NCBI RefSeq assembly: GCF_028867965.1
Contig: NZ_JAPQNT010000001.1
Span: 62,001-126,000, forward strand
Reading direction: 5' to 3'
Origin: Flavobacterium sp. SUN046
GTDB lineage: Bacteria; Bacteroidota; Bacteroidia; Flavobacteriales; Flavobacteriaceae
Length of the DNA: 64,000 nucleotides
Under the pieces are notes generated by a model. It ran no database searches. It saw only the letters and a list, made by a program, of their open reading frames with translations, and had not been told where the DNA came from. Position 1 is the first letter of the stretch, and every line of letters starts with the position of its first letter. Made by a program: the position numbers and the translations under genes. Positions 1 through 64,000 of this stretch are shown here, piece by piece.

Positions 1-1323
1 AATTGATGGTACTAATTCGCCAATATCTCCAGCTCCAATTGTTACAATAACAGTTGCGTCGCTTTGTAAAATTGTTGGAATCAAATCCGTTTTTGAAACT
101 AATTTTTTATTTTCATTTGTCATTTTTGATAGCAACCAACTCGATGTAACACCTTCAATTGGTAATTCTCTTGCTGGATAAATATCTAATAAAATTACTT
201 CGTCAAATTTTGATAAACTTTCGGCAAATCCGTCAATAAAATCTTTAGTTCTACTGAATAAATGCGGTTGAAAAATTGCCAACACTTTTTGATTCGGATA
301 CAATTCGCGAACAGCTTGATGAACGGCATTTATTTCGGTTGGATGATGTGCATAATCATCTATATAAACGCGATTTTCTGATTTTATTTGATAAGAAAAT
401 CTACGTTGAACTCCTTTGAATGTTGATAAGGCTTTAGCAATGGTTTCAGTTGGGGAACCATACGTTTTTGCCATTGCTAAAGCCATCAAAGCATTCATTA
501 AATTATGATGTCCAGGTAATCCGAACGCAATATCTTTTATAATTTCTGATGGAGTTTGTACATCAAAAACGTAACTATTATTTTCAATTCTAATGTTGAA
601 ACCTTTGAATGTTGCGTCGTCATTTATTGCAACTGTCATTCCTTCTAAATCCAATCCTTTTGTGACAAACATTTTAGATTTATCGGAAACTTTATTGGCA
701 AATTCTCTAAACGAAGCTTCAATTGCAGAAGCATCGCCATAAATATCTAAATGATCCGCATCCATTGAGGTTACGCAAGCAATATTGGGATGCAAATGCA
801 AGAATGATCTATCAAATTCATCGGCTTCAACAACAGAAATTGTTTTTCCAGTTCCGATTAAATTAGAATGATAATTTTCTACAATTCCGCCAAGGAAAGC
901 GGTAACATCTTCACCACATTCGTATAAAATATGTCCTAAAATGCTAGATGTTGTGGTTTTTCCATGAGTTCCAGCAACTGCAAAACAAAATGTATCTTTG
1001 GTAATCAAACCTAGAACTTCGGCACGTTTTTTAACCACATAATTTCTTTCGATAAAATAATTCCATTCTGAATGCGAAGTTGGAACAGCTGGAGTTATAA
1101 TTACAAGTGTGTTTTCAACGTAATAATCAGCTGGAATTAAACTAATATTGTCTTCAAAATGGATGTTCATTCCGCCAGCAACTAATTCATCCGTAAGCAT
1201 TGTTGGCGTTTTATCATAACCTGAAACATTCTTTCCAATATTCTGAAAATAACGCGCCAAAGCACTCATTCCGATTCCTCCGATTCCTATGAAATAGACG
1301 TTATGTATTTGGTTTAAGTTCAT
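1..1323 (-). CDS. murC: UDP-N-acetylmuramate--L-alanine ligase, 3' end cut by window edge
   Basis: MurC adds L-alanine to UDP-MurNAc in the cytoplasm, the first amino acid of the peptidoglycan stem peptide. I translated 441 codons from the ATG at 1323. The N-terminal dinucleotide-type loop GIGGIGMSALA is at residues 13-23 and the Mur ligase ATP loop GTHGKTTT at 118-125. The frame stays open to base 1, so only the last few residues should be missing (family members are about 450 residues). It lies 49 bases after murG in the same direction and is the last gene of the dcw run seen here. ftsQ, ftsA and ftsZ would be expected beyond the edge, which is inference from other flavobacteria. Confidence 0.95.
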   Translation of the reverse strand, partial: MNLNQIHNVYFIGIGGIGMSALARYFQNIGKNVSGYDKTPTMLTDELVAGGMNIHFEDNISLIPADYYVENTLVIITPAVPTSHSEWNYFIERNYVVKKRAEVLGLITKDTFCFAVAGTHGKTTTSSILGHILYECGEDVTAFLGGIVENYHSNLIGTGKTISVVEADEFDRSFLHLHPNIACVTSMDADHLDIYGDASAIEASFREFANKVSDKSKMFVTKGLDLEGMTVAINDDATFKGFNIRIENNSYVFDVQTPSEIIKDIAFGLPGHHNLMNALMALAMAKTYGSPTETIAKALSTFKGVQRRFSYQIKSENRVYIDDYAHHPTEINAVHQAVRELYPNQKVLAIFQPHLFSRTKDFIDGFAESLSKFDEVILLDIYPARELPIEGVTSSWLLSKMTNENKKLVSKTDLIPTILQSDATVIVTIGAGDIGELVPSI

Positions 1324-1372
1324 TTTTTGAGTTACTAAAGTTCTGAGAAACTGAGGTTTTAAGGTTTTAGAA

Positions 1373-2464
1373 TTATTTTATCAATTTTATTATTTGTTCA
1401 ACAATGTCTTTTGTTGCATTTGGTTTTGCAATTTTTTTAATGTTTTGACTTAAATTATTTTGCAAATTCTCATCATGTAATAATCTATTAAAAGTCGATT
1501 CAAATTTTTCGTCTAATTCACTTTCTTTTAATAGAATTGCTCCGTTTTTATCAACGATTGCTTTTGCATTTTTTGTTTGATGATCTTCGGCTACATTTAG
1601 TGAAGGAATAAAAATTACTGGTTTTCCTACCAAACATAATTCGGATACAGATGATGCTCCGGCACGAGAAATCACGAAATCTGCTGCAGCATAAATTAAA
1701 TCCATTCTATCTATAAATGAGACAACTTGCACGTTTTCTTTTTCTGAAAAATGCTTGTATTCTGACATGTAAAAATTTCCGCATTGCCAAAAAACTTGAA
1801 TTCCTGATGCAATTAAAAAATCCAATTCTTTTTCAATTAATTGATTGATTCTTCGGGAACCCAAACTTCCGCCAAGAATCAATAATGTTTTTTTGTTATC
1901 ATCTAAATTAAAATAAGAAATTGCCTCATTTCGTTTGGAATCAATTTCTAATAAATCTTGACGTACCGGATTTCCAGTATAAACAATTTTATCTTTTGGA
2001 AAAAATCGCTCTAAATTTTCATAAGCGACACAAATGGCATTGGCTTTTTTACTCAACAATTTATTGGTGATTCCAGGATACGAATTTTGTTCTTGAATTA
2101 CCGTTGGAATATTCAAACTATTGGCTGTTTGTAATAATGGTCCGCTTGCGAAACCACCAGTTCCAATAACAACATCGGGTTTGAAATTTTTAATAATTTT
2201 TCTTGATTTCCATAAACTGCTTATCAATTTGAACGGAAACATGGCATTTTGTAAAGTCAATTTTCGTTGCAAACCAGCAATCCAAAGTCCTTCGATTTTG
2301 TAACCTGCTTGTGGCACTTTTTGCATTTCCATTTTGTCTTGCGCGCCTACGAATAGGAATTCTGCATCTGGGAAACGAGATTTTAATTCATTCGCAATAG
2401 CGATTGCTGGATAGATATGTCCACCAGTTCCGCCGCCACTTAATATGAATTTTAATTTTGCCAT
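1373..2464 (-). CDS. murG: undecaprenyldiphospho-muramoylpentapeptide beta-N-acetylglucosaminyltransferase
   Basis: MurG transfers GlcNAc to lipid I to make lipid II on the inner face of the cytoplasmic membrane. The 363-residue protein has normal family length. The N-terminal glycine-rich loop SGGGTGGH is at residues 9-16, followed by YPAIAIA. The C-terminal UDP-GlcNAc site is seen as the stretch [11 protein letters not shown] and the downstream EDHQTKNA. It lies between ftsW and murC in the usual dcw order. The 89-base gap to ftsW contains copies of the ACACGAATT repeat. Confidence 0.97.
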
Positions 2465-2498
2465 TTATGCTGAATTTATTTCAGTATCTGTTTTTGTT

Positions 2499-2556
2499 CG
2501 ACACGAATTACACGAATTTTCACAAATTATTACCACTTATTATTTCACGAATTTTA
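2499..2556. repeat. ACACGAATT-family repeat cluster, murG-ftsW gap
   Basis: Two adjacent copies of the 9-mer ACACGAATT (2501-2509 and 2510-2518) are followed by TCACAAATT and, after a gap, another CACGAATT at 2546-2553. The same family is found at 41.8-42.4 kb, 49.2-49.56 kb and weakly at 56.4 kb. It fills the spacer inside the dcw operon. Confidence 0.7.
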
Positions 2557-3915
2557 CTTTTTATTCAAAACTGCTTTCATCGGATTTTCCGTTATGGAAT
2601 AATCGTCATTGTCTTCTACTATTTTGTTTTTTATAGAAGCTTTTATTTGATTTACTTTTTCTTGATTTTCATCTTCACTTTCCTCTTCATCTTCTTGCAA
2701 TTGCTTGTCGATTAACTTTTGTAAAGCGTCTTCTCGTTTTTGTTTTTCTTCTAATTCTTGTGCAATTTCTTCTTCTTTTTTGGTCACACTTAAAATGATT
2801 CCAATTGCGATACATGTCATCCAAATGGAACTTCCACCTGAACTAATTAACGGTAAAGTTTGTCCAGTTACCGGCAATAATTCAACAGCAACCGCCATAT
2901 TTATTAGTGCTTGAAATACGATTGGAAATCCGAGTCCGACAACTACTAATTTTCCGAATAATGAATTGGCTTTGTGCGCTGCGATGATAAATCGGAATAA
3001 TAAAAGCATGTACAATCCTAAGATTACTAACGCTCCGAATAATCCGTATTCTTCAACGATAATTGCAAAAATAAAATCAGAAGACGATTGTGGTAAGAAA
3101 TTTTTCTGAACACTTTTTCCTGGTCCGAGTCCGTAAATTCCGCCAGATGCAATTGCTATTTTAGCTTTTTCTATTTGATAATACTCGTCAGGATCTTTGG
3201 TATTATCGTCTTTTTTAAAGAAATTGGTAATACGTTTTTCCCATGTTTGCACACGATTCGGAAAAGCATCGGGTTTAATTTTTACAATTAAAATAAACAT
3301 TGAAAAAGATACAATTCCTAAACCAATAATAATTCCGATGTATTTAAGTGGATATTTCCCGATAAATGTCAGCATAATTACCATTGCAAAAATCAACGCT
3401 GCAGTAGAAAAATTTGCTGGAAGAATGAACATCAAAGTGATGAAAACTGGCAGCCATAATTCTATAACGGATGCTTGAAATGTTTGTGTAACTTCTCTAG
3501 TTTTAGATAAATATCTTGCAACATAAACATACAAAACAATCGCTGCTAAAGTCGATGTTTGAAAGGAAACTCCAATAAACGGAATGTTAATCCAACGACT
3601 GGCATTCGCTCCTTCAATCACAGTTCCTTTTACCAAAGTATAAATTAATAATCCCCAAACAATTGGCAATGCAATTCGAGAAATTCCTCTAAAATAATGG
3701 TACGGAATTTTATGAATTTGATAAATAATTATAAATCCGATGAAAATGTGAACGGCGTGTTTTAGTAAATAAGTTGCTGCATTTCCTGAACCATGGCGCA
3801 TGTATGCCAAATTACTACTCGCGCTAAAAACAGGCATAAACGAAAACAATGCCAATAAAGACACGAATGCCCAAATGACTTTATCTCCTTTTAAACTGTT
3901 TATTAATTCTTTCAT
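2554..3915 (-). CDS. ftsW: lipid II polymerase/cell division protein FtsW
   Basis: FtsW is the SEDS-family glycan polymerase of the divisome and works with the class B PBP FtsI. The 453-residue protein is highly hydrophobic with about ten membrane segments. It has the SEDS signatures YGLGPGKSVQK and, near the C-terminus, LPLISSGGSS. After the last membrane helix there is a charged tail of about 65 residues, rich in E, K and Q, longer than in E. coli FtsW. The gene lies between murD and murG. A 22-bp perfect inverted repeat sits just upstream. Confidence 0.96.
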   Translation of the reverse strand: MKELINSLKGDKVIWAFVSLLALFSFMPVFSASSNLAYMRHGSGNAATYLLKHAVHIFIGFIIIYQIHKIPYHYFRGISRIALPIVWGLLIYTLVKGTVIEGANASRWINIPFIGVSFQTSTLAAIVLYVYVARYLSKTREVTQTFQASVIELWLPVFITLMFILPANFSTAALIFAMVIMLTFIGKYPLKYIGIIIGLGIVSFSMFILIVKIKPDAFPNRVQTWEKRITNFFKKDDNTKDPDEYYQIEKAKIAIASGGIYGLGPGKSVQKNFLPQSSSDFIFAIIVEEYGLFGALVILGLYMLLLFRFIIAAHKANSLFGKLVVVGLGFPIVFQALINMAVAVELLPVTGQTLPLISSGGSSIWMTCIAIGIILSVTKKEEEIAQELEEKQKREDALQKLIDKQLQEDEEESEDENQEKVNQIKASIKNKIVEDNDDYSITENPMKAVLNKK

Positions 3916-3937
3916 TTCTTAGTTTTAAAGGTTTAAG

Positions 3938-3991
3938 AGTTTAAAAGTTTATGAGTTTAGATTATCAACTAAACTCATAAACTTTTAAACT
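3938..3991. repeat. 22-bp perfect inverted repeat, murD-ftsW gap
   Basis: Arms at 3938-3959 and 3970-3991 are perfectly complementary (core AGTTTAAAAGTTTATGAG) around a 10-base loop. The arm is built from the same AAAGTTTA unit as the tandem array at 20091-20122. There is no clear T-run, and the position inside an operon argues against a strong terminator. It could act as an mRNA processing or stabilising hairpin. Confidence 0.75.
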
Positions 3992-4004
3992 TATAAACTA
4001 TTTT

Positions 4005-5339
4005 TTACAAATTCCTTACTTCTCTTTTAAATTGATTTCCTCTATCTTCGTAATTTTGGAATAAATCGAAACTTGCGCATGCTGGTGATAGTAAAACAGA
4101 ATCACCTTTTTCAGCAATGTGTCTTGCTGTGTTTACTGCGTCATGCATGTTATCTACTTCAACCATCATGTCTACAATATTTCCGAAAGCATCGATGATT
4201 TTTTTATTATCTACGCCTAAACAAATGATTGCTTTTACTTTTTCGTGAACCAATGACATTAATTCCGTGTAATCATTTCCTTTGTCAACACCACCAAGAA
4301 TCCAAACGGTTGGCGTTGTCATACTATCTAAAGCGAAGAATGTTGCGTTAACATTTGTTGCTTTAGAATCGTTGATGTATTGCACATTATGAATTTTAAG
4401 CACTTTCTCTAAACGGTGTTCAACACCCTGAAAATTTGACAAACTCTCACGAATTGTTTGCTTTCTGATGCGCAAAATATTTGCCACAGAAGTTGCTGCC
4501 ATAGCATTTTTCATGTTGTGTTTTCCTTCAAGTGCAATTTGAGAGGTTTCCATTAAAAATTCTTCTTCGTTGATGTTGATTTCCATAGTGTTGTTGTTTA
4601 AAAATGCTCCGTTTTCGACTGATTTTGAAATTGAAAACGGAATTAATTGTGCTTTTACTTTGTTATTTTGTAACCAATTGTTGATTGCTTCATCGTCGGC
4701 ATCGTAGATTAGAAAATCATCTTTGGTTTGATTCATTGTTATTCTGAATTTAGATTCGATATAATTTTCATATTTGTAATCATATCGGTCTAAATGATCT
4801 GGACTTATATTTGTTAAAATGGCAATATGCGGTTTGTAATTAATGATTCCGTCCAATTGAAAACTGCTTAATTCCAACACATAATAATCATACTCTTCAT
4901 CGGCAACTTGCCAAGCAAAACTTTTCCCGATGTTTCCTCCTAATCCAACATTCAATCCGCCTTGTTTTAACAAATGATAGGTCAACATTGTTGTTGTTGT
5001 TTTACCATTACTTCCTGTTATTCCGATTGTCATTGCATTGGTGAATTGTGATGCAAATTCGATTTCAGAAATTACCGGAATATTTTTCTCTACTAATTTT
5101 TTAATTATCGGAGTTTTATCAGGAATCCCTGGACTTTTCATTACCACATCAGCGTTCAGAACTAATGCTTCTGTATGCTGTTCGTCTTCCCATTTTATTT
5201 CATTAATTATAAGAACTTCTTTGTAATTTTCTTTTATTTTTCCGAAATCGGATACAAAAACATCATATCCTTTTTTCTTTCCTAAAATGGCAGTTCCAAC
5301 ACCGCTTTCGCCGCCTCCAAGAATTACTAACCTTGGCAT
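4005..5339 (-). CDS. murD: UDP-N-acetylmuramoylalanine--D-glutamate ligase
   Basis: MurD adds D-glutamate to UDP-MurNAc-L-Ala in the cytoplasm. I chose the ATG at 5339 ([13 protein letters not shown]), giving 444 residues. The longer open frame to 5396 would only read back into mraY. The N-terminal loop LGGGESGVG and the ATP loop GITGSNGKTTTT are clear. The start codon shares base 5339 with the mraY stop (TAATG), a typical translational coupling joint. A 22-bp inverted repeat follows the gene. Confidence 0.96.
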   Translation of the reverse strand: MPRLVILGGGESGVGTAILGKKKGYDVFVSDFGKIKENYKEVLIINEIKWEDEQHTEALVLNADVVMKSPGIPDKTPIIKKLVEKNIPVISEIEFASQFTNAMTIGITGSNGKTTTTMLTYHLLKQGGLNVGLGGNIGKSFAWQVADEEYDYYVLELSSFQLDGIINYKPHIAILTNISPDHLDRYDYKYENYIESKFRITMNQTKDDFLIYDADDEAINNWLQNNKVKAQLIPFSISKSVENGAFLNNNTMEININEEEFLMETSQIALEGKHNMKNAMAATSVANILRIRKQTIRESLSNFQGVEHRLEKVLKIHNVQYINDSKATNVNATFFALDSMTTPTVWILGGVDKGNDYTELMSLVHEKVKAIICLGVDNKKIIDAFGNIVDMMVEVDNMHDAVNTARHIAEKGDSVLLSPACASFDLFQNYEDRGNQFKREVRNL

Positions 5340-6565
5340 TATCTTAGTTTTAAAGTTACGATTGAAACAATTGCTAGTAGAATTGTTATAATCCAAAAAC
5401 GTGTTACAATCTTACTTTCGTGGTATCCTTTTTTCTGATAATGATGGTGTAATGGCGACATTAGAAAAATTCTGCGTCCTTCACCAAATCGCTTTTTAGT
5501 GTATTTAAAATAACTTACTTGTATGATTACTGAAGCACTTTCGGCAAAGAAAATCGCACATAAAACTGGCAACAACATTTCTTTTCTAACAGAAATTGCT
5601 AAAACTGCAATGATTCCCCCAATAGTTAAACTTCCTGTATCACCCATAAATACTGATGCTGGATACGAATTATACCAAAGAAATCCGATTAATGCGCCAA
5701 CGAATGCAGCAATAAAGACAGTCATTTCTCCAGAATTCGGAATGTACATTACGTTCAAATAACTAGATAAAATGATATTACCTGAAATGAATGCGAAAAT
5801 TCCGAGAGCTAAAACTGATATTGCCGAAGTTCCTGCTGCTAATCCGTCAATTCCATCGGTTAAATTAGCTCCATTGGAAACTGCTGTGATTATGAAAATT
5901 ACAATTGGAATGAATATTAACCAAGCCCATTTTTGATAATCATCTGTAAATGGCTCCAGTATTTTAGCATAATCCAATTCATTGTTTTTCATGAATGGAA
6001 TTGTGGTAGTCATTGATTTTACTTCTTTATCCGATTGACTAATCACGCTTTCTGTTTGATTGAATAGTACAGGTTTAGATGATTTTTCACGAACTGTTAC
6101 CGCTGGACTAAAATATAAAACCGAACCAACTATTAATCCTAATCCAACTTGACCGATTACTTTGAAAATTCCTTTTAAACCTTGTTTGTCTTTTTTGAAA
6201 ATTTTAATATAATCATCAATGAAACCGATAGTTCCCATCCAAAGCGTGGTTACAATCAATAAAATGATGTAAATATTATTCAATTTAGTCAATAACAAAA
6301 CCGGAATTAATGTGGCAAAAATTATGATTAATCCACCCATTGTTGGCGTTCCAGCTTTTTGAGTTTGTCCAGCTAAACCTAGTTCACGAACCGTTTCTCC
6401 AACTTGCTGATTTCTCAAAAAATTGATAATTTTTTTTCCGTAAACCGTAGACAATAGCAATGATAAAATAAGTGCTAAAGCTGAACGAAACGTTATATAT
6501 TGAAACACGCCAGTTCCTGGAATGTCTAATGTTTTGTCTAAATATTCAAAAAAGTAGTATAACAT
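5339..6565 (-). CDS. mraY: phospho-N-acetylmuramoyl-pentapeptide-transferase
   Basis: MraY makes lipid I by moving phospho-MurNAc-pentapeptide onto undecaprenyl phosphate in the inner membrane. The 408-residue protein has about ten membrane helices, the catalytic-site motif [12 protein letters not shown] and the histidine motif [10 protein letters not shown]. Compared with E. coli MraY (360 residues) it has an insert of about 50 polar residues in the middle (from VREKSSKP to DYQKW). Inserts of this kind are, to my knowledge, usual in Bacteroidetes MraY. The start is ATG at 6565. The stop overlaps the murD start. Confidence 0.96.
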
Positions 6566-6579
6566 ATTTTAATAATTTC

Positions 6580-6607
6580 AGATATTAGATATTAGATTTT
6601 AGATTTC
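6580..6607. repeat. heptamer tandem repeat AGATATT x4, murE-mraY gap
   Basis: Four consecutive heptamers AGATATT, AGATATT, AGATTTT, AGATTTC fill part of the spacer between murE and mraY. The same heptamer occurs at 18051-18064 after the response regulator gene. Confidence 0.7.
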
Positions 6608-6646
6608 TGTATGAAACTTAATTTCTCTCTTAAAATTTATATTTTT

Positions 6647-8110
6647 TTACTTGTTTAATTGTTCTAAAAACTCTTTTACTAATTTCATATCATCAAAATC
6701 GTGTCGAATGCCTTGAATTTCTTGATATGTTTCGTGTCCTTTTCCTGCAATTAGGATTATATCATTTGCGTTTGCCAATTGACATGCGTTTTTTATAGCT
6801 TGTTTTCTATCGGTAATTGAAACTGTTTTTTTGAAATTTTGCGGTTCAACTCCGGCTTCCATTTCGGCTATTATTGTTTCAGGATTTTCGGTTCTTGGAT
6901 TATCTGATGTAATGATTACTTTATCGCTCATTGTTGAAGCAATGTTAGCCATTATCGGACGTTTTGCTTTATCTCTATCGCCACCGCAACCAACAACTGT
7001 AATTAATTGTTCGTTTTTTGTTCGGATATCGTTTATGGTTTTTAGTACATTTTCTAAAGCATCTGGCGTATGAGCATAATCTACAATCGCAGTGATTTTT
7101 GAATCAGAAACTATAAATTGAAAACGACCTGAAACACTTTCTAATTCGGATAATAATCGTAGCACTTCTAGACTTTCTAATCCTAATTCGACAGCAGTTC
7201 CGTAAATTGCTAATAAATTATAAGCATTAAAAGTTCCGATTAGTTTTACCCAAACTTCATTTTCATTTATTTTTAATAACAATCCTGATAATTGATTTTC
7301 TAGAATTTGTGCTTTATAATCGGAATACGATTTTAGTGCATACGTCAATTTTCTAGCATAGGTGTTTTGAAGCATCACCAATCCGTTTTTATCGTCGATA
7401 TTGGTTAATGCAAAAGCTGTTTTTGGCAAATGATCAAAAAAAGATTTCTTCACATCACGATATTCTGCAAATGTTGGATGATAGTCTAAATGATCGTGCG
7501 ATAAATTTGTGAAAACGCCACCTTCAAAATGCAAACCTTCGGTACGTTTTTGATGAATTCCGTGTGAACTAACTTCCATAAAGCAGAATTCGCAACCCAT
7601 TGCTACCATTTCGTTTAGAAAATAATTAATGGTTAATGAATCTGGAGTGGTGTGCGTAGCTTTATATTCAACTTCGTCAACCATAATTTTTACAGTTGAA
7701 AGTAAACCAACTTTATAACCAGCTTTTTTGAATAATTGATATAATAAAGAGGCGATTGTTGTTTTACCATTAGTTCCAGTAATTCCAATCAATCTCAATT
7801 TTGATGATGGATTATTATAAAAGTTATTCGCCATAAATGCCAAAGCCGAATTGGTATCTTTTACTTGAACATAAGTGATTCCGGTAGCAATAGTTTCTGG
7901 CAACGTATCACAAACAATAGTGGTAGCACCAAGACTTAATGCTTTTTCGATAAAATCATGACCATTAGAAACGGTGCCACGAATGGCAACAAAAATATCG
8001 TTATGATGTACTTTTCTTGAATCGAATTCAATTTTGTTTACAGCGATTTCTGTTGAACCTTTTATAGATTCAATAGCTACTTTATATAATATGTCTTTTA
8101 AAACAATCAC
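6647..8110 (-). CDS. murE: UDP-MurNAc-L-Ala-D-Glu--2,6-diaminopimelate ligase
   Basis: MurE adds the third stem residue to UDP-MurNAc-dipeptide. The 487-residue protein has the ATP loop GTNGKTT at 112-118 and the motif DNPRTENP, the DNPR signature associated with meso-diaminopimelate rather than lysine. The start appears to be GTG at 8110-8108, which overlaps the ftsI stop codon (GTGA), so translation is probably coupled. No better ATG exists nearby in this frame. Confidence 0.95.
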   Translation of the reverse strand: MIVLKDILYKVAIESIKGSTEIAVNKIEFDSRKVHHNDIFVAIRGTVSNGHDFIEKALSLGATTIVCDTLPETIATGITYVQVKDTNSALAFMANNFYNNPSSKLRLIGITGTNGKTTIASLLYQLFKKAGYKVGLLSTVKIMVDEVEYKATHTTPDSLTINYFLNEMVAMGCEFCFMEVSSHGIHQKRTEGLHFEGGVFTNLSHDHLDYHPTFAEYRDVKKSFFDHLPKTAFALTNIDDKNGLVMLQNTYARKLTYALKSYSDYKAQILENQLSGLLLKINENEVWVKLIGTFNAYNLLAIYGTAVELGLESLEVLRLLSELESVSGRFQFIVSDSKITAIVDYAHTPDALENVLKTINDIRTKNEQLITVVGCGGDRDKAKRPIMANIASTMSDKVIITSDNPRTENPETIIAEMEAGVEPQNFKKTVSITDRKQAIKNACQLANANDIILIAGKGHETYQEIQGIRHDFDDMKLVKEFLEQLNK

Positions 8111-10110
8111 GATAATTCTAATGTTATGGTTGAATTTTTAATTACTGGTTCACCAGCTTGCACTGATTGCGATTTTACTTTTCCGATACCTTTTATTTTC
8201 ACTTTTATACCTAGATTTCCTAAAAGTGCAACAGCATCCATACCAGACATTCCTTTTAAATTTGGAATTGTATTTTTTACAGCTTGTGCTTTAGCAAAAT
8301 ATTCGTTGTATTTATTTTCTTGTTTGGTAATCTTTTTATCTAAATTTTTAATCTCGTTTGTTGATGGAACATCTGTGAAAATCTTTTGTGCAATTCGTTT
8401 AAAAACTGGTCCAGCTACATCGGCACCATAATAATTGTTCATAGATGTATTTGGTTTATGAACTACGACTATGCAAGAATATTTAGGATTTTCGGCAGGA
8501 AAATAACCTACAAATGAAGAAATATAATATTTATCGCTTCCACCATTTGTACCATAACCAGCAGCCGCAGTACCGGTTTTACCAGCCATTGAAAAATCTT
8601 TAGAATATAATTTGGCAGCAGTACCACGTTTTACAACATTTTGCAAAATATTTTTTAATTTTTTTAAAGTTTCATCAGAACAAATCTTCGGATTGATAAC
8701 TTGTTTGTCGTATTTTTTTATGGTTTTATTCCACTCTTTTATTTCAGAAACAAATTGTGGTTTGACCATTTCACCATTATTTGCGATAGCATTATACAAG
8801 GTTAATGTTTGTAGAGGTGTAACTGCAACTCCGTATCCAAATGCCATCCACGGAAGTGAAATTGGATTCCAAGTTTTGTCAGTAGGTTGCGGAATTACTG
8901 GTTTTCCTTCACCTTGAAATGGCAATCCTAATGATTTGTTTAATCCCATTTTGTCAATTCTATCAACAAACTGTTTCGGATTTCCGTTATAATTTTCATA
9001 AACAGCCTGAACCATAACCGTATTTGATGAAACTTCAAAACCTCTTGCTAAAGAAATTTTTCCGTAACCGCCTTCATGAGAATCACGTACTTTTCTTCCT
9101 CTATAAATAATTGTACCACCGTGACTGTCATAAACTTTGCTAGTATCAACTTTGTTATCGTCTAAAAGCGCAATCATATCAATTAATTTGAATGTCGAAC
9201 CTGGTTCATGAGCTTCTGCTACTGCATAATTTATAGTTTCATAATAATTTCCTGAAACTTCATCTCGACCAAGATTTGAAATTGCTTTAACTTGACCGGT
9301 TTTAGTTTCCATAACAACCACGCAACCATGTTCTGCATCGTATTCTTGCAATTGTTTTAATAAGGCATGATGAGCAATATCTTGAATGTAAACGTCAATT
9401 GTAGAAATCACATCGTAGCCATCTTGCGGATCAACCTCATTAATATCACGAATGGGTTTCCATTGTCCTTTTGCTATTTTTTGTTTTAAAACTTTTCCGT
9501 CTTTACCATTTAGATATTTTCCGAAAGCACCTTCAATCCCGACACGTTTTATCACGCCATCATCAATTCTATCGTAGCCAATTGTTCGTTCAGCAATTTT
9601 TCCAATTGGATGTTCACGAACTGTTTTTTGTTCCACAATAATTCCGCCTTTATAAGCACCTTTATTGAAAAGCGGCATTTTTTTAACTTTAGAATATTCG
9701 GTGTAACTCAAATCTTCTGCAATTAAAGTGTATCTGCTTTTGTTGGTTCTGGCATTTCTCAAAAGCGATTCATAATACGATACTGGTTTTCCTAACAACT
9801 TTGACAAATCCATGGACAACGAATCAACTTTGGCATCAAAATCTTTAGTTTTTGGAGCCATTGCATCAAATCTGATGGTGTAATTTGGAATTGATGTTGC
9901 TAGTAAACTTCCGTCAGACGAATAAATATTTCCTTTATTTGCTGGAATTACAAAAGTTTTAACGGTTCTATCTTTGGCTAATTTTCGGTAATAATCACCT
10001 TCAACCCACTGTATGTTAGTAAGTTTCACAGTAATTGCCATCGCCATCAAAAAGATAACGAATGCAACCAAATAGATTCGGTAAGAGATATGTTTATCTT
10101 CTACTGCCAT
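8107..10110 (-). CDS. ftsI: divisome transpeptidase FtsI (PBP3) with one C-terminal PASTA domain
   Basis: FtsI is the class B penicillin-binding protein that cross-links septal peptidoglycan. The 667-residue protein has a single N-terminal membrane anchor (about residues 11-29), a PBP dimer domain, and the transpeptidase motifs STFK at 305-308, SSN at 361-363 and KTG at 511-513. The last roughly 55 residues (from NTIPNLKGMSGMDA) form one PASTA module, which E. coli FtsI lacks but Bacteroidetes and Gram-positive PBPs often have. The start ATG at 10110 overlaps the end of the ftsL-like gene by 10 bases. Confidence 0.96.
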   Translation of the reverse strand: MAVEDKHISYRIYLVAFVIFLMAMAITVKLTNIQWVEGDYYRKLAKDRTVKTFVIPANKGNIYSSDGSLLATSIPNYTIRFDAMAPKTKDFDAKVDSLSMDLSKLLGKPVSYYESLLRNARTNKSRYTLIAEDLSYTEYSKVKKMPLFNKGAYKGGIIVEQKTVREHPIGKIAERTIGYDRIDDGVIKRVGIEGAFGKYLNGKDGKVLKQKIAKGQWKPIRDINEVDPQDGYDVISTIDVYIQDIAHHALLKQLQEYDAEHGCVVVMETKTGQVKAISNLGRDEVSGNYYETINYAVAEAHEPGSTFKLIDMIALLDDNKVDTSKVYDSHGGTIIYRGRKVRDSHEGGYGKISLARGFEVSSNTVMVQAVYENYNGNPKQFVDRIDKMGLNKSLGLPFQGEGKPVIPQPTDKTWNPISLPWMAFGYGVAVTPLQTLTLYNAIANNGEMVKPQFVSEIKEWNKTIKKYDKQVINPKICSDETLKKLKNILQNVVKRGTAAKLYSKDFSMAGKTGTAAAGYGTNGGSDKYYISSFVGYFPAENPKYSCIVVVHKPNTSMNNYYGADVAGPVFKRIAQKIFTDVPSTNEIKNLDKKITKQENKYNEYFAKAQAVKNTIPNLKGMSGMDAVALLGNLGIKVKIKGIGKVKSQSVQAGEPVIKNSTITLELS

Positions 10111-10448
10111 AGTTTTTTAAAGAATCCTTTTTCTTCTGTTTTTTTAACTTTAATTTTTTGTGGTGGAACTTGCGACGGAAAAACGCCTCTTACTTCCATT
10201 TTTTCTGAAACTGTTGATTCCATTCTTAATTTCATTAATTCAGAACGTCGGTCAACAAATTCAGATCGCAATTCTTTTACTTCGTTAGTTAAATCAGCGA
10301 TTTTGTATATTTTTTCATCAAATCGGTGCGAGTTTGCAATCATTACTATTGCTAAAACAACTATAAAAAGAATGAAACGCCAGTTTTTGGTAGCGTCTTC
10401 ATTAACTAGAAATCTTGCTTTTAATAGGTTGTAAACTCCGCCTTTCAT
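10101..10448 (-). CDS. ftsL: FtsL-like small bitopic division protein
   Basis: This 115-residue protein sits between rsmH and ftsI, exactly where ftsL lies in dcw clusters. It has a short cytoplasmic N-terminus, one membrane helix (about residues 23-41, WRFILFIVVLAIVMIANS), then a periplasmic heptad-rich coiled coil (about 42-85) and a basic tail. FtsL normally pairs with a FtsB-like partner to activate FtsW-FtsI. The sequence itself is poorly conserved, so the call rests on topology and position. It overlaps ftsI by 10 bases. Confidence 0.85.
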   Translation of the reverse strand: MKGGVYNLLKARFLVNEDATKNWRFILFIVVLAIVMIANSHRFDEKIYKIADLTNEVKELRSEFVDRRSELMKLRMESTVSEKMEVRGVFPSQVPPQKIKVKKTEEKGFFKKLWQ

Positions 10449-10456
10449 ATTATTAG

Positions 10457-10484
10457 TTTTCAGTTTTCAGTTTTCAGTTTTCAG
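10457..10484. repeat. heptamer tandem repeat TTTTCAG x4, ftsL-rsmH gap
   Basis: Four perfect copies of TTTTCAG run end to end. A degenerate form of the same heptamer (GTGTTCA, GTATTCA) is found at 22616-22643 upstream of the sigma factor gene. No coding function is seen. Confidence 0.8.
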
Positions 10485-10518
10485 TTTATTTTGTTTCCTG
10501 AAATCTTCAATCTGCTAA

Positions 10519-11427
10519 CTATTTCTTCTCTGCTATTCTTAATTTTGCACTTCGTGCTCTGTTGTTGATTTTAATTTCTTCATCAGTAGGAACAATTAAC
10601 TTTCCTACTAACTTGAATGGAACTGAAAAATTTCCAAAAAAATCACGTTCTGGTTCACCTTCAAATAATCCGTTTTTCATGAATCTTTTTACCAATCTGT
10701 CTTCCAATGAATGGTATGAAATCACACTCAATCTTCCTTCGGGTTTTAAAACATCTAATGATTGTTCTAAAAATTCTTTCAAAACATCCATTTCTTGATT
10801 CACTTCAATTCGGATTGCTTGATATATTTGAGCTAAAATTTTATTTTTAAATTGCTCTGGTAAAAATCGTTGTAAAATCAATTTTAATTCATCTGTTGTT
10901 TCAATTGCCTTATGTTCTCTTGCTTCGATAATTGTTCTTGCTAAAGCTGGAGCAACTTTTAATTCTCCGTAATCTAAAAAGACTCTTTTCAAATTAACAT
11001 CATCGTATTCGTTGATAACTTTGTAAGCATCTAATTCGTTTTTCTTGCTCATTCTCATATCCAAATCGGCATCGAATCTTGTTGAAAAACCTCGTTCTGG
11101 AACATCAAATTGATGCGATGAAACTCCTAAATCAGCCAAAATTCCGTCGACTTGCTTGATTCCGTGAAATCTTAAAAACCTTTTTATGAATCTGAAATTT
11201 TCTTGAATTAAAGTAAATCGTTCATCTGGCAATGCATTAGCCCAAGCATCTTCATCTTGATCGAAACCGAATAATTTTCCGTTTGCACCAAGTCGACTCA
11301 AAATCTCTTTAGAATGACCACCACCACCGAAAGTGACATCTACATAAACACCATCTGGGTTGATATTCAAGCCATCAACTGTTTCTTTTAATAAAACCGG
11401 ATTATGATATTCCATTGTCATCGTCAT
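10519..11427 (-). CDS. rsmH: 16S rRNA (cytosine(1402)-N(4))-methyltransferase
   Basis: RsmH (MraW) methylates N4 of C1402 in 16S rRNA with SAM. The protein of about 302 residues has the SAM-binding loop DVTFGGGGHS and the family region ISYHSLEDRLVK near the C-terminus. Three in-frame ATGs (11427, 11421, 11415) are possible; MEYHNPVLLKE from 11415 is the usual family start, giving 298 residues. All three lie inside the 3' end of mraZ, so the two genes overlap by 14-26 bases. Confidence 0.95.
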   Translation of the reverse strand: MTMTMEYHNPVLLKETVDGLNINPDGVYVDVTFGGGGHSKEILSRLGANGKLFGFDQDEDAWANALPDERFTLIQENFRFIKRFLRFHGIKQVDGILADLGVSSHQFDVPERGFSTRFDADLDMRMSKKNELDAYKVINEYDDVNLKRVFLDYGELKVAPALARTIIEAREHKAIETTDELKLILQRFLPEQFKNKILAQIYQAIRIEVNQEMDVLKEFLEQSLDVLKPEGRLSVISYHSLEDRLVKRFMKNGLFEGEPERDFFGNFSVPFKLVGKLIVPTDEEIKINNRARSAKLRIAEKK

Positions 11428-11875
11428 TTACATTTCCCATTACATCTTCAGCTAAATCTGCAAAATCAACTATAGAATCATCAATTGCTTTTTCATATAA
11501 ATCTTTATCCCAAATTTCAATGATATTTACTGCTGATGAAAGCACAATATCTTTAGTGATTTGAGCGAAATTTGTTAAATCTTTTGGAACTAATAATCTA
11601 CCGAGAGCATCAATTTCAAGCACTTTTACACCAGCTGTAAAACGACGAATGAAGTCGTTATTCTTCTTAACAAAACGATTGAGTTTATTGATTTTTTGCA
11701 TCATTAAATTCCATTCAACCATTGGATAAAGCTCTAAACATGGCTGAAATACAGAACGTTTCAAGACAAATCCGTCCTGAAGCGAAGCAGCAAGTTGCTT
11801 TTTGAACGGCGCTGGCAAAAGCAGCCTTCCTTTGGCATCAACTTTACATTCGTATGTTCCGATTATTGAGTTCAA
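11402..11875 (-). CDS. mraZ: transcriptional regulator MraZ, TTG start
   Basis: MraZ is a double SpoVT/AbrB-like DNA-binding protein that represses the dcw operon. I start it at TTG 11875 (residues NSIIGTYECKVDAKGRLLLP follow), giving 157 residues, the usual family length. The frame can be extended to a GTG at 11923, but that codon lies inside the MraZ operator repeats and upstream of the -7 box, so it cannot be the start of this transcript. Two copies of the family motif are visible: DAKGRLLLP near the N-terminus and DALGRLLVP in the second half. The gene overlaps rsmH. Confidence 0.93.
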   Translation of the reverse strand: MNSIIGTYECKVDAKGRLLLPAPFKKQLAASLQDGFVLKRSVFQPCLELYPMVEWNLMMQKINKLNRFVKKNNDFIRRFTAGVKVLEIDALGRLLVPKDLTNFAQITKDIVLSSAVNIIEIWDKDLYEKAIDDSIVDFADLAEDVMGNVNDDDNGIS

Positions 11876-11899
11876 AAACTTTTTATTAAATGATTTGAG

Positions 11900-11907
11900 C
11901 AAAAATA
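11900..11907 (-). promoter_or_regulatory. -7 promoter element of mraZ/dcw operon
   Basis: On the minus strand this reads TATTTTTG, matching the Bacteroidetes -7 box TAnnTTTG. It lies 24 bases upstream of the TTG start and just downstream of the operator. A TTG that may serve as the -33 element (11933-11935) falls inside the operator; its 25-base spacing is slightly long. Confidence 0.6.
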
Positions 11908-11914
11908 TAAAATA

Positions 11915-11944
11915 TTTTACCACATTTTACCACAATATACCACA
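11915..11944 (-). promoter_or_regulatory. MraZ operator: three tandem 10-bp boxes
   Basis: On the minus strand the boxes are TGTGGTATAT, TGTGGTAAAA and TGTGGTAAAA, directly adjacent with an exact 10-bp period. A fourth degenerate box (ACCGC core) is at 11956-11965. MraZ in other bacteria binds tandem boxes with about 10-bp spacing upstream of its own gene, so this is very likely the autoregulatory site. It overlaps the -33 region of the promoter, which suits repression. Confidence 0.85.
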
Positions 11945-12243
11945 TTGTTAATAAGTTTTACCGCTTTTGAAAAATCATATTAAGCAGTGTTTTTAATAAA
12001 ATTTGAAAATAATTAACTAATTTTTAAGATTTGTTGCATTTTTCAGAAATCAATCTAGATATACGCTTAATTTATTATGAAATATTTAATAAACTTTAGC
12101 ATCAAATAATTACTACTTTAACAAAAAACAATCTATTGATATGCTGACAATTAAATAATTAAATGAGCCAACAAAACCATTAAATTTGACAAATTGATAA
12201 CCTAAATAATTCATTAAATGCTATGTTTTTATAGATAAAAAAC
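11945..12243. other. AT-rich divergent intergenic region
   Basis: Between the mraZ operator and the promoter of the alpha/beta hydrolase there are about 300 very AT-rich bases. I see no open frame, no strong hairpin and no repeat from the other families of this window. It probably serves only as the divergent upstream region. Confidence 0.5.
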
Positions 12244-12251
12244 TATATTTG
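12244..12251 (+). promoter_or_regulatory. -7 promoter element of alpha/beta hydrolase gene
   Basis: TATATTTG matches TAnnTTTG, 27 bases before the ATG at 12279. No clear TTG is seen at the -33 position. Confidence 0.5.
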
Positions 12252-12278
12252 TAACAATTGAAAAATGAGTATTAGAAT

Positions 12279-13043
12279 ATGGATTTGATTTCTAAAAAAG
12301 ACGGTAAATACAACTATATTGAGGTTGGCGAAGGAACGCCAATTGTAATTTTACATGGTTTAATGGGTGGTTTAAGCAATTTTGAAGGAGTTGCCAAATA
12401 CTTCTCTCAAAAAGGCCATAAAATTGTGATTCCAGAGTTGCCGCTTTACACACAAAATATCTTAAAAACTAACGTAAAAGCTTTTGCTAGATACGTTAAA
12501 GATTTTATTACTTACAAAGGATTTGACAGAGTTATTCTATTAGGAAATTCGCTTGGCGGACACATTGCTTTGTATCATACTAAAATGTATCCAGAGAAAG
12601 TTGCCGGATTAGTAATTACAGGAAGTTCAGGGCTTTATGAAAGCGCGATGGGCGATAGTTATCCCAAAAGAGGTGATTATGAATACATCAAAAAGAAAGC
12701 AGAAGCTGTTTTTTATGATCCAAGTGTTGCAACTAAAGAAATTGTTGATGAAGTTTTTGGGGTTGTAAATGACCGCATAAAAGTTATCAAAACACTTACA
12801 ATTGCCAAAAGCGCAATTCGTCATAATATGGCAAAAGATTTACCTAAAATGCATGTGAAAACATGTTTGATTTGGGGAAAAAACGACCAAGTTACGCCAC
12901 CAGATGTTGCGGAAGAGTTTCACAAATTAATGCCTAATTCTGACTTATATTGGATTGACAAATGTGGACACGCAGCAATGATGGAACATCCAGATGAATT
13001 TAATCGTTTGCTGGACGAATGGTTACAAAAAGTGGAACTTTGA
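12279..13043 (+). CDS. alpha/beta hydrolase
   Basis: A 254-residue cytoplasmic alpha/beta hydrolase fold enzyme. The oxyanion region HGLMGG is at 26-31, the nucleophile elbow GNSLGG has Ser91, the acid is Asp203 in WGKNDQVTPP, and the catalytic His231 is in CGHAAMMEHP. No signal peptide is present. The substrate cannot be told from sequence; relatives include esterases and C-C bond hydrolases. It is divergent from the dcw operon and followed by the MntA/HepT pair. Confidence 0.9.
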   Translation: MDLISKKDGKYNYIEVGEGTPIVILHGLMGGLSNFEGVAKYFSQKGHKIVIPELPLYTQNILKTNVKAFARYVKDFITYKGFDRVILLGNSLGGHIALYHTKMYPEKVAGLVITGSSGLYESAMGDSYPKRGDYEYIKKKAEAVFYDPSVATKEIVDEVFGVVNDRIKVIKTLTIAKSAIRHNMAKDLPKMHVKTCLIWGKNDQVTPPDVAEEFHKLMPNSDLYWIDKCGHAAMMEHPDEFNRLLDEWLQKVEL

Positions 13044-13073
13044 AAATATTTAAGTTTTGGAATTTAAATCAAA

Positions 13074-13376
13074 ATGGAAAAATCAGTAGAAAAAAAATTA
13101 CCGAAAATTAAAGCTCTTTTCATCAAATATGGTGTTGAGAAAGCATTTTTATTTGGAAGTGCCGCTACTAATAAATTTCACAAAAGTAGTGATGTAGATT
13201 TTTTATATTCTTTTCCAGAAGACTTAGATTATGAAACTTATGGTACAAATTATTTTAATTTGTTAACCGATTTACAAAAATTACTTAATAAAAATGTTGA
13301 TTTAGTTGCAGAAAAAACACTAAAAAATCCTTATCTAATTGAAAGTATTAATGAAAATAAAATTCAATTAATATGA
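13074..13376 (+). CDS. MNT-domain nucleotidyltransferase, MntA-type antitoxin
   Basis: This 100-residue protein has the minimal nucleotidyltransferase signature GSX10DXD: G28, S29, D40 and D42 in the stretch from FGSAATNKF to SSDVDF. In known MntA/HepT modules the MNT protein neutralises the HEPN toxin by adding AMP to a tyrosine next to its active site. The next gene is a HEPN protein that overlaps by ATGA, so the two were one module. The antitoxin frame is intact although the toxin frame is broken. Confidence 0.88.
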   Translation: MEKSVEKKLPKIKALFIKYGVEKAFLFGSAATNKFHKSSDVDFLYSFPEDLDYETYGTNYFNLLTDLQKLLNKNVDLVAEKTLKNPYLIESINENKIQLI

Positions 13377-13714
13377 TTAGTAGAGAAGAGAAAAAACTTT
13401 TATTGGACATTTTAGAATCCTTAAATTCTGTTGATGAACATTTAGACAACTAAAGAATTTTAGAGGAATATTTATCGAATAAAACTAAAAGAAGAGCCGT
13501 TGAAAGAGAAATTGAAATCATTGGTGAAGCCATGAATAAACTCTTGAAAATAAATCCCGAAATAGCAATATCCTATTCAAGAATAATTGTTGATTTGAGA
13601 AATAAAGTAATCCATTCTTATGATTCTGTTGATGATATCTTAATTTGGAAAATAATAATGAAAGATTTTCCAATATTATTGGAAGAAGTAAAGCACTTAC
13701 TAAATGAAAATTAA
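13373..13714 (+). pseudogene. HEPN-domain toxin (HepT-type), interrupted by in-frame stop
   Basis: Read straight through, the frame gives 113 codons that look like a complete HepT RNase toxin, but codon 27 is TAA (13451-13453). The catalytic motif RX4HXY is intact: R76, H81 and Y83 in RNKVIHSY. Y83 is the residue MntA modifies in characterised pairs. The part after the stop could be translated from ATG 13532 as 60 residues that still contain the motif but lack the first helices. The end overlaps engB by 11 bases. Alternatives are a sequencing error or genuine loss of the toxin. Confidence 0.85.
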
Positions 13715-14324
13715 CACTGCCGAATTTATAATCAGTAATTCTGATGTAACTAAATGTCCAACTGAACGCTTGCCAGAGTATGCGTTTATTGGTCGTTCTA
13801 ATGTTGGAAAATCATCGTTAATAAACATGATTACCAATCATAAAAATTTGGCTAAAACATCCGGAAAGCCAGGAAAAACGCAATTAATTAATCACTTCAA
13901 AATTAATTCTAATTGGTTTTTGGTAGATTTACCTGGTTACGGTTATGCAAGAGTTTCTAAAAAAACAAAAGAAGTTTTTCAAGAATTCATTACTGATTAT
14001 TTTGAACAACGCGAACAATTGGTTTGTGCTTTTGTTTTGATTGATATTCGATTGGAAGCACAAAAAATTGATTTAGAATTTATAGAATATCTAGGAGAAA
14101 CTGAAATACCTTTTTGTATTATTTTCACCAAAGCAGACAAAATCAGTAAAGGAAAAGTTGCTGCCCATGTTGCTGCTTACCGCAAAGAATTACTTGCTAA
14201 TAATTGGGAAGAAATGCCACAACATTTTGTAACTTCTTCTACCGAAGGAACTGGCAAAGAGGCTCTTTTAGAGTTTATTGACAATGTGAATGTAGATGTT
14301 TTTAAAGATTTGAATGAGTTTTAG
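13704..14324 (+). CDS. engB: ribosome biogenesis GTPase EngB (YsxC/YihA)
   Basis: EngB is an essential GTPase for large ribosomal subunit assembly. The 206-residue protein has G1 GRSNVGKSS (30-38), G3 DLPGYGYA, G4 TKAD and a G5-like SST near the C-terminus. The ATG at 13704 lies inside the 3' end of the broken hepT frame, in another reading frame, so the toxin-antitoxin pair was inserted tightly against engB or shares its transcript. Confidence 0.95.
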   Translation: MKINTAEFIISNSDVTKCPTERLPEYAFIGRSNVGKSSLINMITNHKNLAKTSGKPGKTQLINHFKINSNWFLVDLPGYGYARVSKKTKEVFQEFITDYFEQREQLVCAFVLIDIRLEAQKIDLEFIEYLGETEIPFCIIFTKADKISKGKVAAHVAAYRKELLANNWEEMPQHFVTSSTEGTGKEALLEFIDNVNVDVFKDLNEF

Positions 14325-14335
14325 AAATATTAGAA

Positions 14336-14941
14336 ATGGCGAAATTTAAGTTTTTAGTTTTAGTAATTTCTATCTTTTTTGTTATTCAATCTTGTAGTCT
14401 ACCGCATTACATGATGGAAAATAAAGCTCAAACTACTGGGCTCGATTTTACAAAAGGAAAGTGGTTAATAAATGATATTGATTGCCCAGGAAATGTTTAC
14501 CAACAATTATTTCAAGAAAGCACAAAAGATTTTGGTTTATTTTTAGCAGATCGATTGTATCCTGTTTACAATGTGAAAGGAATTATTTTACCTCAAAAAA
14601 TCAAATTCAATCCGAGTAAAAATGACATTAAAGAAATGAAAAAAGGATGCGTTGGTTTTGATTATTTTATAAATATTAGAGCAGGAAAACTGAAAGAAGA
14701 AATTGGTTCTATAGATTTAACGCCTCACCATCTTAACACATCCAAGACAAACCAAAGCGAAGTATTTATTGAAATATATGATTTAAATCTCTCTGAGATA
14801 ATTTATTCTCAAAAAGTAATCGGAACATCATCAGCTGTTAAAGACAACCAAGATGTTCATTTTTCTAGAGCTTCTTCCGGATTAATAATGGGTGCTTATA
14901 GAAAACTAATAAATGACATTAGTTCTAAATCGATAAAATAA
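14336..14941 (+). CDS. putative lipoprotein of unknown function
   Basis: 201 residues, not recognised. The N-terminus is a lipoprotein signal (hydrophobic residues 5-17, then FVIQSC with the lipidated Cys at 20). The rest is soluble, with mixed strands and no motif I can name. It starts 11 bases after engB and is probably cotranscribed with it. It faces gldC. Confidence 0.6.
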   Translation: MAKFKFLVLVISIFFVIQSCSLPHYMMENKAQTTGLDFTKGKWLINDIDCPGNVYQQLFQESTKDFGLFLADRLYPVYNVKGIILPQKIKFNPSKNDIKEMKKGCVGFDYFINIRAGKLKEEIGSIDLTPHHLNTSKTNQSEVFIEIYDLNLSEIIYSQKVIGTSSAVKDNQDVHFSRASSGLIMGAYRKLINDISSKSIK

Positions 14942-14954
14942 TATTGAGCTTTCT

Positions 14955-15278
14955 CTATCCTTTCAACTCCAATTTTTCAGCAAAATACTCACAAAAATCT
15001 CGCATTGTCGCAGCCATTTTTTCGTCTTGTGTAGCACGTTCAAAGGTGTCTGCCATTGCAACAAGCGTTTGATGAAAGAAAATTTTCATTTCGTCAACTG
15101 GCATTTCTTTAGTCCATAAATCTATACGAAGTGTTTCATTGGCTTTGCTATCCCAAACCGATAATAACATTGCTTTGGCTTCTTCCAGTTGAACTCCGCC
15201 ATCTTGTGCAGTCCAAGTTAATTTTTCGGGAACTCTATTTTCGTCTAATTCTACTACGAATTTAATTTCTGATGTCAT
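14955..15278 (-). CDS. gldC: gliding motility protein GldC
   Basis: GldC is a small soluble protein that supports gliding in Flavobacterium. Loss slows but does not abolish motility, and it stabilises GldB. The 107-residue sequence matches the family closely: acidic, with the region KLTWTAQDGGVQLEEAKAM and no signal peptide. It follows gldB in the same direction, as in F. johnsoniae, but here a 221-base spacer with a palindromic repeat separates them. Confidence 0.9.
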   Translation of the reverse strand: MTSEIKFVVELDENRVPEKLTWTAQDGGVQLEEAKAMLLSVWDSKANETLRIDLWTKEMPVDEMKIFFHQTLVAMADTFERATQDEKMAATMRDFCEYFAEKLELKG

Positions 15279-15330
15279 TTTTATTTATTTTTGGGTAATC
15301 GTATAATTTTTATTTTTACTTCTAATTTAT

Positions 15331-15398
15331 CGTTTCAACGAAGAAGAAATTATAGTACTTGATTTGTTTTATGTGATTTCTCCTTCGTCGAAATGACA
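15331..15398. repeat. imperfect palindrome of the GTCATTTCGACGAAGGAGAAAT type
   Basis: The left arm CGTTTCAACGAAGAAGAAAT (15331-15350) pairs imperfectly with the right arm near 15376-15397, which reads on the minus strand as GTCATTTCGACGAAGGAGAA. It lies in the gldB-gldC spacer. A half element of a similar type (GTCATTGCAAGGCACGAAG on the minus strand) is at 22797-22815. I recall such sequences as dispersed intergenic elements in flavobacterial genomes, but cannot check copy number here. Confidence 0.65.
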
Positions 15399-15499
15399 AA
15401 AACGCACTTTTAATAATTACAACCAATAGGTTACTTTAAATCTACTTAACAAGTAACATTTTCTCTAAAACCTAAATTCTGAATTCTGCAACCTGAAAC

Positions 15500-16468
15500 C
15501 TACTCCACTTTCTTAGGTTTATATTTAGATTTTTCGAAAATTTCTTTCGGATCCATTTTTAATAATTCTTGAACGGTAACTTTCGGATTGTTTTCCATAA
15601 ACGAACGCACTATTTGCCAACCAACCCATTGTCCAACTCGACCTGGTGTATCGTTATCGATTTCCAAATAAAATTTAGAAAACGGAGCCATATTGATAAA
15701 ACGATTTGGTAATTTAGAATCGGTGCTGAACAACAATTTGTTGCTTATAAAATATTCCCACATGTAATTCTCATTTTCGGTACAAAATTTAATCTGTTCT
15801 GGTGAATATCCAATTCGTTCGGCATCTGTATAATCGGGCAATAAAATATCTTTCAGATACAATTCTTTACCCGAAGTAATCATTAACGAAAGTAATTCTT
15901 TGTTTTTTGGAACCGGAATAATTCCATATCCTAAGCTTGAAACAACATCAGGTAACATTTGTCTTTCTTCAAAATTAAATCGGATATATTCAGGGAATTC
16001 ACTGTAAAATTTATGGTCTTTTCCTAAGTATAATTCCAAAGCAATAATTAGTTTATCGTTGGCATAGATTGCTTTGTTCAAATAATCCATTTCACCAATT
16101 GCAGTATAAATTTGTGGTGTTTTTATAGTTGGAAAATAATATTTTATATGCTTGAATAAATCTTCAATTTCGGTTTGTTTGTCATTGAAATTTTTATACT
16201 TTTTTTCTACTTCTTGATACAATTCTCTCCATTGCGGATGTTGCATTTTTTCAATCCAAACATTATCTGGAGTTTCTGGTGGAAAAAAATCAGGATATTC
16301 CGCTTTTACTTTTGGTAAATCTTGTGGTTTAGCATCAAAAAAAGCTTGTTCAAATCGGTGCACCTTCATAGAAATAGGGATTTCTTCGACAGCTCTTTCA
16401 ATTTTACTTTTCTTATCGCAAGAGAAAAATAAAAGTCCAATTAAGATGACATAAATATATCTTTTCAT
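15500..16468 (-). CDS. gldB: gliding motility lipoprotein GldB
   Basis: GldB is a lipoprotein required for flavobacterial gliding and type IX secretion. The 322-residue protein has a lipoprotein signal with the lipobox FFSC (Cys17), then the typical GldB body with PISMKVHRFEQAFF and the C-terminal GRVGQWVGWQIVRSFMENNP. It is divergent from nadE with overlapping promoter boxes and is followed by gldC. A short AT-rich stretch of degenerate repeats (15465-15495) lies just after the stop. Confidence 0.93.
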   Translation of the reverse strand: MKRYIYVILIGLLFFSCDKKSKIERAVEEIPISMKVHRFEQAFFDAKPQDLPKVKAEYPDFFPPETPDNVWIEKMQHPQWRELYQEVEKKYKNFNDKQTEIEDLFKHIKYYFPTIKTPQIYTAIGEMDYLNKAIYANDKLIIALELYLGKDHKFYSEFPEYIRFNFEERQMLPDVVSSLGYGIIPVPKNKELLSLMITSGKELYLKDILLPDYTDAERIGYSPEQIKFCTENENYMWEYFISNKLLFSTDSKLPNRFINMAPFSKFYLEIDNDTPGRVGQWVGWQIVRSFMENNPKVTVQELLKMDPKEIFEKSKYKPKKVE

Positions 16469-16480
16469 TTTAAAATTTAA

Positions 16481-16496
16481 TATTTTTGCAAATATA
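16481..16496. promoter_or_regulatory. back-to-back -7 boxes of nadE (+) and gldB (-)
   Basis: TATTTTTG at 16481-16488 on the plus strand and TATATTTG on the minus strand at 16489-16496 are directly adjacent, one for each divergent gene. The distances to the start codons are 38 bases (nadE) and 20 bases (gldB). The two polymerases could not occupy both boxes at once. Confidence 0.55.
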
Positions 16497-16526
16497 CATT
16501 ACCAAAACTTAATTCATCTCAAAATT

Positions 16527-17336
16527 ATGGCTAAAAAAAGTACCATTCAAGTTGAAAAAGTAAACGAACATATAGTTAACTGGTTAAAACAATATGCTAT
16601 AAACGCAAAAGTAAACGGTTTTGTTGTTGGAATTTCGGGCGGAGTTGATTCGGCAGTAACCTCAACTTTGTGTGCACAAACAGGTTTGCCTACATTGTGC
16701 GTAGAAATGCCGATTCATCAAGCTCAAAATCAAGTCAATAGAGGTCGAGAACATATTGACCAACTGCAAAAGAGGTTTTCAAATGTTACTCGCGCTGAAG
16801 CAAATTTAACTCCGATTTATGAATCTTTTAAAACGGAAGTTCCTAAAAGTGAAAATGAAGCCAAATACAATCTTTCGTTAGCCAATACTCGTGCGCGCTT
16901 ACGAATGACAACTTTGTATTATTTTGCTGGAATTCATGGTTATTTGGTTGCTGGAACCGGAAATAAAGTAGAAGATTTTGGCGTTGGATTTTACACAAAA
17001 TATGGCGATGGCGGCGTTGATTTGAGTCCGATTGCCGATTTAATGAAAAGTGATGTTTATGCACTCGGACAGTTTTTGCAAATACCTGAATCGATTCAAA
17101 AAGCAGCTCCAACCGACGGATTATTTGGTGACAACCGCACTGATGAAGACCAACTTGGCGCAAGTTATGACGAATTGGAATGGGCAATGCTAGAAGACGA
17201 ACAAGGAAATACCGCTGAAAACTTCGCTGGAAGACAAAAAGAGGTTTTTGAAATCTACAAACGTCTTAATTTCGTAAATAAACATAAGATGGAGTCAATT
17301 CCAGTTTGTGAAATTCCACATCAATATAGAGAATAA
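16527..17336 (+). CDS. nadE: NAD(+) synthetase, ammonia-dependent type
   Basis: NadE amidates nicotinic acid adenine dinucleotide to NAD in the cytoplasm. The 269-residue protein has the PP-loop SGGVDS at 37-42, NTRARLRM, the NKVEDFGVGFYTKYGDGGVD region and no glutaminase domain, so it should use ammonia directly. It is divergent from gldB and followed by a response regulator gene 78 bases downstream. Confidence 0.95.
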   Translation: MAKKSTIQVEKVNEHIVNWLKQYAINAKVNGFVVGISGGVDSAVTSTLCAQTGLPTLCVEMPIHQAQNQVNRGREHIDQLQKRFSNVTRAEANLTPIYESFKTEVPKSENEAKYNLSLANTRARLRMTTLYYFAGIHGYLVAGTGNKVEDFGVGFYTKYGDGGVDLSPIADLMKSDVYALGQFLQIPESIQKAAPTDGLFGDNRTDEDQLGASYDELEWAMLEDEQGNTAENFAGRQKEVFEIYKRLNFVNKHKMESIPVCEIPHQYRE

Positions 17337-17414
17337 TTTGATAATTTAACAATTGTTTCTATTTTTTTACTAATTTTACATTATATATTTAATGTTTCCA
17401 AAAAAACTAAAATT

Positions 17415-18044
17415 ATGATAACAGTTTGTCTTGCCGATAATTATCCAGTGGTTCATTATGGCGTAAAATCATATTTTAAAGATCATCCAGAAATTAGTGT
17501 AGTTTCTAACGTTGGAAGTTTTTTCATGGTTCCTGATGCGTTGAGAAATAAAGAAATCAATGTTTTAGTTATTGACTTAGAACTGGATGGGCTAAAAAGT
17601 ATATATGAATTAAAAGCAATTATAAAGAACTTTCCAAATACCAAAGTTTTAGTTTTTACGAGCTTAAACGAGCAGATTTATGCGCCAAATGCTATTAAAG
17701 CTGGCGTTGCTGGTTTTGTTCACAAATCGTCTAAATTGGAAACTCTAGGAACAACAATTATTAGAGTACATCAAGGAATTATAATGCTAAGCGACAGTAT
17801 TAAGAAAAACTTGGCGTTGATTGCTAAACAAAATAAAAGCGAACGTCTTTACCGAAAATTATCGAATAGAGAAATTGAGGTTTTGCGCTACTTGTGTGAC
17901 GGAAAGAAAAACAACGAAATCTCGAAAGTTTTAGAATTGAATGAAAAAACAATTTCAACATACAAATTAAGATTACTACAAAAATTAAATGTAACTAATT
18001 TAGTGGATTTGGTCAACAAAGCTAAAACACTTGATATTGTTTAA
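17415..18044 (+). CDS. LuxR/NarL-family response regulator
   Basis: A 209-residue two-domain response regulator. The receiver domain has the phosphorylation site Asp54 (VIDLELDG), Thr82 and Lys104. The N-terminal acidic pair is reduced (ADN at 7-9, where DD is common). The C-terminal LuxR-type helix-turn-helix covers about 145-205 (LSNREIEVLRYL, EKTISTYKLRLLQKL). No histidine kinase gene is adjacent, so it is an orphan. In other flavobacteria a regulator of this type also sits near nadE/gldB, from memory. Confidence 0.88.
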   Translation: MITVCLADNYPVVHYGVKSYFKDHPEISVVSNVGSFFMVPDALRNKEINVLVIDLELDGLKSIYELKAIIKNFPNTKVLVFTSLNEQIYAPNAIKAGVAGFVHKSSKLETLGTTIIRVHQGIIMLSDSIKKNLALIAKQNKSERLYRKLSNREIEVLRYLCDGKKNNEISKVLELNEKTISTYKLRLLQKLNVTNLVDLVNKAKTLDIV

Positions 18045-18070
18045 AATATTAGATATTAGATTTTAAATAA

Positions 18071-18103
18071 AAAGCTCAAACTTCTATTGGAAGTTTGAGC
18101 TTT
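18071..18103. terminator. bidirectional terminator between response regulator and dnaG
   Basis: A 14-bp perfect stem AAAGCTCAAACTTC (18071-18084) pairs with 18090-18103 around a 5-base loop, with T-runs on both strands. It sits between convergent genes. Two AGATATT-type heptamers (18051-18064) precede it. Confidence 0.88.
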
Positions 18104-18104
18104 T

Positions 18105-20081
18105 CTAATTATGCCTAGAAATAACTCGTCCCAATTTTTTAGAAAACATATTAGTTAGTTCGTTATAATCTCTTACGCCAGACAGTATTTCAAAATTATC
18201 AACTTCGGCGTCATTAGAAACTGATGCTTGTAATTCTTTGATAATCTTACTCACTAATAGCCATCTTAAAGTTAATATTGTTTCAGAAACATATTGACTT
18301 ATGGTTTTATCTTTTGATTTTACAAATATGTTTTTGGCTTCCCAATTGTCTAATGAATAGCGTTCGTCATTCATTAATATTGAGGTTACTTCTTGCGATA
18401 ATTCGGGTGTTAATTGTGATAAATACTTCTCTAATTCAAAGGTTTCATTTAGATTAAAGTAATTTATTAAATCATTATAAATATCTTTAAATAACGGATT
18501 TGCTAATTCGGTTTCGTCTTCCTGCAAACTCAAGAAAATTCTTTGGTAGACTTTGTATTTATTCATTTCTGTAACCTCAACCATTTCACCAGCTTCGTTT
18601 GCTTTAAGCAAAATGTCTTCAAATTCATCTTCTACATTTCCGTAAATTAATAGAATTTCTATGATTTTATGTTCCAATTCAAATTGAATATCAACAGTTT
18701 CGGTTGCAATTGGATTTTCATTTTTGTGAACTTCAAATGCGGTTAGCTCTTCTTTGTGCTTTTTTCCTAATTCTTGAATGTCTTTTTTAACCAGTTGTGC
18801 CAAAGTATTGAACAAGACATCTTCAGAAATATCCATAATTCTGGAAACTTCTTTAATATAAACCTCGCGTTTAATTCGATCCGGAATTTTAGAAATACTA
18901 GCGACCATATCCCGAATTAAATCGGCTTTCTTGATTGGATCATTCTTGGCATCTTTCATTAAAAGTGATGCTTTGAATTGAATGAAATCCATAGCATTTT
19001 CATCAAAATACTTGATTAAATCTTGCAACGGCGTTTTCTTGGCAAAACTATCTGGATCTTCACCATCAGGAAACGTGCATACTTTTACGTTCATTCCTTC
19101 TTCTAGAATCAAATCGATTCCTCGAATAGAAGCGCGCAAACCAGCAGCATCGCCATCAAAAAGTACAGTAACATTTTTGGTTAACCGATTTATCAATCGA
19201 ATTTGATCTGGTGTTAAAGCCGTTCCAGAAGATGAAACTACATTCTCAATTCCGGCTTGGTGCATTTGAATAACATCAGTGTAACCTTCCACCAAATAAC
19301 AATTGTCTTGTTTGGCTATTGCTTGTTTGGCATGAAAAATTCCATACAAAACCTTACTTTTATGATACAAATCACTTTCTGGCGAATTAAGATATTTAGC
19401 CGCTTTTTTATCGTTGGTTAAAATTCGACCACCAAAACCTAAAACTCTTCCGCTCATCGACTGAATTGGGAACATCACACGACCTTTAAATCGGTCAAAT
19501 TGCTTGTCTTCTCCAACAATTGTCAATCCGGTTTTTTCTAGAAAATCTAATTGATATCCTTTTCCGAGTGCTTCCTTGGTAAATGCATCCCATTGATTGG
19601 GCGAATATCCCAAATTGAATTTTTTGATTGTATCGTTTGTAAAGCCGCGTTCTTTGAAATAAGAATAACCGATGGCCTTTCCTTCTTCTGAATTAAATAA
19701 AGTATCTTGAAAATATTTGGATGCAAATTCAGAAACCAAAAACAAACTTTCGCGTTCGTTAGCGACTACTTTATCTTCGTCTGAAAGCTCAGTTTCTTCT
19801 ACTTCTATATTGTACTTTTTTGCCAAAAACCGAATAGCTTCTGGATAAGTAAACTGCGAATGTTCCATGATGAAAGCAATCGCATTGCCGCCTTTTCCGG
19901 AACTAAAATCTTTCCAAATTCCTTTAGCAGGCGAAACCATGAACGAAGGCGAACGCTCGTCTGAAAACGGACTTAAGCCTTTGAAGTTACTTCCGGCGCG
20001 CTTTAATTGCACAAAATCGCCAATAACTTCTTCTACTCGAGCTGCTTCGTAAACTTTATCTATGGTTTCTTTGGTAATCAA
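18105..20081 (-). CDS. dnaG: DNA primase lacking the zinc-finger ligands
   Basis: DnaG makes RNA primers at the replication fork. The 658-residue protein has the N-terminal CHC2-type domain, the RNAP-like and TOPRIM core (FDGDAAGLRA, LVEGYTDVI) and a C-terminal helicase-interaction region. In the N-terminal domain the positions that hold zinc in E. coli (Cys, His, Cys, Cys) are Ser37, Ser40, Asp58 and Ser61 here (LSPFSDERSPSF and IWKDFSSGKGG), so it cannot bind zinc there. The surrounding fold residues are kept. I recall this variant in other Flavobacteriaceae. Confidence 0.94.
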   Translation of the reverse strand: MITKETIDKVYEAARVEEVIGDFVQLKRAGSNFKGLSPFSDERSPSFMVSPAKGIWKDFSSGKGGNAIAFIMEHSQFTYPEAIRFLAKKYNIEVEETELSDEDKVVANERESLFLVSEFASKYFQDTLFNSEEGKAIGYSYFKERGFTNDTIKKFNLGYSPNQWDAFTKEALGKGYQLDFLEKTGLTIVGEDKQFDRFKGRVMFPIQSMSGRVLGFGGRILTNDKKAAKYLNSPESDLYHKSKVLYGIFHAKQAIAKQDNCYLVEGYTDVIQMHQAGIENVVSSSGTALTPDQIRLINRLTKNVTVLFDGDAAGLRASIRGIDLILEEGMNVKVCTFPDGEDPDSFAKKTPLQDLIKYFDENAMDFIQFKASLLMKDAKNDPIKKADLIRDMVASISKIPDRIKREVYIKEVSRIMDISEDVLFNTLAQLVKKDIQELGKKHKEELTAFEVHKNENPIATETVDIQFELEHKIIEILLIYGNVEDEFEDILLKANEAGEMVEVTEMNKYKVYQRIFLSLQEDETELANPLFKDIYNDLINYFNLNETFELEKYLSQLTPELSQEVTSILMNDERYSLDNWEAKNIFVKSKDKTISQYVSETILTLRWLLVSKIIKELQASVSNDAEVDNFEILSGVRDYNELTNMFSKKLGRVISRHN

Positions 20082-20090
20082 TTTTTAAAA

Positions 20091-20122
20091 AAAGTTTAAA
20101 AGTTTAAAAGTTTAAAAGTTTA
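20091..20122. repeat. octamer tandem repeat AAAGTTTA x4
   Basis: Four perfect copies of the 8-mer AAAGTTTA lie upstream of dnaG. The same unit builds the arms of the inverted repeat at 3938-3991. A partial reverse copy (CAAACTTAAAAC) follows at about 20127. Confidence 0.8.
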
Positions 20123-20213
20123 ATTTCAAACTTAAAACACTATTTGGTCTGTAAAAATACATAAATTTTAAATAAAAAAGGCGTGATGAAAACAGGTATG
20201 ATGAAAAATTTGA

Positions 20214-20240
20214 TAAAAAAAGGCGCGATAAATCGCGCCT
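20214..20240 (-). terminator. terminator of the sigma/OMP operon
   Basis: The inverted repeat AGGCGCGA-N4-TCGCGCCT (20221-20240) is GC-rich in an AT-rich setting and is followed on the minus strand by a T-run (complement of 20214-20220). It lies 22 bases after the stop of the outer-membrane protein gene. Confidence 0.85.
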
Positions 20241-20261
20241 CTACAACCTAAACAAAATATT

Positions 20262-21284
20262 TTAATTGAAATCGAAACGAACTCCTAATGAAATGTTGTT
20301 TTGTTTTACAACATTGTTCTCAAACATTGGATTCAAATCGTATTTTACATACAAACTTGTTTCTTTATAACCCAAATAGGCACTTACTCCATAAACGAAA
20401 TTATTCACATTGAAATCTCCTTTTTCTTTGACTGTTATATCGTTTCCATCTACATCTTCAAATTCTTGAAATTGTTTCGATTTGATTCTAAGTCCTGCAT
20501 AACCTCCTAATCCCAAACGAACACTTTGATGTGATTGAAAAAATGCTTTTCCGTCTTTAGATTTGTTTTTAGAAAAATCAAATTCAAGATGTAATGGTGC
20601 TACTAGATACACATTTCTAAAACGAGAATCCTCTAAATTTGTTCCGCTAGTTTGAAGATTGGTTTGATCGCCAGTTTTCACAAAAACTCTATTATCTGTA
20701 GGACGAAGATTGTTATACATTACTGAATATCCGTATTTTAAATGCAATAAATTATTGTTTTTTAATATTCTTGTGTTGTAAGTTGTTCCCCATTCGTAAA
20801 AATGTGAACCCCAATATCTAAAATCTGAACCAGCTACTTTTCCGTCAGTTGCCAAATTATTTACACCGGCAGCAAATACAAATTGAGAAGTAGTTCTTTT
20901 TTCAGATTTTTTAATCGTATCGTTTTTAGGCTTAAAATCAAAACTGAATTCGTGGTGGGTACTTTTAATATTTCCATCTACTTTTTGTTGTATTAAATCT
21001 TTTAATTCCATTTGAACAACAGCAATTCTGTTTTCAATTATGGTTGCTCTTGCTTCTGCTAATTCTTTTTTCTTTGCATCGGCTTGATCTTTAGTAATTA
21101 CTCCTTTTTCGAGTTGTACATTGATTGCCTCAACCTCAACTTTCAAGGTTTGTTTTTCTTCGTTTGTAATGTTTTCAATCTTTGTTGCAATAGCTCTTGC
21201 TTTTGATTCAAACGATTCTTGTGCCACTAATTTGCTTGCGAAAAGACATAGTGATAGTGCTAAGTAAATTGTAAAATTTCTCAT
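20262..21284 (-). CDS. outer membrane beta-barrel protein with N-terminal coiled coil
   Basis: 340 residues with a signal peptide ending near VAQ (about residue 21). Residues about 25-105 are charged, alanine-rich and helical, likely a periplasmic coiled coil. From about 130 onward the pattern of alternating strands and the terminal NNISLGVRFDFN with a final aromatic-rich strand indicate an outer-membrane barrel. It is the last gene of an operon with an ECF sigma factor and a membrane protein. The function is unknown; it may be the target or sensor of that system. Confidence 0.7.
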   Translation of the reverse strand: MRNFTIYLALSLCLFASKLVAQESFESKARAIATKIENITNEEKQTLKVEVEAINVQLEKGVITKDQADAKKKELAEARATIIENRIAVVQMELKDLIQQKVDGNIKSTHHEFSFDFKPKNDTIKKSEKRTTSQFVFAAGVNNLATDGKVAGSDFRYWGSHFYEWGTTYNTRILKNNNLLHLKYGYSVMYNNLRPTDNRVFVKTGDQTNLQTSGTNLEDSRFRNVYLVAPLHLEFDFSKNKSKDGKAFFQSHQSVRLGLGGYAGLRIKSKQFQEFEDVDGNDITVKEKGDFNVNNFVYGVSAYLGYKETSLYVKYDLNPMFENNVVKQNNISLGVRFDFN

Positions 21285-21318
21285 GATTTCTAATTTGTTA
21301 AATGATTAATTGATGATT

Positions 21319-22068
21319 TTATTCTTGATTTCTGTTGGCAAGTGCTACTTTAACTTCTTGGTAATTCTTGCTGATTTTGGTAATTACTTTTTCTCTGAAG
21401 GTTTGCTCTAATTCTCCGTCGACTTGAGAAAGCAAACTGTTGGCGTTGACTTTAATTTTTTTATCTGTTGGTGTTGTTTTTTGAATTGAAGCAACAGCAT
21501 TATTCTGATTTTGATTGATTGGATTTGAAATAACATCTGTTTTTGGTTCTTCGTTTTTTGGTAGTTCTTTTTGAGCGATTACTTCCTTATTTTGAACTTC
21601 ATTTAATGGATTTTTGATTGAATTAACTTTTGTTTTTTGATTGATTGAATTGAAACTCTTTAATGATTGTGCGATGATTGTTTTATTTTCTGTTTTACTA
21701 TTTTCTTTTTCTCTTTTTTCAACTTGTTCTTTAAAACCTGTAAGTCCGTCATTATCTATTCCAGTATTCCTATTTACACTATTTTGATTTTCGTTTGAAC
21801 TTGATTTAATAACATTTTCATTTACTACCACATTATTCTCAGGTTTAACGACAATTCCTTTTTGATTGAAAAAAAACATACCAACTGATACTAAAACGAA
21901 AATGCTTGCAGCTATATATAACCAACCAAAAGAACGCTTTGTTTTTTTTTCTTCTGCTATTGATAACATCGCATCTAATCTATCCCAAGCCATTTCAGTT
22001 GGTTGAATTTCGCGAGAATTTAATTTTTCTCTAATTTGATTTTCTATGTTATTCGGTTCCATTGTCAT
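21319..22068 (-). CDS. single-pass membrane protein, probable anti-sigma partner
   Basis: 249 residues. The N-terminal part (about 1-45) is soluble and contains PTEMAWDRLDAMLS, a motif seen in Bacteroidetes proteins next to ECF sigma genes. One membrane helix lies at about 47-66 (GWLYIAASIFVLVSVGMFFF), followed by a long low-complexity periplasmic region rich in N, K, Q and E. It overlaps the end of the sigma factor gene by 14-20 bases, so it is probably its regulator, but the usual zinc anti-sigma motif is absent. The start may be ATG 22068 or 22062. Confidence 0.7.
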   Translation of the reverse strand: MTMEPNNIENQIREKLNSREIQPTEMAWDRLDAMLSIAEEKKTKRSFGWLYIAASIFVLVSVGMFFFNQKGIVVKPENNVVVNENVIKSSSNENQNSVNRNTGIDNDGLTGFKEQVEKREKENSKTENKTIIAQSLKSFNSINQKTKVNSIKNPLNEVQNKEVIAQKELPKNEEPKTDVISNPINQNQNNAVASIQKTTPTDKKIKVNANSLLSQVDGELEQTFREKVITKISKNYQEVKVALANRNQE

Positions 22069-22609
22069 AATTTTTTAATTTGCTAATGTTGGTTTGCAAC
22101 ATTTTTCGTGCGTGCGATAATTGCGATTTTGATGTCCCTTCATTTATTCCTAACATCGCTGCTATTTCTTGATGTTTGTAACCTTCAATCGCATAAAGGT
22201 TAAAAACCATTTTGTATCCATCGGGTAAACTGTCTATTAAAGATTGAATATCCTCTACAGAAAACTGACTTTCGATATTATTAAAACTTTCTTCAAAATA
22301 ATTCTCGTCTTCAATGAACTTGACTTTCTTTTGAACTCTAATGAAAGAAATACATTCGTTAATCATAATTCGGCGAATCCAACCTTCAAAACTTCCTTCG
22401 TGTTTAAAATTCTTTAAATTGGTAAAGACTTTCATAAAAGCAGTTATCATAATGTCTTCTGCTTGATGCAAATCTTTGATATATTGTCGGCAAACACTTA
22501 GCATTTTTGGAGAAAATTTAGAATATAATTTCTGTTGAGCATGACGATTATTTTCGACAGCCAATTCGATTAATTCTTTTTCTTCTTGATGTAAGTTGAT
22601 TACTTTCAT
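22049..22609 (-). CDS. ECF-type RNA polymerase sigma factor
   Basis: 186 residues with region 2 (YSKFSPKMLSVCRQYIKDLHQAEDIMITAFMKVF, residues about 29-62) and region 4 (LPDGYKMVFNLYAIEGYKHQEIAAMLG). It directs RNA polymerase to a small regulon, likely including its own operon. It is cotranscribed with the membrane protein and the barrel protein. A TAnnTTTG box on the minus strand lies at 22707-22714. Confidence 0.92.
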   Translation of the reverse strand: MKVINLHQEEKELIELAVENNRHAQQKLYSKFSPKMLSVCRQYIKDLHQAEDIMITAFMKVFTNLKNFKHEGSFEGWIRRIMINECISFIRVQKKVKFIEDENYFEESFNNIESQFSVEDIQSLIDSLPDGYKMVFNLYAIEGYKHQEIAAMLGINEGTSKSQLSHARKMLQTNISKLKNYDNGTE

Positions 22610-22615
22610 GACTCA

Positions 22616-22643
22616 GTGTTCAGTATTCAGTTTTTAGTGTTCA
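22616..22643. repeat. degenerate heptamer repeat GTGTTCA/GTATTCA
   Basis: Four consecutive heptamers GTGTTCA, GTATTCA, GTTTTTA and GTGTTCA lie directly upstream of the sigma factor gene. They resemble the TTTTCAG repeat at 10457-10484. Confidence 0.6.
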
Positions 22644-22706
22644 GTTATTTGCATTAAAAACAGACTTCTATTAGCATAGACGATTGTCGTTTCAAAATGG
22701 TTGCAT

Positions 22707-22714
22707 CAAAAGTA
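22707..22714 (-). promoter_or_regulatory. -7 promoter element of the ECF sigma operon
   Basis: TACTTTTG on the minus strand matches TAnnTTTG. It lies about 97 bases upstream of the sigma ATG. No clear -33 TTG is seen. Confidence 0.4.
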
Positions 22715-22796
22715 AATTTATTTGAAAAAAAATAATTGTAAAAATGGAATTACCAATATAATCAAGGGTTCGCAAAAATAAAAAAAATGAAATTTC

Positions 22797-22815
22797 TTCG
22801 TGCCTTGCAATGACT
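22797..22815 (-). repeat. GTCATT-type half repeat element
   Basis: The minus strand reads GTCATTGCAAGGCACGAAG just after the polyprenyl synthase stop. It resembles the GTCATTNCGANGNACGAAG-type element found as palindromes in flavobacterial spacers and the one at 15331-15398. Confidence 0.5.
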
Positions 22816-22821
22816 TAACGA

Positions 22822-23799
22822 TTATTTTTTACGTTCGATAACATAGTTAACCATCAAAATCAAACTGTCTTTGTAAGTAGAATTTGGGAAATCTTGAATT
22901 AAAGCGAGTGCTTCTTGTTGGAATTGTTCCATCTTTTCTTCGGCATACGTCAATCCGTTTTTGTCTTTTACAAATTGGATTACTTCTTTAACGCGTTTTT
23001 TATCTTTGTTATGATTTTTAATCGAATTAATACACCAACTTTTTTCTGTAGACGAACAATTGTTTAAAGCATAAATCAATGGCAACGTCATTTTTTGTTC
23101 TTTGATGTCTATTCCTGTTGGTTTTCCGATAGCTTCGTCGGTGTAATCGAACAAGTCGTCTTTTATTTGAAATGCCATTCCGATAAGCTCACCAAATTTT
23201 CGCATCGTTTCAACTTGAATTTCATCATCAGAAACTGATTTAGCTCCGAGTGCACAACAAGCAGCAATAAGTGTAGCTGTTTTTTGGCGGATAATTTCGT
23301 AGTAAATATCTTCAGTAATATCTAATCTTCGGGCTTTTTCTATTTGAAGTAATTCGCCTTCGCTCATTTCACGAACTGCAACAGAAATAATTCGTAATAA
23401 ATCAAAATCACCATGATCAATTGATAGCAATAATCCTTTTGAAAGCAAATAATCGCCAACTAAAACGGCAATTTTATTTTTCCAAAGTGCATTTATTGAA
23501 AAAAAACCACGTCTTCTATTACTGTCGTCAACTACATCATCATGAACTAAAGTTGCAGTGTGAATTAATTCAATTACACATGCGCCGCGATACGTTCGCT
23601 CTTCAACTGTTCCGCCTGAAATCATTTTGGCGGTTAAGAAAACAAACATTGGTCGCATCTGTTTTCCTTTTCGGTTGACTATATAATAGGTAATTCTATT
23701 TAACAAAGCCACTTTGGAAGTCATTGATTCGTAGAACTTTTTTTCGAAAAGTTCCATTTCTACTAGAATCGGCTGTTTTATTTGTGACGTGATGTTCAT
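22822..23799 (-). CDS. trans-polyprenyl diphosphate synthase
   Basis: A class I prenyltransferase of 325 residues that extends farnesyl or geranyl diphosphate with IPP, probably for menaquinone side chains. It has the first aspartate-rich motif DDVVDD (87-92), preceded by H86, and followed by NRRRG. The second motif is KDDLFDYT. The GKQMRP motif is at 45-50. It resembles octaprenyl/heptaprenyl synthases; product length cannot be read from sequence. A -7 box lies only 7 bases before the ATG, so the mRNA may be nearly leaderless. Confidence 0.92.
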   Translation of the reverse strand: MNITSQIKQPILVEMELFEKKFYESMTSKVALLNRITYYIVNRKGKQMRPMFVFLTAKMISGGTVEERTYRGACVIELIHTATLVHDDVVDDSNRRRGFFSINALWKNKIAVLVGDYLLSKGLLLSIDHGDFDLLRIISVAVREMSEGELLQIEKARRLDITEDIYYEIIRQKTATLIAACCALGAKSVSDDEIQVETMRKFGELIGMAFQIKDDLFDYTDEAIGKPTGIDIKEQKMTLPLIYALNNCSSTEKSWCINSIKNHNKDKKRVKEVIQFVKDKNGLTYAEEKMEQFQQEALALIQDFPNSTYKDSLILMVNYVIERKK

Positions 23800-23806
23800 T
23801 GGTCTT

Positions 23807-23814
23807 CAAAGATA
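23807..23814 (-). promoter_or_regulatory. -7 box next to polyprenyl synthase start
   Basis: TATCTTTG on the minus strand (TAnnTTTG) ends 7 bases before the start codon. If it is used, transcription starts at or next to the ATG. Confidence 0.5.
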
Positions 23815-23905
23815 CAACAATCAAGCTATTTGAAAAATATTTTATGATTACATTAAACCTTTTTAATATATTTATGTCTTACTATAAACCATAAATTGTA
23901 ACACT

Positions 23906-24793
23906 ATGAAAACAAAAATTTTATTTTTAGGATTAGCACTGTCTTTATTCACAATTAGTTGTAACAAAGACAAAGAGAGCAATGATTTCTCTGCTGATGA
24001 AGCTGGAGTAAATGCAAAAATTGATTTGGCAAATGACGATGTTTCGGATGTTGTTGAAGCTCAATTTAACGCTACAATGGACAATAGTACATCAGGAAAA
24101 TCATTAGAAACTGCCGCCACTGCAACTACCAATCTACCATCTTGCGCTACTGTAACAAGAGTTCCTGCTTTTGGTACTGCTCCAACTGTTGGTCAAACGG
24201 TAACAAAAACTGTCGATTTTGGAACAACTGGTTGCCCAATGCCTAACGGAAACATCTTGAAAGGACAAATTATAATTTCATTTGTTTACCAACCAACGGC
24301 AACATCACATACTATTAACTATCAATTTGTAAATTTCTATCACAATGCAATAAAATTTGATGGAAATAAAACCTTTACAAGAACAATGAGTGTGGCAACA
24401 GCTGCATCGCCAAGTCATCCTATTGTAGTAATGACGATGGATTTAACTGCAACTTTTCCAGATGGTAGAGTATTTAATAGAGTTGGAACTAGAACTAGAG
24501 AAATTGTTGAAGGTTATGGAACACCGGCTATATTGATTGATAATATTTATCATGTAACAGGATCTTGGACTACAACTTTTCCTAATACGACTGTTCAAAC
24601 AAGTACAATTACAACACCATTAGTTGTGAAAATGAGTTGTATTAATGTAAACAAACCATTATTGGTACAAGGCGTTATTACATTTGTAAGAAACGGAAAT
24701 ACTGCAACTTTAGATTACGGAAATGGCGATTGCGACAATTTAGCTGTATTCACTATCAACGGAAATTCATATACAATTGTTATAGGAAACTAA
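23906..24793 (+). CDS. putative lipoprotein of unknown function
   Basis: 295 residues, not recognised. The lipoprotein signal ends in FTISC (Cys19). The mature part is rich in T, N and V and looks like beta-sandwich or barrel material with alternating strands, and contains cysteines at about 92 and 114 and near the C-terminus. It lies alone between divergent polyprenyl synthase and convergent rlmN and has its own terminator. Confidence 0.6.
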   Translation: MKTKILFLGLALSLFTISCNKDKESNDFSADEAGVNAKIDLANDDVSDVVEAQFNATMDNSTSGKSLETAATATTNLPSCATVTRVPAFGTAPTVGQTVTKTVDFGTTGCPMPNGNILKGQIIISFVYQPTATSHTINYQFVNFYHNAIKFDGNKTFTRTMSVATAASPSHPIVVMTMDLTATFPDGRVFNRVGTRTREIVEGYGTPAILIDNIYHVTGSWTTTFPNTTVQTSTITTPLVVKMSCINVNKPLLVQGVITFVRNGNTATLDYGNGDCDNLAVFTINGNSYTIVIGN

Positions 24794-24821
24794 ACCAATC
24801 CTCAACATTTATTATAAAAGG

Positions 24822-24854
24822 AAAACGTCTCGAAATTATCGAGACGTTTTTTTT
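24822..24854 (+). terminator. terminator after the lipoprotein gene
   Basis: The 12-bp stem AAAACGTCTCGA (24822-24833) pairs with 24839-24850 around a 5-base loop, followed by a run of T. It is strong and lies 28 bases past the stop. Confidence 0.9.
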
Positions 24855-24989
24855 AACTTAAGTTTTCTGAGTGGCTTTTAGTTCAAGTTTACTAAAACAA
24901 TAAATCAAAATTTTGGTTTATAATTTCAAGCAAATGTAAACTGCAACCATTTAATATTTACACGTAGTTTTACGTGTTTTTTAATTATT

Positions 24990-26030
24990 TTAGGCTTCTT
25001 TATTTGCCAATTGTCCGCATGCGGCATCAATATCTTTTCCGCGACTTCTTCTCACTTTTACTACAATTCCAGCTTTTTCAAGTTCTTTGATGTACAAATT
25101 TACAGATTCCTCAGATGCTTGTTGAAATTCGCCATCATCAATTGGATTGTATTCTATTAAATTGACTTTACACGGAACGTATTTGCAGAATTTTACTAAT
25201 GCATCAACGGCTTCTTTATTGTCGTTAATTCCTTTCCAAACAACATATTCGTAGGAAACTTTGCTTTTGGTTTTTCGGTACCAATATTCTAAAGATTCAC
25301 GTAAATCTTTCAACGGAAAATTAGAACTAAACGGCATAATTTTAGCGCGAACTTCATCTATTGCTGAATGTAACGAAACTGCTAATTTGAATTTTACATC
25401 ATCATCAGCCATTTTCTTAATCATCTTCGGAATTCCAGAAGTTGAAACCATAATTCGTTTTGGCGACATTCCCAATCCTTCTTCAGATGTAATCATGTCG
25501 ATTGCTTTGATGACGTTATTATAATTCATCAACGGTTCGCCCATTCCCATAAAAACAATATTGGAAAGTGGACGATTATGGTACAATTTACTTTCGTTAT
25601 CAATGGCTAACACTTGGTCGTAAATTTCGCCAGGTTCTAAATTTCGCATTCTTTTTAAACGAGCAGTGGCGCAGAAATTACAATCTAAACTGCAACCCAC
25701 TTGTGAAGAAACACAAGCTGTAGTTCTAGTTTGCGTTGGAATTAAAACACTTTCAACAACTAATCCATCATGAAGTCGGACTGCATTTTTTACGGTTCCG
25801 TCTTCACTACGTTGCATGGTATCAACTTTAATGTGATTGATCACAAAATTGGCCTCCAACATTGTTCGCGTTTCTTTAGAAACATTAGTCATGTCTTCAA
25901 ATGAATGTGCGCCTTTACTCCACAACCATTCATAAACTTGATTGCCACGGAATGCTTTATCACCATTGGCAACAAAAAAATCTCGAAGTTGTTCTTTAGA
26001 AATGGCTCGAATGTCTTTTTTCTCAATCAT
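24990..26030 (-). CDS. rlmN: 23S rRNA/tRNA adenine-C2 methyltransferase (radical SAM)
   Basis: RlmN methylates C2 of A2503 in 23S rRNA and A37 in some tRNAs with a 4Fe-4S radical SAM mechanism. The 346-residue protein has the CxxxCxxC cluster motif at Cys113, Cys117 and Cys120 (GCSLDCNFCATA) and the GMGEPL motif. The C-terminal catalytic cysteine is probably the one in DIDAACGQL. A TAnnTTTG box lies 4 bases before the ATG. Confidence 0.95.
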   Translation of the reverse strand: MIEKKDIRAISKEQLRDFFVANGDKAFRGNQVYEWLWSKGAHSFEDMTNVSKETRTMLEANFVINHIKVDTMQRSEDGTVKNAVRLHDGLVVESVLIPTQTRTTACVSSQVGCSLDCNFCATARLKRMRNLEPGEIYDQVLAIDNESKLYHNRPLSNIVFMGMGEPLMNYNNVIKAIDMITSEEGLGMSPKRIMVSTSGIPKMIKKMADDDVKFKLAVSLHSAIDEVRAKIMPFSSNFPLKDLRESLEYWYRKTKSKVSYEYVVWKGINDNKEAVDALVKFCKYVPCKVNLIEYNPIDDGEFQQASEESVNLYIKELEKAGIVVKVRRSRGKDIDAACGQLANKEA

Positions 26031-26034
26031 AGTG

Positions 26035-26042
26035 CAAAGGTA
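26035..26042 (-). promoter_or_regulatory. -7 box next to rlmN start
   Basis: TACCTTTG on the minus strand ends 4 bases before the rlmN ATG, which suggests a leaderless transcript. Confidence 0.45.
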
Positions 26043-26058
26043 AAAACAATTTCCTGAT

Positions 26059-26091
26059 TTGGTAATTTGTGTTTGGTAATTTGTAAATTTG
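26059..26091 (+). promoter_or_regulatory. promoter of the 26108 gene (TTG-N22-TAAATTTG)
   Basis: TTG at 26059-26061 and TAAATTTG at 26084-26091 are spaced 22 bases apart, within the range for Bacteroidetes -33/-7 pairs, and lie 16 bases before the ATG. Confidence 0.5.
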
Positions 26092-26107
26092 AAAAAAATC
26101 TTTTAAG

Positions 26108-26623
26108 ATGAAAAACTTCTTTTTATTAATTATTATTTGTGTTACATTTAATTGTTTTGCGCAATATGACTCTATAAAAAACATCACGTATAAAATTGAT
26201 GCTGTTGGTAGAAAATTAATATTACCTGATAAATGGAATGATTTTAATGAGAAAAATAAAGATGAGCATTTTATATCTCATTGTCCAATATTCATAAATG
26301 AAAATAATACAATTCTTGAATTGGCTATATGGGATTCAAAAATACTCCCATTGAAGGATGGTAATAATTTAAAAAAAATTAATAAGTCTTTTTTGATATA
26401 TCTAAAAGAAAAAAATTGGGAAATTCTATTACAAGAAGACAATCATAATAAAGGATATTATTTATATAAAATTAAAATCATATCAAGGTTTGGCAAGCCA
26501 TTAATAATTAATCATTTAATAGGCGTAAAAGAGGAATTCATTTACAAATTTGCAGTCTATAATTATACCAAAGAAACAGAACTTGATTTTGAATTTTTAA
26601 AAAAATCATTTAACAACAACTAG
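26108..26623 (+). CDS. exported protein of unknown function
   Basis: 171 residues, not recognised. It has a signal peptide (hydrophobic residues 4-17, cleavage after FAQ near 19) and a mixed alpha/beta mature part with the motif LPDKWNDF. It is followed by an O-methyltransferase gene after 4 bases, so they are likely cotranscribed, though a functional link is not obvious. Confidence 0.55.
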   Translation: MKNFFLLIIICVTFNCFAQYDSIKNITYKIDAVGRKLILPDKWNDFNEKNKDEHFISHCPIFINENNTILELAIWDSKILPLKDGNNLKKINKSFLIYLKEKNWEILLQEDNHNKGYYLYKIKIISRFGKPLIINHLIGVKEEFIYKFAVYNYTKETELDFEFLKKSFNNN

Positions 26624-26627
26624 AGCC

Positions 26628-27269
26628 ATGCATTTTATATCCGAAGAATTAGAGAATTATGTTGAGCAACATTCACAAAACGAGCCGGAATTGTTAGTGA
26701 AATTATTCAAAGAAACACACCAAAAAATCTTGCAACCTCGGATGTTGAGCGGTCATTTTCAAGGTCGTGTTTTGAGTATGCTATCTAAAATTATACATCC
26801 GAAAAACATTCTCGAAATTGGAACTTATACTGGTTATGCTGCGTTATGTTTAGCAGAAGGTTTGCAAGAAAATGGAACTTTAGACACAATTGATATTAAA
26901 GAAGAATTGGTTTCTATTCAACAAAAATATTTTGATTTATCGCCATGGAAAAATCAAATTACGGCACATTTGGGCGATGCTTTGGAAATTATTCCAACAT
27001 TAAATAAAAGATTTGATTTGGTTTTTATTGATGCAGACAAAGAAAATTATATTAATTATTTTAATATGATTGTACCAATGATGAATAAAGGCGGCATAAT
27101 TCTATCGGATAATGTGCTTTGGAGCGGTAAAGTTTTAGAACAATTGAACCCGAAAGATTTAAATACTAAAATACTTTTAGAATACAATAAAATAGTAAAC
27201 GAAGATAAACGAGTTGAAACAGTTTTATTACCTATTCGTGATGGATTGACGGTTTCGAGAGTTATTTAA
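26628..27269 (+). CDS. O-methyltransferase (SAM-dependent, COMT-like)
   Basis: 213 residues of the bacterial O-methyltransferase family 3 (relatives of catechol and caffeoyl-CoA O-methyltransferases). The SAM motif ILEIGTYTGYAAL is at about 64-76, the metal-binding DADKENY at about 132-138, and DNVLWSGKV later. The substrate is unknown. The last 4 bases overlap the 3' end of the convergent PAP2 gene. Confidence 0.88.
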   Translation: MHFISEELENYVEQHSQNEPELLVKLFKETHQKILQPRMLSGHFQGRVLSMLSKIIHPKNILEIGTYTGYAALCLAEGLQENGTLDTIDIKEELVSIQQKYFDLSPWKNQITAHLGDALEIIPTLNKRFDLVFIDADKENYINYFNMIVPMMNKGGIILSDNVLWSGKVLEQLNPKDLNTKILLEYNKIVNEDKRVETVLLPIRDGLTVSRVI

Positions 27270-27820
27270 TTCTTTATAAAATATCTTTCATAAATCTTAT
27301 AAAAAACAAAACCAAAAAGAGCTCCAAATAAATATCCAGTTAAAATATCAGTTGGAAAATGAACGCCTAGATAAATTCGGCTGTAAGCAAAAATTAAAGG
27401 ATATAAGAAAATCAAAAAAGCATATTTGTAGTATTTTTTTAGAATAAAAAACAAAAATACCATTGTTGCAATTGAGTTAGAAGCGTGTCCAGAAAAGAAA
27501 CTGTACGAATCTGATTGATGTACAATTCTAATTATATCTTTAATTTCAGGATCATTACAAGGTCGTAATCGCTGAAACGTTGATTTGAAAAACTCTACCG
27601 AAGTATTACAACAAAGTAAAATAACAGCAATAAAAAGAATTGCAATTCCTAAATTTTTAAGTCCAATTTTCTTGTATAACAAATAGGCTAAGAACAGAAA
27701 AAAAGGCGTCCAATAAGCTTGTTTTGTAATAATTAACCATAAATTATCATAAGTTGGAGAACCTAAACCATTAAGGTAAATAAATAATTTTTTATCTAAT
27801 GCAATTATTTTTTCCAACAT
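27266..27820 (-). CDS. PAP2-family membrane phosphatase
   Basis: 184 residues with five to six membrane helices and the three phosphatase motifs: KX6RP (Lys79 to Arg86-Pro87), SGH (110-112) and SRIYLGVHFPTD in the last third. Such enzymes dephosphorylate lipid phosphates such as undecaprenyl diphosphate or phosphatidylglycerophosphate. The exact substrate is not clear. The start ATG shares one base with the tatA stop (TAATG), so the two are coupled. Confidence 0.88.
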   Translation of the reverse strand: MLEKIIALDKKLFIYLNGLGSPTYDNLWLIITKQAYWTPFFLFLAYLLYKKIGLKNLGIAILFIAVILLCCNTSVEFFKSTFQRLRPCNDPEIKDIIRIVHQSDSYSFFSGHASNSIATMVFLFFILKKYYKYAFLIFLYPLIFAYSRIYLGVHFPTDILTGYLFGALFGFVFYKIYERYFIKN

Positions 27821-28176
27821 TACATTTGACGTTTAATTGGACCTGTAATTTCCTCAATATCTTCTTTAATTTTATCAACGCTTGTGTTTGCTTCACCCAA
27901 CAGATTATTTTTCAAATCTAAATCGTCAACACCTACACTTTCTTTAACTTTATCAATATGTTCGTTGAACGAATTAGTAGCTTCTTTTAAAGAATTGGTT
28001 ATTTCTTGAACTTCGGCACTTTTTTGGATTTCTGATTTTATTTCGTTGGTTGCTTGCTTTAAATTAGCCATAACTTTACCAAAAGTCCTTGCTGCTTCTG
28101 GAATTTTATCAGTTCCGAAAAGCATTAAAGCTATGAAAATAATGAATATCAATTCGCCACCACCTATTCCAAACAT
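27820..28176 (-). CDS. twin-arginine translocase subunit TatA/TatB family
   Basis: 118 residues with one N-terminal membrane helix (GGGELIFIIFIALMLFG, about 5-21), the hinge and the amphipathic helix starting at KIPEAARTFGKVM, then a long charged tail. The tail is longer than in minimal TatA, closer to TatB-like members; tatC is not in the window. It is coupled to the PAP2 gene and lies 30 bases after the M1 peptidase start. Confidence 0.88.
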   Translation of the reverse strand: MFGIGGGELIFIIFIALMLFGTDKIPEAARTFGKVMANLKQATNEIKSEIQKSAEVQEITNSLKEATNSFNEHIDKVKESVGVDDLDLKNNLLGEANTSVDKIKEDIEEITGPIKRQM

Positions 28177-28206
28177 AATTTACTTATTTATTTCGTTACA
28201 AAGTTA

Positions 28207-30456
28207 CTAATCAAATTTTGATTTTATTTCTTCTTTTGGCCAAGTATTATTAGTTACATCAATATCAGCCGTTTCCAATTTTGGATCGATAACAATTTTA
28301 GTGATTTTTTTATCAGTTGCAAATGTTCTACTAACTTCTTTATCGTTCATTCTCCATATTTGTGCTGGAAATTTTTGAGTTTCGGTTGTGCCATCTTCGT
28401 AGGTTAATTCTACAATAATTGGCATAACTAATCCGCCTGGTTTATCGAAAGTTACTTGATAAAAATATTTAGGCTCTTTTAGTTTTGCTTTTTCTTCGGC
28501 TGTAAAATGTTCGTTAACATAATCATCCAAAGCTTTATAATCGGCGATTTTAAATGGCTTATTCATTTCTGTTTTAAAATCTTCGCTTCCATCAGCAATC
28601 ATGTACACCATTGCACCTGGATTGGTATCACGACGACGACGCGTTTTCATGAACTCAGTAACTTCTTTAGAAGGTTCGTTGCTTACAAAATACTTTTTAA
28701 CTTCTTTAATTCCGATGTCATTGGCATCAGTTGAGTAAAACCAACCTCTCCAAAACCAATCTAAATCAACTGCCGATGCATCTTCCATAGTTCTAAAGAA
28801 ATCCTCAGGTGTTGGATGTTTGAATTTCCAACGATTAGCATACGTTTTAAAAGCGTAATCAAACAATTCATGTCCCATAATAGTTTCACGAAGAATATTT
28901 AAAGCTGTTGCAGGCTTTCCGTAGGCATTATTTCCAAACTGACGAATACTTTCAGAATTGGTCATAATTGGTTCTAATCCTTTTTGATCACCACTCATGT
29001 ATGGAATAATATTTTTGGCTGGACCACGACGTAATGGAAATTTGTCATCAAATGATTTTTCGGCTAAAAATTCCATAAATGAATTCAAACCTTCATCCAT
29101 CCAAGTCCATTGACGTTCATCGGAATTAATAATCATTGGAAAAAAATTGTGCCCAACTTCATGACAAATCACGCCTAACATTCCGTATTTAACTTGATCA
29201 GTATATTTTCCATCGGCATCTGGACGACCATAATTCCAACAAATCATTGGGTATTCCATTCCTTGATCGCGTGCATTAATCGAAATTGCTTTCGGGTAAG
29301 GATAATCAAATGTGTAGCTTGAATAACTTTTTAAAGTATGCGCAATAATTCGTGTAGAATATTGTTCCCAAAGCGGATTTCCTTCTTTTGGATACAACGA
29401 AATTGCCATTGCAGTAGTTTTTCCAGTTCTAACCGCCATTGCATCATAAATGAATTTTCTAGAAGTTGAAATTCCGAAATCTCTAACATTTTCTGCTTTG
29501 AATTTCCATGTTTTCTTTTTATTAGAAAAACCTTTTTCTGCAGCTTCGGCTTCAGCTTGAGTTACAACTATTACAGGATTATCGAATGATTTTTCTGCTT
29601 GTGCATAACGTGCCAATTGTGCTGGAGTAAAAACCTCAGCTCTATTTAATAAAGTTCCTGTTGCTTCAAGAATATGATCCGCTGGAACCGTAATGTTTAC
29701 TTCAAAATTTCCGAAAGGCAATGCAAATTCACCTGAACCCCAAAATTGCATATTCTGCCAACCTTCAACATCATTATAAACCGCCATTCTTGGATAAAAT
29801 TGCGCTAAAATATATAAGTTATTTCCATCTTTATCAAAATGTTCGTAACCCGAACGACCACCATCTAAAGTATAATTATTGATTAAATAATTCCATTTTA
29901 TTGAAAAAGAAATCTTTTCACCATGTTTCAAAACTTTAGGCAATTCAATACGCATCATCGTTTGATTAACAGTGTATTGCATTGGTTTTCCTAGAGCGTC
30001 TTTTACAAAATCTATATTGAAACCACCGTCGAAATCTTCTTCTAAATATTTTCTTGAAAATCCTTGAACGCCAATTGCTGGATCGGTTTTATTGCTTTCA
30101 ACTAATGGTGTAAGCGATTTACGAGATTGCTGATTTTGATCTAATTGCACCCAAAGATAATCTAGTGATTCTTTCGCATTATTGGTATATGTTATCGTTT
30201 CTGAACCGTATAATTTTGTGTTTTTATCGTCAAGTTCAATGTCAATTTTATAATCGGCTTGTTGCTGATAATATTCTGGTCCTGGTGCGCCAGACGCGGT
30301 ACGATACATGTTTGGCGTAGCAAGCAAATCGTACATTTGTTTAAATTTATCAGGATTTTTTTCGTTTGAAACTGGTGGTTTTGGAGTTTCTTGAGCCAAA
30401 ATTCCTACTGAGAACAGCATCAAGCTTAGTTTTAAAATTGCCGATTTATGCTTCAT
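28207..30456 (-). CDS. M1-family zinc metallopeptidase, exported
   Basis: 749 residues with a signal peptide ending near LAQ (about residue 21). The zinc motif HEXXH-X18-E is HEVGH near residue 430 with the second ligand in WTWMDEGLNSF. The GAMEN-like exopeptidase strand is GMEYP. The N-terminal beta-saddle binds the peptide amino end. The exported location suggests it works in the periplasm or outside on peptides. Long family members of this type are common in Bacteroidetes. Confidence 0.9.
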   Translation of the reverse strand: MKHKSAILKLSLMLFSVGILAQETPKPPVSNEKNPDKFKQMYDLLATPNMYRTASGAPGPEYYQQQADYKIDIELDDKNTKLYGSETITYTNNAKESLDYLWVQLDQNQQSRKSLTPLVESNKTDPAIGVQGFSRKYLEEDFDGGFNIDFVKDALGKPMQYTVNQTMMRIELPKVLKHGEKISFSIKWNYLINNYTLDGGRSGYEHFDKDGNNLYILAQFYPRMAVYNDVEGWQNMQFWGSGEFALPFGNFEVNITVPADHILEATGTLLNRAEVFTPAQLARYAQAEKSFDNPVIVVTQAEAEAAEKGFSNKKKTWKFKAENVRDFGISTSRKFIYDAMAVRTGKTTAMAISLYPKEGNPLWEQYSTRIIAHTLKSYSSYTFDYPYPKAISINARDQGMEYPMICWNYGRPDADGKYTDQVKYGMLGVICHEVGHNFFPMIINSDERQWTWMDEGLNSFMEFLAEKSFDDKFPLRRGPAKNIIPYMSGDQKGLEPIMTNSESIRQFGNNAYGKPATALNILRETIMGHELFDYAFKTYANRWKFKHPTPEDFFRTMEDASAVDLDWFWRGWFYSTDANDIGIKEVKKYFVSNEPSKEVTEFMKTRRRRDTNPGAMVYMIADGSEDFKTEMNKPFKIADYKALDDYVNEHFTAEEKAKLKEPKYFYQVTFDKPGGLVMPIIVELTYEDGTTETQKFPAQIWRMNDKEVSRTFATDKKITKIVIDPKLETADIDVTNNTWPKEEIKSKFD

Positions 30457-30515
30457 AACTTGTTGGTTTAAGCTATAAAAGTAATAGTTTTTTGTAGAAA
30501 AAATTTACATTAGAA

Positions 30516-31016
30516 TTATTTTAACATTCCTTTAAAGTTTTCAGAAGTCAACAATAAAGTTTGTTTTTCTCCAGTAATATTGGCTTGAATGATGTTTTGT
30601 TGATCTGAATTTAATTCCATTAAAGCATTATTTTCTATTTCAAGTTTAGTGATTTTTGAAACATCAGTAATTCTAAAATAACAAATTAAAACGTTGGAAT
30701 CTATTTCTTTACTTAAATAATTTATTGGTTTTGAAGCTCCATTTACTTTTAAAATTATTTTTTCGGAAAGGTATTTTTTCATCAAATTTTGATCTTCTAC
30801 CGATTCGTTTTCTTCTCCTAAAAATGTTTTTTTATGGTATTTTTTTTCTAAAACAGCGTTCATGTCATCAATAAAAATACGAGAGGTAATTTGAATCATT
30901 TTTTTCTTAGAGACATAATTAATTTGATAAATAGAAGTATAAAATTTGTGCACAGTCATTGATGTCAAACACACAAATAAAACTAAGAAAAGACTATTTT
31001 TAAAAAATTTACTCAT
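30516..31016 (-). CDS. DUF6702-like exported protein
   Basis: 166 residues with an N-terminal signal or anchor (about residues 8-22). The mature start has HKFYTSIYQINYV, typical of small Bacteroidetes proteins found upstream of M1 peptidases and annotated as DUF6702. The function is unknown. It lies between the tandem carboxypeptidase-regulatory-like genes and the M1 peptidase, all on the minus strand. A TAnnTTTG box ends 4 bases before the ATG. Confidence 0.65.
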   Translation of the reverse strand: MSKFFKNSLFLVLFVCLTSMTVHKFYTSIYQINYVSKKKMIQITSRIFIDDMNAVLEKKYHKKTFLGEENESVEDQNLMKKYLSEKIILKVNGASKPINYLSKEIDSNVLICYFRITDVSKITKLEIENNALMELNSDQQNIIQANITGEKQTLLLTSENFKGMLK

Positions 31017-31020
31017 TTTT

Positions 31021-31028
31021 CAAAGATA
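31021..31028 (-). promoter_or_regulatory. -7 box next to the 31016 start
   Basis: TATCTTTG on the minus strand ends 4 bases before the start codon; a leaderless transcript is likely if used. Confidence 0.45.
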
Positions 31029-31051
31029 CTAAATCAATTAATTTATTATAA

Positions 31052-31843
31052 TTATTTTCGAAAATCTTCACTTTTAGCAACCATATATTCAATTAACAAC
31101 AAGGAATTCTTAAATTCTAAAAGTGCCTTTTCATTAACTTCTTTAGAATAACAATACTTGATAAAAAGTGTCTTTTCGTCTTTATTAATCTTGAATGTTT
31201 TTAGAAAAAAATCATCTGAAAAACGTTTACTAATTTCGGTTTCAAAATCGGCACTTGTTATTTCTTTTTTTTCAATTTTGATAGTGTTTTTAGAACTACC
31301 TTTTAATAAATCTACAAGAATTCCGCCAAGTTTAATAAAATCAACACCGCCAAGTGGCTTCATTTCATTGGGCGTGAAAGCATTCTCAACTCTTGTTTTA
31401 ACGCCTGTAATTTCCATGTTTTTAATATCTATTTTGGGCAAATCAACTTTAAAAGTTGGCTTGACTTTAATTCTTTTGGCGTCATAAACCAAATCACCCG
31501 ATAATTTGTAAGGTGCAATTTTAACTTCATCTAATTGATTGATTTTTATATCAATATGAATTTTAAAAATCATTTCTTTAAAATCACTAGCTTTCACAAT
31601 TATTTGTTTGGTTTCAAATGCTACACCCGAAATCATTATGACATCATCCTCAAGAGCAAATATTGAAAACTGCCCCAAATCGTCAGTCATAGTGTAAGTT
31701 CCAGCAGTAACATTATTTACACTAGCCCTTTCAACGTGAATAGAATCACTAAAAACAATAGCACGAAGTACTTTAACGCGTTGGTTTTGAGAAAATAAAA
31801 CCATTGGCAAGACAATCAAAAGAAAAAGGAAAGTTCGTTTCAT
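31052..31843 (-). CDS. carboxypeptidase-regulatory-like domain protein, exported
   Basis: 263 residues with a signal peptide (cleavage near FSQ, about 19). Residues about 22-105 look like the carboxypeptidase-like regulatory (CarbopepD_reg_2) beta-sandwich that ends in the strand INQLDEVKIAPYK, as in TonB-plug precursors but without the TonB receptor barrel. The rest is helical and unrecognised. It follows a paralogous gene of similar build after only 6 bases. Confidence 0.7.
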   Translation of the reverse strand: MKRTFLFLLIVLPMVLFSQNQRVKVLRAIVFSDSIHVERASVNNVTAGTYTMTDDLGQFSIFALEDDVIMISGVAFETKQIIVKASDFKEMIFKIHIDIKINQLDEVKIAPYKLSGDLVYDAKRIKVKPTFKVDLPKIDIKNMEITGVKTRVENAFTPNEMKPLGGVDFIKLGGILVDLLKGSSKNTIKIEKKEITSADFETEISKRFSDDFFLKTFKINKDEKTLFIKYCYSKEVNEKALLEFKNSLLLIEYMVAKSEDFRK

Positions 31844-31849
31844 ACGCCA

Positions 31850-32608
31850 TTATTTTTTTTCTTTAATCAAAGCTATGTATTTAACTGCCAATTCATTCAT
31901 TACAAAAGTAGCCATTGTTTTATTCTTTGCATTTACTGCTTCAACAAATTTAACATCTTCAACAATATAAAACAGAAAACCTTTCACATAGTCTTCAGGG
32001 ATTTTTAGAGTTTTTATAAAATAATTTTCATCATAATAAGAAGCTATTTTTTCCATTAATGTTTCTTTCTTCTCTACTTCTACTTCCTTCTTAAGCATTG
32101 CTGTTCGACCTGAAAAAGCATTTAAAATAGCATCTACTGATATTTTTGTATCCAAACCATATTGATTTTTTCCGCCACCAGTTGCTGTATATAATTTTCT
32201 TTCAGCTGGTGTGTAATGTTTGGTATTGGGTGAAATTATTCCGAGAGAAACGGCGTTGATATTTTTGTATTCATTAATTCTAACTTCATCTAAAACCCGA
32301 ATTAAAGGTTCCATTTTTACAAAAAAAAGTTCTTTGGCACAATCTTTTTCTGTTAAGGCAACTTTTATTGCTTTAAACTGAACTGCCGAAAAAAGTAAGG
32401 TATCGCCAACGTTAGCATAAATTGAAAAATAACCACCACGTTCTGTAAGAGTTGATTTTTCGGTTTTAAGATTGATGATGTAAATTCCTTCTAAATCATT
32501 AGAATCTGCACTAACTTTACCGTTTACTTTCTGTGGTGGCACAATAACTTGACCTTGCATAAAAGTAGCAATTAGAACAAAAAGAAAAAGGAAATTATTT
32601 TTTTGCAA
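31850..32608 (-). CDS. carboxypeptidase-regulatory-like domain protein, exported (paralog)
   Basis: 252 residues with a signal peptide (cleavage near MQGQ, about 19). The N-terminal half has the same regulatory-like sandwich, with VNGKVSADSNDLEGI, then GGYFSIYANVGDTL and the end strand IRVLDEVRINEYKN. The C-terminal half is helical and similar in layout to the next gene (both have FSGR/FSDD-type segments and end with LALIKE or similar). The pair is likely an old tandem duplication. The function is unknown. Confidence 0.7.
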   Translation of the reverse strand: MQKNNFLFLFVLIATFMQGQVIVPPQKVNGKVSADSNDLEGIYIINLKTEKSTLTERGGYFSIYANVGDTLLFSAVQFKAIKVALTEKDCAKELFFVKMEPLIRVLDEVRINEYKNINAVSLGIISPNTKHYTPAERKLYTATGGGKNQYGLDTKISVDAILNAFSGRTAMLKKEVEVEKKETLMEKIASYYDENYFIKTLKIPEDYVKGFLFYIVEDVKFVEAVNAKNKTMATFVMNELAVKYIALIKEKK

Positions 32609-32704
32609 AACAGTAATTTAACATAATATTCGGTGTAAAAGTATCTTAAAGGCATCCAAAAAATTAGCCAATACAATTGTAAATTTATGTTAATTATTAT
32701 TTTG

Positions 32705-32712
32705 TAAATTTG
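32705..32712 (+). promoter_or_regulatory. -7 promoter element of pepE
   Basis: TAAATTTG matches TAnnTTTG, 19 bases before the ATG at 32732. A TTG at 32677-32679 is 25 bases upstream, slightly far. Confidence 0.5.
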
Positions 32713-32731
32713 AAAAAAAATCTGAGTCAAC

Positions 32732-33445
32732 ATGAAAAACTTAATAATAGCAAGCACTTCAACACTTCATGGCGGTGATTATTTAGATTATTTGCTTCCA
32801 ACTTTACAACTTCATTTTTTAAATATTGAAACGATAATTTTTATTCCGTATGCGCGTCCTGGCGGATTGTCACATGATGAATATACTGAAAGAGTTGCTG
32901 TTGCTTTTTCGAAAATTAATAAAAAAGTGGTGGGTTTACACACATTTGAAAATCCAACAGAAGCTATTAAAAATGCACAAGGAATTTTTACTGGTGGCGG
33001 AAATACCTTTTTACTAGTTACCCAATTGTATCAAAATAATGTGATGCAAATGTTGGCTAATGTAATTGAATTAGGAACACCTTATTTAGGGACAAGCGCT
33101 GGAAGTAACATCACCGGAATCTCGATGCAAACTACCAACGATATGCCAATCATATATCCGCCAAGTTTTAAAACATTAGCCGCAATTCCGTTTAATTTGA
33201 ACCCTCATTATCTTGATGCCGATTTACAAAGTAAACACATGGGTGAAACGCGAGAAACTCGAATTAAAGAATTTCATGCTTTCAATTCAACGCCAGTTCT
33301 TGGTTTGCGTGAAGGAAGTTGGTTGGATGTAAAAGACCAAAATATTATTTTAAAAGGCAAATTAACAGCTCGTTTATTTCGTCAAGATCAAAAACCAGAA
33401 GAATTAAATCCTGAAACGGATTTAAGTTTTATAGGAAATTATTAA
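32732..33445 (+). CDS. pepE: dipeptidase E (alpha-aspartyl dipeptidase)
   Basis: PepE is a cytosolic serine peptidase of family S51 that splits Asp-X dipeptides. The 237-residue protein has the nucleophile motif LGTSAGSNITG (Ser near residue 121) and GGGNTFLLV earlier, and normal length. It has its own promoter and a strong terminator and stands alone. Confidence 0.93.
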   Translation: MKNLIIASTSTLHGGDYLDYLLPTLQLHFLNIETIIFIPYARPGGLSHDEYTERVAVAFSKINKKVVGLHTFENPTEAIKNAQGIFTGGGNTFLLVTQLYQNNVMQMLANVIELGTPYLGTSAGSNITGISMQTTNDMPIIYPPSFKTLAAIPFNLNPHYLDADLQSKHMGETRETRIKEFHAFNSTPVLGLREGSWLDVKDQNIILKGKLTARLFRQDQKPEELNPETDLSFIGNY

Positions 33446-33451
33446 AAATAA

Positions 33452-33479
33452 AAAACCTCTAACTTTCATTAGAGGTTTT
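33452..33479. terminator. bidirectional terminator between pepE and tRNA-Gly
   Basis: The 11-bp stem AAAACCTCTAA (33452-33462) pairs with 33469-33479 around a 6-base loop. It has T-runs on both strands, so it can stop both pepE and the minus-strand tRNA transcript. Confidence 0.88.
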
Positions 33480-33486
33480 AATAAAG

Positions 33487-33559
<73 letters not shown>

Positions 33560-33738
33560 ATTTTTTCACAAAACGCAACAATAATTGTCTTATTTTGTGA
33601 GTGCAAATATAAAGTATAAGTTTCTTTCGATGCAAACTTTTTTTAAAAAATTTTTATGTAGCAATAATTTTACAAATTTCTTTGGCTCTAAAAGTTTTAT
33701 TATTAATTTGTTATCGTTTCTTTGTAGCGAAAATTTTT

Positions 33739-34179
33739 ATGAAAAAGATACAAAATATATCCTCCGAAACAACTGTTATAGTGCGGAATCCTGTTTTAAG
33801 AGAAGGAAAACCGATAGAAAGTTGTCGATTTGATGGTGATGATTTAGAGACAACTTCTCATTTTGGTTTATTTATTAATGAAAAATTAATAGGAGTTGTA
33901 TCAGTTTTCAAAAGTAGAAACCTTAATTTTAAGGCTGAAAATCAGTTTCAAATTAGAGGAATGGCAGTTTTAAAAGAACACCAAAAAAAAGGTTATGGTG
34001 AGCTTTTAGTCAAGCATTGTGAACGTTATGCAATAGAAGAAAAAAGTGACCTAATTTGGTTCAATGCTAGAGAAACTGCAGTGTTATTTTACGAAAAATT
34101 AGGTTATAACAAAGTTGGAAATCCATTTTCCATTGCCGATATTGGAATCCATTACGTAATGAAAAAAGAAATTGGCTAA
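33739..34179 (+). CDS. GNAT family N-acetyltransferase
   Basis: 146 residues from ATG 33739 (MKKIQNISSETT). The frame stays open upstream to 33682, but that part has no family similarity. The GNAT acetyl-CoA motif is IRGMAVLKEHQKKGYGELLV, followed by FYEKLGYNKVG and a C-terminal HYVMKKEI strand. The substrate is unknown. It ends 5 bases before the L,D-transpeptidase gene and is probably in one transcript with it. Confidence 0.85.
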   Translation: MKKIQNISSETTVIVRNPVLREGKPIESCRFDGDDLETTSHFGLFINEKLIGVVSVFKSRNLNFKAENQFQIRGMAVLKEHQKKGYGELLVKHCERYAIEEKSDLIWFNARETAVLFYEKLGYNKVGNPFSIADIGIHYVMKKEIG

Positions 34180-34184
34180 AGCCT

Positions 34185-35888
34185 ATGAATAAACTTTACA
34201 TTTTAATACTGCTTATTGTTTTTTCAAGTTGCAAGAGAAATAGTTCTACTGATTCTTCTGCATCGGCTTCGTTTATGCCTTTTTCTTTATTTAGTAAAAC
34301 TGGTGTAAAAATAGATTCTACTTTAATTTTAAATTCTAAAAACAAAGACTTTCCTGAGTTTTATCGAAAATATAAATTCGAAACGGCTTGGAATTCTAAA
34401 GATCATCGCGACTATTTTATTTCTGAAATTGGCAATGCCGAAAATGAAGGTTTGGAAGCAAAAGATTATAATTATGAAAGGTTAAAATCATTTGAAGAAA
34501 AATATGAAGACTTACCAGATTCTACTAAAGTAAAATATGACCTACTTTTAACCGAAAGTGCGCAATTGTATATCAATCATATCAGCAAAGGAAAATTGAA
34601 TCCGAATGAATTATACAAAGATTGGGATTTAAACGAAAAGAAAGTTGAAACCAATAAAATTTTATTTGATTGTATTGATAATAACAACTTTAAAGATGCA
34701 ATTGAGGCTTGTAAACCCAATCATATTGTTTACAAAAGACTAAAATCTTGTTTGAAAAAATTGAGACAATATCCAGAACAAACAGTTTTCGGATTAATAA
34801 ATCTGAGTGAAAAAATTCTTCCAAATAAAAAAAGTAAATACATTCCGATTGTAAAGAAACGTTTGATGTATTGGGGTGATTTGACTGAAAAAGATACCAT
34901 TTTAAACACTACTTATAATAAAATTACCCAAGATGCCATGAAGATTTTTCAAGCGCGTCATGGTTTAAAACCTGATGGTGTAATTGGAAGAAGTACTATT
35001 GAAGCATTAAATTACACAAGAGACCAACGTATTGAACAAGTAATTGCCAATATGGAACGTTGGCGCTGGTTTGCTCACGATTTTAGTAACCATTACTTAT
35101 TGATTAACATTCCTGATTATACGATTGTTGCCGTTAAAGATGGTGATACAATTCAGTCACAACGTGTTGTTGTAGGTCGCGATTCACGCAAAACTCCCAT
35201 ATTAGAATCTAAAATTTCTAACATTAATTTGAATCCCAATTGGACTGTTCCTCCAACAATTTTAAAAGAAGATATTTATCCCGAGGCAATAAAAGATAAA
35301 GGTGTTTTTAGAAAAAAAGGATTGGTTATTTTAGACCGAAAAAACAATGAAGTAAATCCGTGGACTTGGACTATGGATGACGCCAATAAATATAAATATG
35401 TTCAAAATCCTAGCAGAAATAATTCTTTAGGATCAATGAAGATAAATTTTCCTAATAAATACTCAGTGTATTTACATGATACAAACCATCGTGATTTTTT
35501 TGCTTTTACTTTTCGTTCGTTAAGCTCAGGTTGCGTAAGACTTGAAAAACCTCTTGATATGGCGGCTTATATCTTGAATGATACCACAAAATGGTCGTTG
35601 CAAAGAATTAAAGACACCACTGATATCAAATATTACTACAAGTTACAAAAGAAAAAACAATTAGAAATTGACAAGAAGAATGCCAAATTGCTTGCAAAAA
35701 ATCCAACTTTAGTAATAGAAAAGAAAACACTTTCTAAACCTGAATTAAAAACAATTGTCATTAAAGTTAATGATGCTATTTTAATTCATCAGTTGTATTG
35801 GACGGCATGGGAAACCAATGGTGTATTGAATTTTAGAGAAGATATTTATTGTCTCGATGCCGATTTATATTCTAAATTAAGATACTAG
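34185..35888 (+). CDS. L,D-transpeptidase lipoprotein, YcbB/LdtD-like
   Basis: 567 residues that make 3->3 cross-links or attach proteins in peptidoglycan. The N-terminus is a lipoprotein signal with the lipobox VFSSC (Cys16). A scaffold domain follows, then a peptidoglycan-binding repeat (AMKIFQARHGLKPDGVIG, about 248-265). The YkuD domain has HDTNHRDFFAF and the catalytic SSGCVRLEKP with Cys near 450. The build is like E. coli YcbB. The last 12 bases overlap the convergent second L,D-transpeptidase. Confidence 0.92.
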   Translation: MNKLYILILLIVFSSCKRNSSTDSSASASFMPFSLFSKTGVKIDSTLILNSKNKDFPEFYRKYKFETAWNSKDHRDYFISEIGNAENEGLEAKDYNYERLKSFEEKYEDLPDSTKVKYDLLLTESAQLYINHISKGKLNPNELYKDWDLNEKKVETNKILFDCIDNNNFKDAIEACKPNHIVYKRLKSCLKKLRQYPEQTVFGLINLSEKILPNKKSKYIPIVKKRLMYWGDLTEKDTILNTTYNKITQDAMKIFQARHGLKPDGVIGRSTIEALNYTRDQRIEQVIANMERWRWFAHDFSNHYLLINIPDYTIVAVKDGDTIQSQRVVVGRDSRKTPILESKISNINLNPNWTVPPTILKEDIYPEAIKDKGVFRKKGLVILDRKNNEVNPWTWTMDDANKYKYVQNPSRNNSLGSMKINFPNKYSVYLHDTNHRDFFAFTFRSLSSGCVRLEKPLDMAAYILNDTTKWSLQRIKDTTDIKYYYKLQKKKQLEIDKKNAKLLAKNPTLVIEKKTLSKPELKTIVIKVNDAILIHQLYWTAWETNGVLNFREDIYCLDADLYSKLRY

Positions 35889-36593
35889 TTTAGAACTTTC
35901 AAGATCTGATTTTGATGGATGATAAATAAATAAACACGATTTATCTTTAATTGTTTGAATTATTTTTTTACTTAATTCTAACGGTAATGCTGGACAGCCT
36001 TGACTTTTTCCTAGTCTATTGTGAATTTTTATAAATTTTTCAGATACATAGTCAGCGCCATGCATAACTATTGATCGTTCTCTTGCATTATCATTTACAC
36101 CTTTTTCTAAACCATCTAATTTTAGTGACAATCCGTGTTTTCCTTGATATACTTCTCCGGTAGCAAAAAAACCCAAACAACTTTTATTGGATTCATTTTT
36201 ATTTGAAAAATTATTTGCAAAATCATTACCCGAATTTTTTCCGTGTGCTACAAGTGAATTGAAAATAATTTTATTTTCGTTCATGTCAATAACCCACATT
36301 CTTTTTGATTTAGAACTTAAGCTAAAGTCGACTATTGTTAAATAATCATTCGTTATTTTTCCTTTTTCTTTTAGCAAATAATAACCTTCTAATGCTCTAG
36401 AAAAACTCTCAATCTTAGGAAGTTTAAAATTATTAGCATCTAATGAATTGTAGATTACTGCAACTCGTTCTGAAAACGAATTCATTGCATAATTCCTAGG
36501 CTGTGACGTTTTTAATTCATTATTATTCTTCTGATTAGGTACAAAAGTGAACAAACTAAACAAAGCTAATGTAACAAAAGTGTATAACTTCAT
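35877..36593 (-). CDS. murein L,D-transpeptidase catalytic-domain family protein
   Basis: I start at ATG 36593 (MKLYTFVTLALFSL), which gives 238 residues with a signal peptide; a further upstream start is possible but adds unrelated residues. The catalytic stretch is GKSQGCPALPLE with Cys near 199, preceded by IVMHGADYVSE. Family members of this type are secreted peptidoglycan enzymes. The 3' end overlaps the convergent LdtD-like gene by 12 bases. The upstream 256 bases hold the promoter of the next gene and nothing else I can see. Confidence 0.87.
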   Translation of the reverse strand: MKLYTFVTLALFSLFTFVPNQKNNNELKTSQPRNYAMNSFSERVAVIYNSLDANNFKLPKIESFSRALEGYYLLKEKGKITNDYLTIVDFSLSSKSKRMWVIDMNENKIIFNSLVAHGKNSGNDFANNFSNKNESNKSCLGFFATGEVYQGKHGLSLKLDGLEKGVNDNARERSIVMHGADYVSEKFIKIHNRLGKSQGCPALPLELSKKIIQTIKDKSCLFIYHPSKSDLESSKLVS

Positions 36594-36801
36594 ACTTATT
36601 AATAGGTTAAATTTGGTAAACTTGGGATTACAAACATACAATTTGAATCTTTATCAAACCTAAAAAAAAGCTACAAAATATCGATTAAGTGATTAAATTT
36701 AACGTTATTAAGCATTTTATATGTATTTTTGTATTTTTTTTCTTATATTTTAACAAGCCATTATGTTAATCTTTTTTATTGCAATACTATTGTTATAAAA
36801 A

Positions 36802-36831
36802 TTGTGTTATACATTTAATAAATTATATTTG
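36802..36831 (+). promoter_or_regulatory. promoter of the DUF5916 gene (TTG-N19-TATATTTG)
   Basis: TTG at 36802-36804 and TATATTTG at 36824-36831 are 19 bases apart, the best Bacteroidetes-type promoter in the window. The predicted transcript starts at about 36837, 13 bases before ATG 36850. Confidence 0.7.
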
Positions 36832-36849
36832 CTAAATAAATCAAAGCCA

Positions 36850-39261
36850 ATGACAAAGCAATTTTCATTATACTATCTACTACTATTTATTCCTTTTTTA
36901 GGTTATACGCAAGCACCGAAGAAAACTTTACAATCCAAATCAACCACCGAAAAAATCACCATAGATGGAGAATTTAATGAAGAAGTTTGGAAAACTGCTC
37001 CAGTAGCTACCGATTTTGTTATGCTTACTCCAGATAATGGAAAACCTCAAGCTAATGAAACAAGATCTGAAGTAAAGGTTGTTTATGACAATGATGCCAT
37101 TTATATAGCAGCAACTTTGTATGATTTAGAATCAAGCAAAATTCCTAAAGAATTAACCACTCGTGACGATATTGGAACGGCCGATTTATTTGGTATTGTA
37201 ATTAATGGTTTTAATGATGACCAGCAATATTTTGGTTTTTATGTAAGTTCCGCAGGTGTTCAAGCTGACGATGTTTTTACCAATTCTAATGGTGAAGATT
37301 TTACTTGGAATGCCATTTGGGATAGTCATACAGAAATTAAAGAATTTGGTTGGGTTATTGAAATGAGAATTCCTTATGCAGCATTGCGTTTTTCATCTGA
37401 AAAGAAACAATCTTGGGGTGTAAATTTTTATAGAAGTGACAAGCGACATAATCAAGAATTTACTTGGAATAGAATAGATAACAAAATAAGAAACGAAGCC
37501 GCTCAATTAGGAAATCTTGAAGGAATTGAAAACATTGAAACACCTACGAGACTTTTCTTAATTCCGTATTCATCTTATTATTTAAACAGTAATAAAACAG
37601 AAACTAACAGCCAGTTCAAAGGCGGTTTAGATATTAAATACGGTATCAACGATGCCTTTACATTAGACGCAATTTTAATTCCCGATTTTGGTCAAACAAC
37701 TTTTGATAGAGTTGAATTAAATCTGGGACCATTCGAACAACAATTCAATGAAAACCGACCATTTTTCACCGAAGGAACCGAATTATTTACCAAAGGTGAT
37801 TTGTTGTATTCAAGAAGAATTGGTGGAAGTCCATCAACTTATCCTGAACTAGGTAGCGATGAAGAAATCACAAAATATCCTGCAAATATAAATTTATTAA
37901 ATGCCTTAAAAGTTTCTGGTAGAACCAAAAATGGTTTGGGTGTAGGAGTTTTGAATGCAATAACAAAAAAAACTTATGCCAATATTAGAAATACAGTAAC
38001 TGGTGATGAACGTCAAGAAGTTATTGAACCTTTAGCAAATTATAATGTTATGGTTTTAGACCAACGCTTCAGAAAAAATTCTTCTGTTTCATTTGTAAAT
38101 ACTAACGTTACAAGAAATGGTTCGTTTAGAGATGCGAATGTTTCGGCTTTAGTATTTGACTTGAATACTAAAAAGAATACTTATAAATTAAATGGTGATT
38201 TTAAATACAGTTACATCAATGAATACCAAACTTTGGCAGACAGAAAAGGTATAAATTCTTCATTGAATTTTGCCGAAACATCTGGAAAATATCGCTATAG
38301 TTTTGGCGGACAATATATTAGTAAATATTTTGACAATAATGATTTGGGCATAAATTTTCAAACGCATTATCATGCACTGTACTCAAATGCAAGTTACAGG
38401 ATTTTAAAACCTACCAAAACATTTAATTCGTTTTCAACCAACTTAAATTTATATTCTGAATTCGATAATAGAACCGGAAGAATTCAAGGCGCCAATATTA
38501 ATGTCAATATCAATTCAACGACTACTAAAAACGATTATTTTGGATTAGGTATGAATATTAGACCAGTAGAAACTTATGATTTTTATGAGCCACGTTCAGA
38601 CGATGAACAAAAATTTCTTACGATTCCTAAATTCATTAATTTTTGGTCTTATATTTCAACTAATTACAACAGAAAATTTGCTTTAGATTTCAATCCTTCT
38701 ATTGCATTTGTAAATGAAAAAGGACGAATGAATTATGGCTTTGAAATTTCTCCGAGATATCGTTTTTCAAACAAGTTATTGTTTTCTTATTCGTTTAATT
38801 ATTTTAGACAGAATAAAAATATCGGATGGATTGCATTTGATACCGACGGAAATACCATTTTTGCAAGAAGAGATCGAGTTACGTACACCAATTCTCTTTA
38901 TGGAAAATACACTTTAAACAACAAAATGAATCTTAATTTGACCGTAAGACATTATTGGTCGTATGCTGTAAATAAAGACATTCTTACACTTCAAGACGAT
39001 GGAAGTTTAATGCAAAACTACAATTATGTTGTAAATAAAAACTCCAATTTTAATACTTGGAATTTAGATTTGTCGTATTCGTGGTGGTTTGCACCTGGAA
39101 GTCAAATTACAGCACTTTATAGAAACAATGCTTCTTTATTTGAAAGAGATTTTGAAAGAAACCTAAGCAGCAATTTCTCTAATGTAATTAACAACAATTT
39201 GAACCATATTTTTTCACTAAGTATTCGCTATTTTATTGATTATAATTCATTAAAACATTAA
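36850..39261 (+). CDS. DUF5916 outer-membrane protein with N-terminal CBM9-like domain
   Basis: 803 residues from ATG 36850 (MTKQFSLYYLLL); an earlier in-frame start at 36802 would lie inside the promoter. A signal peptide ends near GYTQ (about 20). Residues about 30-220 look like a carbohydrate-binding family 9-like sandwich (ITIDGEFNEEVWKTAP). The rest is a large DUF5916 domain with repeated amphipathic strands that end in SIRYFIDYNSLKH, so an outer-membrane barrel is likely. The ligand is unknown. It has its own promoter and terminator. Confidence 0.8.
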   Translation: MTKQFSLYYLLLFIPFLGYTQAPKKTLQSKSTTEKITIDGEFNEEVWKTAPVATDFVMLTPDNGKPQANETRSEVKVVYDNDAIYIAATLYDLESSKIPKELTTRDDIGTADLFGIVINGFNDDQQYFGFYVSSAGVQADDVFTNSNGEDFTWNAIWDSHTEIKEFGWVIEMRIPYAALRFSSEKKQSWGVNFYRSDKRHNQEFTWNRIDNKIRNEAAQLGNLEGIENIETPTRLFLIPYSSYYLNSNKTETNSQFKGGLDIKYGINDAFTLDAILIPDFGQTTFDRVELNLGPFEQQFNENRPFFTEGTELFTKGDLLYSRRIGGSPSTYPELGSDEEITKYPANINLLNALKVSGRTKNGLGVGVLNAITKKTYANIRNTVTGDERQEVIEPLANYNVMVLDQRFRKNSSVSFVNTNVTRNGSFRDANVSALVFDLNTKKNTYKLNGDFKYSYINEYQTLADRKGINSSLNFAETSGKYRYSFGGQYISKYFDNNDLGINFQTHYHALYSNASYRILKPTKTFNSFSTNLNLYSEFDNRTGRIQGANINVNINSTTTKNDYFGLGMNIRPVETYDFYEPRSDDEQKFLTIPKFINFWSYISTNYNRKFALDFNPSIAFVNEKGRMNYGFEISPRYRFSNKLLFSYSFNYFRQNKNIGWIAFDTDGNTIFARRDRVTYTNSLYGKYTLNNKMNLNLTVRHYWSYAVNKDILTLQDDGSLMQNYNYVVNKNSNFNTWNLDLSYSWWFAPGSQITALYRNNASLFERDFERNLSSNFSNVINNNLNHIFSLSIRYFIDYNSLKH

Positions 39262-39285
39262 TAAATAACTACTAAAAAACCTTAT

Positions 39286-39316
39286 AAAGTCCGATTGTAA
39301 TAATTCGGACTTTTTT
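39286..39316 (+). terminator. terminator after the DUF5916 gene
   Basis: AAAGTCCGA (39286-39294) pairs with TCGGACTTT (39305-39313), followed by T-run to 39316. The loop is 10 bases. Confidence 0.85.
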
Positions 39317-39361
39317 ATTTAAAAAAAAGCATCACTTTTTACTCAAATTTTTCAAATCAAT

Positions 39362-39369
39362 TATATTTG
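39362..39369 (+). promoter_or_regulatory. -7 promoter element of gpmI
   Basis: TATATTTG lies 18 bases before ATG 39388. The longer frame that begins at TTG 39367 would start inside this box and is rejected. Confidence 0.55.
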
Positions 39370-39387
39370 TATCAAAATAAATCTAAC

Positions 39388-40905
39388 ATGAATAAAAAAG
39401 TAATTTTAATGATTCTTGACGGTTGGGGAAAATCTCCAGACCCAAAAGTTTCTGCTATAGATAATGCGAATATTCCTTTCATAAATAGTTTATATACTAA
39501 ATACCCATCGGCACAATTAAGAACTGACGGATTAAATGTTGGATTACCCGATGGTCAAATGGGAAATTCTGAAGTTGGACACATGAATCTTGGAGCTGGC
39601 AGAATTGTATACCAAGATTTGGCTAAAATTAATCTTGCCGTTCAAAACAATACAATGAGTCAAGAAAAGCCACTTATTGATGCTTTTCAATATGCTAAAG
39701 ACAACAATAAAAAAGTACATTTTTTAGGATTATTATCCAATGGTGGCGTACATTCTCATACATCGCATCTTTATTCTTTACTTGATGCAGCAGATAAATT
39801 TGGACTAGAAAATACTTTTGTACACGCTTTTACAGATGGTCGTGATGTTGACCCTAAATCTGGAGCGAGTTATGTTCAAGATTTAGAAAATCATTTGTCT
39901 AAATCGAATGCTAAACTAGCAACCGTAATAGGACGTTATTATGCAATGGATAGAGATAAACGTTGGGAACGCGTGAAACTTGCTTATGATTTAATTGTAA
40001 ATTCCGAAGGCGAACACACTACAAATGTTCTTAAAAGTATTACTGAAAGTTATTCTAACAACGTAACCGATGAATTCATTCAGCCATTAGTAGTGGTAGA
40101 TTCAAATAATTCTCCGTTAGCAAAAATTGAAGAAGATGATGTTGTCGTTTTCTTTAATTTTAGAACCGATAGAGGTCGAGAATTAACCGAAGCACTTTCA
40201 CAGAAAGATTTTCACGAATTCAATATGCATAAGCTCAATTTGTATTATGTAACTATGACTAATTATGATGATACTTACACTAATGTTCATGTAATTTATG
40301 ATAAAGACAACATAACGGAAACTCTTGGTGAAATAATTGAGAAAGCTGGGAAAACTCAAATTCGTATTGCCGAAACCGAAAAATATCCTCATGTTACTTT
40401 TTTCTTTTCTGGCGGAAGAGAAATTCCGTTTCATGGTGAAACTCGAATTTTAAGAAATTCACCTAAAGTCGCTACTTACGATTTACAACCCGAAATGAGT
40501 GCATTTGAACTAACTGACGCTTTAGTTCCTGAAATTAAAAAAGGAGCTGTTGACTTCGTTTGTTTGAATTTTGCCAACGGCGATATGGTTGGACACACTG
40601 GTGTTATGGCTGCTGCAATAAAAGCATGTGAAGCCGTTGACGCGTGTGTAAAACAAGTAATTGAAGCTGCACTAGAAAGTAATTACACCACAATAATAAT
40701 AGCCGATCACGGAAATTGTGAAACCATGATTAACCCAGATGGCTCGCCAAATACAGCACACACAACCAATCCGGTTCCAATTATTTTGGTAGATAAAGAA
40801 TTAAAAAACATTCACGATGGTGTTTTGGGTGACATTGCTCCTACTATTTTACAATTAATGGGAATTAAGAAGCCCGACGTGATGACAAGACATTCGTTAT
40901 TATAA
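39388..40905 (+). CDS. gpmI: 2,3-bisphosphoglycerate-independent phosphoglycerate mutase
   Basis: GpmI interconverts 3- and 2-phosphoglycerate in glycolysis using two Mn ions and a phosphoserine. The protein from ATG 39388 (MNKKVILMILDGWGKSP) has 505 residues, the family's normal length. The metal Asp is in LMILDGWG, the catalytic serine near 60 in GQMGNSEVGHMNLGAG, and the C-terminal metal ligands are in GDMVGHTG and IIIADHGNCETM. Confidence 0.96.
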   Translation: MNKKVILMILDGWGKSPDPKVSAIDNANIPFINSLYTKYPSAQLRTDGLNVGLPDGQMGNSEVGHMNLGAGRIVYQDLAKINLAVQNNTMSQEKPLIDAFQYAKDNNKKVHFLGLLSNGGVHSHTSHLYSLLDAADKFGLENTFVHAFTDGRDVDPKSGASYVQDLENHLSKSNAKLATVIGRYYAMDRDKRWERVKLAYDLIVNSEGEHTTNVLKSITESYSNNVTDEFIQPLVVVDSNNSPLAKIEEDDVVVFFNFRTDRGRELTEALSQKDFHEFNMHKLNLYYVTMTNYDDTYTNVHVIYDKDNITETLGEIIEKAGKTQIRIAETEKYPHVTFFFSGGREIPFHGETRILRNSPKVATYDLQPEMSAFELTDALVPEIKKGAVDFVCLNFANGDMVGHTGVMAAAIKACEAVDACVKQVIEAALESNYTTIIIADHGNCETMINPDGSPNTAHTTNPVPIILVDKELKNIHDGVLGDIAPTILQLMGIKKPDVMTRHSLL

Positions 40906-40915
40906 ATTTATACTT

Positions 40916-40948
40916 AAAAGCTATTCTAAATCGAGTAGCTTTTTTTTA
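40916..40948 (+). terminator. terminator after gpmI
   Basis: AAAAGCTATTC pairs with GAGTAGCTTTT (one G-U pair) around a 6-base loop, followed by a T-run. It lies 11 bases after the stop. Confidence 0.85.
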
Positions 40949-40960
40949 TTAAATTATAAC

Positions 40961-40968
40961 TACTTTTG
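40961..40968 (+). promoter_or_regulatory. -7 promoter element of map
   Basis: TACTTTTG (TAnnTTTG) lies 17 bases before the map ATG. Confidence 0.55.
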
Positions 40969-40985
40969 CACCTTTATTTTAGATT

Positions 40986-41801
40986 ATGATTATTCCAAAA
41001 ACACGAGAACAAATAGAAATTATGCGCGAAAGTGCCTTATTAGTTTCTAAAACATTAGGCGAAATCGCAAAAGTTATTAAGCCTGGTGTAACCACTTTAC
41101 AATTAGACAAAATTGCCGAAGAATTCATCAGAGATAATGGTGGAGTTCCAGGTTTTCTTGGACTTTATGGCTTTCCGAATTCGTTGTGTATGAGTCCGAA
41201 TGCTCAAGTTGTTCACGGAATTCCAAATGCAAAACCGCTAGAAGAAGGTGATGTGATTTCGGTAGATTGTGGCGTATTAAAAAACGGATATTATGGTGAT
41301 CATGCTTACAGTTTTGAAATTGGTGAAATAGCTGCAGAAGTTAAAAACCTTTTAAAAGTTACCAAAGAAAGTTTGTATGTTGGAATACGAGAATTCAAGG
41401 CAGGAAATCGTGTTGAAGATGTTGGAAATGCCATTCAAAAATATTGTGAAAGTAATGGTTATGGTGTAGTTCGCGAATTAGTCGGACACGGATTAGGAAC
41501 AAAAATGCATGAAGATCCAGAAATGCCAAATTATGGTAAAAAAGGTCGTGGAAAATTGTTTGTAGAAGGAATGGTTGTTGCTATCGAACCAATGATTAAT
41601 ATGGGAACAAAAAACATCAAACAGTTGAAAGACGGTTGGACAATTTTAACAGCAGACGGAAAACCAAGTGCCCATTTTGAACACGACGTCGCTTTAATTA
41701 ATGGCAAACCTGAGATTTTATCTACTTTTAAATATATTTATGATGCTTTGGGAATTGTTAGTGATGAAGAAGTTGAGTTTAGAAACTATTATGTACTATA
41801 A
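40986..41801 (+). CDS. map: methionine aminopeptidase, type I
   Basis: Map removes the N-terminal methionine from new proteins. The 271-residue protein has the pita-bread fold ligands: DVISVDCGVLKNGYYGDHAYSF segment with two Asp, the His in ELVGHGLGTKMHEDPEMPNYG, and Glu residues in VAIEPMINMG and SAHFEHDVALI. It stands in its own unit after gpmI. The 3' flank starts with ACACGAATT repeats 2 bases after the stop. Confidence 0.96.
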   Translation: MIIPKTREQIEIMRESALLVSKTLGEIAKVIKPGVTTLQLDKIAEEFIRDNGGVPGFLGLYGFPNSLCMSPNAQVVHGIPNAKPLEEGDVISVDCGVLKNGYYGDHAYSFEIGEIAAEVKNLLKVTKESLYVGIREFKAGNRVEDVGNAIQKYCESNGYGVVRELVGHGLGTKMHEDPEMPNYGKKGRGKLFVEGMVVAIEPMINMGTKNIKQLKDGWTILTADGKPSAHFEHDVALINGKPEILSTFKYIYDALGIVSDEEVEFRNYYVL

Positions 41802-41802
41802 A

Positions 41803-41860
41803 TTTTACACGAATTTCACTAATTCTCACAAATTTATTGTGTGTTAGATTTCACAAATTG
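41803..41860. repeat. ACACGAATT-family repeat, left flank of GxxExxY gene
   Basis: TTTTACACGAATT (41803-41815) opens three 10-bp units: TACACGAATT, TCACTAATTC and TCACAAATTT (41806-41835), then degenerate TTCACAAATTG to 41860. It lies between map and the GxxExxY gene. Confidence 0.75.
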
Positions 41861-41901
41861 AATAAAAATACATACCAAAATCAACTTAATAATTATAAGC
41901 C

Positions 41902-42276
41902 ATGAATGAAATTTATTTAAAAGACGAAGTTTTTAAAATTATTGGATTATGTATGGAAGTGCATAAAATACTTGGAAAAGGTCATAGTGAAGTTGTTTAT
42001 AAAGATGCTTTAGAACATGAATTCAGGCTAAATAATATTTCATTTGAAAGAGAAAAAGAATATAAGATTCTATATAAAGATATTATTTTACCAAGAAAAT
42101 ACAACGCGGATTTTGTGGTTTACGAAGAAATTATTTTCGAAGTAAAAGCAATATCACAATTAACAGTTAGCGACACTAAACAAACATTAAATTATTTAGC
42201 TTCTTCAAAAAATAAATTGGGTTTATTAGTTAATTTTGGAGAAGATAGTTTAAAATACAAACGAATTATATTATAA
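41902..42276 (+). CDS. GxxExxY family protein, putative PD-(D/E)XK-type nuclease
   Basis: 124 residues of the GxxExxY family. The name motif is G27, E30, Y33 (GHSEVVY). Residues that fit a RecB-like nuclease core are Asp70 (NADFVVY), Glu80-Val-Lys82 (FEVKA) and Gln94-X3-Tyr98 (QTLNY). No experimental role is known to me. The gene is flanked on both sides by the ACACGAATT repeat family, with TTTTACACGAATT at 41803 and 42298 and its inverse at 42386-42398. This suggests gene and repeats moved or evolved together. Confidence 0.85.
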   Translation: MNEIYLKDEVFKIIGLCMEVHKILGKGHSEVVYKDALEHEFRLNNISFEREKEYKILYKDIILPRKYNADFVVYEEIIFEVKAISQLTVSDTKQTLNYLASSKNKLGLLVNFGEDSLKYKRIIL

Positions 42277-42297
42277 AGTCAGTTTGATCCAATTAAA

Positions 42298-42398
42298 TTT
42301 TACACGAATTAAAGCATCAATAAAACAATACAAAGTATTGAATTAGTGAAATAATAAGTTGAAAATAAATTTGTGTAATTCGTGTAATTCGTGTAAAA
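42298..42398. repeat. ACACGAATT-family repeats, right flank of GxxExxY gene
   Basis: A direct copy of TTTTACACGAATT lies at 42298-42310. An inverted array of 9-bp units GTGTAATTC, GTGTAATTC, GTGTAAAA lies at 42373-42398 just before the next gene. The 42386-42398 segment is the exact inverse of the copy at 41803-41815, so the nuclease gene has terminal inverted repeats of 13 bp. Confidence 0.75.
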
Positions 42399-42408
42399 AA
42401 GAAATAAA

Positions 42409-43233
42409 ATGAAAAAATTATTCAAGTTCATATTAAATACCATTCCAAGACCAATACTTATTCGTTTAAGTATTGTAATTCGTCCTATTTTAGCTTTTTT
42501 ATTAAGAGGAAATCGTTTTACTGATCCAATTGACGGAAAAAGTTTCAGAATGTTTTTGCCATACGGATACGGAAATCAGCGTAACAACGTACTTTCACCA
42601 AGCACACTTTCACTAGAAAGACACCGTTTGCTTTGGTTGTATTTGCAAAATGAAACAGACTTTTTCCAATCTGAACTTGATTCAGATCCTAATCCTAACA
42701 GAATAAAATTAAGAAATGCTGAGACAAATGCAGCATTAAAAGTACTACACTTTGCACCTGAACAAGAATTTTACAAACGCTTCAAAAAGCAAAGCAATAT
42801 CGAATATACTACAACCGATTTGCTTTCGCCATTAGCCGATGTCAAAGCTGACATTTGTAATTTACCATTTAAAGATAACGAATACGACATCTTACTTTGC
42901 AACCACGTTTTAGAGCATATTCCAGATGATACTAAAGCAATGCAAGAGTTATATAGAGTTTTAAAACCGGGCGGAATGGGAATCTTTCAAATTCCACAAG
43001 ATTTATCTCGAGCAATAACTTTTTCGGATGATTCTATTGTAGACCAAAAAGAACGTGCTAAAATTTTCGGACAATACGATCACGTTCGCGTTTATGGAAG
43101 AGATTACTTCGACAAATTAAGAAGCATTGGTTTCAAAGTTATTGAAGAAGATTACACTACAAAATTAACTCCTGAACAAGTTGAAAAATATTGCTTGGCA
43201 AAAGGCGAAATAATTCCGGTTTGTTTTAAGTAA
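42409..43233 (+). CDS. class I SAM-dependent methyltransferase
   Basis: 274 residues. The methyltransferase core starts at about 104 (VLHFAPEQEFYKRF), with DLLSPLADVKADICNLPF, the motif NEYDILLCNHVLEHIPDD, and LYRVLKPGGMGIFQIPQ. The first 35 residues are hydrophobic and basic and may lie on the membrane. The glycine-rich motif I is replaced by HFAPE, a variant seen in some lipid and sugar methyltransferases. The substrate is unknown. Confidence 0.85.
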   Translation: MKKLFKFILNTIPRPILIRLSIVIRPILAFLLRGNRFTDPIDGKSFRMFLPYGYGNQRNNVLSPSTLSLERHRLLWLYLQNETDFFQSELDSDPNPNRIKLRNAETNAALKVLHFAPEQEFYKRFKKQSNIEYTTTDLLSPLADVKADICNLPFKDNEYDILLCNHVLEHIPDDTKAMQELYRVLKPGGMGIFQIPQDLSRAITFSDDSIVDQKERAKIFGQYDHVRVYGRDYFDKLRSIGFKVIEEDYTTKLTPEQVEKYCLAKGEIIPVCFK

Positions 43234-43252
43234 AAATTAAATCTTGGCATAA

Positions 43253-43286
43253 TTGTAGATACTATTTTTTACTATCTTTACATTTG
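43253..43286 (+). promoter_or_regulatory. promoter of the DUF5103 gene (TTG-N23-TACATTTG)
   Basis: TTG at 43253-43255 and TACATTTG at 43279-43286 are 23 bases apart. The -7 box ends 8 bases before ATG 43295. Confidence 0.5.
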
Positions 43287-43294
43287 ATAATAAA

Positions 43295-44551
43295 ATGTTT
43301 ATGTTGAAAAAATATCTAATTACTGCACTTTTTTTTCTTTCGGTTATTAATTTAATTGCACAAGAAAAAGAAGTAAATCCACCTTATTTTATCAAAACAA
43401 TATCTTTTGTTCAAAACGGTCAAAATGCAATTCCTTTGTTTTTATTGGGTGATACTTTTCAATTACAATTTGATGATTTACATGGTTCTGAAGATAATTA
43501 TTATTACCGAATAACTCATTGTGATTACGACTGGAAACCATCTCAACTATCAGTCAACGAATACCTTGGCGGATTCAATGACCAACGTATTCAAGATTAC
43601 ACTAATTCATTTAATGCCCTTCAAATTTATTCACATTATCGTGTTTCATTTCCCAATCGATTGACGCAATTAAAAGTTAGTGGCAACTATATTATTAGTG
43701 TTTTAAACGAAGATAAAGAAGTAGTTTTTGCTAGAAAATTTATAGTTTTTGAAGAATTAGTTTCCGTTCCAATGCAAGTAAAAAGAGCAAGAACAATACA
43801 AGAAGTTCCGTTTAAGCACAATATGGATTTTTCAATTAAGTCAAGTGTCATTGCATTTCAAAGTCCATTAACAAATGTAAAAGTACTTTTAATGCAAAAT
43901 GGTCGATTTGATAATGCTATTACGAATATCAAACCAATGTACACTATCGGAAATGATTTAATCTACAAGTACGATTCTGAAACTCAATTTTGGGCTGGTA
44001 ACGAGTACTTATTTTTTGAGAATAAAAACATTAGAGCCGCCAATAACAGCATTGCACATATAGATTCTAATAGCGGATTATACAGTTGCTATTTATACAC
44101 TAACGTTGGTCGCGCCGAGAAGCCTTACACCTATTGGCCTGATATTAATGGTAATTTTTTAGTAAATAACATAAGTGCCGAAAATTATGAAATTGAATCA
44201 GATTATGCTTGGATATATTTTTCATTGGCATCAAACTCATTCAATAAAGACAAAAAAATATATGTAACCGGAATGTTTAATAATTACGCTCTTTCAGATG
44301 AAAACAAAATGGAGTATAACGAAAAGAAAGGCGTGTTTGAAAAAGCTATTATGATCAAACAAGGCTTTACAAATTACAATTATACACTTTTAGATTCTTC
44401 TGGAAAAGTAGACAATGAAAATGCAATTGACGGAAATTTCTATCAAACAGAGAACAACTATTTTGCCATAATTTACTATCGTGAAAACAACCAACGTTAT
44501 GATAGAGTTATTGGCAAAGGAGTTGCAACCTCAACTGATATAATCAATTAA
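43295..44551 (+). CDS. DUF5103-domain exported protein
   Basis: 418 residues (or 416 from the second Met, MLKKYL). A signal peptide ends near IAQ (about 23). The sequence matches the DUF5103 type: a first sandwich with YYYRITHCDYDWKPSQL, a central part, and a C-terminal immunoglobulin/CBM48-like sandwich (FSLASNSFNKDKKIYVTGMFNNY). The function is unknown; such proteins are widespread in Bacteroidetes and predicted to be outside the inner membrane. Confidence 0.75.
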   Translation: MFMLKKYLITALFFLSVINLIAQEKEVNPPYFIKTISFVQNGQNAIPLFLLGDTFQLQFDDLHGSEDNYYYRITHCDYDWKPSQLSVNEYLGGFNDQRIQDYTNSFNALQIYSHYRVSFPNRLTQLKVSGNYIISVLNEDKEVVFARKFIVFEELVSVPMQVKRARTIQEVPFKHNMDFSIKSSVIAFQSPLTNVKVLLMQNGRFDNAITNIKPMYTIGNDLIYKYDSETQFWAGNEYLFFENKNIRAANNSIAHIDSNSGLYSCYLYTNVGRAEKPYTYWPDINGNFLVNNISAENYEIESDYAWIYFSLASNSFNKDKKIYVTGMFNNYALSDENKMEYNEKKGVFEKAIMIKQGFTNYNYTLLDSSGKVDNENAIDGNFYQTENNYFAIIYYRENNQRYDRVIGKGVATSTDIIN

Positions 44552-44618
44552 TTATACTTTAACAATAATAAAACATTTGTTATTTTAATATTTTTGTAAC
44601 TTTACAAAAAGTTTCTTT

Positions 44619-45005
44619 ATGGTAACTCAAATTACAAGAGGCATAAAAATATCTGTGAATACTAGTTTTGAAGGCACTTACTTCAAAAACTATAAAATTC
44701 ATTTTGCCTTTTCTTATGAGATTACCATCGAAAATCACAGCAAAGATTCGGTACAATTAATATCACGCCATTGGGAAATTTTTGATTCACTAAACGATAT
44801 TGAAATTGTAGATGGTGAAGGCGTAATTGGGAAAAAACCAGTTTTAAAACCAGGTGAAATTCACACTTATTCTTCGGGTTGTTTACTTTCATCGCCACAC
44901 GGCGCTATGCGTGGTTCATTCAATATGATAAATTTTACATCTACCAAAAATTTTAAAGTTATCGTTCCTACTTTTAGATTAAGTGCTCCTTATGCTCTGA
45001 ATTAA
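44619..45005 (+). CDS. apaG: ApaG domain protein
   Basis: 128 residues of the ApaG family, a small fibronectin-like beta-sandwich protein often annotated in Co2+/Mg2+ efflux. Visible family features are the ENHSKDSVQLISRHWEIFDS strand pair, GEGVIGKKPVLKPGE and the C-terminal GAMRGSF. It has no signal peptide. A TATTTTTG box lies at 44589-44596. It stands in its own unit between the DUF5103 gene and pruA. Confidence 0.9.
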   Translation: MVTQITRGIKISVNTSFEGTYFKNYKIHFAFSYEITIENHSKDSVQLISRHWEIFDSLNDIEIVDGEGVIGKKPVLKPGEIHTYSSGCLLSSPHGAMRGSFNMINFTSTKNFKVIVPTFRLSAPYALN

Positions 45006-45068
45006 TTTTTTGTTTTTCAGAACACAATTTTCGTGCTTTTTCTTATCAAAAATTCAAATATTCCTTTG

Positions 45069-45076
45069 TACTTTTG
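45069..45076 (+). promoter_or_regulatory. -7 promoter element of pruA
   Basis: TACTTTTG (TAnnTTTG) lies 74 bases before the pruA ATG. No clear -33 partner is seen. Confidence 0.4.
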
Positions 45077-45150
45077 TTTGAAATTAAATAATTCACATTT
45101 TTGTGACTGTTTAATTGTCTAAATAGTCTAATAATTTAATAATTTATAAT

Positions 45151-46779
45151 ATGCCAAAAGGATTCTTTCACGTACCTAAAGCGGTCAATGAACCTGTAAA
45201 ATCTTATGCTCCAAATTCTCCAGAAAAAGCAGCTGTTTTGGCTGCTTACAAAAAAATGTGGAACGAAACTATTGATGTTCCAATGTACATTGGTTCTGAA
45301 CAAATAAAAACTGGAAACACTAGAAATATGTCGGCACCACATGATCACCAACACATTGTTGGAACGTATCATTTAGCCGAAAAAGCACATGTTGAAAAAG
45401 CGATTGCAGCAGCATTAGAAGCAAGAAAAAAATGGTCGCAAATGCCATGGGAACATCGCGCAGCAATATTTTTAAAAGCTGCTGAATTAATCGCTGGACC
45501 ATACAGAGCTAGAATTAATGCTGCAACAATGATTGCGCAGTCCAAAACAATTTACCAAGCAGAAATTGATGCGTCGTGCGAATTAATTGACTTTTTACGT
45601 TACAACGTAGAGTTCATGACCCAAATTTACAACGACCAACCAAAATCGGTTTCTGATGTTTGGAACAAAGTAGAATACCGTCCATTGGAAGGATTTATTT
45701 ATGCAATTACTCCTTTTAACTTTACTGCAATTGCTGCAAATCTTCCTGCAAGCGGCGCTTTAATGGGAAATACTGTAGTTTGGAAACCTAGTGATAGCCA
45801 AGTTTTTTCTGCAAAAATTATTATTGATGTTTTTAAAGAAGCTGGCGTTCCAGACGGAGTTATTAATGTAGTTTTTGGCGATCCAGTTATGATTACTGAT
45901 ACGGTTTTAGCTTCACCAGATTTTGCTGGAGTTCATTATACTGGTTCAACGTTTGTATTCAAAGAAATTTGGAAAAAAATTGGAAATAACATTCATACTT
46001 ACAAAACCTATCCGAAAATAGTTGGAGAAACTGGCGGAAAAGATTTTGTAGTTGCACATCCATCGGCTAATGTGAAACAAGTCGTAACCGGAATTACGCG
46101 CGGTGCCTTCGAATTTCAAGGACAAAAATGTTCGGCAGCTTCAAGAGCTTATATTCCACAAAGTTTATGGCCAGCAATTAAAGAACAATTAATTACCGAT
46201 GTGAATTCTATGAAAATGGGAAGTCCAGAAGATTTTTCTAACTTTATAACAGCTGTAATACACGTAGGCTCATTTGATAAATTAGCAAGTTACATTGACC
46301 AAGCTAAAAAAGATGCTGATGCTGAAATTATTCTGGGTGGAAATTATGATAAATCTAAAGGTTACTTCATCGAACCAACAGTTATTGTTACTACAAATCC
46401 GAAATATGCCACGATGGAAACCGAATTATTCGGACCAGTAATTACAATTTATGTATATGAAGATTCAAAGTGGAACGAAACTTTAAAATTAGTAGATGAA
46501 ACCTCGGAATATGCGTTAACTGGAGCCATTTTCAGTCAAGACCGATATGCAACAATTGAAGCAACGAAAGCATTAGAAAATGCAGCTGGAAACTTTTACA
46601 TCAACGACAAACCAACTGGAGCAGTTGTAGGAATGCAACCTTTTGGTGGCGCAAGAGCTTCCGGAACTAATGATAAGGCTGGTTCGATGCAAAACTTATT
46701 GCGTTGGGTTTCGCCAAGAACTATAAAAGAAACCTTTGTTACTCCTGAAGATTATCGTTATCCGTTTTTGGGAGAATAA
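45151..46779 (+). CDS. pruA: L-glutamate gamma-semialdehyde (1-pyrroline-5-carboxylate) dehydrogenase
   Basis: PruA oxidises glutamate semialdehyde to glutamate with NAD, the second step of proline catabolism. The 542-residue protein is the stand-alone P5CDH type with no proline dehydrogenase domain. The active-site Glu is near 293 in VGETGGKDF and the catalytic Cys near 327 in GQKCSAASRAY. The NAD-binding ALMGNTVVWKPSD region is clear. A proline dehydrogenase gene is not in the window. Confidence 0.95.
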   Translation: MPKGFFHVPKAVNEPVKSYAPNSPEKAAVLAAYKKMWNETIDVPMYIGSEQIKTGNTRNMSAPHDHQHIVGTYHLAEKAHVEKAIAAALEARKKWSQMPWEHRAAIFLKAAELIAGPYRARINAATMIAQSKTIYQAEIDASCELIDFLRYNVEFMTQIYNDQPKSVSDVWNKVEYRPLEGFIYAITPFNFTAIAANLPASGALMGNTVVWKPSDSQVFSAKIIIDVFKEAGVPDGVINVVFGDPVMITDTVLASPDFAGVHYTGSTFVFKEIWKKIGNNIHTYKTYPKIVGETGGKDFVVAHPSANVKQVVTGITRGAFEFQGQKCSAASRAYIPQSLWPAIKEQLITDVNSMKMGSPEDFSNFITAVIHVGSFDKLASYIDQAKKDADAEIILGGNYDKSKGYFIEPTVIVTTNPKYATMETELFGPVITIYVYEDSKWNETLKLVDETSEYALTGAIFSQDRYATIEATKALENAAGNFYINDKPTGAVVGMQPFGGARASGTNDKAGSMQNLLRWVSPRTIKETFVTPEDYRYPFLGE

Positions 46780-46805
46780 TTACAATTCTTAAAAAAATAA
46801 ATTTT

Positions 46806-46838
46806 AAAAAGCTCATTCAGAAATGTTTGAGCTTTTTT
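46806..46838 (+). terminator. terminator after pruA
   Basis: AAAAGCTCA (46807-46815) pairs with TGAGCTTTT (46828-46836), followed by T-run. It lies 27 bases after the stop. Confidence 0.85.
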
Positions 46839-46840
46839 AT

Positions 46841-46870
46841 TTGCCTGATTATTAAATTTTTGTATCTTCG
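46841..46870 (+). promoter_or_regulatory. promoter of the T9SS esterase gene (TTG-N19-TATCTTCG)
   Basis: TTG at 46841-46843 and TATCTTCG at 46863-46870 (one mismatch to TAnnTTTG) are 19 bases apart and lie 20 bases before ATG 46891. Confidence 0.5.
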
Positions 46871-46890
46871 AAATTCAAAACTAACAAATT

Positions 46891-49197
46891 ATGAATTCGA
46901 AAATTACGCTACTACTTTTATCATTATTTTCAATTGTAGGCTATAGCCAAGATAAAACCTATGATTTACTGAAAAACAAAACCCAAACGAATATTTTATA
47001 CGACAGAGTTTACAACATTTCTGATGCTGCAAATTCAAAAAGAAAAGAAATAACTACCAATCAGTTTTTACAAACTTATCACGAAATTCAGCGTGCCGAT
47101 TTCAATAATCGTTTACCAAAATTAGAAGCAGTTCAAAATCAAGCTAATTTAGGTTTTGCACAAAACCAAATTCCACTTTCGGTTTTAATATCTGATTTTG
47201 AAACTATAAAAAAATCCGAAATTGATACTAAAAATGTATTCTTAAATTCCAATAATCAAATGGAAATCAAATCTGGAATTGCAAATCCGTTTGAAAAACA
47301 TTCTATAAACTTAATTGGTGCATTACTTCAAAAGTCAAAAACAAATCAAGTAGATTTTATCTTGAAAAATAATTTGATTTTTAACACAACCGATAGAACA
47401 ATTACGTCAATTGCAGTAAACTATGATGATTCTAAAGCTTGGAAAAATATAAATCAAAATCAAGCGTTCAGAATCAATTTCACTAAAAATGGAAATCAGA
47501 TTATCAATTTCAAATTGACACTTTCTACAGGTGAAATTATAGAACAATCAATTACTTTTGATGTTGATTGTCCAAAATTCGTGGCTTCAAATAAAAATTC
47601 TGCTACTGAATTACTTGCTCCAAATGTAATTAATACAATTGCTGCAACCATTCCGTATCAAGGTTATGGAGAAACTGCTTCTTTTTTAGGACAAGCAGAA
47701 TACGAAATCTTTCCCGATACGGTTGACGGAATTCTTGATAAACCGATTTTTTTATTAGACGGATTTGATCCAGGCGATGCTAGAAATATTCCCGGAATTT
47801 ATTCTCTCTTAAATTACGGAACTACCGGACAAAATTTAGGCGATATTGTGAGAGCGCAAGGATATGATTTAGTCATACTTAATTTCCCAACTTACACAAG
47901 AACAGGAACTACAACTGTTGTTGATGGCGGTGTTGATTATATTCAAAGAAACGCAATGATTTTAGTTGAATTAATCAATCAAATTAATGCTCAAAAAGTT
48001 GGAACAGCTCAAAATGTTGTTATCGGACCAAGTATGGGCGGATTAATTTCGAGATATGCGTTGCGCTATATGGAACAAAATAATCTTACACACGACACAC
48101 GATTGTACATATCATTTGATTCGCCACATTTGGGTGCAAATGTTCCAATTGGATTTCAGCATCTATTTAATTACATGGGATTTGGACCTGTAGGCGATGT
48201 AACAATGCAAGCTTTAGTTAATGGTATGTTGAAAAGTCCTGCCGCAAGAGAAATGTTAATTGATCATTTTGAAGGTCATTTACAAACCGGAAGTGTAACC
48301 GAATTTAATACTGCAGCAGCGACTTTAGTTCCAACTGGTTGTCCAAATTATCGTACCGCTTTTCAAAACGAGCTAAACGCAATGGGATTTCCATCAACAA
48401 CAAGAAATGTTTCTATAGCAAACGGTGCCGGAAACGGAACAATGACTGGAACGCCAGGAATGGTTGTCATGAACCACACTTTTAACATTACAACTACACA
48501 AAGAGCAATTATTAATTTGAATTTTACACCTTCAATTGCTCAAAATATCATTGAAGTAAGTCATTTCAAAGGACAAACTAATTTAATTTTTTGGTTTACC
48601 GTTTATGAAAGTTTAGCAAAATCTAAAGCGCCAACGTACACCGATGGATTAGATTCGGCACCAGGCGGAAGATTTGACATGAATTCACTTGCCGGATTAG
48701 GCACTGGAAATGCATTATTAACTGAATTCATGAATAATTTAAACATCATGTACTTCGATTTTATTCCGGTATGGAGTTCTATGGGAATTTCAGGAACTTC
48801 TAATTTATATTCACCAGTTACAGCAAGTTCAGTTACACCATTTGCGGCTTCATCAATTCCAATTACAAATGAGAATCACGTAACTTTAACAGCTACAAAT
48901 GTTGCTTTTGCGTTGAATGAAATTTTAAATGCAGTATTATCGACAAGTCAAAATTTAGGATTAAATTCTATTTGGATTAAAAACCCAATTGAAAATGCAA
49001 TTCAAATAAATTCCAATTATGCTATTGAAAACGCAACGATTTCAGTAACTGATATTTTAGGGAAAACTATTTTCAATACAAGCAATGTAACTATTAATGG
49101 AATGTTAGAAATTCCAGTTTCTTTATCAAATGGTGTTTATTTGATAACAATCAAAACCGATAAAGAAAGTGTTGTTAAGAAAGTTGTGAAAGAATAA
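46891..49197 (+). CDS. secreted alpha/beta hydrolase (esterase/lipase-like) with T9SS sorting domain
   Basis: 768 residues with a signal peptide (cleavage near GYSQ, about 19). The hydrolase domain has FLLDGFDPGDARN and the nucleophile elbow GPSMGG with Ser near 381, followed by SRYALRYME. The last about 80 residues (from WIKNPIENAIQI through GVYLITIKTDKESVVKKVVKE) form the type A C-terminal domain that targets proteins to the type IX secretion system, so it should be secreted or cell-surface bound. The substrate is unknown. Confidence 0.88.
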   Translation: MNSKITLLLLSLFSIVGYSQDKTYDLLKNKTQTNILYDRVYNISDAANSKRKEITTNQFLQTYHEIQRADFNNRLPKLEAVQNQANLGFAQNQIPLSVLISDFETIKKSEIDTKNVFLNSNNQMEIKSGIANPFEKHSINLIGALLQKSKTNQVDFILKNNLIFNTTDRTITSIAVNYDDSKAWKNINQNQAFRINFTKNGNQIINFKLTLSTGEIIEQSITFDVDCPKFVASNKNSATELLAPNVINTIAATIPYQGYGETASFLGQAEYEIFPDTVDGILDKPIFLLDGFDPGDARNIPGIYSLLNYGTTGQNLGDIVRAQGYDLVILNFPTYTRTGTTTVVDGGVDYIQRNAMILVELINQINAQKVGTAQNVVIGPSMGGLISRYALRYMEQNNLTHDTRLYISFDSPHLGANVPIGFQHLFNYMGFGPVGDVTMQALVNGMLKSPAAREMLIDHFEGHLQTGSVTEFNTAAATLVPTGCPNYRTAFQNELNAMGFPSTTRNVSIANGAGNGTMTGTPGMVVMNHTFNITTTQRAIINLNFTPSIAQNIIEVSHFKGQTNLIFWFTVYESLAKSKAPTYTDGLDSAPGGRFDMNSLAGLGTGNALLTEFMNNLNIMYFDFIPVWSSMGISGTSNLYSPVTASSVTPFAASSIPITNENHVTLTATNVAFALNEILNAVLSTSQNLGLNSIWIKNPIENAIQINSNYAIENATISVTDILGKTIFNTSNVTINGMLEIPVSLSNGVYLITIKTDKESVVKKVVKE

Positions 49198-49200
49198 ATA

Positions 49201-49559
49201 TTTTTTACACGAATTGCACTAATTTTCAAAAATTAAATTGTTTTAAATTAAATTACACGAATTTAAAAATCTAATTTATTAGATAAATTCGTGTAATTAA
49301 TTCAAATTAGTGAAAATTAGTGCAATTCGTGTCTAAATTTAAATTGTTTTAAATTCAATTCGTGTAATTAATTGATTGAAATTTGTGAAAATTAGTGCAA
49401 TTCGTGTCTAAATTTAAATTGTTTTAAATGCAATTCGTGTAATTAATTGATTCGAATTTGTGAAAATTAGTGCAATTCGTGTATAAATTTAAATTGTTTT
49501 AAATGCAATTCGTGTAATTAATTCAAATTAGTGAAAATTAATGCAATTAGTGTCTAAAT
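49201..49559. repeat. ACACGAATT-family tandem array, 71-75 bp units
   Basis: The 362-base convergent spacer between the esterase and rsmG is fully repeat. It begins with TTTTACACGAATT (49203-49215). A hairpin follows, with 14-bp perfect arms AATTACACGAATTT (49251-49264) and 49285-49298 around a nested 6-bp palindrome. Then come nearly identical units starting with AATTCGTGTAATTAATT at 49286, 49357, 49432 and 49507 (periods 71, 75, 75, last unit cut at rsmG). Each unit also contains GTGAAAATTAGTGCAATTCG, the inverse of the consensus seen at 41803. No coding frame is visible. Confidence 0.85.
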
Positions 49560-50186
49560 TTACTGAGATTTTAAAGGCAAATGCACCACTTTTTTAGTTT
49601 CAAAAAACTCATCCGAGAAATAATCAGATAAGTTGTATTGAGTTGCTTTTGGAAAATCTTTCAATTCTTCCGACAAATCGCCACCTTTTAAATACAGAAT
49701 TCCGTTTTGCAATTCGTGATTTGATTTTGATTTAATTTTATCTTTTATCCAACTAACAAAATCAGGCATATTTGTTACAGCACGACTTACAATAAAATCA
49801 AAATCGTGAGTAACTAGTTCAGCACGTTTCTGTTCAGCTTTTATATTTTTCAATCCTAATGCTTTAATAACTTCATTAACTACTCTAATCTTCTTGGCGA
49901 TAATATCAATTGCATAAAAATTTGACTCAGGAAATAAAATCGCTAACGGAATTGCAGGAAATCCACCACCGGTTCCAACATCCATAATTTTAGCACCCGA
50001 TTTGAATGCTAAAATTTTAGCAATTCCTAATGAATGTAGTATGTGGCGTGTGTAGAGTTCATCAATATCTTTTCTTGAAATAACATTAATTTTCGAATTC
50101 CAATCTTCATAAAGCGATTGCAAATTTCTAAATTGTGTGATTTGATTTTCAGTAAGATTCGGAAATTGTTTTAAAATTTCTTCCAT
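49560..50186 (-). CDS. rsmG: 16S rRNA (guanine(527)-N(7))-methyltransferase
   Basis: RsmG (GidB) makes m7G527 in 16S rRNA. I start at ATG 50186 (MEEILKQFPNLTENQ), which gives 208 residues. The SAM motif is KIMDVGTGGGFPAIPLAI, with the SRAVTNM motif further on. The stop lies directly at the edge of the ACACGAATT array, so the array would be transcribed into the 3' tail of its mRNA. Confidence 0.94.
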   Translation of the reverse strand: MEEILKQFPNLTENQITQFRNLQSLYEDWNSKINVISRKDIDELYTRHILHSLGIAKILAFKSGAKIMDVGTGGGFPAIPLAILFPESNFYAIDIIAKKIRVVNEVIKALGLKNIKAEQKRAELVTHDFDFIVSRAVTNMPDFVSWIKDKIKSKSNHELQNGILYLKGGDLSEELKDFPKATQYNLSDYFSDEFFETKKVVHLPLKSQ

Positions 50187-50264
50187 TTTATTAATTTTCA
50201 ACAAAAATACTACTTTTAGTTAATAATTATGATTTGTTTTCACTTCTAAAAAAATTATAATAAT

Positions 50265-50272
50265 TATCTTTG
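50265..50272 (+). promoter_or_regulatory. -7 promoter element of the desaturase gene
   Basis: TATCTTTG (TAnnTTTG) lies 23 bases before ATG 50296. Confidence 0.45.
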
Positions 50273-50295
50273 AAAAATTTTGAATTTCAAAAATT

Positions 50296-51393
50296 ATGAA
50301 TACCACAACACCTGTTTTTTCTAAATCAGATAGTCTTAAATTTTTTAGAACTCTTAATAAAAGAGTGAATGACTATTTTAAAGATAACAATATTGATAGA
50401 ACTGGAAACTGGAAATTACATTTAAAAACTGTAGTTATGTTTACCATTTTCTTAACACCTTATTTCTTTTTGCTTGCAATGCAAATGCCTTTTTGGACCT
50501 ATCTTTTACTAAACATAGTGATTGGAGTTGGAATGGCTGGAGTTGGAATGAACGTCATGCACGACGGAAATCATGGCGCCTATTCGGGCAAATCTTGGGT
50601 AAATAAATTCATGGGCGGAAGCATTTATATTTTAGCCGGAAATGTTTACAATTGGCAAGTGCAACACAATGTTTTACACCACACTTACACTAATATTTTA
50701 GGTCATGATGAAGATTTGGAAGCTGGTAGAGTTTTGCGTTTTACCAAAGAAGCTAAATGGTACAGTCATCATAAATTTCAACATTATTATTCATTTATTT
50801 TATATGGATTATTAACTTTTAATTGGGCAATTACTACTGATTTTCAGCAAATGAGACGCTATTTGAAAAGAAATTTATCGTATGGTGAATTTAAAAAACC
50901 TGCTATTCGTTGGACAACATTAGTAATTACAAAAGTGATTTATTTTTCAATGTGGATTGCAATTCCGATACTTGTTGGACACGTAAGTTGGTGGCAAGTT
51001 TTAATCGGATTTTTCATAATGCATTATACAGCCGGAGTTATTTTAAGTGTTGTATTTCAATTGGCGCATGTAGTTAATGAAACTGATAATCCTATTCCGA
51101 ATGATGAAGGTGAAATCGAAAATACTTGGGCAATTCATCAATTGTATACTACAGCTAATTTTGCACCTAAGAATTGGCTAGTAAACTATTACACTGGAGG
51201 ATTAAATCACCAAATAGAGCACCATATTTTTCCGAATATTAGTCATGTGCACTACAATAAAATTGCGGAATTTGTAAAAGAAACTGCTAAAGAATGTAAT
51301 CTTCCTTATTATGAATTCAAAACCACTCGTGAGGCAATATACTCGCATTTTACACATTTGAGAGATTTAGGAAGACAACCGCAATTATCATAA
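50296..51393 (+). CDS. membrane fatty acid desaturase (acyl-CoA/lipid type)
   Basis: 365 residues with four or more membrane segments and three histidine boxes that bind a di-iron centre: HDGNHGAYS near 90, HNVLHHTYTN near 126, and the third box NHQIEHHIFP near 312, with a variant first His (Q) typical of front-end desaturases. No cytochrome b5 domain is present. It probably introduces double bonds into membrane lipid acyl chains, which matters for cold adaptation; regiospecificity is not clear. Confidence 0.9.
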   Translation: MNTTTPVFSKSDSLKFFRTLNKRVNDYFKDNNIDRTGNWKLHLKTVVMFTIFLTPYFFLLAMQMPFWTYLLLNIVIGVGMAGVGMNVMHDGNHGAYSGKSWVNKFMGGSIYILAGNVYNWQVQHNVLHHTYTNILGHDEDLEAGRVLRFTKEAKWYSHHKFQHYYSFILYGLLTFNWAITTDFQQMRRYLKRNLSYGEFKKPAIRWTTLVITKVIYFSMWIAIPILVGHVSWWQVLIGFFIMHYTAGVILSVVFQLAHVVNETDNPIPNDEGEIENTWAIHQLYTTANFAPKNWLVNYYTGGLNHQIEHHIFPNISHVHYNKIAEFVKETAKECNLPYYEFKTTREAIYSHFTHLRDLGRQPQLS

Positions 51394-51413
51394 AAATATA
51401 GAATGAAGATTTT

Positions 51414-51480
51414 TTAAACCATTAAGTAATAAAGTTCCATTAAGCTAAGTCTTAATTTTCTTAATTACTTAATGGTTTAA
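51414..51480. repeat. hairpin repeat element, copy 1 (desaturase-aspC gap)
   Basis: Perfect 17-bp arms TTAAACCATTAAGTAAT (51414-51430) and 51464-51480 enclose 33 bases that again contain CATTAAG and CTTAATT. Copy 2 lies after the aminotransferase gene. Both are about 67 bases. Confidence 0.85.
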
Positions 51481-51514
51481 ATTTTTAAAAATAGTTTTAA
51501 TCAACAACACAACA

Positions 51515-52705
51515 ATGAGCAACCCATTATCAGACAGAATTAACAAATTATCAACCTCGCAAACCCTTGCAATGGCAGCATTAGCAAGAGAATTAAAAGC
51601 ACAAGGAAAAGACATCATTAGTTTAAGTTTGGGTGAACCCGATTTTAACACACCCGATTTCATCAAAGAAGCAGCTAAAAAAGCAATCTATGAAAATTAT
51701 TCAACTTATTCACCTGTTGATGGTTATATGGATTTGAAAGAAGCTATTTGCAGAAAATTCAAACGCGATAATAATTTAGAATACAAACCTGCCAATATTG
51801 TAGTTTCAACAGGAGCAAAACAATCGTTGTACAACATTGCGCAATGTATGATTAATGACGGTGACGAAGTAATTCTTCCTGCGCCATATTGGGTTTCGTA
51901 TTTCGAAATCATTAAAATGGCCGGCGGAATTCCGGTTGAAGTTCCAACTTCTGTTGAAAGTGATTTTAAAATTACACCTGAACAATTAGAAGCAGCAATT
52001 ACTCCAAAAACTAAAATGATTTGGTACAGTTCACCTTGTAACCCAAGTGGTTCTGTATACAGTCGTGAAGAATTGACGGCTTTATCAAAAGTTATTTTGA
52101 ATCAACCAAATGAAATTTTTGTAGTGGCTGACGAAATTTACGAACACATTAATTTCTCAGGAACTTTTTGCAGTATTGCAACAATCGACGGAATGTTTGA
52201 CCGAACAATTACAGTTAACGGAGTTGCTAAAGCATTCGCAATGACAGGTTGGAGAATTGGATATATTGGCGCATCGGAAATAATCGCAAAAGCATGTACC
52301 AAAATGCAAGGTCAAGTTACATCTGGAGCAAATTCTATTGCGCAACGTGCCACAATAACTGCGGTTGACGCTGATCCAAGTGTATTGAACGAAATGGTTA
52401 CTGCATTCAAAAACCGTAGAGATTTAGTAGTTGGATTAGTAAAAAATATTCCAGGTTTCAAATTGAATGTTCCCGAAGGCGCATTTTATGTTTTTCCTGA
52501 TGTTTCGTATTATTTTGGTAAAACATTACGCGGAAAACTAATCAATAATGCTGATGATTTCTCAATGTATTTATTAGCCGAAGCCAATGTGGCAACCGTA
52601 ACTGGTGATGCTTTTGGAAATGCAAATTGTATTCGTTTTTCGTATGCAACTAGCGAAGAATTATTGACTGAAGCTATGAAACGTATTAAAGAAGCCGTTT
52701 CGTAA
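51515..52705 (+). CDS. pyridoxal-phosphate-dependent aminotransferase (aspartate aminotransferase-like)
   Basis: 396 residues of the class I fold type I aminotransferases. The PLP lysine is near 238 in NGVAKAFAMTGWRIGY. Other family residues are the SLGEPDFNTP start, WYSSPCNPSG and the C-terminal arginine in CIRFSYATS. It probably makes aspartate or another amino acid from its keto acid. The gene is flanked by two copies of a hairpin repeat element, one on each side. Confidence 0.92.
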   Translation: MSNPLSDRINKLSTSQTLAMAALARELKAQGKDIISLSLGEPDFNTPDFIKEAAKKAIYENYSTYSPVDGYMDLKEAICRKFKRDNNLEYKPANIVVSTGAKQSLYNIAQCMINDGDEVILPAPYWVSYFEIIKMAGGIPVEVPTSVESDFKITPEQLEAAITPKTKMIWYSSPCNPSGSVYSREELTALSKVILNQPNEIFVVADEIYEHINFSGTFCSIATIDGMFDRTITVNGVAKAFAMTGWRIGYIGASEIIAKACTKMQGQVTSGANSIAQRATITAVDADPSVLNEMVTAFKNRRDLVVGLVKNIPGFKLNVPEGAFYVFPDVSYYFGKTLRGKLINNADDFSMYLLAEANVATVTGDAFGNANCIRFSYATSEELLTEAMKRIKEAVS

Positions 52706-52725
52706 GAACAATATTCTATATTTTT

Positions 52726-52791
52726 TTAAACCATTAAGGAATCAAGAAAATTGGGTAAAACTTAATGAACTTAACTATCTTAATGGTTTAA
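52726..52791. repeat. hairpin repeat element, copy 2 (aspC-acetyltransferase gap)
   Basis: Arms TTAAACCATTAAG (52726-52738) and CTTAATGGTTTAA (52779-52791) are perfect inverse copies, as in the element at 51414-51480. The middle part differs but again contains CTTAATG. It lies between convergent genes and may also act as a terminator, though there is no clear T-run stem. Confidence 0.8.
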
Positions 52792-52796
52792 TCTTT

Positions 52797-53354
52797 TCAT
52801 TCTTTCAATTTCCGAATGACTTTTGCAGGATTTCCAACTGCCAAAGAATTATCAGGAATATCTTTTGTTACAACACTACCAGCTCCTATTGTACATCCAT
52901 TTCCAATTTTTACACCGGGAAGAATTACCGAATTTCCTCCAATCCAGCAATCATTTCCTATTGAAACTGGTTTTGAAAACTCTACGGTTCGCCTCTCTAC
53001 AGCGTCAAGCGGATGAGTTGCAGTATAAATTTGAACACTTGGTCCAAAAAAAACATTGTCACCAATTTCAACTTTCATAGTATCTAAAACTACACAATTT
53101 ACATTAAAATACACATTCTCACCTGAATGAATATTATAACCATAATCACAATGAAATGGTGGTTCAATGTAAATTCTTTTATCAGAATTTGGCAATAATT
53201 GTCTTAAAATTTGTCTTGCATTTCCGTTCATCATGTATTCTGTGACGTTCAATTTATGAAGTAGTTTTTTAGCAAAAGTTCGTTCTGACACTAAAACTTT
53301 ATCGTTAGCAAAATAGATTTCGCCAGCTAACATTTTTTCTTTTTCAGTTTTCAT
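52797..53354 (-). CDS. sugar O-acetyltransferase (maltose/galactoside type)
   Basis: 185 residues. The N-terminal Mac domain (about 1-55, MKTEKEKMLAGEIYFANDK) is followed by left-handed beta-helix hexapeptide repeats from about 70 (NIHSGENVYFNVNCVV, VFFGPSVQIYTATHPLD, WIGGNSVILPGVKIGNG, TIGAGSVVTKDIP). The catalytic His is in ATHPLD. It transfers acetyl from acetyl-CoA to sugars such as maltose or galactosides; the real substrate is unknown. It is the LacA/Maa type. Confidence 0.92.
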   Translation of the reverse strand: MKTEKEKMLAGEIYFANDKVLVSERTFAKKLLHKLNVTEYMMNGNARQILRQLLPNSDKRIYIEPPFHCDYGYNIHSGENVYFNVNCVVLDTMKVEIGDNVFFGPSVQIYTATHPLDAVERRTVEFSKPVSIGNDCWIGGNSVILPGVKIGNGCTIGAGSVVTKDIPDNSLAVGNPAKVIRKLKE

Positions 53355-53477
53355 ATTTCAAATATATAAAATATCTCTATTAGAACATAGATTTTGAGAA
53401 AACGGAGAAATTATTATTATCTTTTTGAATTTCTTAAATCTGTGTTCCAAAAAAAGTTAGTCTATTTATAAAAATAG

Positions 53478-53485
53478 TACTTTTG
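53478..53485 (+). promoter_or_regulatory. -7 box next to the Crp/Fnr regulator start
   Basis: TACTTTTG ends 5 bases before the ATG at 53491. Transcription would start at the codon itself, so the mRNA may be leaderless. Confidence 0.45.
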
Positions 53486-53490
53486 ACTTA

Positions 53491-54066
53491 ATGAAATCCA
53501 TCTTACAAAACATAGCCAAACACGTTTCTTTAACTTCAGAAGAAGAACAATTATTTTTGTCTAAAACAGAAACTAAAACATTCAAAGCTAAAACTATTTT
53601 ATTAAATGCAGGCGAAATTTCTAAACACACCTATTTTGTAAACTCTGGTATCTTGCGAAGCTTTAACATCAACGATAATATTATCGAACACGTCTTGCAT
53701 TTTGCCTGCGAAGGTTGGTGGATGGGTGATATGTACAGTTATATTTCTGAAAAACCAGGCAATCTTTTTATAGAAGTTATAGAAGATGCCGAGGTTGTTA
53801 TTATTTCTAAAGAAAATCACCAACAATTATTTAATGACATTCCAAAACTTGAACGCTTTTTCAGAATATTAACCGAAAATTCATTGGTAGCACATCAAGA
53901 ACGATTAATGGATAATTTAAGTTTGACTGCCGAAGAACGCTTTGAGAAATTTTGTAAAAAATACCCTGATTTAATTTATAAAGTGCCTCAAAAACAAATT
54001 GCCTCTTATATTGGAGTAACACCTGAATTCTTTAGCAAAATGAAAGCAAGAATGCTAAAAAAATAA
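53491..54066 (+). CDS. Crp/Fnr-family transcriptional regulator
   Basis: 191 residues with an N-terminal cyclic-nucleotide-binding-type fold (about 1-110) and a short C-terminal helix-turn-helix (YKVPQKQIASYIGVTPEFFSKMKARML). Key cAMP-binding residues are not recognisable, so the ligand is not known. It is the first gene of a redox cluster with pirin, OsmC, a 4Fe-4S protein and an FMN reductase, and is likely to control some of them. Confidence 0.85.
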   Translation: MKSILQNIAKHVSLTSEEEQLFLSKTETKTFKAKTILLNAGEISKHTYFVNSGILRSFNINDNIIEHVLHFACEGWWMGDMYSYISEKPGNLFIEVIEDAEVVIISKENHQQLFNDIPKLERFFRILTENSLVAHQERLMDNLSLTAEERFEKFCKKYPDLIYKVPQKQIASYIGVTPEFFSKMKARMLKK

Positions 54067-54107
54067 TTTCTTAATCTAGGTTAAGTGCAATTTCTTTATA
54101 CCGATAG

Positions 54108-54115
54108 TAAATTTG
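54108..54115 (+). promoter_or_regulatory. -7 promoter element of the pirin gene
   Basis: TAAATTTG (TAnnTTTG) lies 29 bases before ATG 54145, so pirin can be transcribed separately from the upstream regulator. Confidence 0.5.
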
Positions 54116-54144
54116 TACCATAATAATTACTAAATTTATATATC

Positions 54145-54861
54145 ATGAAAAATACAGTTTTACACAAAGCAAACACAAGAGGTCACGCCGATCACGGTTG
54201 GTTAAACGCGTACCATAGTTTTAGTTTCGCAAGTTGGTACAATCCAGAAAGAGTACAATTTGGAACTTTAAGAGTTTTAAACGACGACACCGTTGCAGCT
54301 GGAATGGGATTCGGTGAACACGGACACGATAATATGGAAATTATTACGATTCCGTTAGAAGGCGATTTGGCTCACAAAGACAGCATGGGAAATGCCGAAA
54401 CCATCAAAACAGGCGACGTACAAGTAATGAGTGCTGGAACCGGAATTCGTCACAGTGAATTCAATCCGAATCACGATAAACGCACAAAATTATTTCAGAT
54501 TTGGCTGTTCCCAAGAACTCAAAATGTGACACCAAGATACCAACAAATTACTTTAGAAAAATCAAAACAAAAAAATGATTTTGCCCAAATTCTTTCACCA
54601 AATCAAGACGACGAAGGTGTCTGGATTCATCAAGATGCTTGGTTTTATTTAAGTGATTTTGACAAAGATTTCTCTAAAAAATTAGCACTTAAAAGAGAAG
54701 GAAACGGATTTTACATCATGAATATCGAAGGTGAAATTGAAGTAAATGGCGAAAAATTAGAAACAAGAGATGCTATCGGAATATGGGAAACTGCCGAAAT
54801 TGAAATTAAAGCAACTACCAATGCGAAGTTTTTAGTAATGGAAATTCCTATGGAACAATAA
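54145..54861 (+). CDS. pirin family protein (bicupin)
   Basis: 238 residues of the pirin/YhhW family, a bicupin with a metal site formed by His residues in GFGEHGHDNMEI and the second set GIRHSEFNPN. E. coli YhhW is a quercetin 2,3-dioxygenase; here the role is more likely a redox or stress function. It lies after the Crp/Fnr gene and before a GNAT gene. Confidence 0.9.
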   Translation: MKNTVLHKANTRGHADHGWLNAYHSFSFASWYNPERVQFGTLRVLNDDTVAAGMGFGEHGHDNMEIITIPLEGDLAHKDSMGNAETIKTGDVQVMSAGTGIRHSEFNPNHDKRTKLFQIWLFPRTQNVTPRYQQITLEKSKQKNDFAQILSPNQDDEGVWIHQDAWFYLSDFDKDFSKKLALKREGNGFYIMNIEGEIEVNGEKLETRDAIGIWETAEIEIKATTNAKFLVMEIPMEQ

Positions 54862-54863
54862 AT

Positions 54864-54891
54864 TTAGAAAGCAGATTTTAGAAAGCAGATT
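54864..54891. repeat. 14-bp direct repeat TTAGAAAGCAGATT x2
   Basis: Two adjacent perfect copies (54864-54877 and 54878-54891), followed by TCAGAAAAA, fill the gap after the pirin gene. Only two copies are present. Confidence 0.6.
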
Positions 54892-54950
54892 TCAGAAAAA
54901 TAACCGCAAGTTTAAGAATTAATAATTTGCGGTCAATAAAAAATAAAATC

Positions 54951-55232
54951 ATGAACGAAGTACAATTAAAAATCAATGGTGAAAAAGGATTTTTCTTTAT
55001 TGATGTCAACGGAAAGCACGAAGCAATGATGACATTTGTTTTTGCAGGCGAAGACAAAATTATTATTGATCATACCGAAGTAAATCCTGGAAATGAAGGA
55101 AAAGGTTTTGGTAAAAAAATGGTGACAAAAGCTGTTGAATTTGCCAGAGAAAAAGGCATAAAAATTATTCCGCTTTGTCCTTTTGCGAAAAGTGTTTTTG
55201 ATAAAGTTCCAGAATTTAGAGACGTTTTATAG
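54951..55232 (+). CDS. small GNAT-type N-acetyltransferase (YidJ-like)
   Basis: 93 residues from ATG 54951 (MNEVQLKINGEKG). The short GNAT core has the acetyl-CoA motif NPGNEGKGFGKKMVTKAVEFA and the C-terminal PLCPFAKSVFDKVPEF, the minimal YjdJ/GCN5-like class. It is followed by OsmC 1 base later, so the cluster is likely one transcript. Confidence 0.85.
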   Translation: MNEVQLKINGEKGFFFIDVNGKHEAMMTFVFAGEDKIIIDHTEVNPGNEGKGFGKKMVTKAVEFAREKGIKIIPLCPFAKSVFDKVPEFRDVL

Positions 55233-55233
55233 T

Positions 55234-55641
55234 ATGGCTAATTTACTAGAAAACGATATTATAGGAACAATTGGAACACAAAAATACTTGTGCACCATCA
55301 ACTGGAGAAACGGTCAATTGTTAATGGACGAACCCGAATCTGTTGGCGGAAATGACTTAGGTCCAGATCCGTTTTCAACACTTTTAGCATCGTTAGCTGG
55401 TTGCACATTATCAACTTTACGAATGTATATTGACAGAAAAGGTTGGGATATTCCTCAAATAACGATTGCGGTAAACTTGTCTCAAGAAACTAATCCCGAT
55501 TTAGAAACTATAATTTCAAGAACAATTACTTTTTCGTCAGAAATTAGTTTAAAACAAAAAGAACGCTTACTTTTAATAGCCGAAAAATGTCCGATTTCTA
55601 AAATATTAAAAAACAAAACAACTATTAATACATCACTTTAA
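55234..55641 (+). CDS. OsmC/Ohr family peroxidase-like protein
   Basis: 135 residues from ATG 55234 (MANLLENDIIGTIG). The two redox cysteines of the family are visible: LAGCTLSTLR (Cys near 56) and AEKCPISKIL (near 119). OsmC proteins reduce organic hydroperoxides with thiols. The gene starts right after the small GNAT gene and is followed by the 4Fe-4S protein gene after 2 bases. Confidence 0.88.
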   Translation: MANLLENDIIGTIGTQKYLCTINWRNGQLLMDEPESVGGNDLGPDPFSTLLASLAGCTLSTLRMYIDRKGWDIPQITIAVNLSQETNPDLETIISRTITFSSEISLKQKERLLLIAEKCPISKILKNKTTINTSL

Positions 55642-55643
55642 TT

Positions 55644-55874
55644 ATGGATGCAAAAGACCTAACCAAAGAATACAGCAATGGCGAAGTGACTATTGTATGG
55701 AAAAACTCATTGTGCAAACATGCTGCCGAATGTGTAAAAAACAGCCCAGATGTTTTTAAACCAAAAGAAAAACCTTGGATTAATCCAGAAAACTCTACTA
55801 CTGAAAATATTATTGAAACGGTAAAAAAATGTCCTTCGGGCGCACTAACTTATTATATGAATAAAAATGACTAA
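55644..55874 (+). CDS. divergent 4Fe-4S mono-cluster protein
   Basis: 76 residues. The cysteines in SLCKHAAECVKNSPDVF and KKCPSGAL give a Cys pattern of a divergent single 4Fe-4S ferredoxin (Fer4_19 type). It may pass electrons to a partner, perhaps the next FMN reductase; the start of that gene overlaps its end by 8 bases, so they are cotranscribed. Confidence 0.85.
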   Translation: MDAKDLTKEYSNGEVTIVWKNSLCKHAAECVKNSPDVFKPKEKPWINPENSTTENIIETVKKCPSGALTYYMNKND

Positions 55875-56397
55875 AAAAATTATTGCCTTCGGAGCTTCAT
55901 CAAGCAAAACATCCATTAATAAAAAATTAGCTACTTATGCGGCTAATCAATTCGAAAATGCTTCGGTTGAAGTTTTAGATTTGAATGATTTTGAAATGCC
56001 AATTTTCTCATCTGATAAAGAAGCAGAAAATGGGATTCCACAATTAGCTCATGATTTTTATACCAAATTAGGAACTGCTGATGTAATTGTAATTTCATTT
56101 GCCGAACACAACGGAGCTTATACAAGTGCTTTCAAAAACATTTTCGATTGGACGTCACGAATCAATGCTAAAACATTTCAACAAAAATCAGTTTTACTAT
56201 TATCAACTTCTCCCGGACCGCGTGGTGGAAGTTCAGTTATAGAAATTGCAAAAAACAGATTTCCGTTTCAAGGCGCCATTGTAAAAGGAAGTTTTTCGTT
56301 GCCAAGTTTCTATGAAAATTTTGATGTAACAAGCGGAATTATCAATGAAGATTTGAAAAATCAATTACTAGGAATTATCGCTGGAATAGAAAACTAA
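55867..56397 (+). CDS. NADPH-dependent FMN reductase-like flavoprotein
   Basis: 176 residues of the flavodoxin-like NAD(P)H:FMN reductase family. The FMN phosphate loop is GASSSKTSINKKLA at 9-22; the AEHNGAYTSAFKN region forms the flavin site and LLLSTSPGPRGG lies further on. The gene is cotranscribed with the upstream 4Fe-4S protein and OsmC, suggesting a redox role under peroxide stress. Confidence 0.88.
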   Translation: MTKKIIAFGASSSKTSINKKLATYAANQFENASVEVLDLNDFEMPIFSSDKEAENGIPQLAHDFYTKLGTADVIVISFAEHNGAYTSAFKNIFDWTSRINAKTFQQKSVLLLSTSPGPRGGSSVIEIAKNRFPFQGAIVKGSFSLPSFYENFDVTSGIINEDLKNQLLGIIAGIEN

Positions 56398-56404
56398 AAA
56401 AATC

Positions 56405-56424
56405 TACACAAACTTCACTAATTA
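56405..56424. repeat. degenerate ACACGAATT-family repeat
   Basis: TACACAAACT and TCACTAATTA follow each other with a 10-bp period, as in the 41806-41825 copy. It is shorter and weaker than the other sites. Confidence 0.45.
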
Positions 56425-56447
56425 ATATTTGTAGAATTTAAATAAAT

Positions 56448-56478
56448 AAACCCGTCAGATATAAAAACTGACGGGTTT
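56448..56478. terminator. terminator after the redox cluster
   Basis: AAACCCGTCAG (56448-56458) pairs perfectly with CTGACGGGTTT (56468-56478) around a 9-base loop. The T-run is short, so efficiency may be moderate. It also lies after the convergent membrane protein gene. Confidence 0.8.
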
Positions 56479-56561
56479 CATAATTTAAGTTTATCGTCTA
56501 ATGATTGTAACCTTTTTCACAGAATTCAATTTTTACATTAGAAGATTTTAAAACAATAGGA

Positions 56562-58196
56562 TTATTTCTTCTTATTCATCGTGCTATTTTCAAATGTAGA
56601 AACGTCAATTACTTCTTCATTATCAAGATCAAACGACACTTTAATACTATCGCCAACCACTGTAACTGGCAATTGACTCGATATTTGTGACGAACCAACA
56701 AAAATATTTGGATAATCTTTAGTGGTAAAATAATAAAAACTGTTTCCGTTTTTAACATCGTTTTGAATTCGAGTTACAACTGATTTTAAAGTTTTTTTAT
56801 TAGTCAAACTCGCTGCATTCAATTTGTTTCCAGCCATATTGTACACATTTTTGAACGAAGTTAAAGTTTCACGCATTGAATTACCAACGCCAACAATTGT
56901 ATAATCACTTATGGCAACCATGGCATACATTTTTACCAAACCACCATCGTCTTTTAGCGTCATAACATAAGTTGGAATATTATTGATGTTGTACGGAATT
57001 GGTAACGACGCTTTAAAACCTTTTTCCTGAACTTTTCCTTCAGCAGAGCTTTGAGCCGCAATTTCGGTTGCACCACTTTGTTTGTAAAAAGTTGTTTCTT
57101 TAGTTCGGGTATCAACCAAAACGAATCCGACTGCCGATTCATCTTTTCCTACAGAAGTCAAGCCAGTGTACCAATATGAGCGGTTGTCTTTTCCGTAAAC
57201 TAGCGTTAAACCTTCGGTGATTTGTAGTTTGTTAGCATTAGAAAAATTCCAATAACCGTGCACATATTCGCCCCAATCGTTCAATTGATCTTCAATAAAA
57301 TTAATTGGTTGCACACGATCCACCCATTTAGGTGCATTCGCAATTGCGTAATCCTTCATTGCTCCTGTTTGTGCATCTACAACCACAATTCCGGTAGCAT
57401 CATCACCACTGAATCCTATTTTTTTATCAAATTTTGTAACTACCCAAAACGGTCTTCCGTTATCATCAACTTCAAATGTATAATCGGTTAAACCAACAGT
57501 TGAGTGACCATTCATATACACATGTCGCTCAATTTCACTTCCAAAAAAAGCTTCGTGTTGGTATTTAATTTTGATTTCTTTTCCACCACAATTTTGTACC
57601 AATTTCACATCACGTTCATTGGTTGCCGAAACCATAACATAGCCAGCAGTTCCTTCTTGATTGTTGAACCATTTAAAAAAACCTGAATGTAATAAAGGCG
57701 CAACCCAATACAAATCTTTGCCAACTTTTTGGATGCAAAATTCACCCAATTCTACTTGCGATCCCAAAGCTGGTTGTGAACCTAGAATTTTTTCTCCGAG
57801 TAAATAGGCCAAATTTTCATCTACAACTCTAATTTCATCGATTGATATTGGTGCGATGTGGTTGGCAATCGCTTTTCCGTCGGCAACTTTACCTATTAAG
57901 TTTTTATACGATTGGCTTCTAAACATTGGCCAACTTGTTAGCATTGGAAGCACAATTAAGTAAAAAAGTAATCCGCCAATTAAAATAAAAAAAATCTTAC
58001 TTGGTCGTTTTAGGATTTTGACTTGTTTTGCATTTTGAGAAATTTGAATTCCTGTTGAAAGAATTATGGCCAAAACCGTTAGTGCTAAAAGCATTACTGC
58101 AAAATTGGCAAACCCGTAATGAAATACTGGTAAACCAAAATAGTAGCATAAAAATCCAGCTAATAGTAGTATTATAATTGCTTTTAATATTCTCAT
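56562..58196 (-). CDS. membrane protein with PepSY-like periplasmic region
   Basis: 544 residues, not clearly assignable. Three N-terminal membrane helices lie at about 5-23, 31-50 and 68-88. The large remainder is soluble and contains repeated PepSY-like strands (YTFEVDDNGRPFWVVTKFD, TGIVVVDAQTGAMKDYAI, then SAVGFVLVDTRTKETTFY), so it may bind ligands or inhibit a partner outside the membrane. It is minus strand and the last before four small membrane genes. Confidence 0.6.
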   Translation of the reverse strand: MRILKAIIILLLAGFLCYYFGLPVFHYGFANFAVMLLALTVLAIILSTGIQISQNAKQVKILKRPSKIFFILIGGLLFYLIVLPMLTSWPMFRSQSYKNLIGKVADGKAIANHIAPISIDEIRVVDENLAYLLGEKILGSQPALGSQVELGEFCIQKVGKDLYWVAPLLHSGFFKWFNNQEGTAGYVMVSATNERDVKLVQNCGGKEIKIKYQHEAFFGSEIERHVYMNGHSTVGLTDYTFEVDDNGRPFWVVTKFDKKIGFSGDDATGIVVVDAQTGAMKDYAIANAPKWVDRVQPINFIEDQLNDWGEYVHGYWNFSNANKLQITEGLTLVYGKDNRSYWYTGLTSVGKDESAVGFVLVDTRTKETTFYKQSGATEIAAQSSAEGKVQEKGFKASLPIPYNINNIPTYVMTLKDDGGLVKMYAMVAISDYTIVGVGNSMRETLTSFKNVYNMAGNKLNAASLTNKKTLKSVVTRIQNDVKNGNSFYYFTTKDYPNIFVGSSQISSQLPVTVVGDSIKVSFDLDNEEVIDVSTFENSTMNKKK

Positions 58197-58222
58197 GTTG
58201 TTTGTTTATTTTATGTATTTTT

Positions 58223-58696
58223 TTATTCTGTAATTTCAAAATACTTTTTAAAATCATTTTCAAGTTTGTATTTTTTAAACTTTAAGTAAAAAATAGTAAA
58301 AGCTGTGAAACATAATAGTAGTATATTTAGTCTTAAATAGTTGTCAAAAGTTACCGATTGTGTGTAAAAAATTAAATTTCCAAAAAGAATTGCAATTACA
58401 GGAAAATATTTAAACCAGTAATATACAAATCCGATTGGTTTTATTTGGTAATTTATTTCTGTTTGGTTCTCTTTTTTATATCTAAATGTGCCAAAAATAA
58501 CAAATGGAGTAAAAAAGAAAATACTGTTTTTAGTCAATTCAAATTTGTTTTTATCATAATTGCCAAAGAAAAGCTTCCTGGAATCTCCTTTAATAAAAAA
58601 GATATGAAATAGAGTTCCTACTATTTTTGGATTTCCAAATTTAGTGTTCTCTTTGAACCGATTACTGAAGGCTACAGTATTGATTTTAGAAGTCAT
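58223..58696 (-). CDS. small membrane protein of unknown function (1)
   Basis: 157 residues from ATG 58696 (MTSKINTVAFSNRF). Three hydrophobic stretches are likely membrane helices (SIFFFTPFVIFGTF, FKYFPVIAILFGNLIFY, LRLNILLLCFTAFTIFY); the N-terminal 60 residues are polar. No family is recognised. It starts 27 bases upstream of the PepSY-like gene end and is part of a minus-strand group of small membrane genes that stand apart with spacers of about 140-180 bases. Confidence 0.5.
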   Translation of the reverse strand: MTSKINTVAFSNRFKENTKFGNPKIVGTLFHIFFIKGDSRKLFFGNYDKNKFELTKNSIFFFTPFVIFGTFRYKKENQTEINYQIKPIGFVYYWFKYFPVIAILFGNLIFYTQSVTFDNYLRLNILLLCFTAFTIFYLKFKKYKLENDFKKYFEITE

Positions 58697-58846
58697 TTTA
58701 ATTAACAAAACTTTGAATTGTATTATAACTATTTTAGAAAGTGATAGAAATGATTTTTTTATCAGGCCTTTAATTATTTTATTGTGAAAAACACATTTGA
58801 TTTTGATAGATTTTTTGAAATTTCATGAAATGGTTTTCAGTAATTG

Positions 58847-59323
58847 TTAATTTATATATTGCAGCAAATTATCATTCCTATTTATTACATAATCATTACC
58901 TTTCTGATTTAAACGACTTACTAAAACTCCTTGATTTGTTGTTTTTTGAATTAAAAAAAAGTATTTTCTCTCGCTAGTAATAACTGTAATAAATACTTTT
59001 TGAATAACTATTGGATGATTTACCCATGTAAAATTATCATGTTTCAATTCTTCAAATAACTTATCAAAATTATTCTTTGCAACTTTGTTTTTATTAATTC
59101 TTATTTCTCTTATTTGTTTAGATACAAGATTATTAAAAGATTTATATTCTTGAAAGTCAATAATAGAAAATGAAATTTGTGCGATAATTAATAAAATATA
59201 GATCGGTAAGAAAATAAATGAGAATTTGAATTTCCGCTTTATTTCTAATTCTCTTCGAAGAACAAGATATGAAAAGGATGTCCAAAGAAAGATGAAAATA
59301 TATTTTGAAAATAATCCAGTCAT
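58847..59323 (-). CDS. small membrane protein of unknown function (2)
   Basis: 158 residues from ATG 59323. Two N-terminal membrane helices (about 6-22 and 34-54) are followed by a soluble, basic and polar domain of about 100 residues. No family is recognised. The 3' flank on the minus strand has TTAACAA and ATTTCATGAAAT, a palindrome shared with the next gene's flank. Confidence 0.5.
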   Translation of the reverse strand: MTGLFSKYIFIFLWTSFSYLVLRRELEIKRKFKFSFIFLPIYILLIIAQISFSIIDFQEYKSFNNLVSKQIREIRINKNKVAKNNFDKLFEELKHDNFTWVNHPIVIQKVFITVITSERKYFFLIQKTTNQGVLVSRLNQKGNDYVINRNDNLLQYIN

Positions 59324-59503
59324 TTTTTTTTATTTTTGAAATTTGTTGACAGGTTCTCGCATTTATATAAAACAGATTAATTCATAAAAGCATATCTCTA
59401 ATAAGATACTATTTCTTACGAGAGAAAAACGTGAACTTACCACATTTATCGACATTTCATGAAAACGTTGTTAGCGAATGGAGTTTTTTTATGTTTTAAT
59501 TTT

Positions 59504-60100
59504 TCAATAATATTTTGTCAATAATATTATTCCGTATATCCAAGAACTGTAAAGAATAGTATAAACAATGCCGTAGTATATACTTCGCTCTACATTTCTA
59601 CTACATTCAGAAGATTTTTTAAATATTAATCTTAAAGCTCTAAAAAATATCCAGTACAACATTCCTAAAAATACCAAAATTGAGAACCAAATTATGGTTC
59701 CTAGCGCAAAAAACAAATAACTAATAATTATTGTTGCTAAAATCCATAAAATTATACTCATTATAATTCCTGCAATTCCTTCTCCAACATCTGGAATTGA
59801 ATTTCCAAATCCACCATCTCCATTCAATTCTCTTAAGAAGTTTAGTTTTTTCGAATCAAACTTATCAGTTATTTTTCCTAAACCATCTTTAAGTTTTGTT
59901 CCATTATACAAACTTATAGTTAAGAAAAGAAAAAAAATAATTGAAAGTATTGATGTTGAAACTAATGAATTTTCTATTACAGTTTTATGTTTTCCAATTC
60001 CGTAAAACCAAACACTTAAAATTGTAATAGAAACTATAATTAAAGATATTGTGAATACTTTTTTTGAGTCAATTAAAGTTCTTTTGTTTGGTATTTTCAT
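59504..60100 (-). CDS. small membrane protein of unknown function (3)
   Basis: 198 residues from ATG 60100 (MKIPNKRTLIDSKKV). Four to five hydrophobic helices are visible (for example TISLIIVSITILSVWFYGI and GIIMSIILWILATIIISYLF), with a short polar loop containing GDGGFGNSIPDVGEG. No family is recognised. The 3' flank on the minus strand reads CTAACAACG followed by TTTTCATGAAATG, similar to the flank of the previous gene. Confidence 0.5.
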   Translation of the reverse strand: MKIPNKRTLIDSKKVFTISLIIVSITILSVWFYGIGKHKTVIENSLVSTSILSIIFFLFLTISLYNGTKLKDGLGKITDKFDSKKLNFLRELNGDGGFGNSIPDVGEGIAGIIMSIILWILATIIISYLFFALGTIIWFSILVFLGMLYWIFFRALRLIFKKSSECSRNVERSIYYGIVYTILYSSWIYGIILLTKYY

Positions 60101-60127
60101 TTTCAACCGCGATTTTTTTTAGTATAT

Positions 60128-60243
60128 CCGCTTGCAGGAATTGGCGGACTTAGTGACGTCTATATTTTCCACTAAAATAAAACATAAAAACGAAAAACCA
60201 AATTTCCGGCTAAGATTTAACCCGCCATTTCTGCAAACCGCTG
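60128..60243. repeat. long-range imperfect inverted repeat between small membrane genes
   Basis: CCGCTTGCAGGAATTGGCGG (60128-60147) and CCGCCATTTCTGCAAACCGC (60223-60242) are nearly inverse copies around 75 bases of AT-rich DNA. The right arm lies just after the stop of the 60879 gene and includes CTACAAC on the minus strand. Such a folded spacer between small unrelated genes resembles gene-cassette recombination sites in layout only; no integrase is present. Confidence 0.5.
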
Positions 60244-60249
60244 TTGTAG

Positions 60250-60879
60250 CTAGTTTGCTTTAATAAATTCTGCTGAAGAAATATATTTAAAATCTCCAAG
60301 ATATATTACAGCAACAATAATAGAAATTATCCAAAATATAGCGAAAAATTTTATGAAGTCAAATTCAACTATTTCAGAATAATAATTTGTGTATGTAGGT
60401 GCTTTTCTAAAAAAAAGAGGAAAGACATTTAATAAGAATCCAGATAAAATAATTATTTGAAAGAAAACTAAGTTTTTTGTTTTATGAATTTCAGCCAAAT
60501 CATAATTTAAGAGATTATGATTTTTATATTTCATCTTGTATATTTTATTGTTAAAAACACTAATTGATATTGCTGAGTCTTTATGTATAATTTTTTTAAA
60601 GAATTTATCATTTAGATATTTGTAATCAATTCCATTGAGTTCATAGATTTCATTATTGCAATAAATTTCTAACCAATATCTACTGTTTTTTCCTTTTGAG
60701 ATTTTAAATTCGGGTTCTTTATTGAGTGTAATGTCAAACGTCTTTAACTCTTTAGGTTTTGGTTCGCGAGCACTGAATACTAAAATGTAAAAAAGTAAAA
60801 AAATCAAGGCAAAAAGTAAAAATTTTTTCCTTTTTTCTGGCCATGTAAAATCTTTCCATAACTTTTTATTTTGGCTCAT
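60250..60879 (-). CDS. small membrane protein of unknown function (4)
   Basis: 209 residues from ATG 60879 (MSQNKKLWKDFTW). Hydrophobic helices at about 18-38, 128-147 and 180-198 suggest a membrane protein with a soluble loop between about 40 and 125. No family is recognised. It is the first of four such genes on the minus strand and is divergent from fabD. Confidence 0.5.
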   Translation of the reverse strand: MSQNKKLWKDFTWPEKRKKFLLFALIFLLFYILVFSAREPKPKELKTFDITLNKEPEFKISKGKNSRYWLEIYCNNEIYELNGIDYKYLNDKFFKKIIHKDSAISISVFNNKIYKMKYKNHNLLNYDLAEIHKTKNLVFFQIIILSGFLLNVFPLFFRKAPTYTNYYSEIVEFDFIKFFAIFWIISIIVAVIYLGDFKYISSAEFIKAN

Positions 60880-61003
60880 GTTTTTCAAATTAGCTATAAC
60901 TCCTAATTATACGCAACACACCTCAAAAAGTTACAACCCAAAAATCATATTAAAAAAAATAGCTCTTCAAAATTCTAAATAAATACCCTAAACGTTAACA
61001 ATC

Positions 61004-61077
61004 TAGCCCTGATTTAAGGGAAAAACCTTTGCTTTTTGGCAAAGTTTTGGAAAGAAAGCAGGTACATGGATTGCTAA
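61004..61077 (+). ncRNA. Flavo-1-like structured RNA candidate
   Basis: TAGCCCTGATTTAAGGG at the 5' end, a hairpin CTTTGC/GCAAAG (61027-61032, 61039-61044), GAAAGCAGG and a closing TTGCTA (61071-61076) that can pair with TAGC at 61004-61007 together look like the Flavo-1 RNA motif of Bacteroidetes as I remember it. I cannot run a covariance model. It lies between the small membrane genes and fabD; the 298-base gap holds nothing else except a fabD promoter box. Confidence 0.5.
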
Positions 61078-61111
61078 TAAAGCCCAAACCATTCGCTTTT
61101 AAAAAATTTAC

Positions 61112-61119
61112 TATTTTTG
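61112..61119 (+). promoter_or_regulatory. -7 promoter element of fabD
   Basis: TATTTTTG (TAnnTTTG) lies 58 bases before the fabD ATG. Confidence 0.45.
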
Positions 61120-61177
61120 CATAGGTTTATTAAGAGACTTTTAAAATCCTGAACCAATTAAACTTTAAATTATTTTT

Positions 61178-62050
61178 ATGAAAGCATACTTATTTCCCGG
61201 TCAAGGCGCGCAATTTACAGGCATGGGCAAAGACTTATATGAAAACTCGGCAGTTGCCAAAGATTTATTCGAAAAAGCTAACGAAATTTTAGGTTTTAGA
61301 ATCACAGATGTCATGTTTGAAGGCACAGCCGAAGAACTTAAAGAAACCAAAGTTACACAACCGGCGGTTTTTTTACACTCGGTTATTTTAGCTAAAACAT
61401 TAGAAAATTTTCATCCTGAAATGGTTGCCGGACATTCATTAGGCGAATTTTCAGCTTTAGTTGCTAACGGAACTTTATCGTTTGAAGATGGATTAAAATT
61501 GGTTTCGCAACGAGCGTTAGCAATGCAAAAAGCCTGCGAAATTATACCATCAACAATGGCGGCAGTTTTAAATCTTGACGATAAAATTGTGGAAGATATT
61601 TGTGCTTCTGTTGACGGAATTGTAGTGGCTGCAAACTATAATTGTCCCGGACAATTAGTGATTTCTGGCGAATATAAAGCGGTAGAATTGGCTTGTGAAA
61701 AGATGAAAGAAGCAGGTGCTAAACGTGCATTGATTTTACCTGTTGGTGGTGCATTTCATTCGCCAATGATGGAGCCAGCTCGTGAAGAATTGGCTGCTGC
61801 TATTGAAGCAACAACTTTTTCAAAACCAATTTGTCCAGTGTATCAAAATGTTACTGCAAGCGCGGTTTCGGATGCTGATGAAATTAAGAAAAACCTAATT
61901 ATTCAATTGACTGCTCCTGTAAAATGGACGCAATCTATACAACAAATGATAAAAGATGGCGCAACCAGCTTTACAGAAGTTGGCCCGGGAAAAGTCTTGG
62001 TTGGTTTAGTCGGAAAAATTGATAAAGAAGCTGTAACTATTTCGGCATAA
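61178..62050 (+). CDS. fabD: malonyl-CoA--ACP transacylase
   Basis: FabD moves malonyl from CoA to ACP for fatty acid synthesis. The 290-residue protein has FPGQGAQFTGMG at the start, the nucleophile motif GHSLGEFSAL (Ser near 87), the Arg in QRALAMQKA and the His in GGAFHSPMM. It is a stand-alone gene; other fab genes are not in the window. A strong terminator follows. Confidence 0.95.
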   Translation: MKAYLFPGQGAQFTGMGKDLYENSAVAKDLFEKANEILGFRITDVMFEGTAEELKETKVTQPAVFLHSVILAKTLENFHPEMVAGHSLGEFSALVANGTLSFEDGLKLVSQRALAMQKACEIIPSTMAAVLNLDDKIVEDICASVDGIVVAANYNCPGQLVISGEYKAVELACEKMKEAGAKRALILPVGGAFHSPMMEPAREELAAAIEATTFSKPICPVYQNVTASAVSDADEIKKNLIIQLTAPVKWTQSIQQMIKDGATSFTEVGPGKVLVGLVGKIDKEAVTISA

Positions 62051-62073
62051 TACTAGTTCAGATTTATTACAAC

Positions 62074-62118
62074 AAAAAAATCCTCAATAACAATAGTTAG
62101 TTACTGAGGATTTTTTTT
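62074..62118 (+). terminator. terminator after fabD
   Basis: AAAAAATCCTCA pairs with TGAGGATTTTTT, extended with TAAC/GTTA, around a short loop, and ends in a T-run. It lies 24 bases after the stop. Confidence 0.88.
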
Positions 62119-62140
62119 ATATTTATACTAAATTTATAAA

Positions 62141-62821
62141 ATGTCATTCAATCTAGATTTTTTTCATGATTTTAGTCCGATTAAAGTAATCGCTAAAGAA
62201 ATTGATTACTCCAATTATATTGCCATAGATTTATCGGAAAATAATAAAGAATTACTAAATCATAAACTAGAAACGGCACATGATTATGAAATTTACATTC
62301 AAGATTATTTAGATAAAAACAATGCAAAAATTGCTTTTGGTGGTTATTTAGAAACTAGAAATCTATATAAAAGGAGTGCTGTTTTTAACAATGAAAATTC
62401 TAAAGAGCGAAATATCCACATTGGATTGGATTTATGGATTAATGAAGAAGCGCCTGTTTATTCTTGTTTTGATGGAGAAATACACAGTTTTCAAAACAAC
62501 ACGGCTCTTGGAGATTATGGTCCGACCATAATTATCAAGCATCATAGTAATAACGTTACATTTTATTCACTTTACGGTCATTTGAATATTGACTGCCTTA
62601 AAAATTTAAAAATCGGACAAAAAATAAAACATGGCGAACAAATTGCTACTTTAGGTTTGCCACCAATAAATGGTGATTATGCTCCGCATTTACATTTTCA
62701 AATAATAATTGATATTCAAAATTATTTTGGCGATTATCCCGGTGTTTGTTCAAGTGACGATTTAGAATTTTACTCGAATAATTGTCCGAATCCAAATTTG
62801 ATACTTAAAATAAATAACTAA
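62141..62821 (+). CDS. M23-family peptidase-like protein without signal peptide
   Basis: 226 residues. The LytM/M23 zinc motifs are HIGLDLW (HxxxD, near 92) and HLHFQ (near 184), with GDYGPTIIIKHH between. The N-terminus is not a signal peptide (MSFNLDFFHDFSPIKV), so the protein may be cytoplasmic or exported by an unknown route. In some bacteria a domain of this type is fused to an aminotransferase; here it stands alone. A role in the wall cannot be assumed. Confidence 0.85.
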   Translation: MSFNLDFFHDFSPIKVIAKEIDYSNYIAIDLSENNKELLNHKLETAHDYEIYIQDYLDKNNAKIAFGGYLETRNLYKRSAVFNNENSKERNIHIGLDLWINEEAPVYSCFDGEIHSFQNNTALGDYGPTIIIKHHSNNVTFYSLYGHLNIDCLKNLKIGQKIKHGEQIATLGLPPINGDYAPHLHFQIIIDIQNYFGDYPGVCSSDDLEFYSNNCPNPNLILKINN

Positions 62822-62832
62822 TAAAACAAACT

Positions 62833-63093
62833 ATGAAAAAATTAATCTTGTCATTGTTACTTGCTACATTGTTAACTTCGTGCAAAGAAGAAACCAAAGA
62901 AAAACTAGAGATTGCAAAAGACGCTGTAGCATCTGATGTGAAAGCTAGTATTGATTCGGCAAAAATTAAAGCTAAATTAAAGTTAGATTCTGTTAAAATG
63001 AAAGCTAAATCTAAACTAGATACTCTTGCAGTAAAAAGTGCAAATGAGCTTGAAAAAGAGGCGAAAAAACTAAAAGAATCAGTAAAAAAATAA
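62833..63093 (+). CDS. small coiled lipoprotein (1)
   Basis: 86 residues. The signal ends in LLTSC (Cys17), followed by K-E-E. This fits the K-(D/E)2 lipoprotein export signal known from Capnocytophaga surface lipoproteins. The mature part is helical and rich in K, A, S and D, with KAKLKLDSVKMKAKSKLD repeats like LEA or apolipoprotein-type helices. It is followed by a paralog-like gene 88 bases later. Confidence 0.65.
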   Translation: MKKLILSLLLATLLTSCKEETKEKLEIAKDAVASDVKASIDSAKIKAKLKLDSVKMKAKSKLDTLAVKSANELEKEAKKLKESVKK

Positions 63094-63181
63094 ATTATTT
63101 TTATTTTAAAAACTTTGGCATTCAATTTGCATAATCACAATTGTTCAAAATAATTAGTATTAATTCTTAATCCCTTAAAAG

Positions 63182-63433
63182 ATGAAAAAAACAATTTTAG
63201 CAGTAGCATTTATGGCTGTTGCAATGGTGTCTTGCCAAGACAAAACAAAAGAGAAAGTTGAAGACGCTGGTGAAGCTGTTGGAACTGAAATGGAACAAAA
63301 AGTTGACACATTAGCTACTAAAGCTGGCGAAGTTGCAGACACAACTAAAGCTAAAGCCGGAGAAGCTCTTGAAAAAGCAGGAGAAAAAACTGAAGCAGCT
63401 GGAAAAGAAATGAAAGAAGCTGCTAAGAAGTAA
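63182..63433 (+). CDS. small coiled lipoprotein (2)
   Basis: 83 residues. The signal ends in AMVSC (Cys18), followed by QDKTKEKVEDAG. The mature part is a repetitive amphipathic helix with KAGEVADTTKAKAGEALEKAGEK units, similar in build to the preceding gene but not identical, so an older duplication is likely. Possibly stress related, as in LEA-like or YtxH-like proteins; function unknown. Confidence 0.65.
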   Translation: MKKTILAVAFMAVAMVSCQDKTKEKVEDAGEAVGTEMEQKVDTLATKAGEVADTTKAKAGEALEKAGEKTEAAGKEMKEAAKK

Positions 63434-63439
63434 AAATGA

Positions 63440-63465
63440 AAGTCCTCAGAAATGAGGATTTTTTT
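63440..63465. terminator. terminator between the lipoprotein and EamA transporter genes
   Basis: GTCCTCA (63442-63448) pairs with TGAGGAT (63453-63459) around a GAAA loop, followed by a T-run. It lies between convergent genes. Confidence 0.8.
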
Positions 63466-64000
63466 ATTTTATATCAGGCTGCTTTTTGTAATTAATAATA
63501 AAAACACCCAAAATAATTAAAATTGTTGCTATAACAAAATCGGTTGTAATAACTTCATTCAATAATAACCATCCTAAAAAAACCGCAATAATAGTATTTA
63601 CATAGTTTAAAATTGAAACTTGCAAAGCTGATACTCGTTTTAAAGCATAATAATAGCAAAAGAAAGCTAAAACTGATCCAAAAACAGCTAAATACAACAT
63701 TGCAAAAATACTGCGAGAACTCCAATCGCTGACTTTAGTTTCTGATGAAAAAATAAAAGCCAAAACCAATTGAATTATGGCTGCAATTGAAAACTGGTAA
63801 AATAAATTTAAGGAAATAGTATTCGATTTATGAATGTGCATTTTCGAATACACCGTTCCAGCCGACCAACTCAAAATTGCAATTGCTAAAAATAGCATTC
63901 CGGTTTTGTAATTAGGATCTAATAATGCTCCGAGTCCGTCTCTAAAAATAAAAACTACACCTGAAAACCCTAGTAAAACACCCAAGAAACCTTTTAAACT
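63464..64000 (-). CDS. EamA/DMT family transporter, 5' end cut by window edge
   Basis: The frame is open to base 64000, so the N-terminus is missing; about 178 codons are present. Hydrophobic helices and the second EamA-type repeat (FLAIAILSWSAGTVYSKM, FGSVLAFFCYYYALKRVSALQVSILNYVNTIIAVFLGWLLLNE) are clear. DMT transporters export amino acids, nucleosides or other metabolites; the substrate is not known. Confidence 0.88.
   Translation of the reverse strand, partial: SLKGFLGVLLGFSGVVFIFRDGLGALLDPNYKTGMLFLAIAILSWSAGTVYSKMHIHKSNTISLNLFYQFSIAAIIQLVLAFIFSSETKVSDWSSRSIFAMLYLAVFGSVLAFFCYYYALKRVSALQVSILNYVNTIIAVFLGWLLLNEVITTDFVIATILIILGVFIINYKKQPDIK

Follow-up and report, generated by a model that had tools for sequence, protein, structure and literature searches.

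Among the described systems closest to the locus analysed here, RAYT is an HUH tyrosine enzyme that goes with GTAG-tagged REP hairpins, according to PMC8266576 and PMC3116915. For the Rpn/YhgA-like family (PF04754), PMC5350276 describes two divergent versions that were apparently introduced separately between panC and panD, and in Coxiella an intervening sequence of the 23S rRNA carries tandem heptamers before its S23p ORF, as reported in PMC4990558. Here we describe a small gene of Flavobacterium sp. SUN046, predicted to encode a nuclease of a different family, that is bracketed by inverted arrays of short iterons, and whose arms recur without the gene elsewhere in the same genome.

The window (the whole stretch of DNA that was analysed, 64,000 nucleotides) holds on its plus strand an M24 peptidase gene (map, 40986..41801), a GxxExxY gene encoding a predicted PD-(D/E)XK nuclease of 124 aa (41902..42276), and a SAM methyltransferase gene (42409..43233); the junction between the two outer genes is the empty or filled site considered below. 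The unit of the element is of a 9-bp CACNRATT type, with four copies per arm, in plus orientation upstream of the nuclease gene and in minus orientation downstream. The left arm (41807..41859, plus strand) consists of ACACGAATT, TCACTAATT, TCACAAATT and again TCACAAATT, at 41807, 41816, 41826 and 41851 (offsets 0/9/19/44), a spacing like that seen in gene-less arms, and the inverted right arm (42341..42394, minus strand) has its units at 42386, 42377, 42368 and 42341 (offsets 0/9/18/45). An extra unit, ACACGAATT, lies within the downstream flank (42302..42310, plus strand), and the segment 42298-42398 folds better than its shuffles (z -3.5). An earlier note on this DNA had placed the 13-mer TTTTACACGAATT at 41803-41815 (+), 42298-42310 (+) and 42386-42398 (-) and had concluded that the gene sits between inverted repeats; the coordinates are right and the conclusion holds, the 13-bp repeat being the outer part of two longer iteron arms of ~53 bp each. 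With up to two mismatches allowed, TTTTACACGAATT occurs 31 times in the window, where 10.5 occurrences would be expected; four of the 31 are exact. A chance origin of the repeats is excluded by the shuffles, 0 of 100 of which gave as many, and by a reversed-pattern control with 0 matches. An RNA-family search of the window returned nothing at the element, the only match over threshold being a tRNA at 33487-33559.

The same note was also right in assigning the gene product to GxxExxY, with residues of a RecB-like core. The ORF matches TIGR04256 at 128.5 bits (cut-off 35) and PF13366 at 112 bits, its only Pfam match being PDDEXK_3. In 60 aligned sequences D70, E80, K82 and Y98 are invariant, as are G25, G27, E30 and Y33, and Q94 is conserved in at least 90%, so that the active-site set of the window protein reads E30, D70, E80-x-K82, Q94 and Y98. 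With the fold and the D...ExK active site of the PD-(D/E)XK superfamily, the protein is a nuclease of the Cas4/RecB type with a complete active site and a Cas4-like fold. Neither the profile searches with the window protein nor the 60 aligned proteins gave a match to a known transposase family, and HUH is absent from the eight families that the 60 matched; a Pfam search detected no PF04754 (Rpn) domain in the window protein, a PDB sequence search gave nothing useful, and the phage records searched for GxxExxY contained no match. Of 118 genomes sampled across the phylum, 59 have a GxxExxY gene, and copies are also carried on plasmid records from four other phyla; on a Sphingomonas plasmid record (L291) the gene stands between fabD and fabG of a fatty-acid operon. 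We know of no established function for GxxExxY, and full-text searches of open-licence PMC articles found no paper linking it to such repeats.

The bracketing of GxxExxY genes by inverted repeats is general in the phylum. It was measured with a motif-free score, obtained by reverse-complementing the downstream flank and taking its best local match to the upstream flank, for 65 loci (6 from the same genome as the window, 24 from relatives, 30 phylum-wide and 5 from other records), of which 63 had enough flank. The earlier note would have counted it as refuting if GxxExxY genes lay no closer to such repeats than other genes do, but they do lie closer: the median score is 17.5, while 349 control genes have a median of 10.0 (p 6e-24). 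These controls were taken from the window and from the region of this locus in relatives (20 stretches); they include GxxExxY genes at the same site and, coming from round one locus, are in many cases mutual orthologues rather than independent. The difference persists against the 62 short genes among the controls (p 4e-12). The 95% line of the controls (13.5) is passed by 45 of the 63 loci and missed by 18, and the 99% line (27.5) is exceeded by only 4. Some control genes score high, one through a terminator (L216:14526) and the window gene at 51515 through another palindrome family. With ParE as a second and cleaner control, the 30 phylum-wide loci, which are the best-scoring from the search that matched 59 of the 118 genomes, have a median of 15.0 against 9.0 for 30 ParE genes drawn likewise (p 1e-9), and 18 of the 30 lie above 13.5. 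Ordinary terminators can be set aside as the cause, ParE genes never scoring above 11.5. When mismatched flank pairs of the same loci served as the control, 15 of the 30 reached p 0.05; the motif class common to these loci inflates that control.

Correctly oriented unit pairs reach densities of 6.8 and 8.1 per kb within 100 bp of the gene, where wrongly oriented pairs stay at 1.4 and 2.3 per kb, and beyond 300 bp there are no more than 0.32 per kb. The first regular expression for the unit missed 26 of the 65 loci, owing to units with different spacings or letters, and the main claim of bracketing accordingly rests on the motif-free score. In five further genomes, 18 of 27 GxxExxY matches were scored and 15 exceeded 13.5, some of these genes overlapping the other sets. 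Among plasmid-borne genes 2 of 8 copies pass 13.5 (Bacteroides and Bernardetia); judged by eye, the repeats are fainter in Treponema and Fusobacteria, one-sided in Gemmatirosa and Sphingomonas, and unclear in Persicobacter and Prevotella. The link is therefore strong in Bacteroidota and only suggestive elsewhere.

Six GxxExxY copies, five intact and one broken, lie in the genome that contains the window. All six are bracketed by inverted repeats, with scores of 19 to 30. Five unit types serve the six copies: CACGAATT at the window element, CGCAGATT, ACATAGAT/ACATAG, CACGGATT/AACGGATT, and CGCAAAG at two copies, including the broken one (L006, G000:C5:36392-36738), which keeps its brackets. The pattern ACACGAATTNCACNAATT has 33 matches in this 3.37-Mb genome, against 0 for the reversed pattern; these make up 19 places separated by more than 400 bp, each arm of the window element being taken as a place of its own. 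Gene-less arms outnumber gene-bearing ones. The array sites extracted as loci lie outside ORFs of at least 100 aa in 29 of 30 cases, while such ORFs cover 81% of these loci, and a number of gene-less copies stand between convergent or divergent genes. In the five gene-less places tested, single-stranded DNA hairpins fold with z of -3.1 to -5.1. The earlier note had listed three further places for the repeat family in the window, and two of them are real arrays: a solo left arm (2501..2553, plus strand) with units at 0/9/19/44 and no gene, between two minus-strand ORFs, and a gene-less cluster (49207..49553) between convergent genes, in which plus-strand units are followed by several right arms repeated in tandem every 75 bp. 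The third, at 29347, is a single site, differing from the 13-mer by one mismatch, inside the ORF 28207-30456 and probably matches by chance. By eye, the site of the cluster is a short terminator-like gap in 9 of 10 relatives read with both neighbours. Also by eye, an aminotransferase-like gene (51515-52705) has a CATTAAG-type palindrome on each side; these are probably two more gene-less elements, of another family.

Gene-less palindromes are multiplied in relatives as well. The genome G121 contains eight closely similar palindromes of 96-97 bp in unrelated flanks; read by eye, the eight copies share no target duplication, which is not decisive, and no closely related empty site was seen for them. 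In G125, three copies were read (L383, L384, L385) in which a CACAGATTAAAGGATT palindrome is nested centrally in CACGAATT palindromes. Across 37 genomes of the genus, the six with a window-type gene have 0, 2, 3, 23, 33 and 34 arrays and the other 31 have at most 11 (p 0.0035, relatedness uncorrected). G126 has the gene yet no exact array, and G145 has 11 arrays but no window-type gene; both count against a mobile element. The earlier note had named repeat-rich genomes devoid of GxxExxY as evidence against the association; none was found, since the seven genomes without a GxxExxY match to the window protein have 1, 1, 0, 0, 0, 0 and 0 arrays, and the repeat-rich G145 holds other GxxExxY genes. 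A second family, CGCAGATTCGCNGATT, is likewise commoner where its gene type is present (17 genomes with, 20 without; p 0.004, relatedness uncorrected), the type having been assigned from matches with roughly 46-58% identity, which include one broken copy.

The arms follow the GxxExxY gene more closely than its neighbours. On the GxxExxY tree, which was built from 124 columns only, 8 changes account for the iteron class (AATT or GATT) of the 74 orthologues that have both neighbours; shuffled labels average 17.0, and 0 of 500 shuffles are as low. The map tree requires 13 changes (a value reached by 3 to 7 of 500 shuffles) and the methyltransferase tree 15 (reached by 58 to 60 of 500). The two arms of one locus agree at variable bases (0.68 against 0.45, and 0.77 against 0.53 expected from the columns) in 60 distinct arm pairs from the 65 loci with both arms readable, a comparison uncorrected for relatedness, and part of the agreement is common descent. 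Residues 4, 10 and 106 differ with iteron class in a comparison that does not separate this from relatedness, and carry no weight here.

At the junction of map and the methyltransferase gene, different states can be compared. Of 80 relatives of the window gene kept from 163 found, 75 adjoin map (74 with both neighbours seen), and all 75 are flanked within 130 bp on either side by CACN(A/G)ATT units, the arms being kept across 68-93% protein identity. That persistence counts against a mobile element, since selection for regulation would give the same. The methyltransferase was found in 147 genomes, and of these we read 70 junctions, the 30 best-ranked and 40 chosen from lower in the ranking; map was in reach in 68. 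The junction is empty, with a gap of at most 4 bp, in 27 of the 68, and in 23 of these the methyltransferase start overlaps the map stop codon. It is filled by a window-type GxxExxY gene in 11 and, by best hit, by another GxxExxY subfamily in 10, the latter being 37% identical to the window protein where measured (G130) and having mostly CACAAAG, CGCAAAG or CACAGAG units. Short gaps make up 17 more, 3 of them clear CACAGAG palindromes. In another 3 junctions (L296, L301, L325) stands an unrelated gene whose product starts MNCKTC and looks zinc-ribbon-like by eye. On the map-protein tree, of whose 65 branches 12 are strong and on which gain is indistinguishable from loss, GxxExxY presence needs at least 15 changes; the window type, with 11 rows, needs 11, which is not below the mean of 10.5 obtained with shuffled labels. 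Part of this turnover may stem from homologous exchange between species. The comparison of empty and filled sites proposed in the earlier note thus yields both states at one junction; no close strain pair differing by the element occurs among the genomes compared, and no transposition event was seen, both of which count against a mobile element. Records titled Bifidobacterium, Nitrotoga or Rhizobium (L056, L090, L100, L102) carry a Flavobacterium-like map locus and are probably mis-binned contigs.

We favour the reading that arm, GxxExxY gene and inverted arm form one autonomous element accompanied by non-autonomous palindromes, and put its probability at roughly 0.55. The nuclease of such an element would probably act as a dimer or a larger oligomer and would recognise its own iterons, in which CAC and ATT are fixed and the variable middle may be the part that confers specificity; recognition could take place in the inverted arrays or in the hairpin or cruciform that they can form. 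The enzyme would cut at the iterons or at the target, and repair might then copy the arms into intergenic sites with or without the gene, which would make the gene-less palindromes non-autonomous offspring, while the gene itself may ride in operons and be read by host transcripts. In favour of this reading we count the brackets measured against controls, the orientation-specific units, the six bracketed copies of one genome and the 75 orthologues at the map site; the agreement between arms, the fit of iteron class to the GxxExxY tree and the G121 palindromes; and the array counts that track gene type, the site found empty, filled or alternately filled, and the active site with its fold. The shortfall of loci at the 95% and 99% control lines, the low pass rate on plasmids and the mutual orthology of many control genes count against it.

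The alternative that survives best is that the palindromes are moved by another enzyme, such as host repair or an unlinked recombinase, and that GxxExxY genes and four-helix-bundle ORFs are captured passengers that aid persistence. Genes of the four-helix-bundle family TIGR02436 (S23/IVS type; L228-L257), unrelated to GxxExxY, are in many cases bracketed by inverted arrays of 7-9 bp units of other classes, including CAGTAGTCAGTAG, AGCTATTAGCTG and AAGTATAAAG; 28 of 30 loci could be scored, with a median of 13.5 against 9.0 for ParE (p 1.4e-6) and 13 of 28 above 13.5. That two unrelated families share a similar architecture is the main reason to doubt that GxxExxY alone does the moving, and the mover may be neither of them; the excess of gene-less arms in the window's own genome and the G145 arrays without a window-type gene also favour the passenger account. 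We nevertheless think the passenger explanation unlikely, because fewer changes of unit class are needed on the tree of GxxExxY proteins than on those of the adjacent genes, the six paralogues of a single genome use five unit types, and array counts track the gene type.

An immobile, resident nuclease of repair, defence or toxin type, with the arms as operators of its own operon and the dispersed arms as decoys, terminators or leftovers, would account for units kept in 75 of 75 orthologues at one site. It would also suit the finding that in 54 of 62 loci the GxxExxY gene is read in the same direction as the genes on either side, compared with 156 of 278 among control genes (Fisher p 1.6e-6, with controls from one region of 20 relatives and a test that ignores relatedness). 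Operators are, however, a poor match for inverted downstream arms, for multi-copy gene-less palindromes in unrelated flanks and for turnover at the junction, and the GxxExxY gene matched no PADLOC defence family, so that we regard this account as improbable. Still less credible is a process at the RNA level like that of 23S rRNA intervening sequences, in which the arms pair in a polycistronic transcript and RNase III removes the stem, making insertion into an operon harmless: the operon-like location, the inverted arms and the heptamers of the Coxiella insert suit it, but differences between arms show no excess of G-U over A-C type (G/A 56 against A/G 51; T/C 7 against C/T 19) and hence no sign of selection on RNA pairing, some gene-less copies lie between convergent or divergent genes, and the element stands between protein genes, with no S23p (TIGR02436-type) ORF, and is not a 23S rRNA insert.

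The link between gene and brackets gives GxxExxY a likely substrate, a testable role and a possible recognition code, and ties a common class of repeats to a gene. A wider and more tentative possibility, which we judge less likely than not, is that bacteria harbour a general class of selfish DNA, so far undescribed, whose members are bracketed by iterons, each with a small protein, a private iteron code of 7-10 bp in inverted arrays and gene-less palindromes spread in trans. The GxxExxY nuclease would then be one branch and TIGR02436 another, and the class might be the source of many dispersed CACAGAG-, CGCAAAG-, CACGAATT- and CAGTAG-like repeats. If so, GxxExxY would be a mobilising enzyme of a new kind whose DNA code can evolve.

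Set beside known systems, the element resembles IS elements and MITEs in its terminal inverted repeats and short non-autonomous copies, and differs in matching no known transposase family and in having ends made of degenerate iterons; that no target duplication is visible at the G121 copies is not a decisive difference. A junction that is empty or filled by two GxxExxY subfamilies recalls homing endonucleases, a likeness that is suggestive only. Intervening sequences of 23S rRNA also place a small ORF in a stem-forming insert with upstream tandem heptamers (PMC4990558), but they are excised as RNA, lie in rRNA and encode a four-helix bundle, not a nuclease. Rpn proteins share the PD-(D/E)XK DNA nuclease and the occupation of one intergenic site by divergent versions; the family here is PF13366 rather than PF04754, and the accessible part of PMC5350276 mentions neither iteron brackets nor gene-less copies. 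The earlier note was reminded of RAYT and REP sequences, and the comparison is sound as an analogy, while fold and repeat anatomy differ: here a PD-(D/E)XK nuclease is paired with tandem 9-10 bp iterons that have no such tags, the arm ends of the window element and the G121 copies, read by eye for a GTAG (or CGTC) tag, having no GTAG and starting with TTTTACACG or AACACG. In common with the RAYT (TnpA-REP)/REPIN "REPtron", repeats in both orientations surround a nuclease gene, inverted pairs that lack the gene occupy extragenic DNA, and particular genes are tied to particular repeat families, so that GxxExxY and its arms provide a second nuclease-with-palindromes system for comparison with RAYT and its REPINs.
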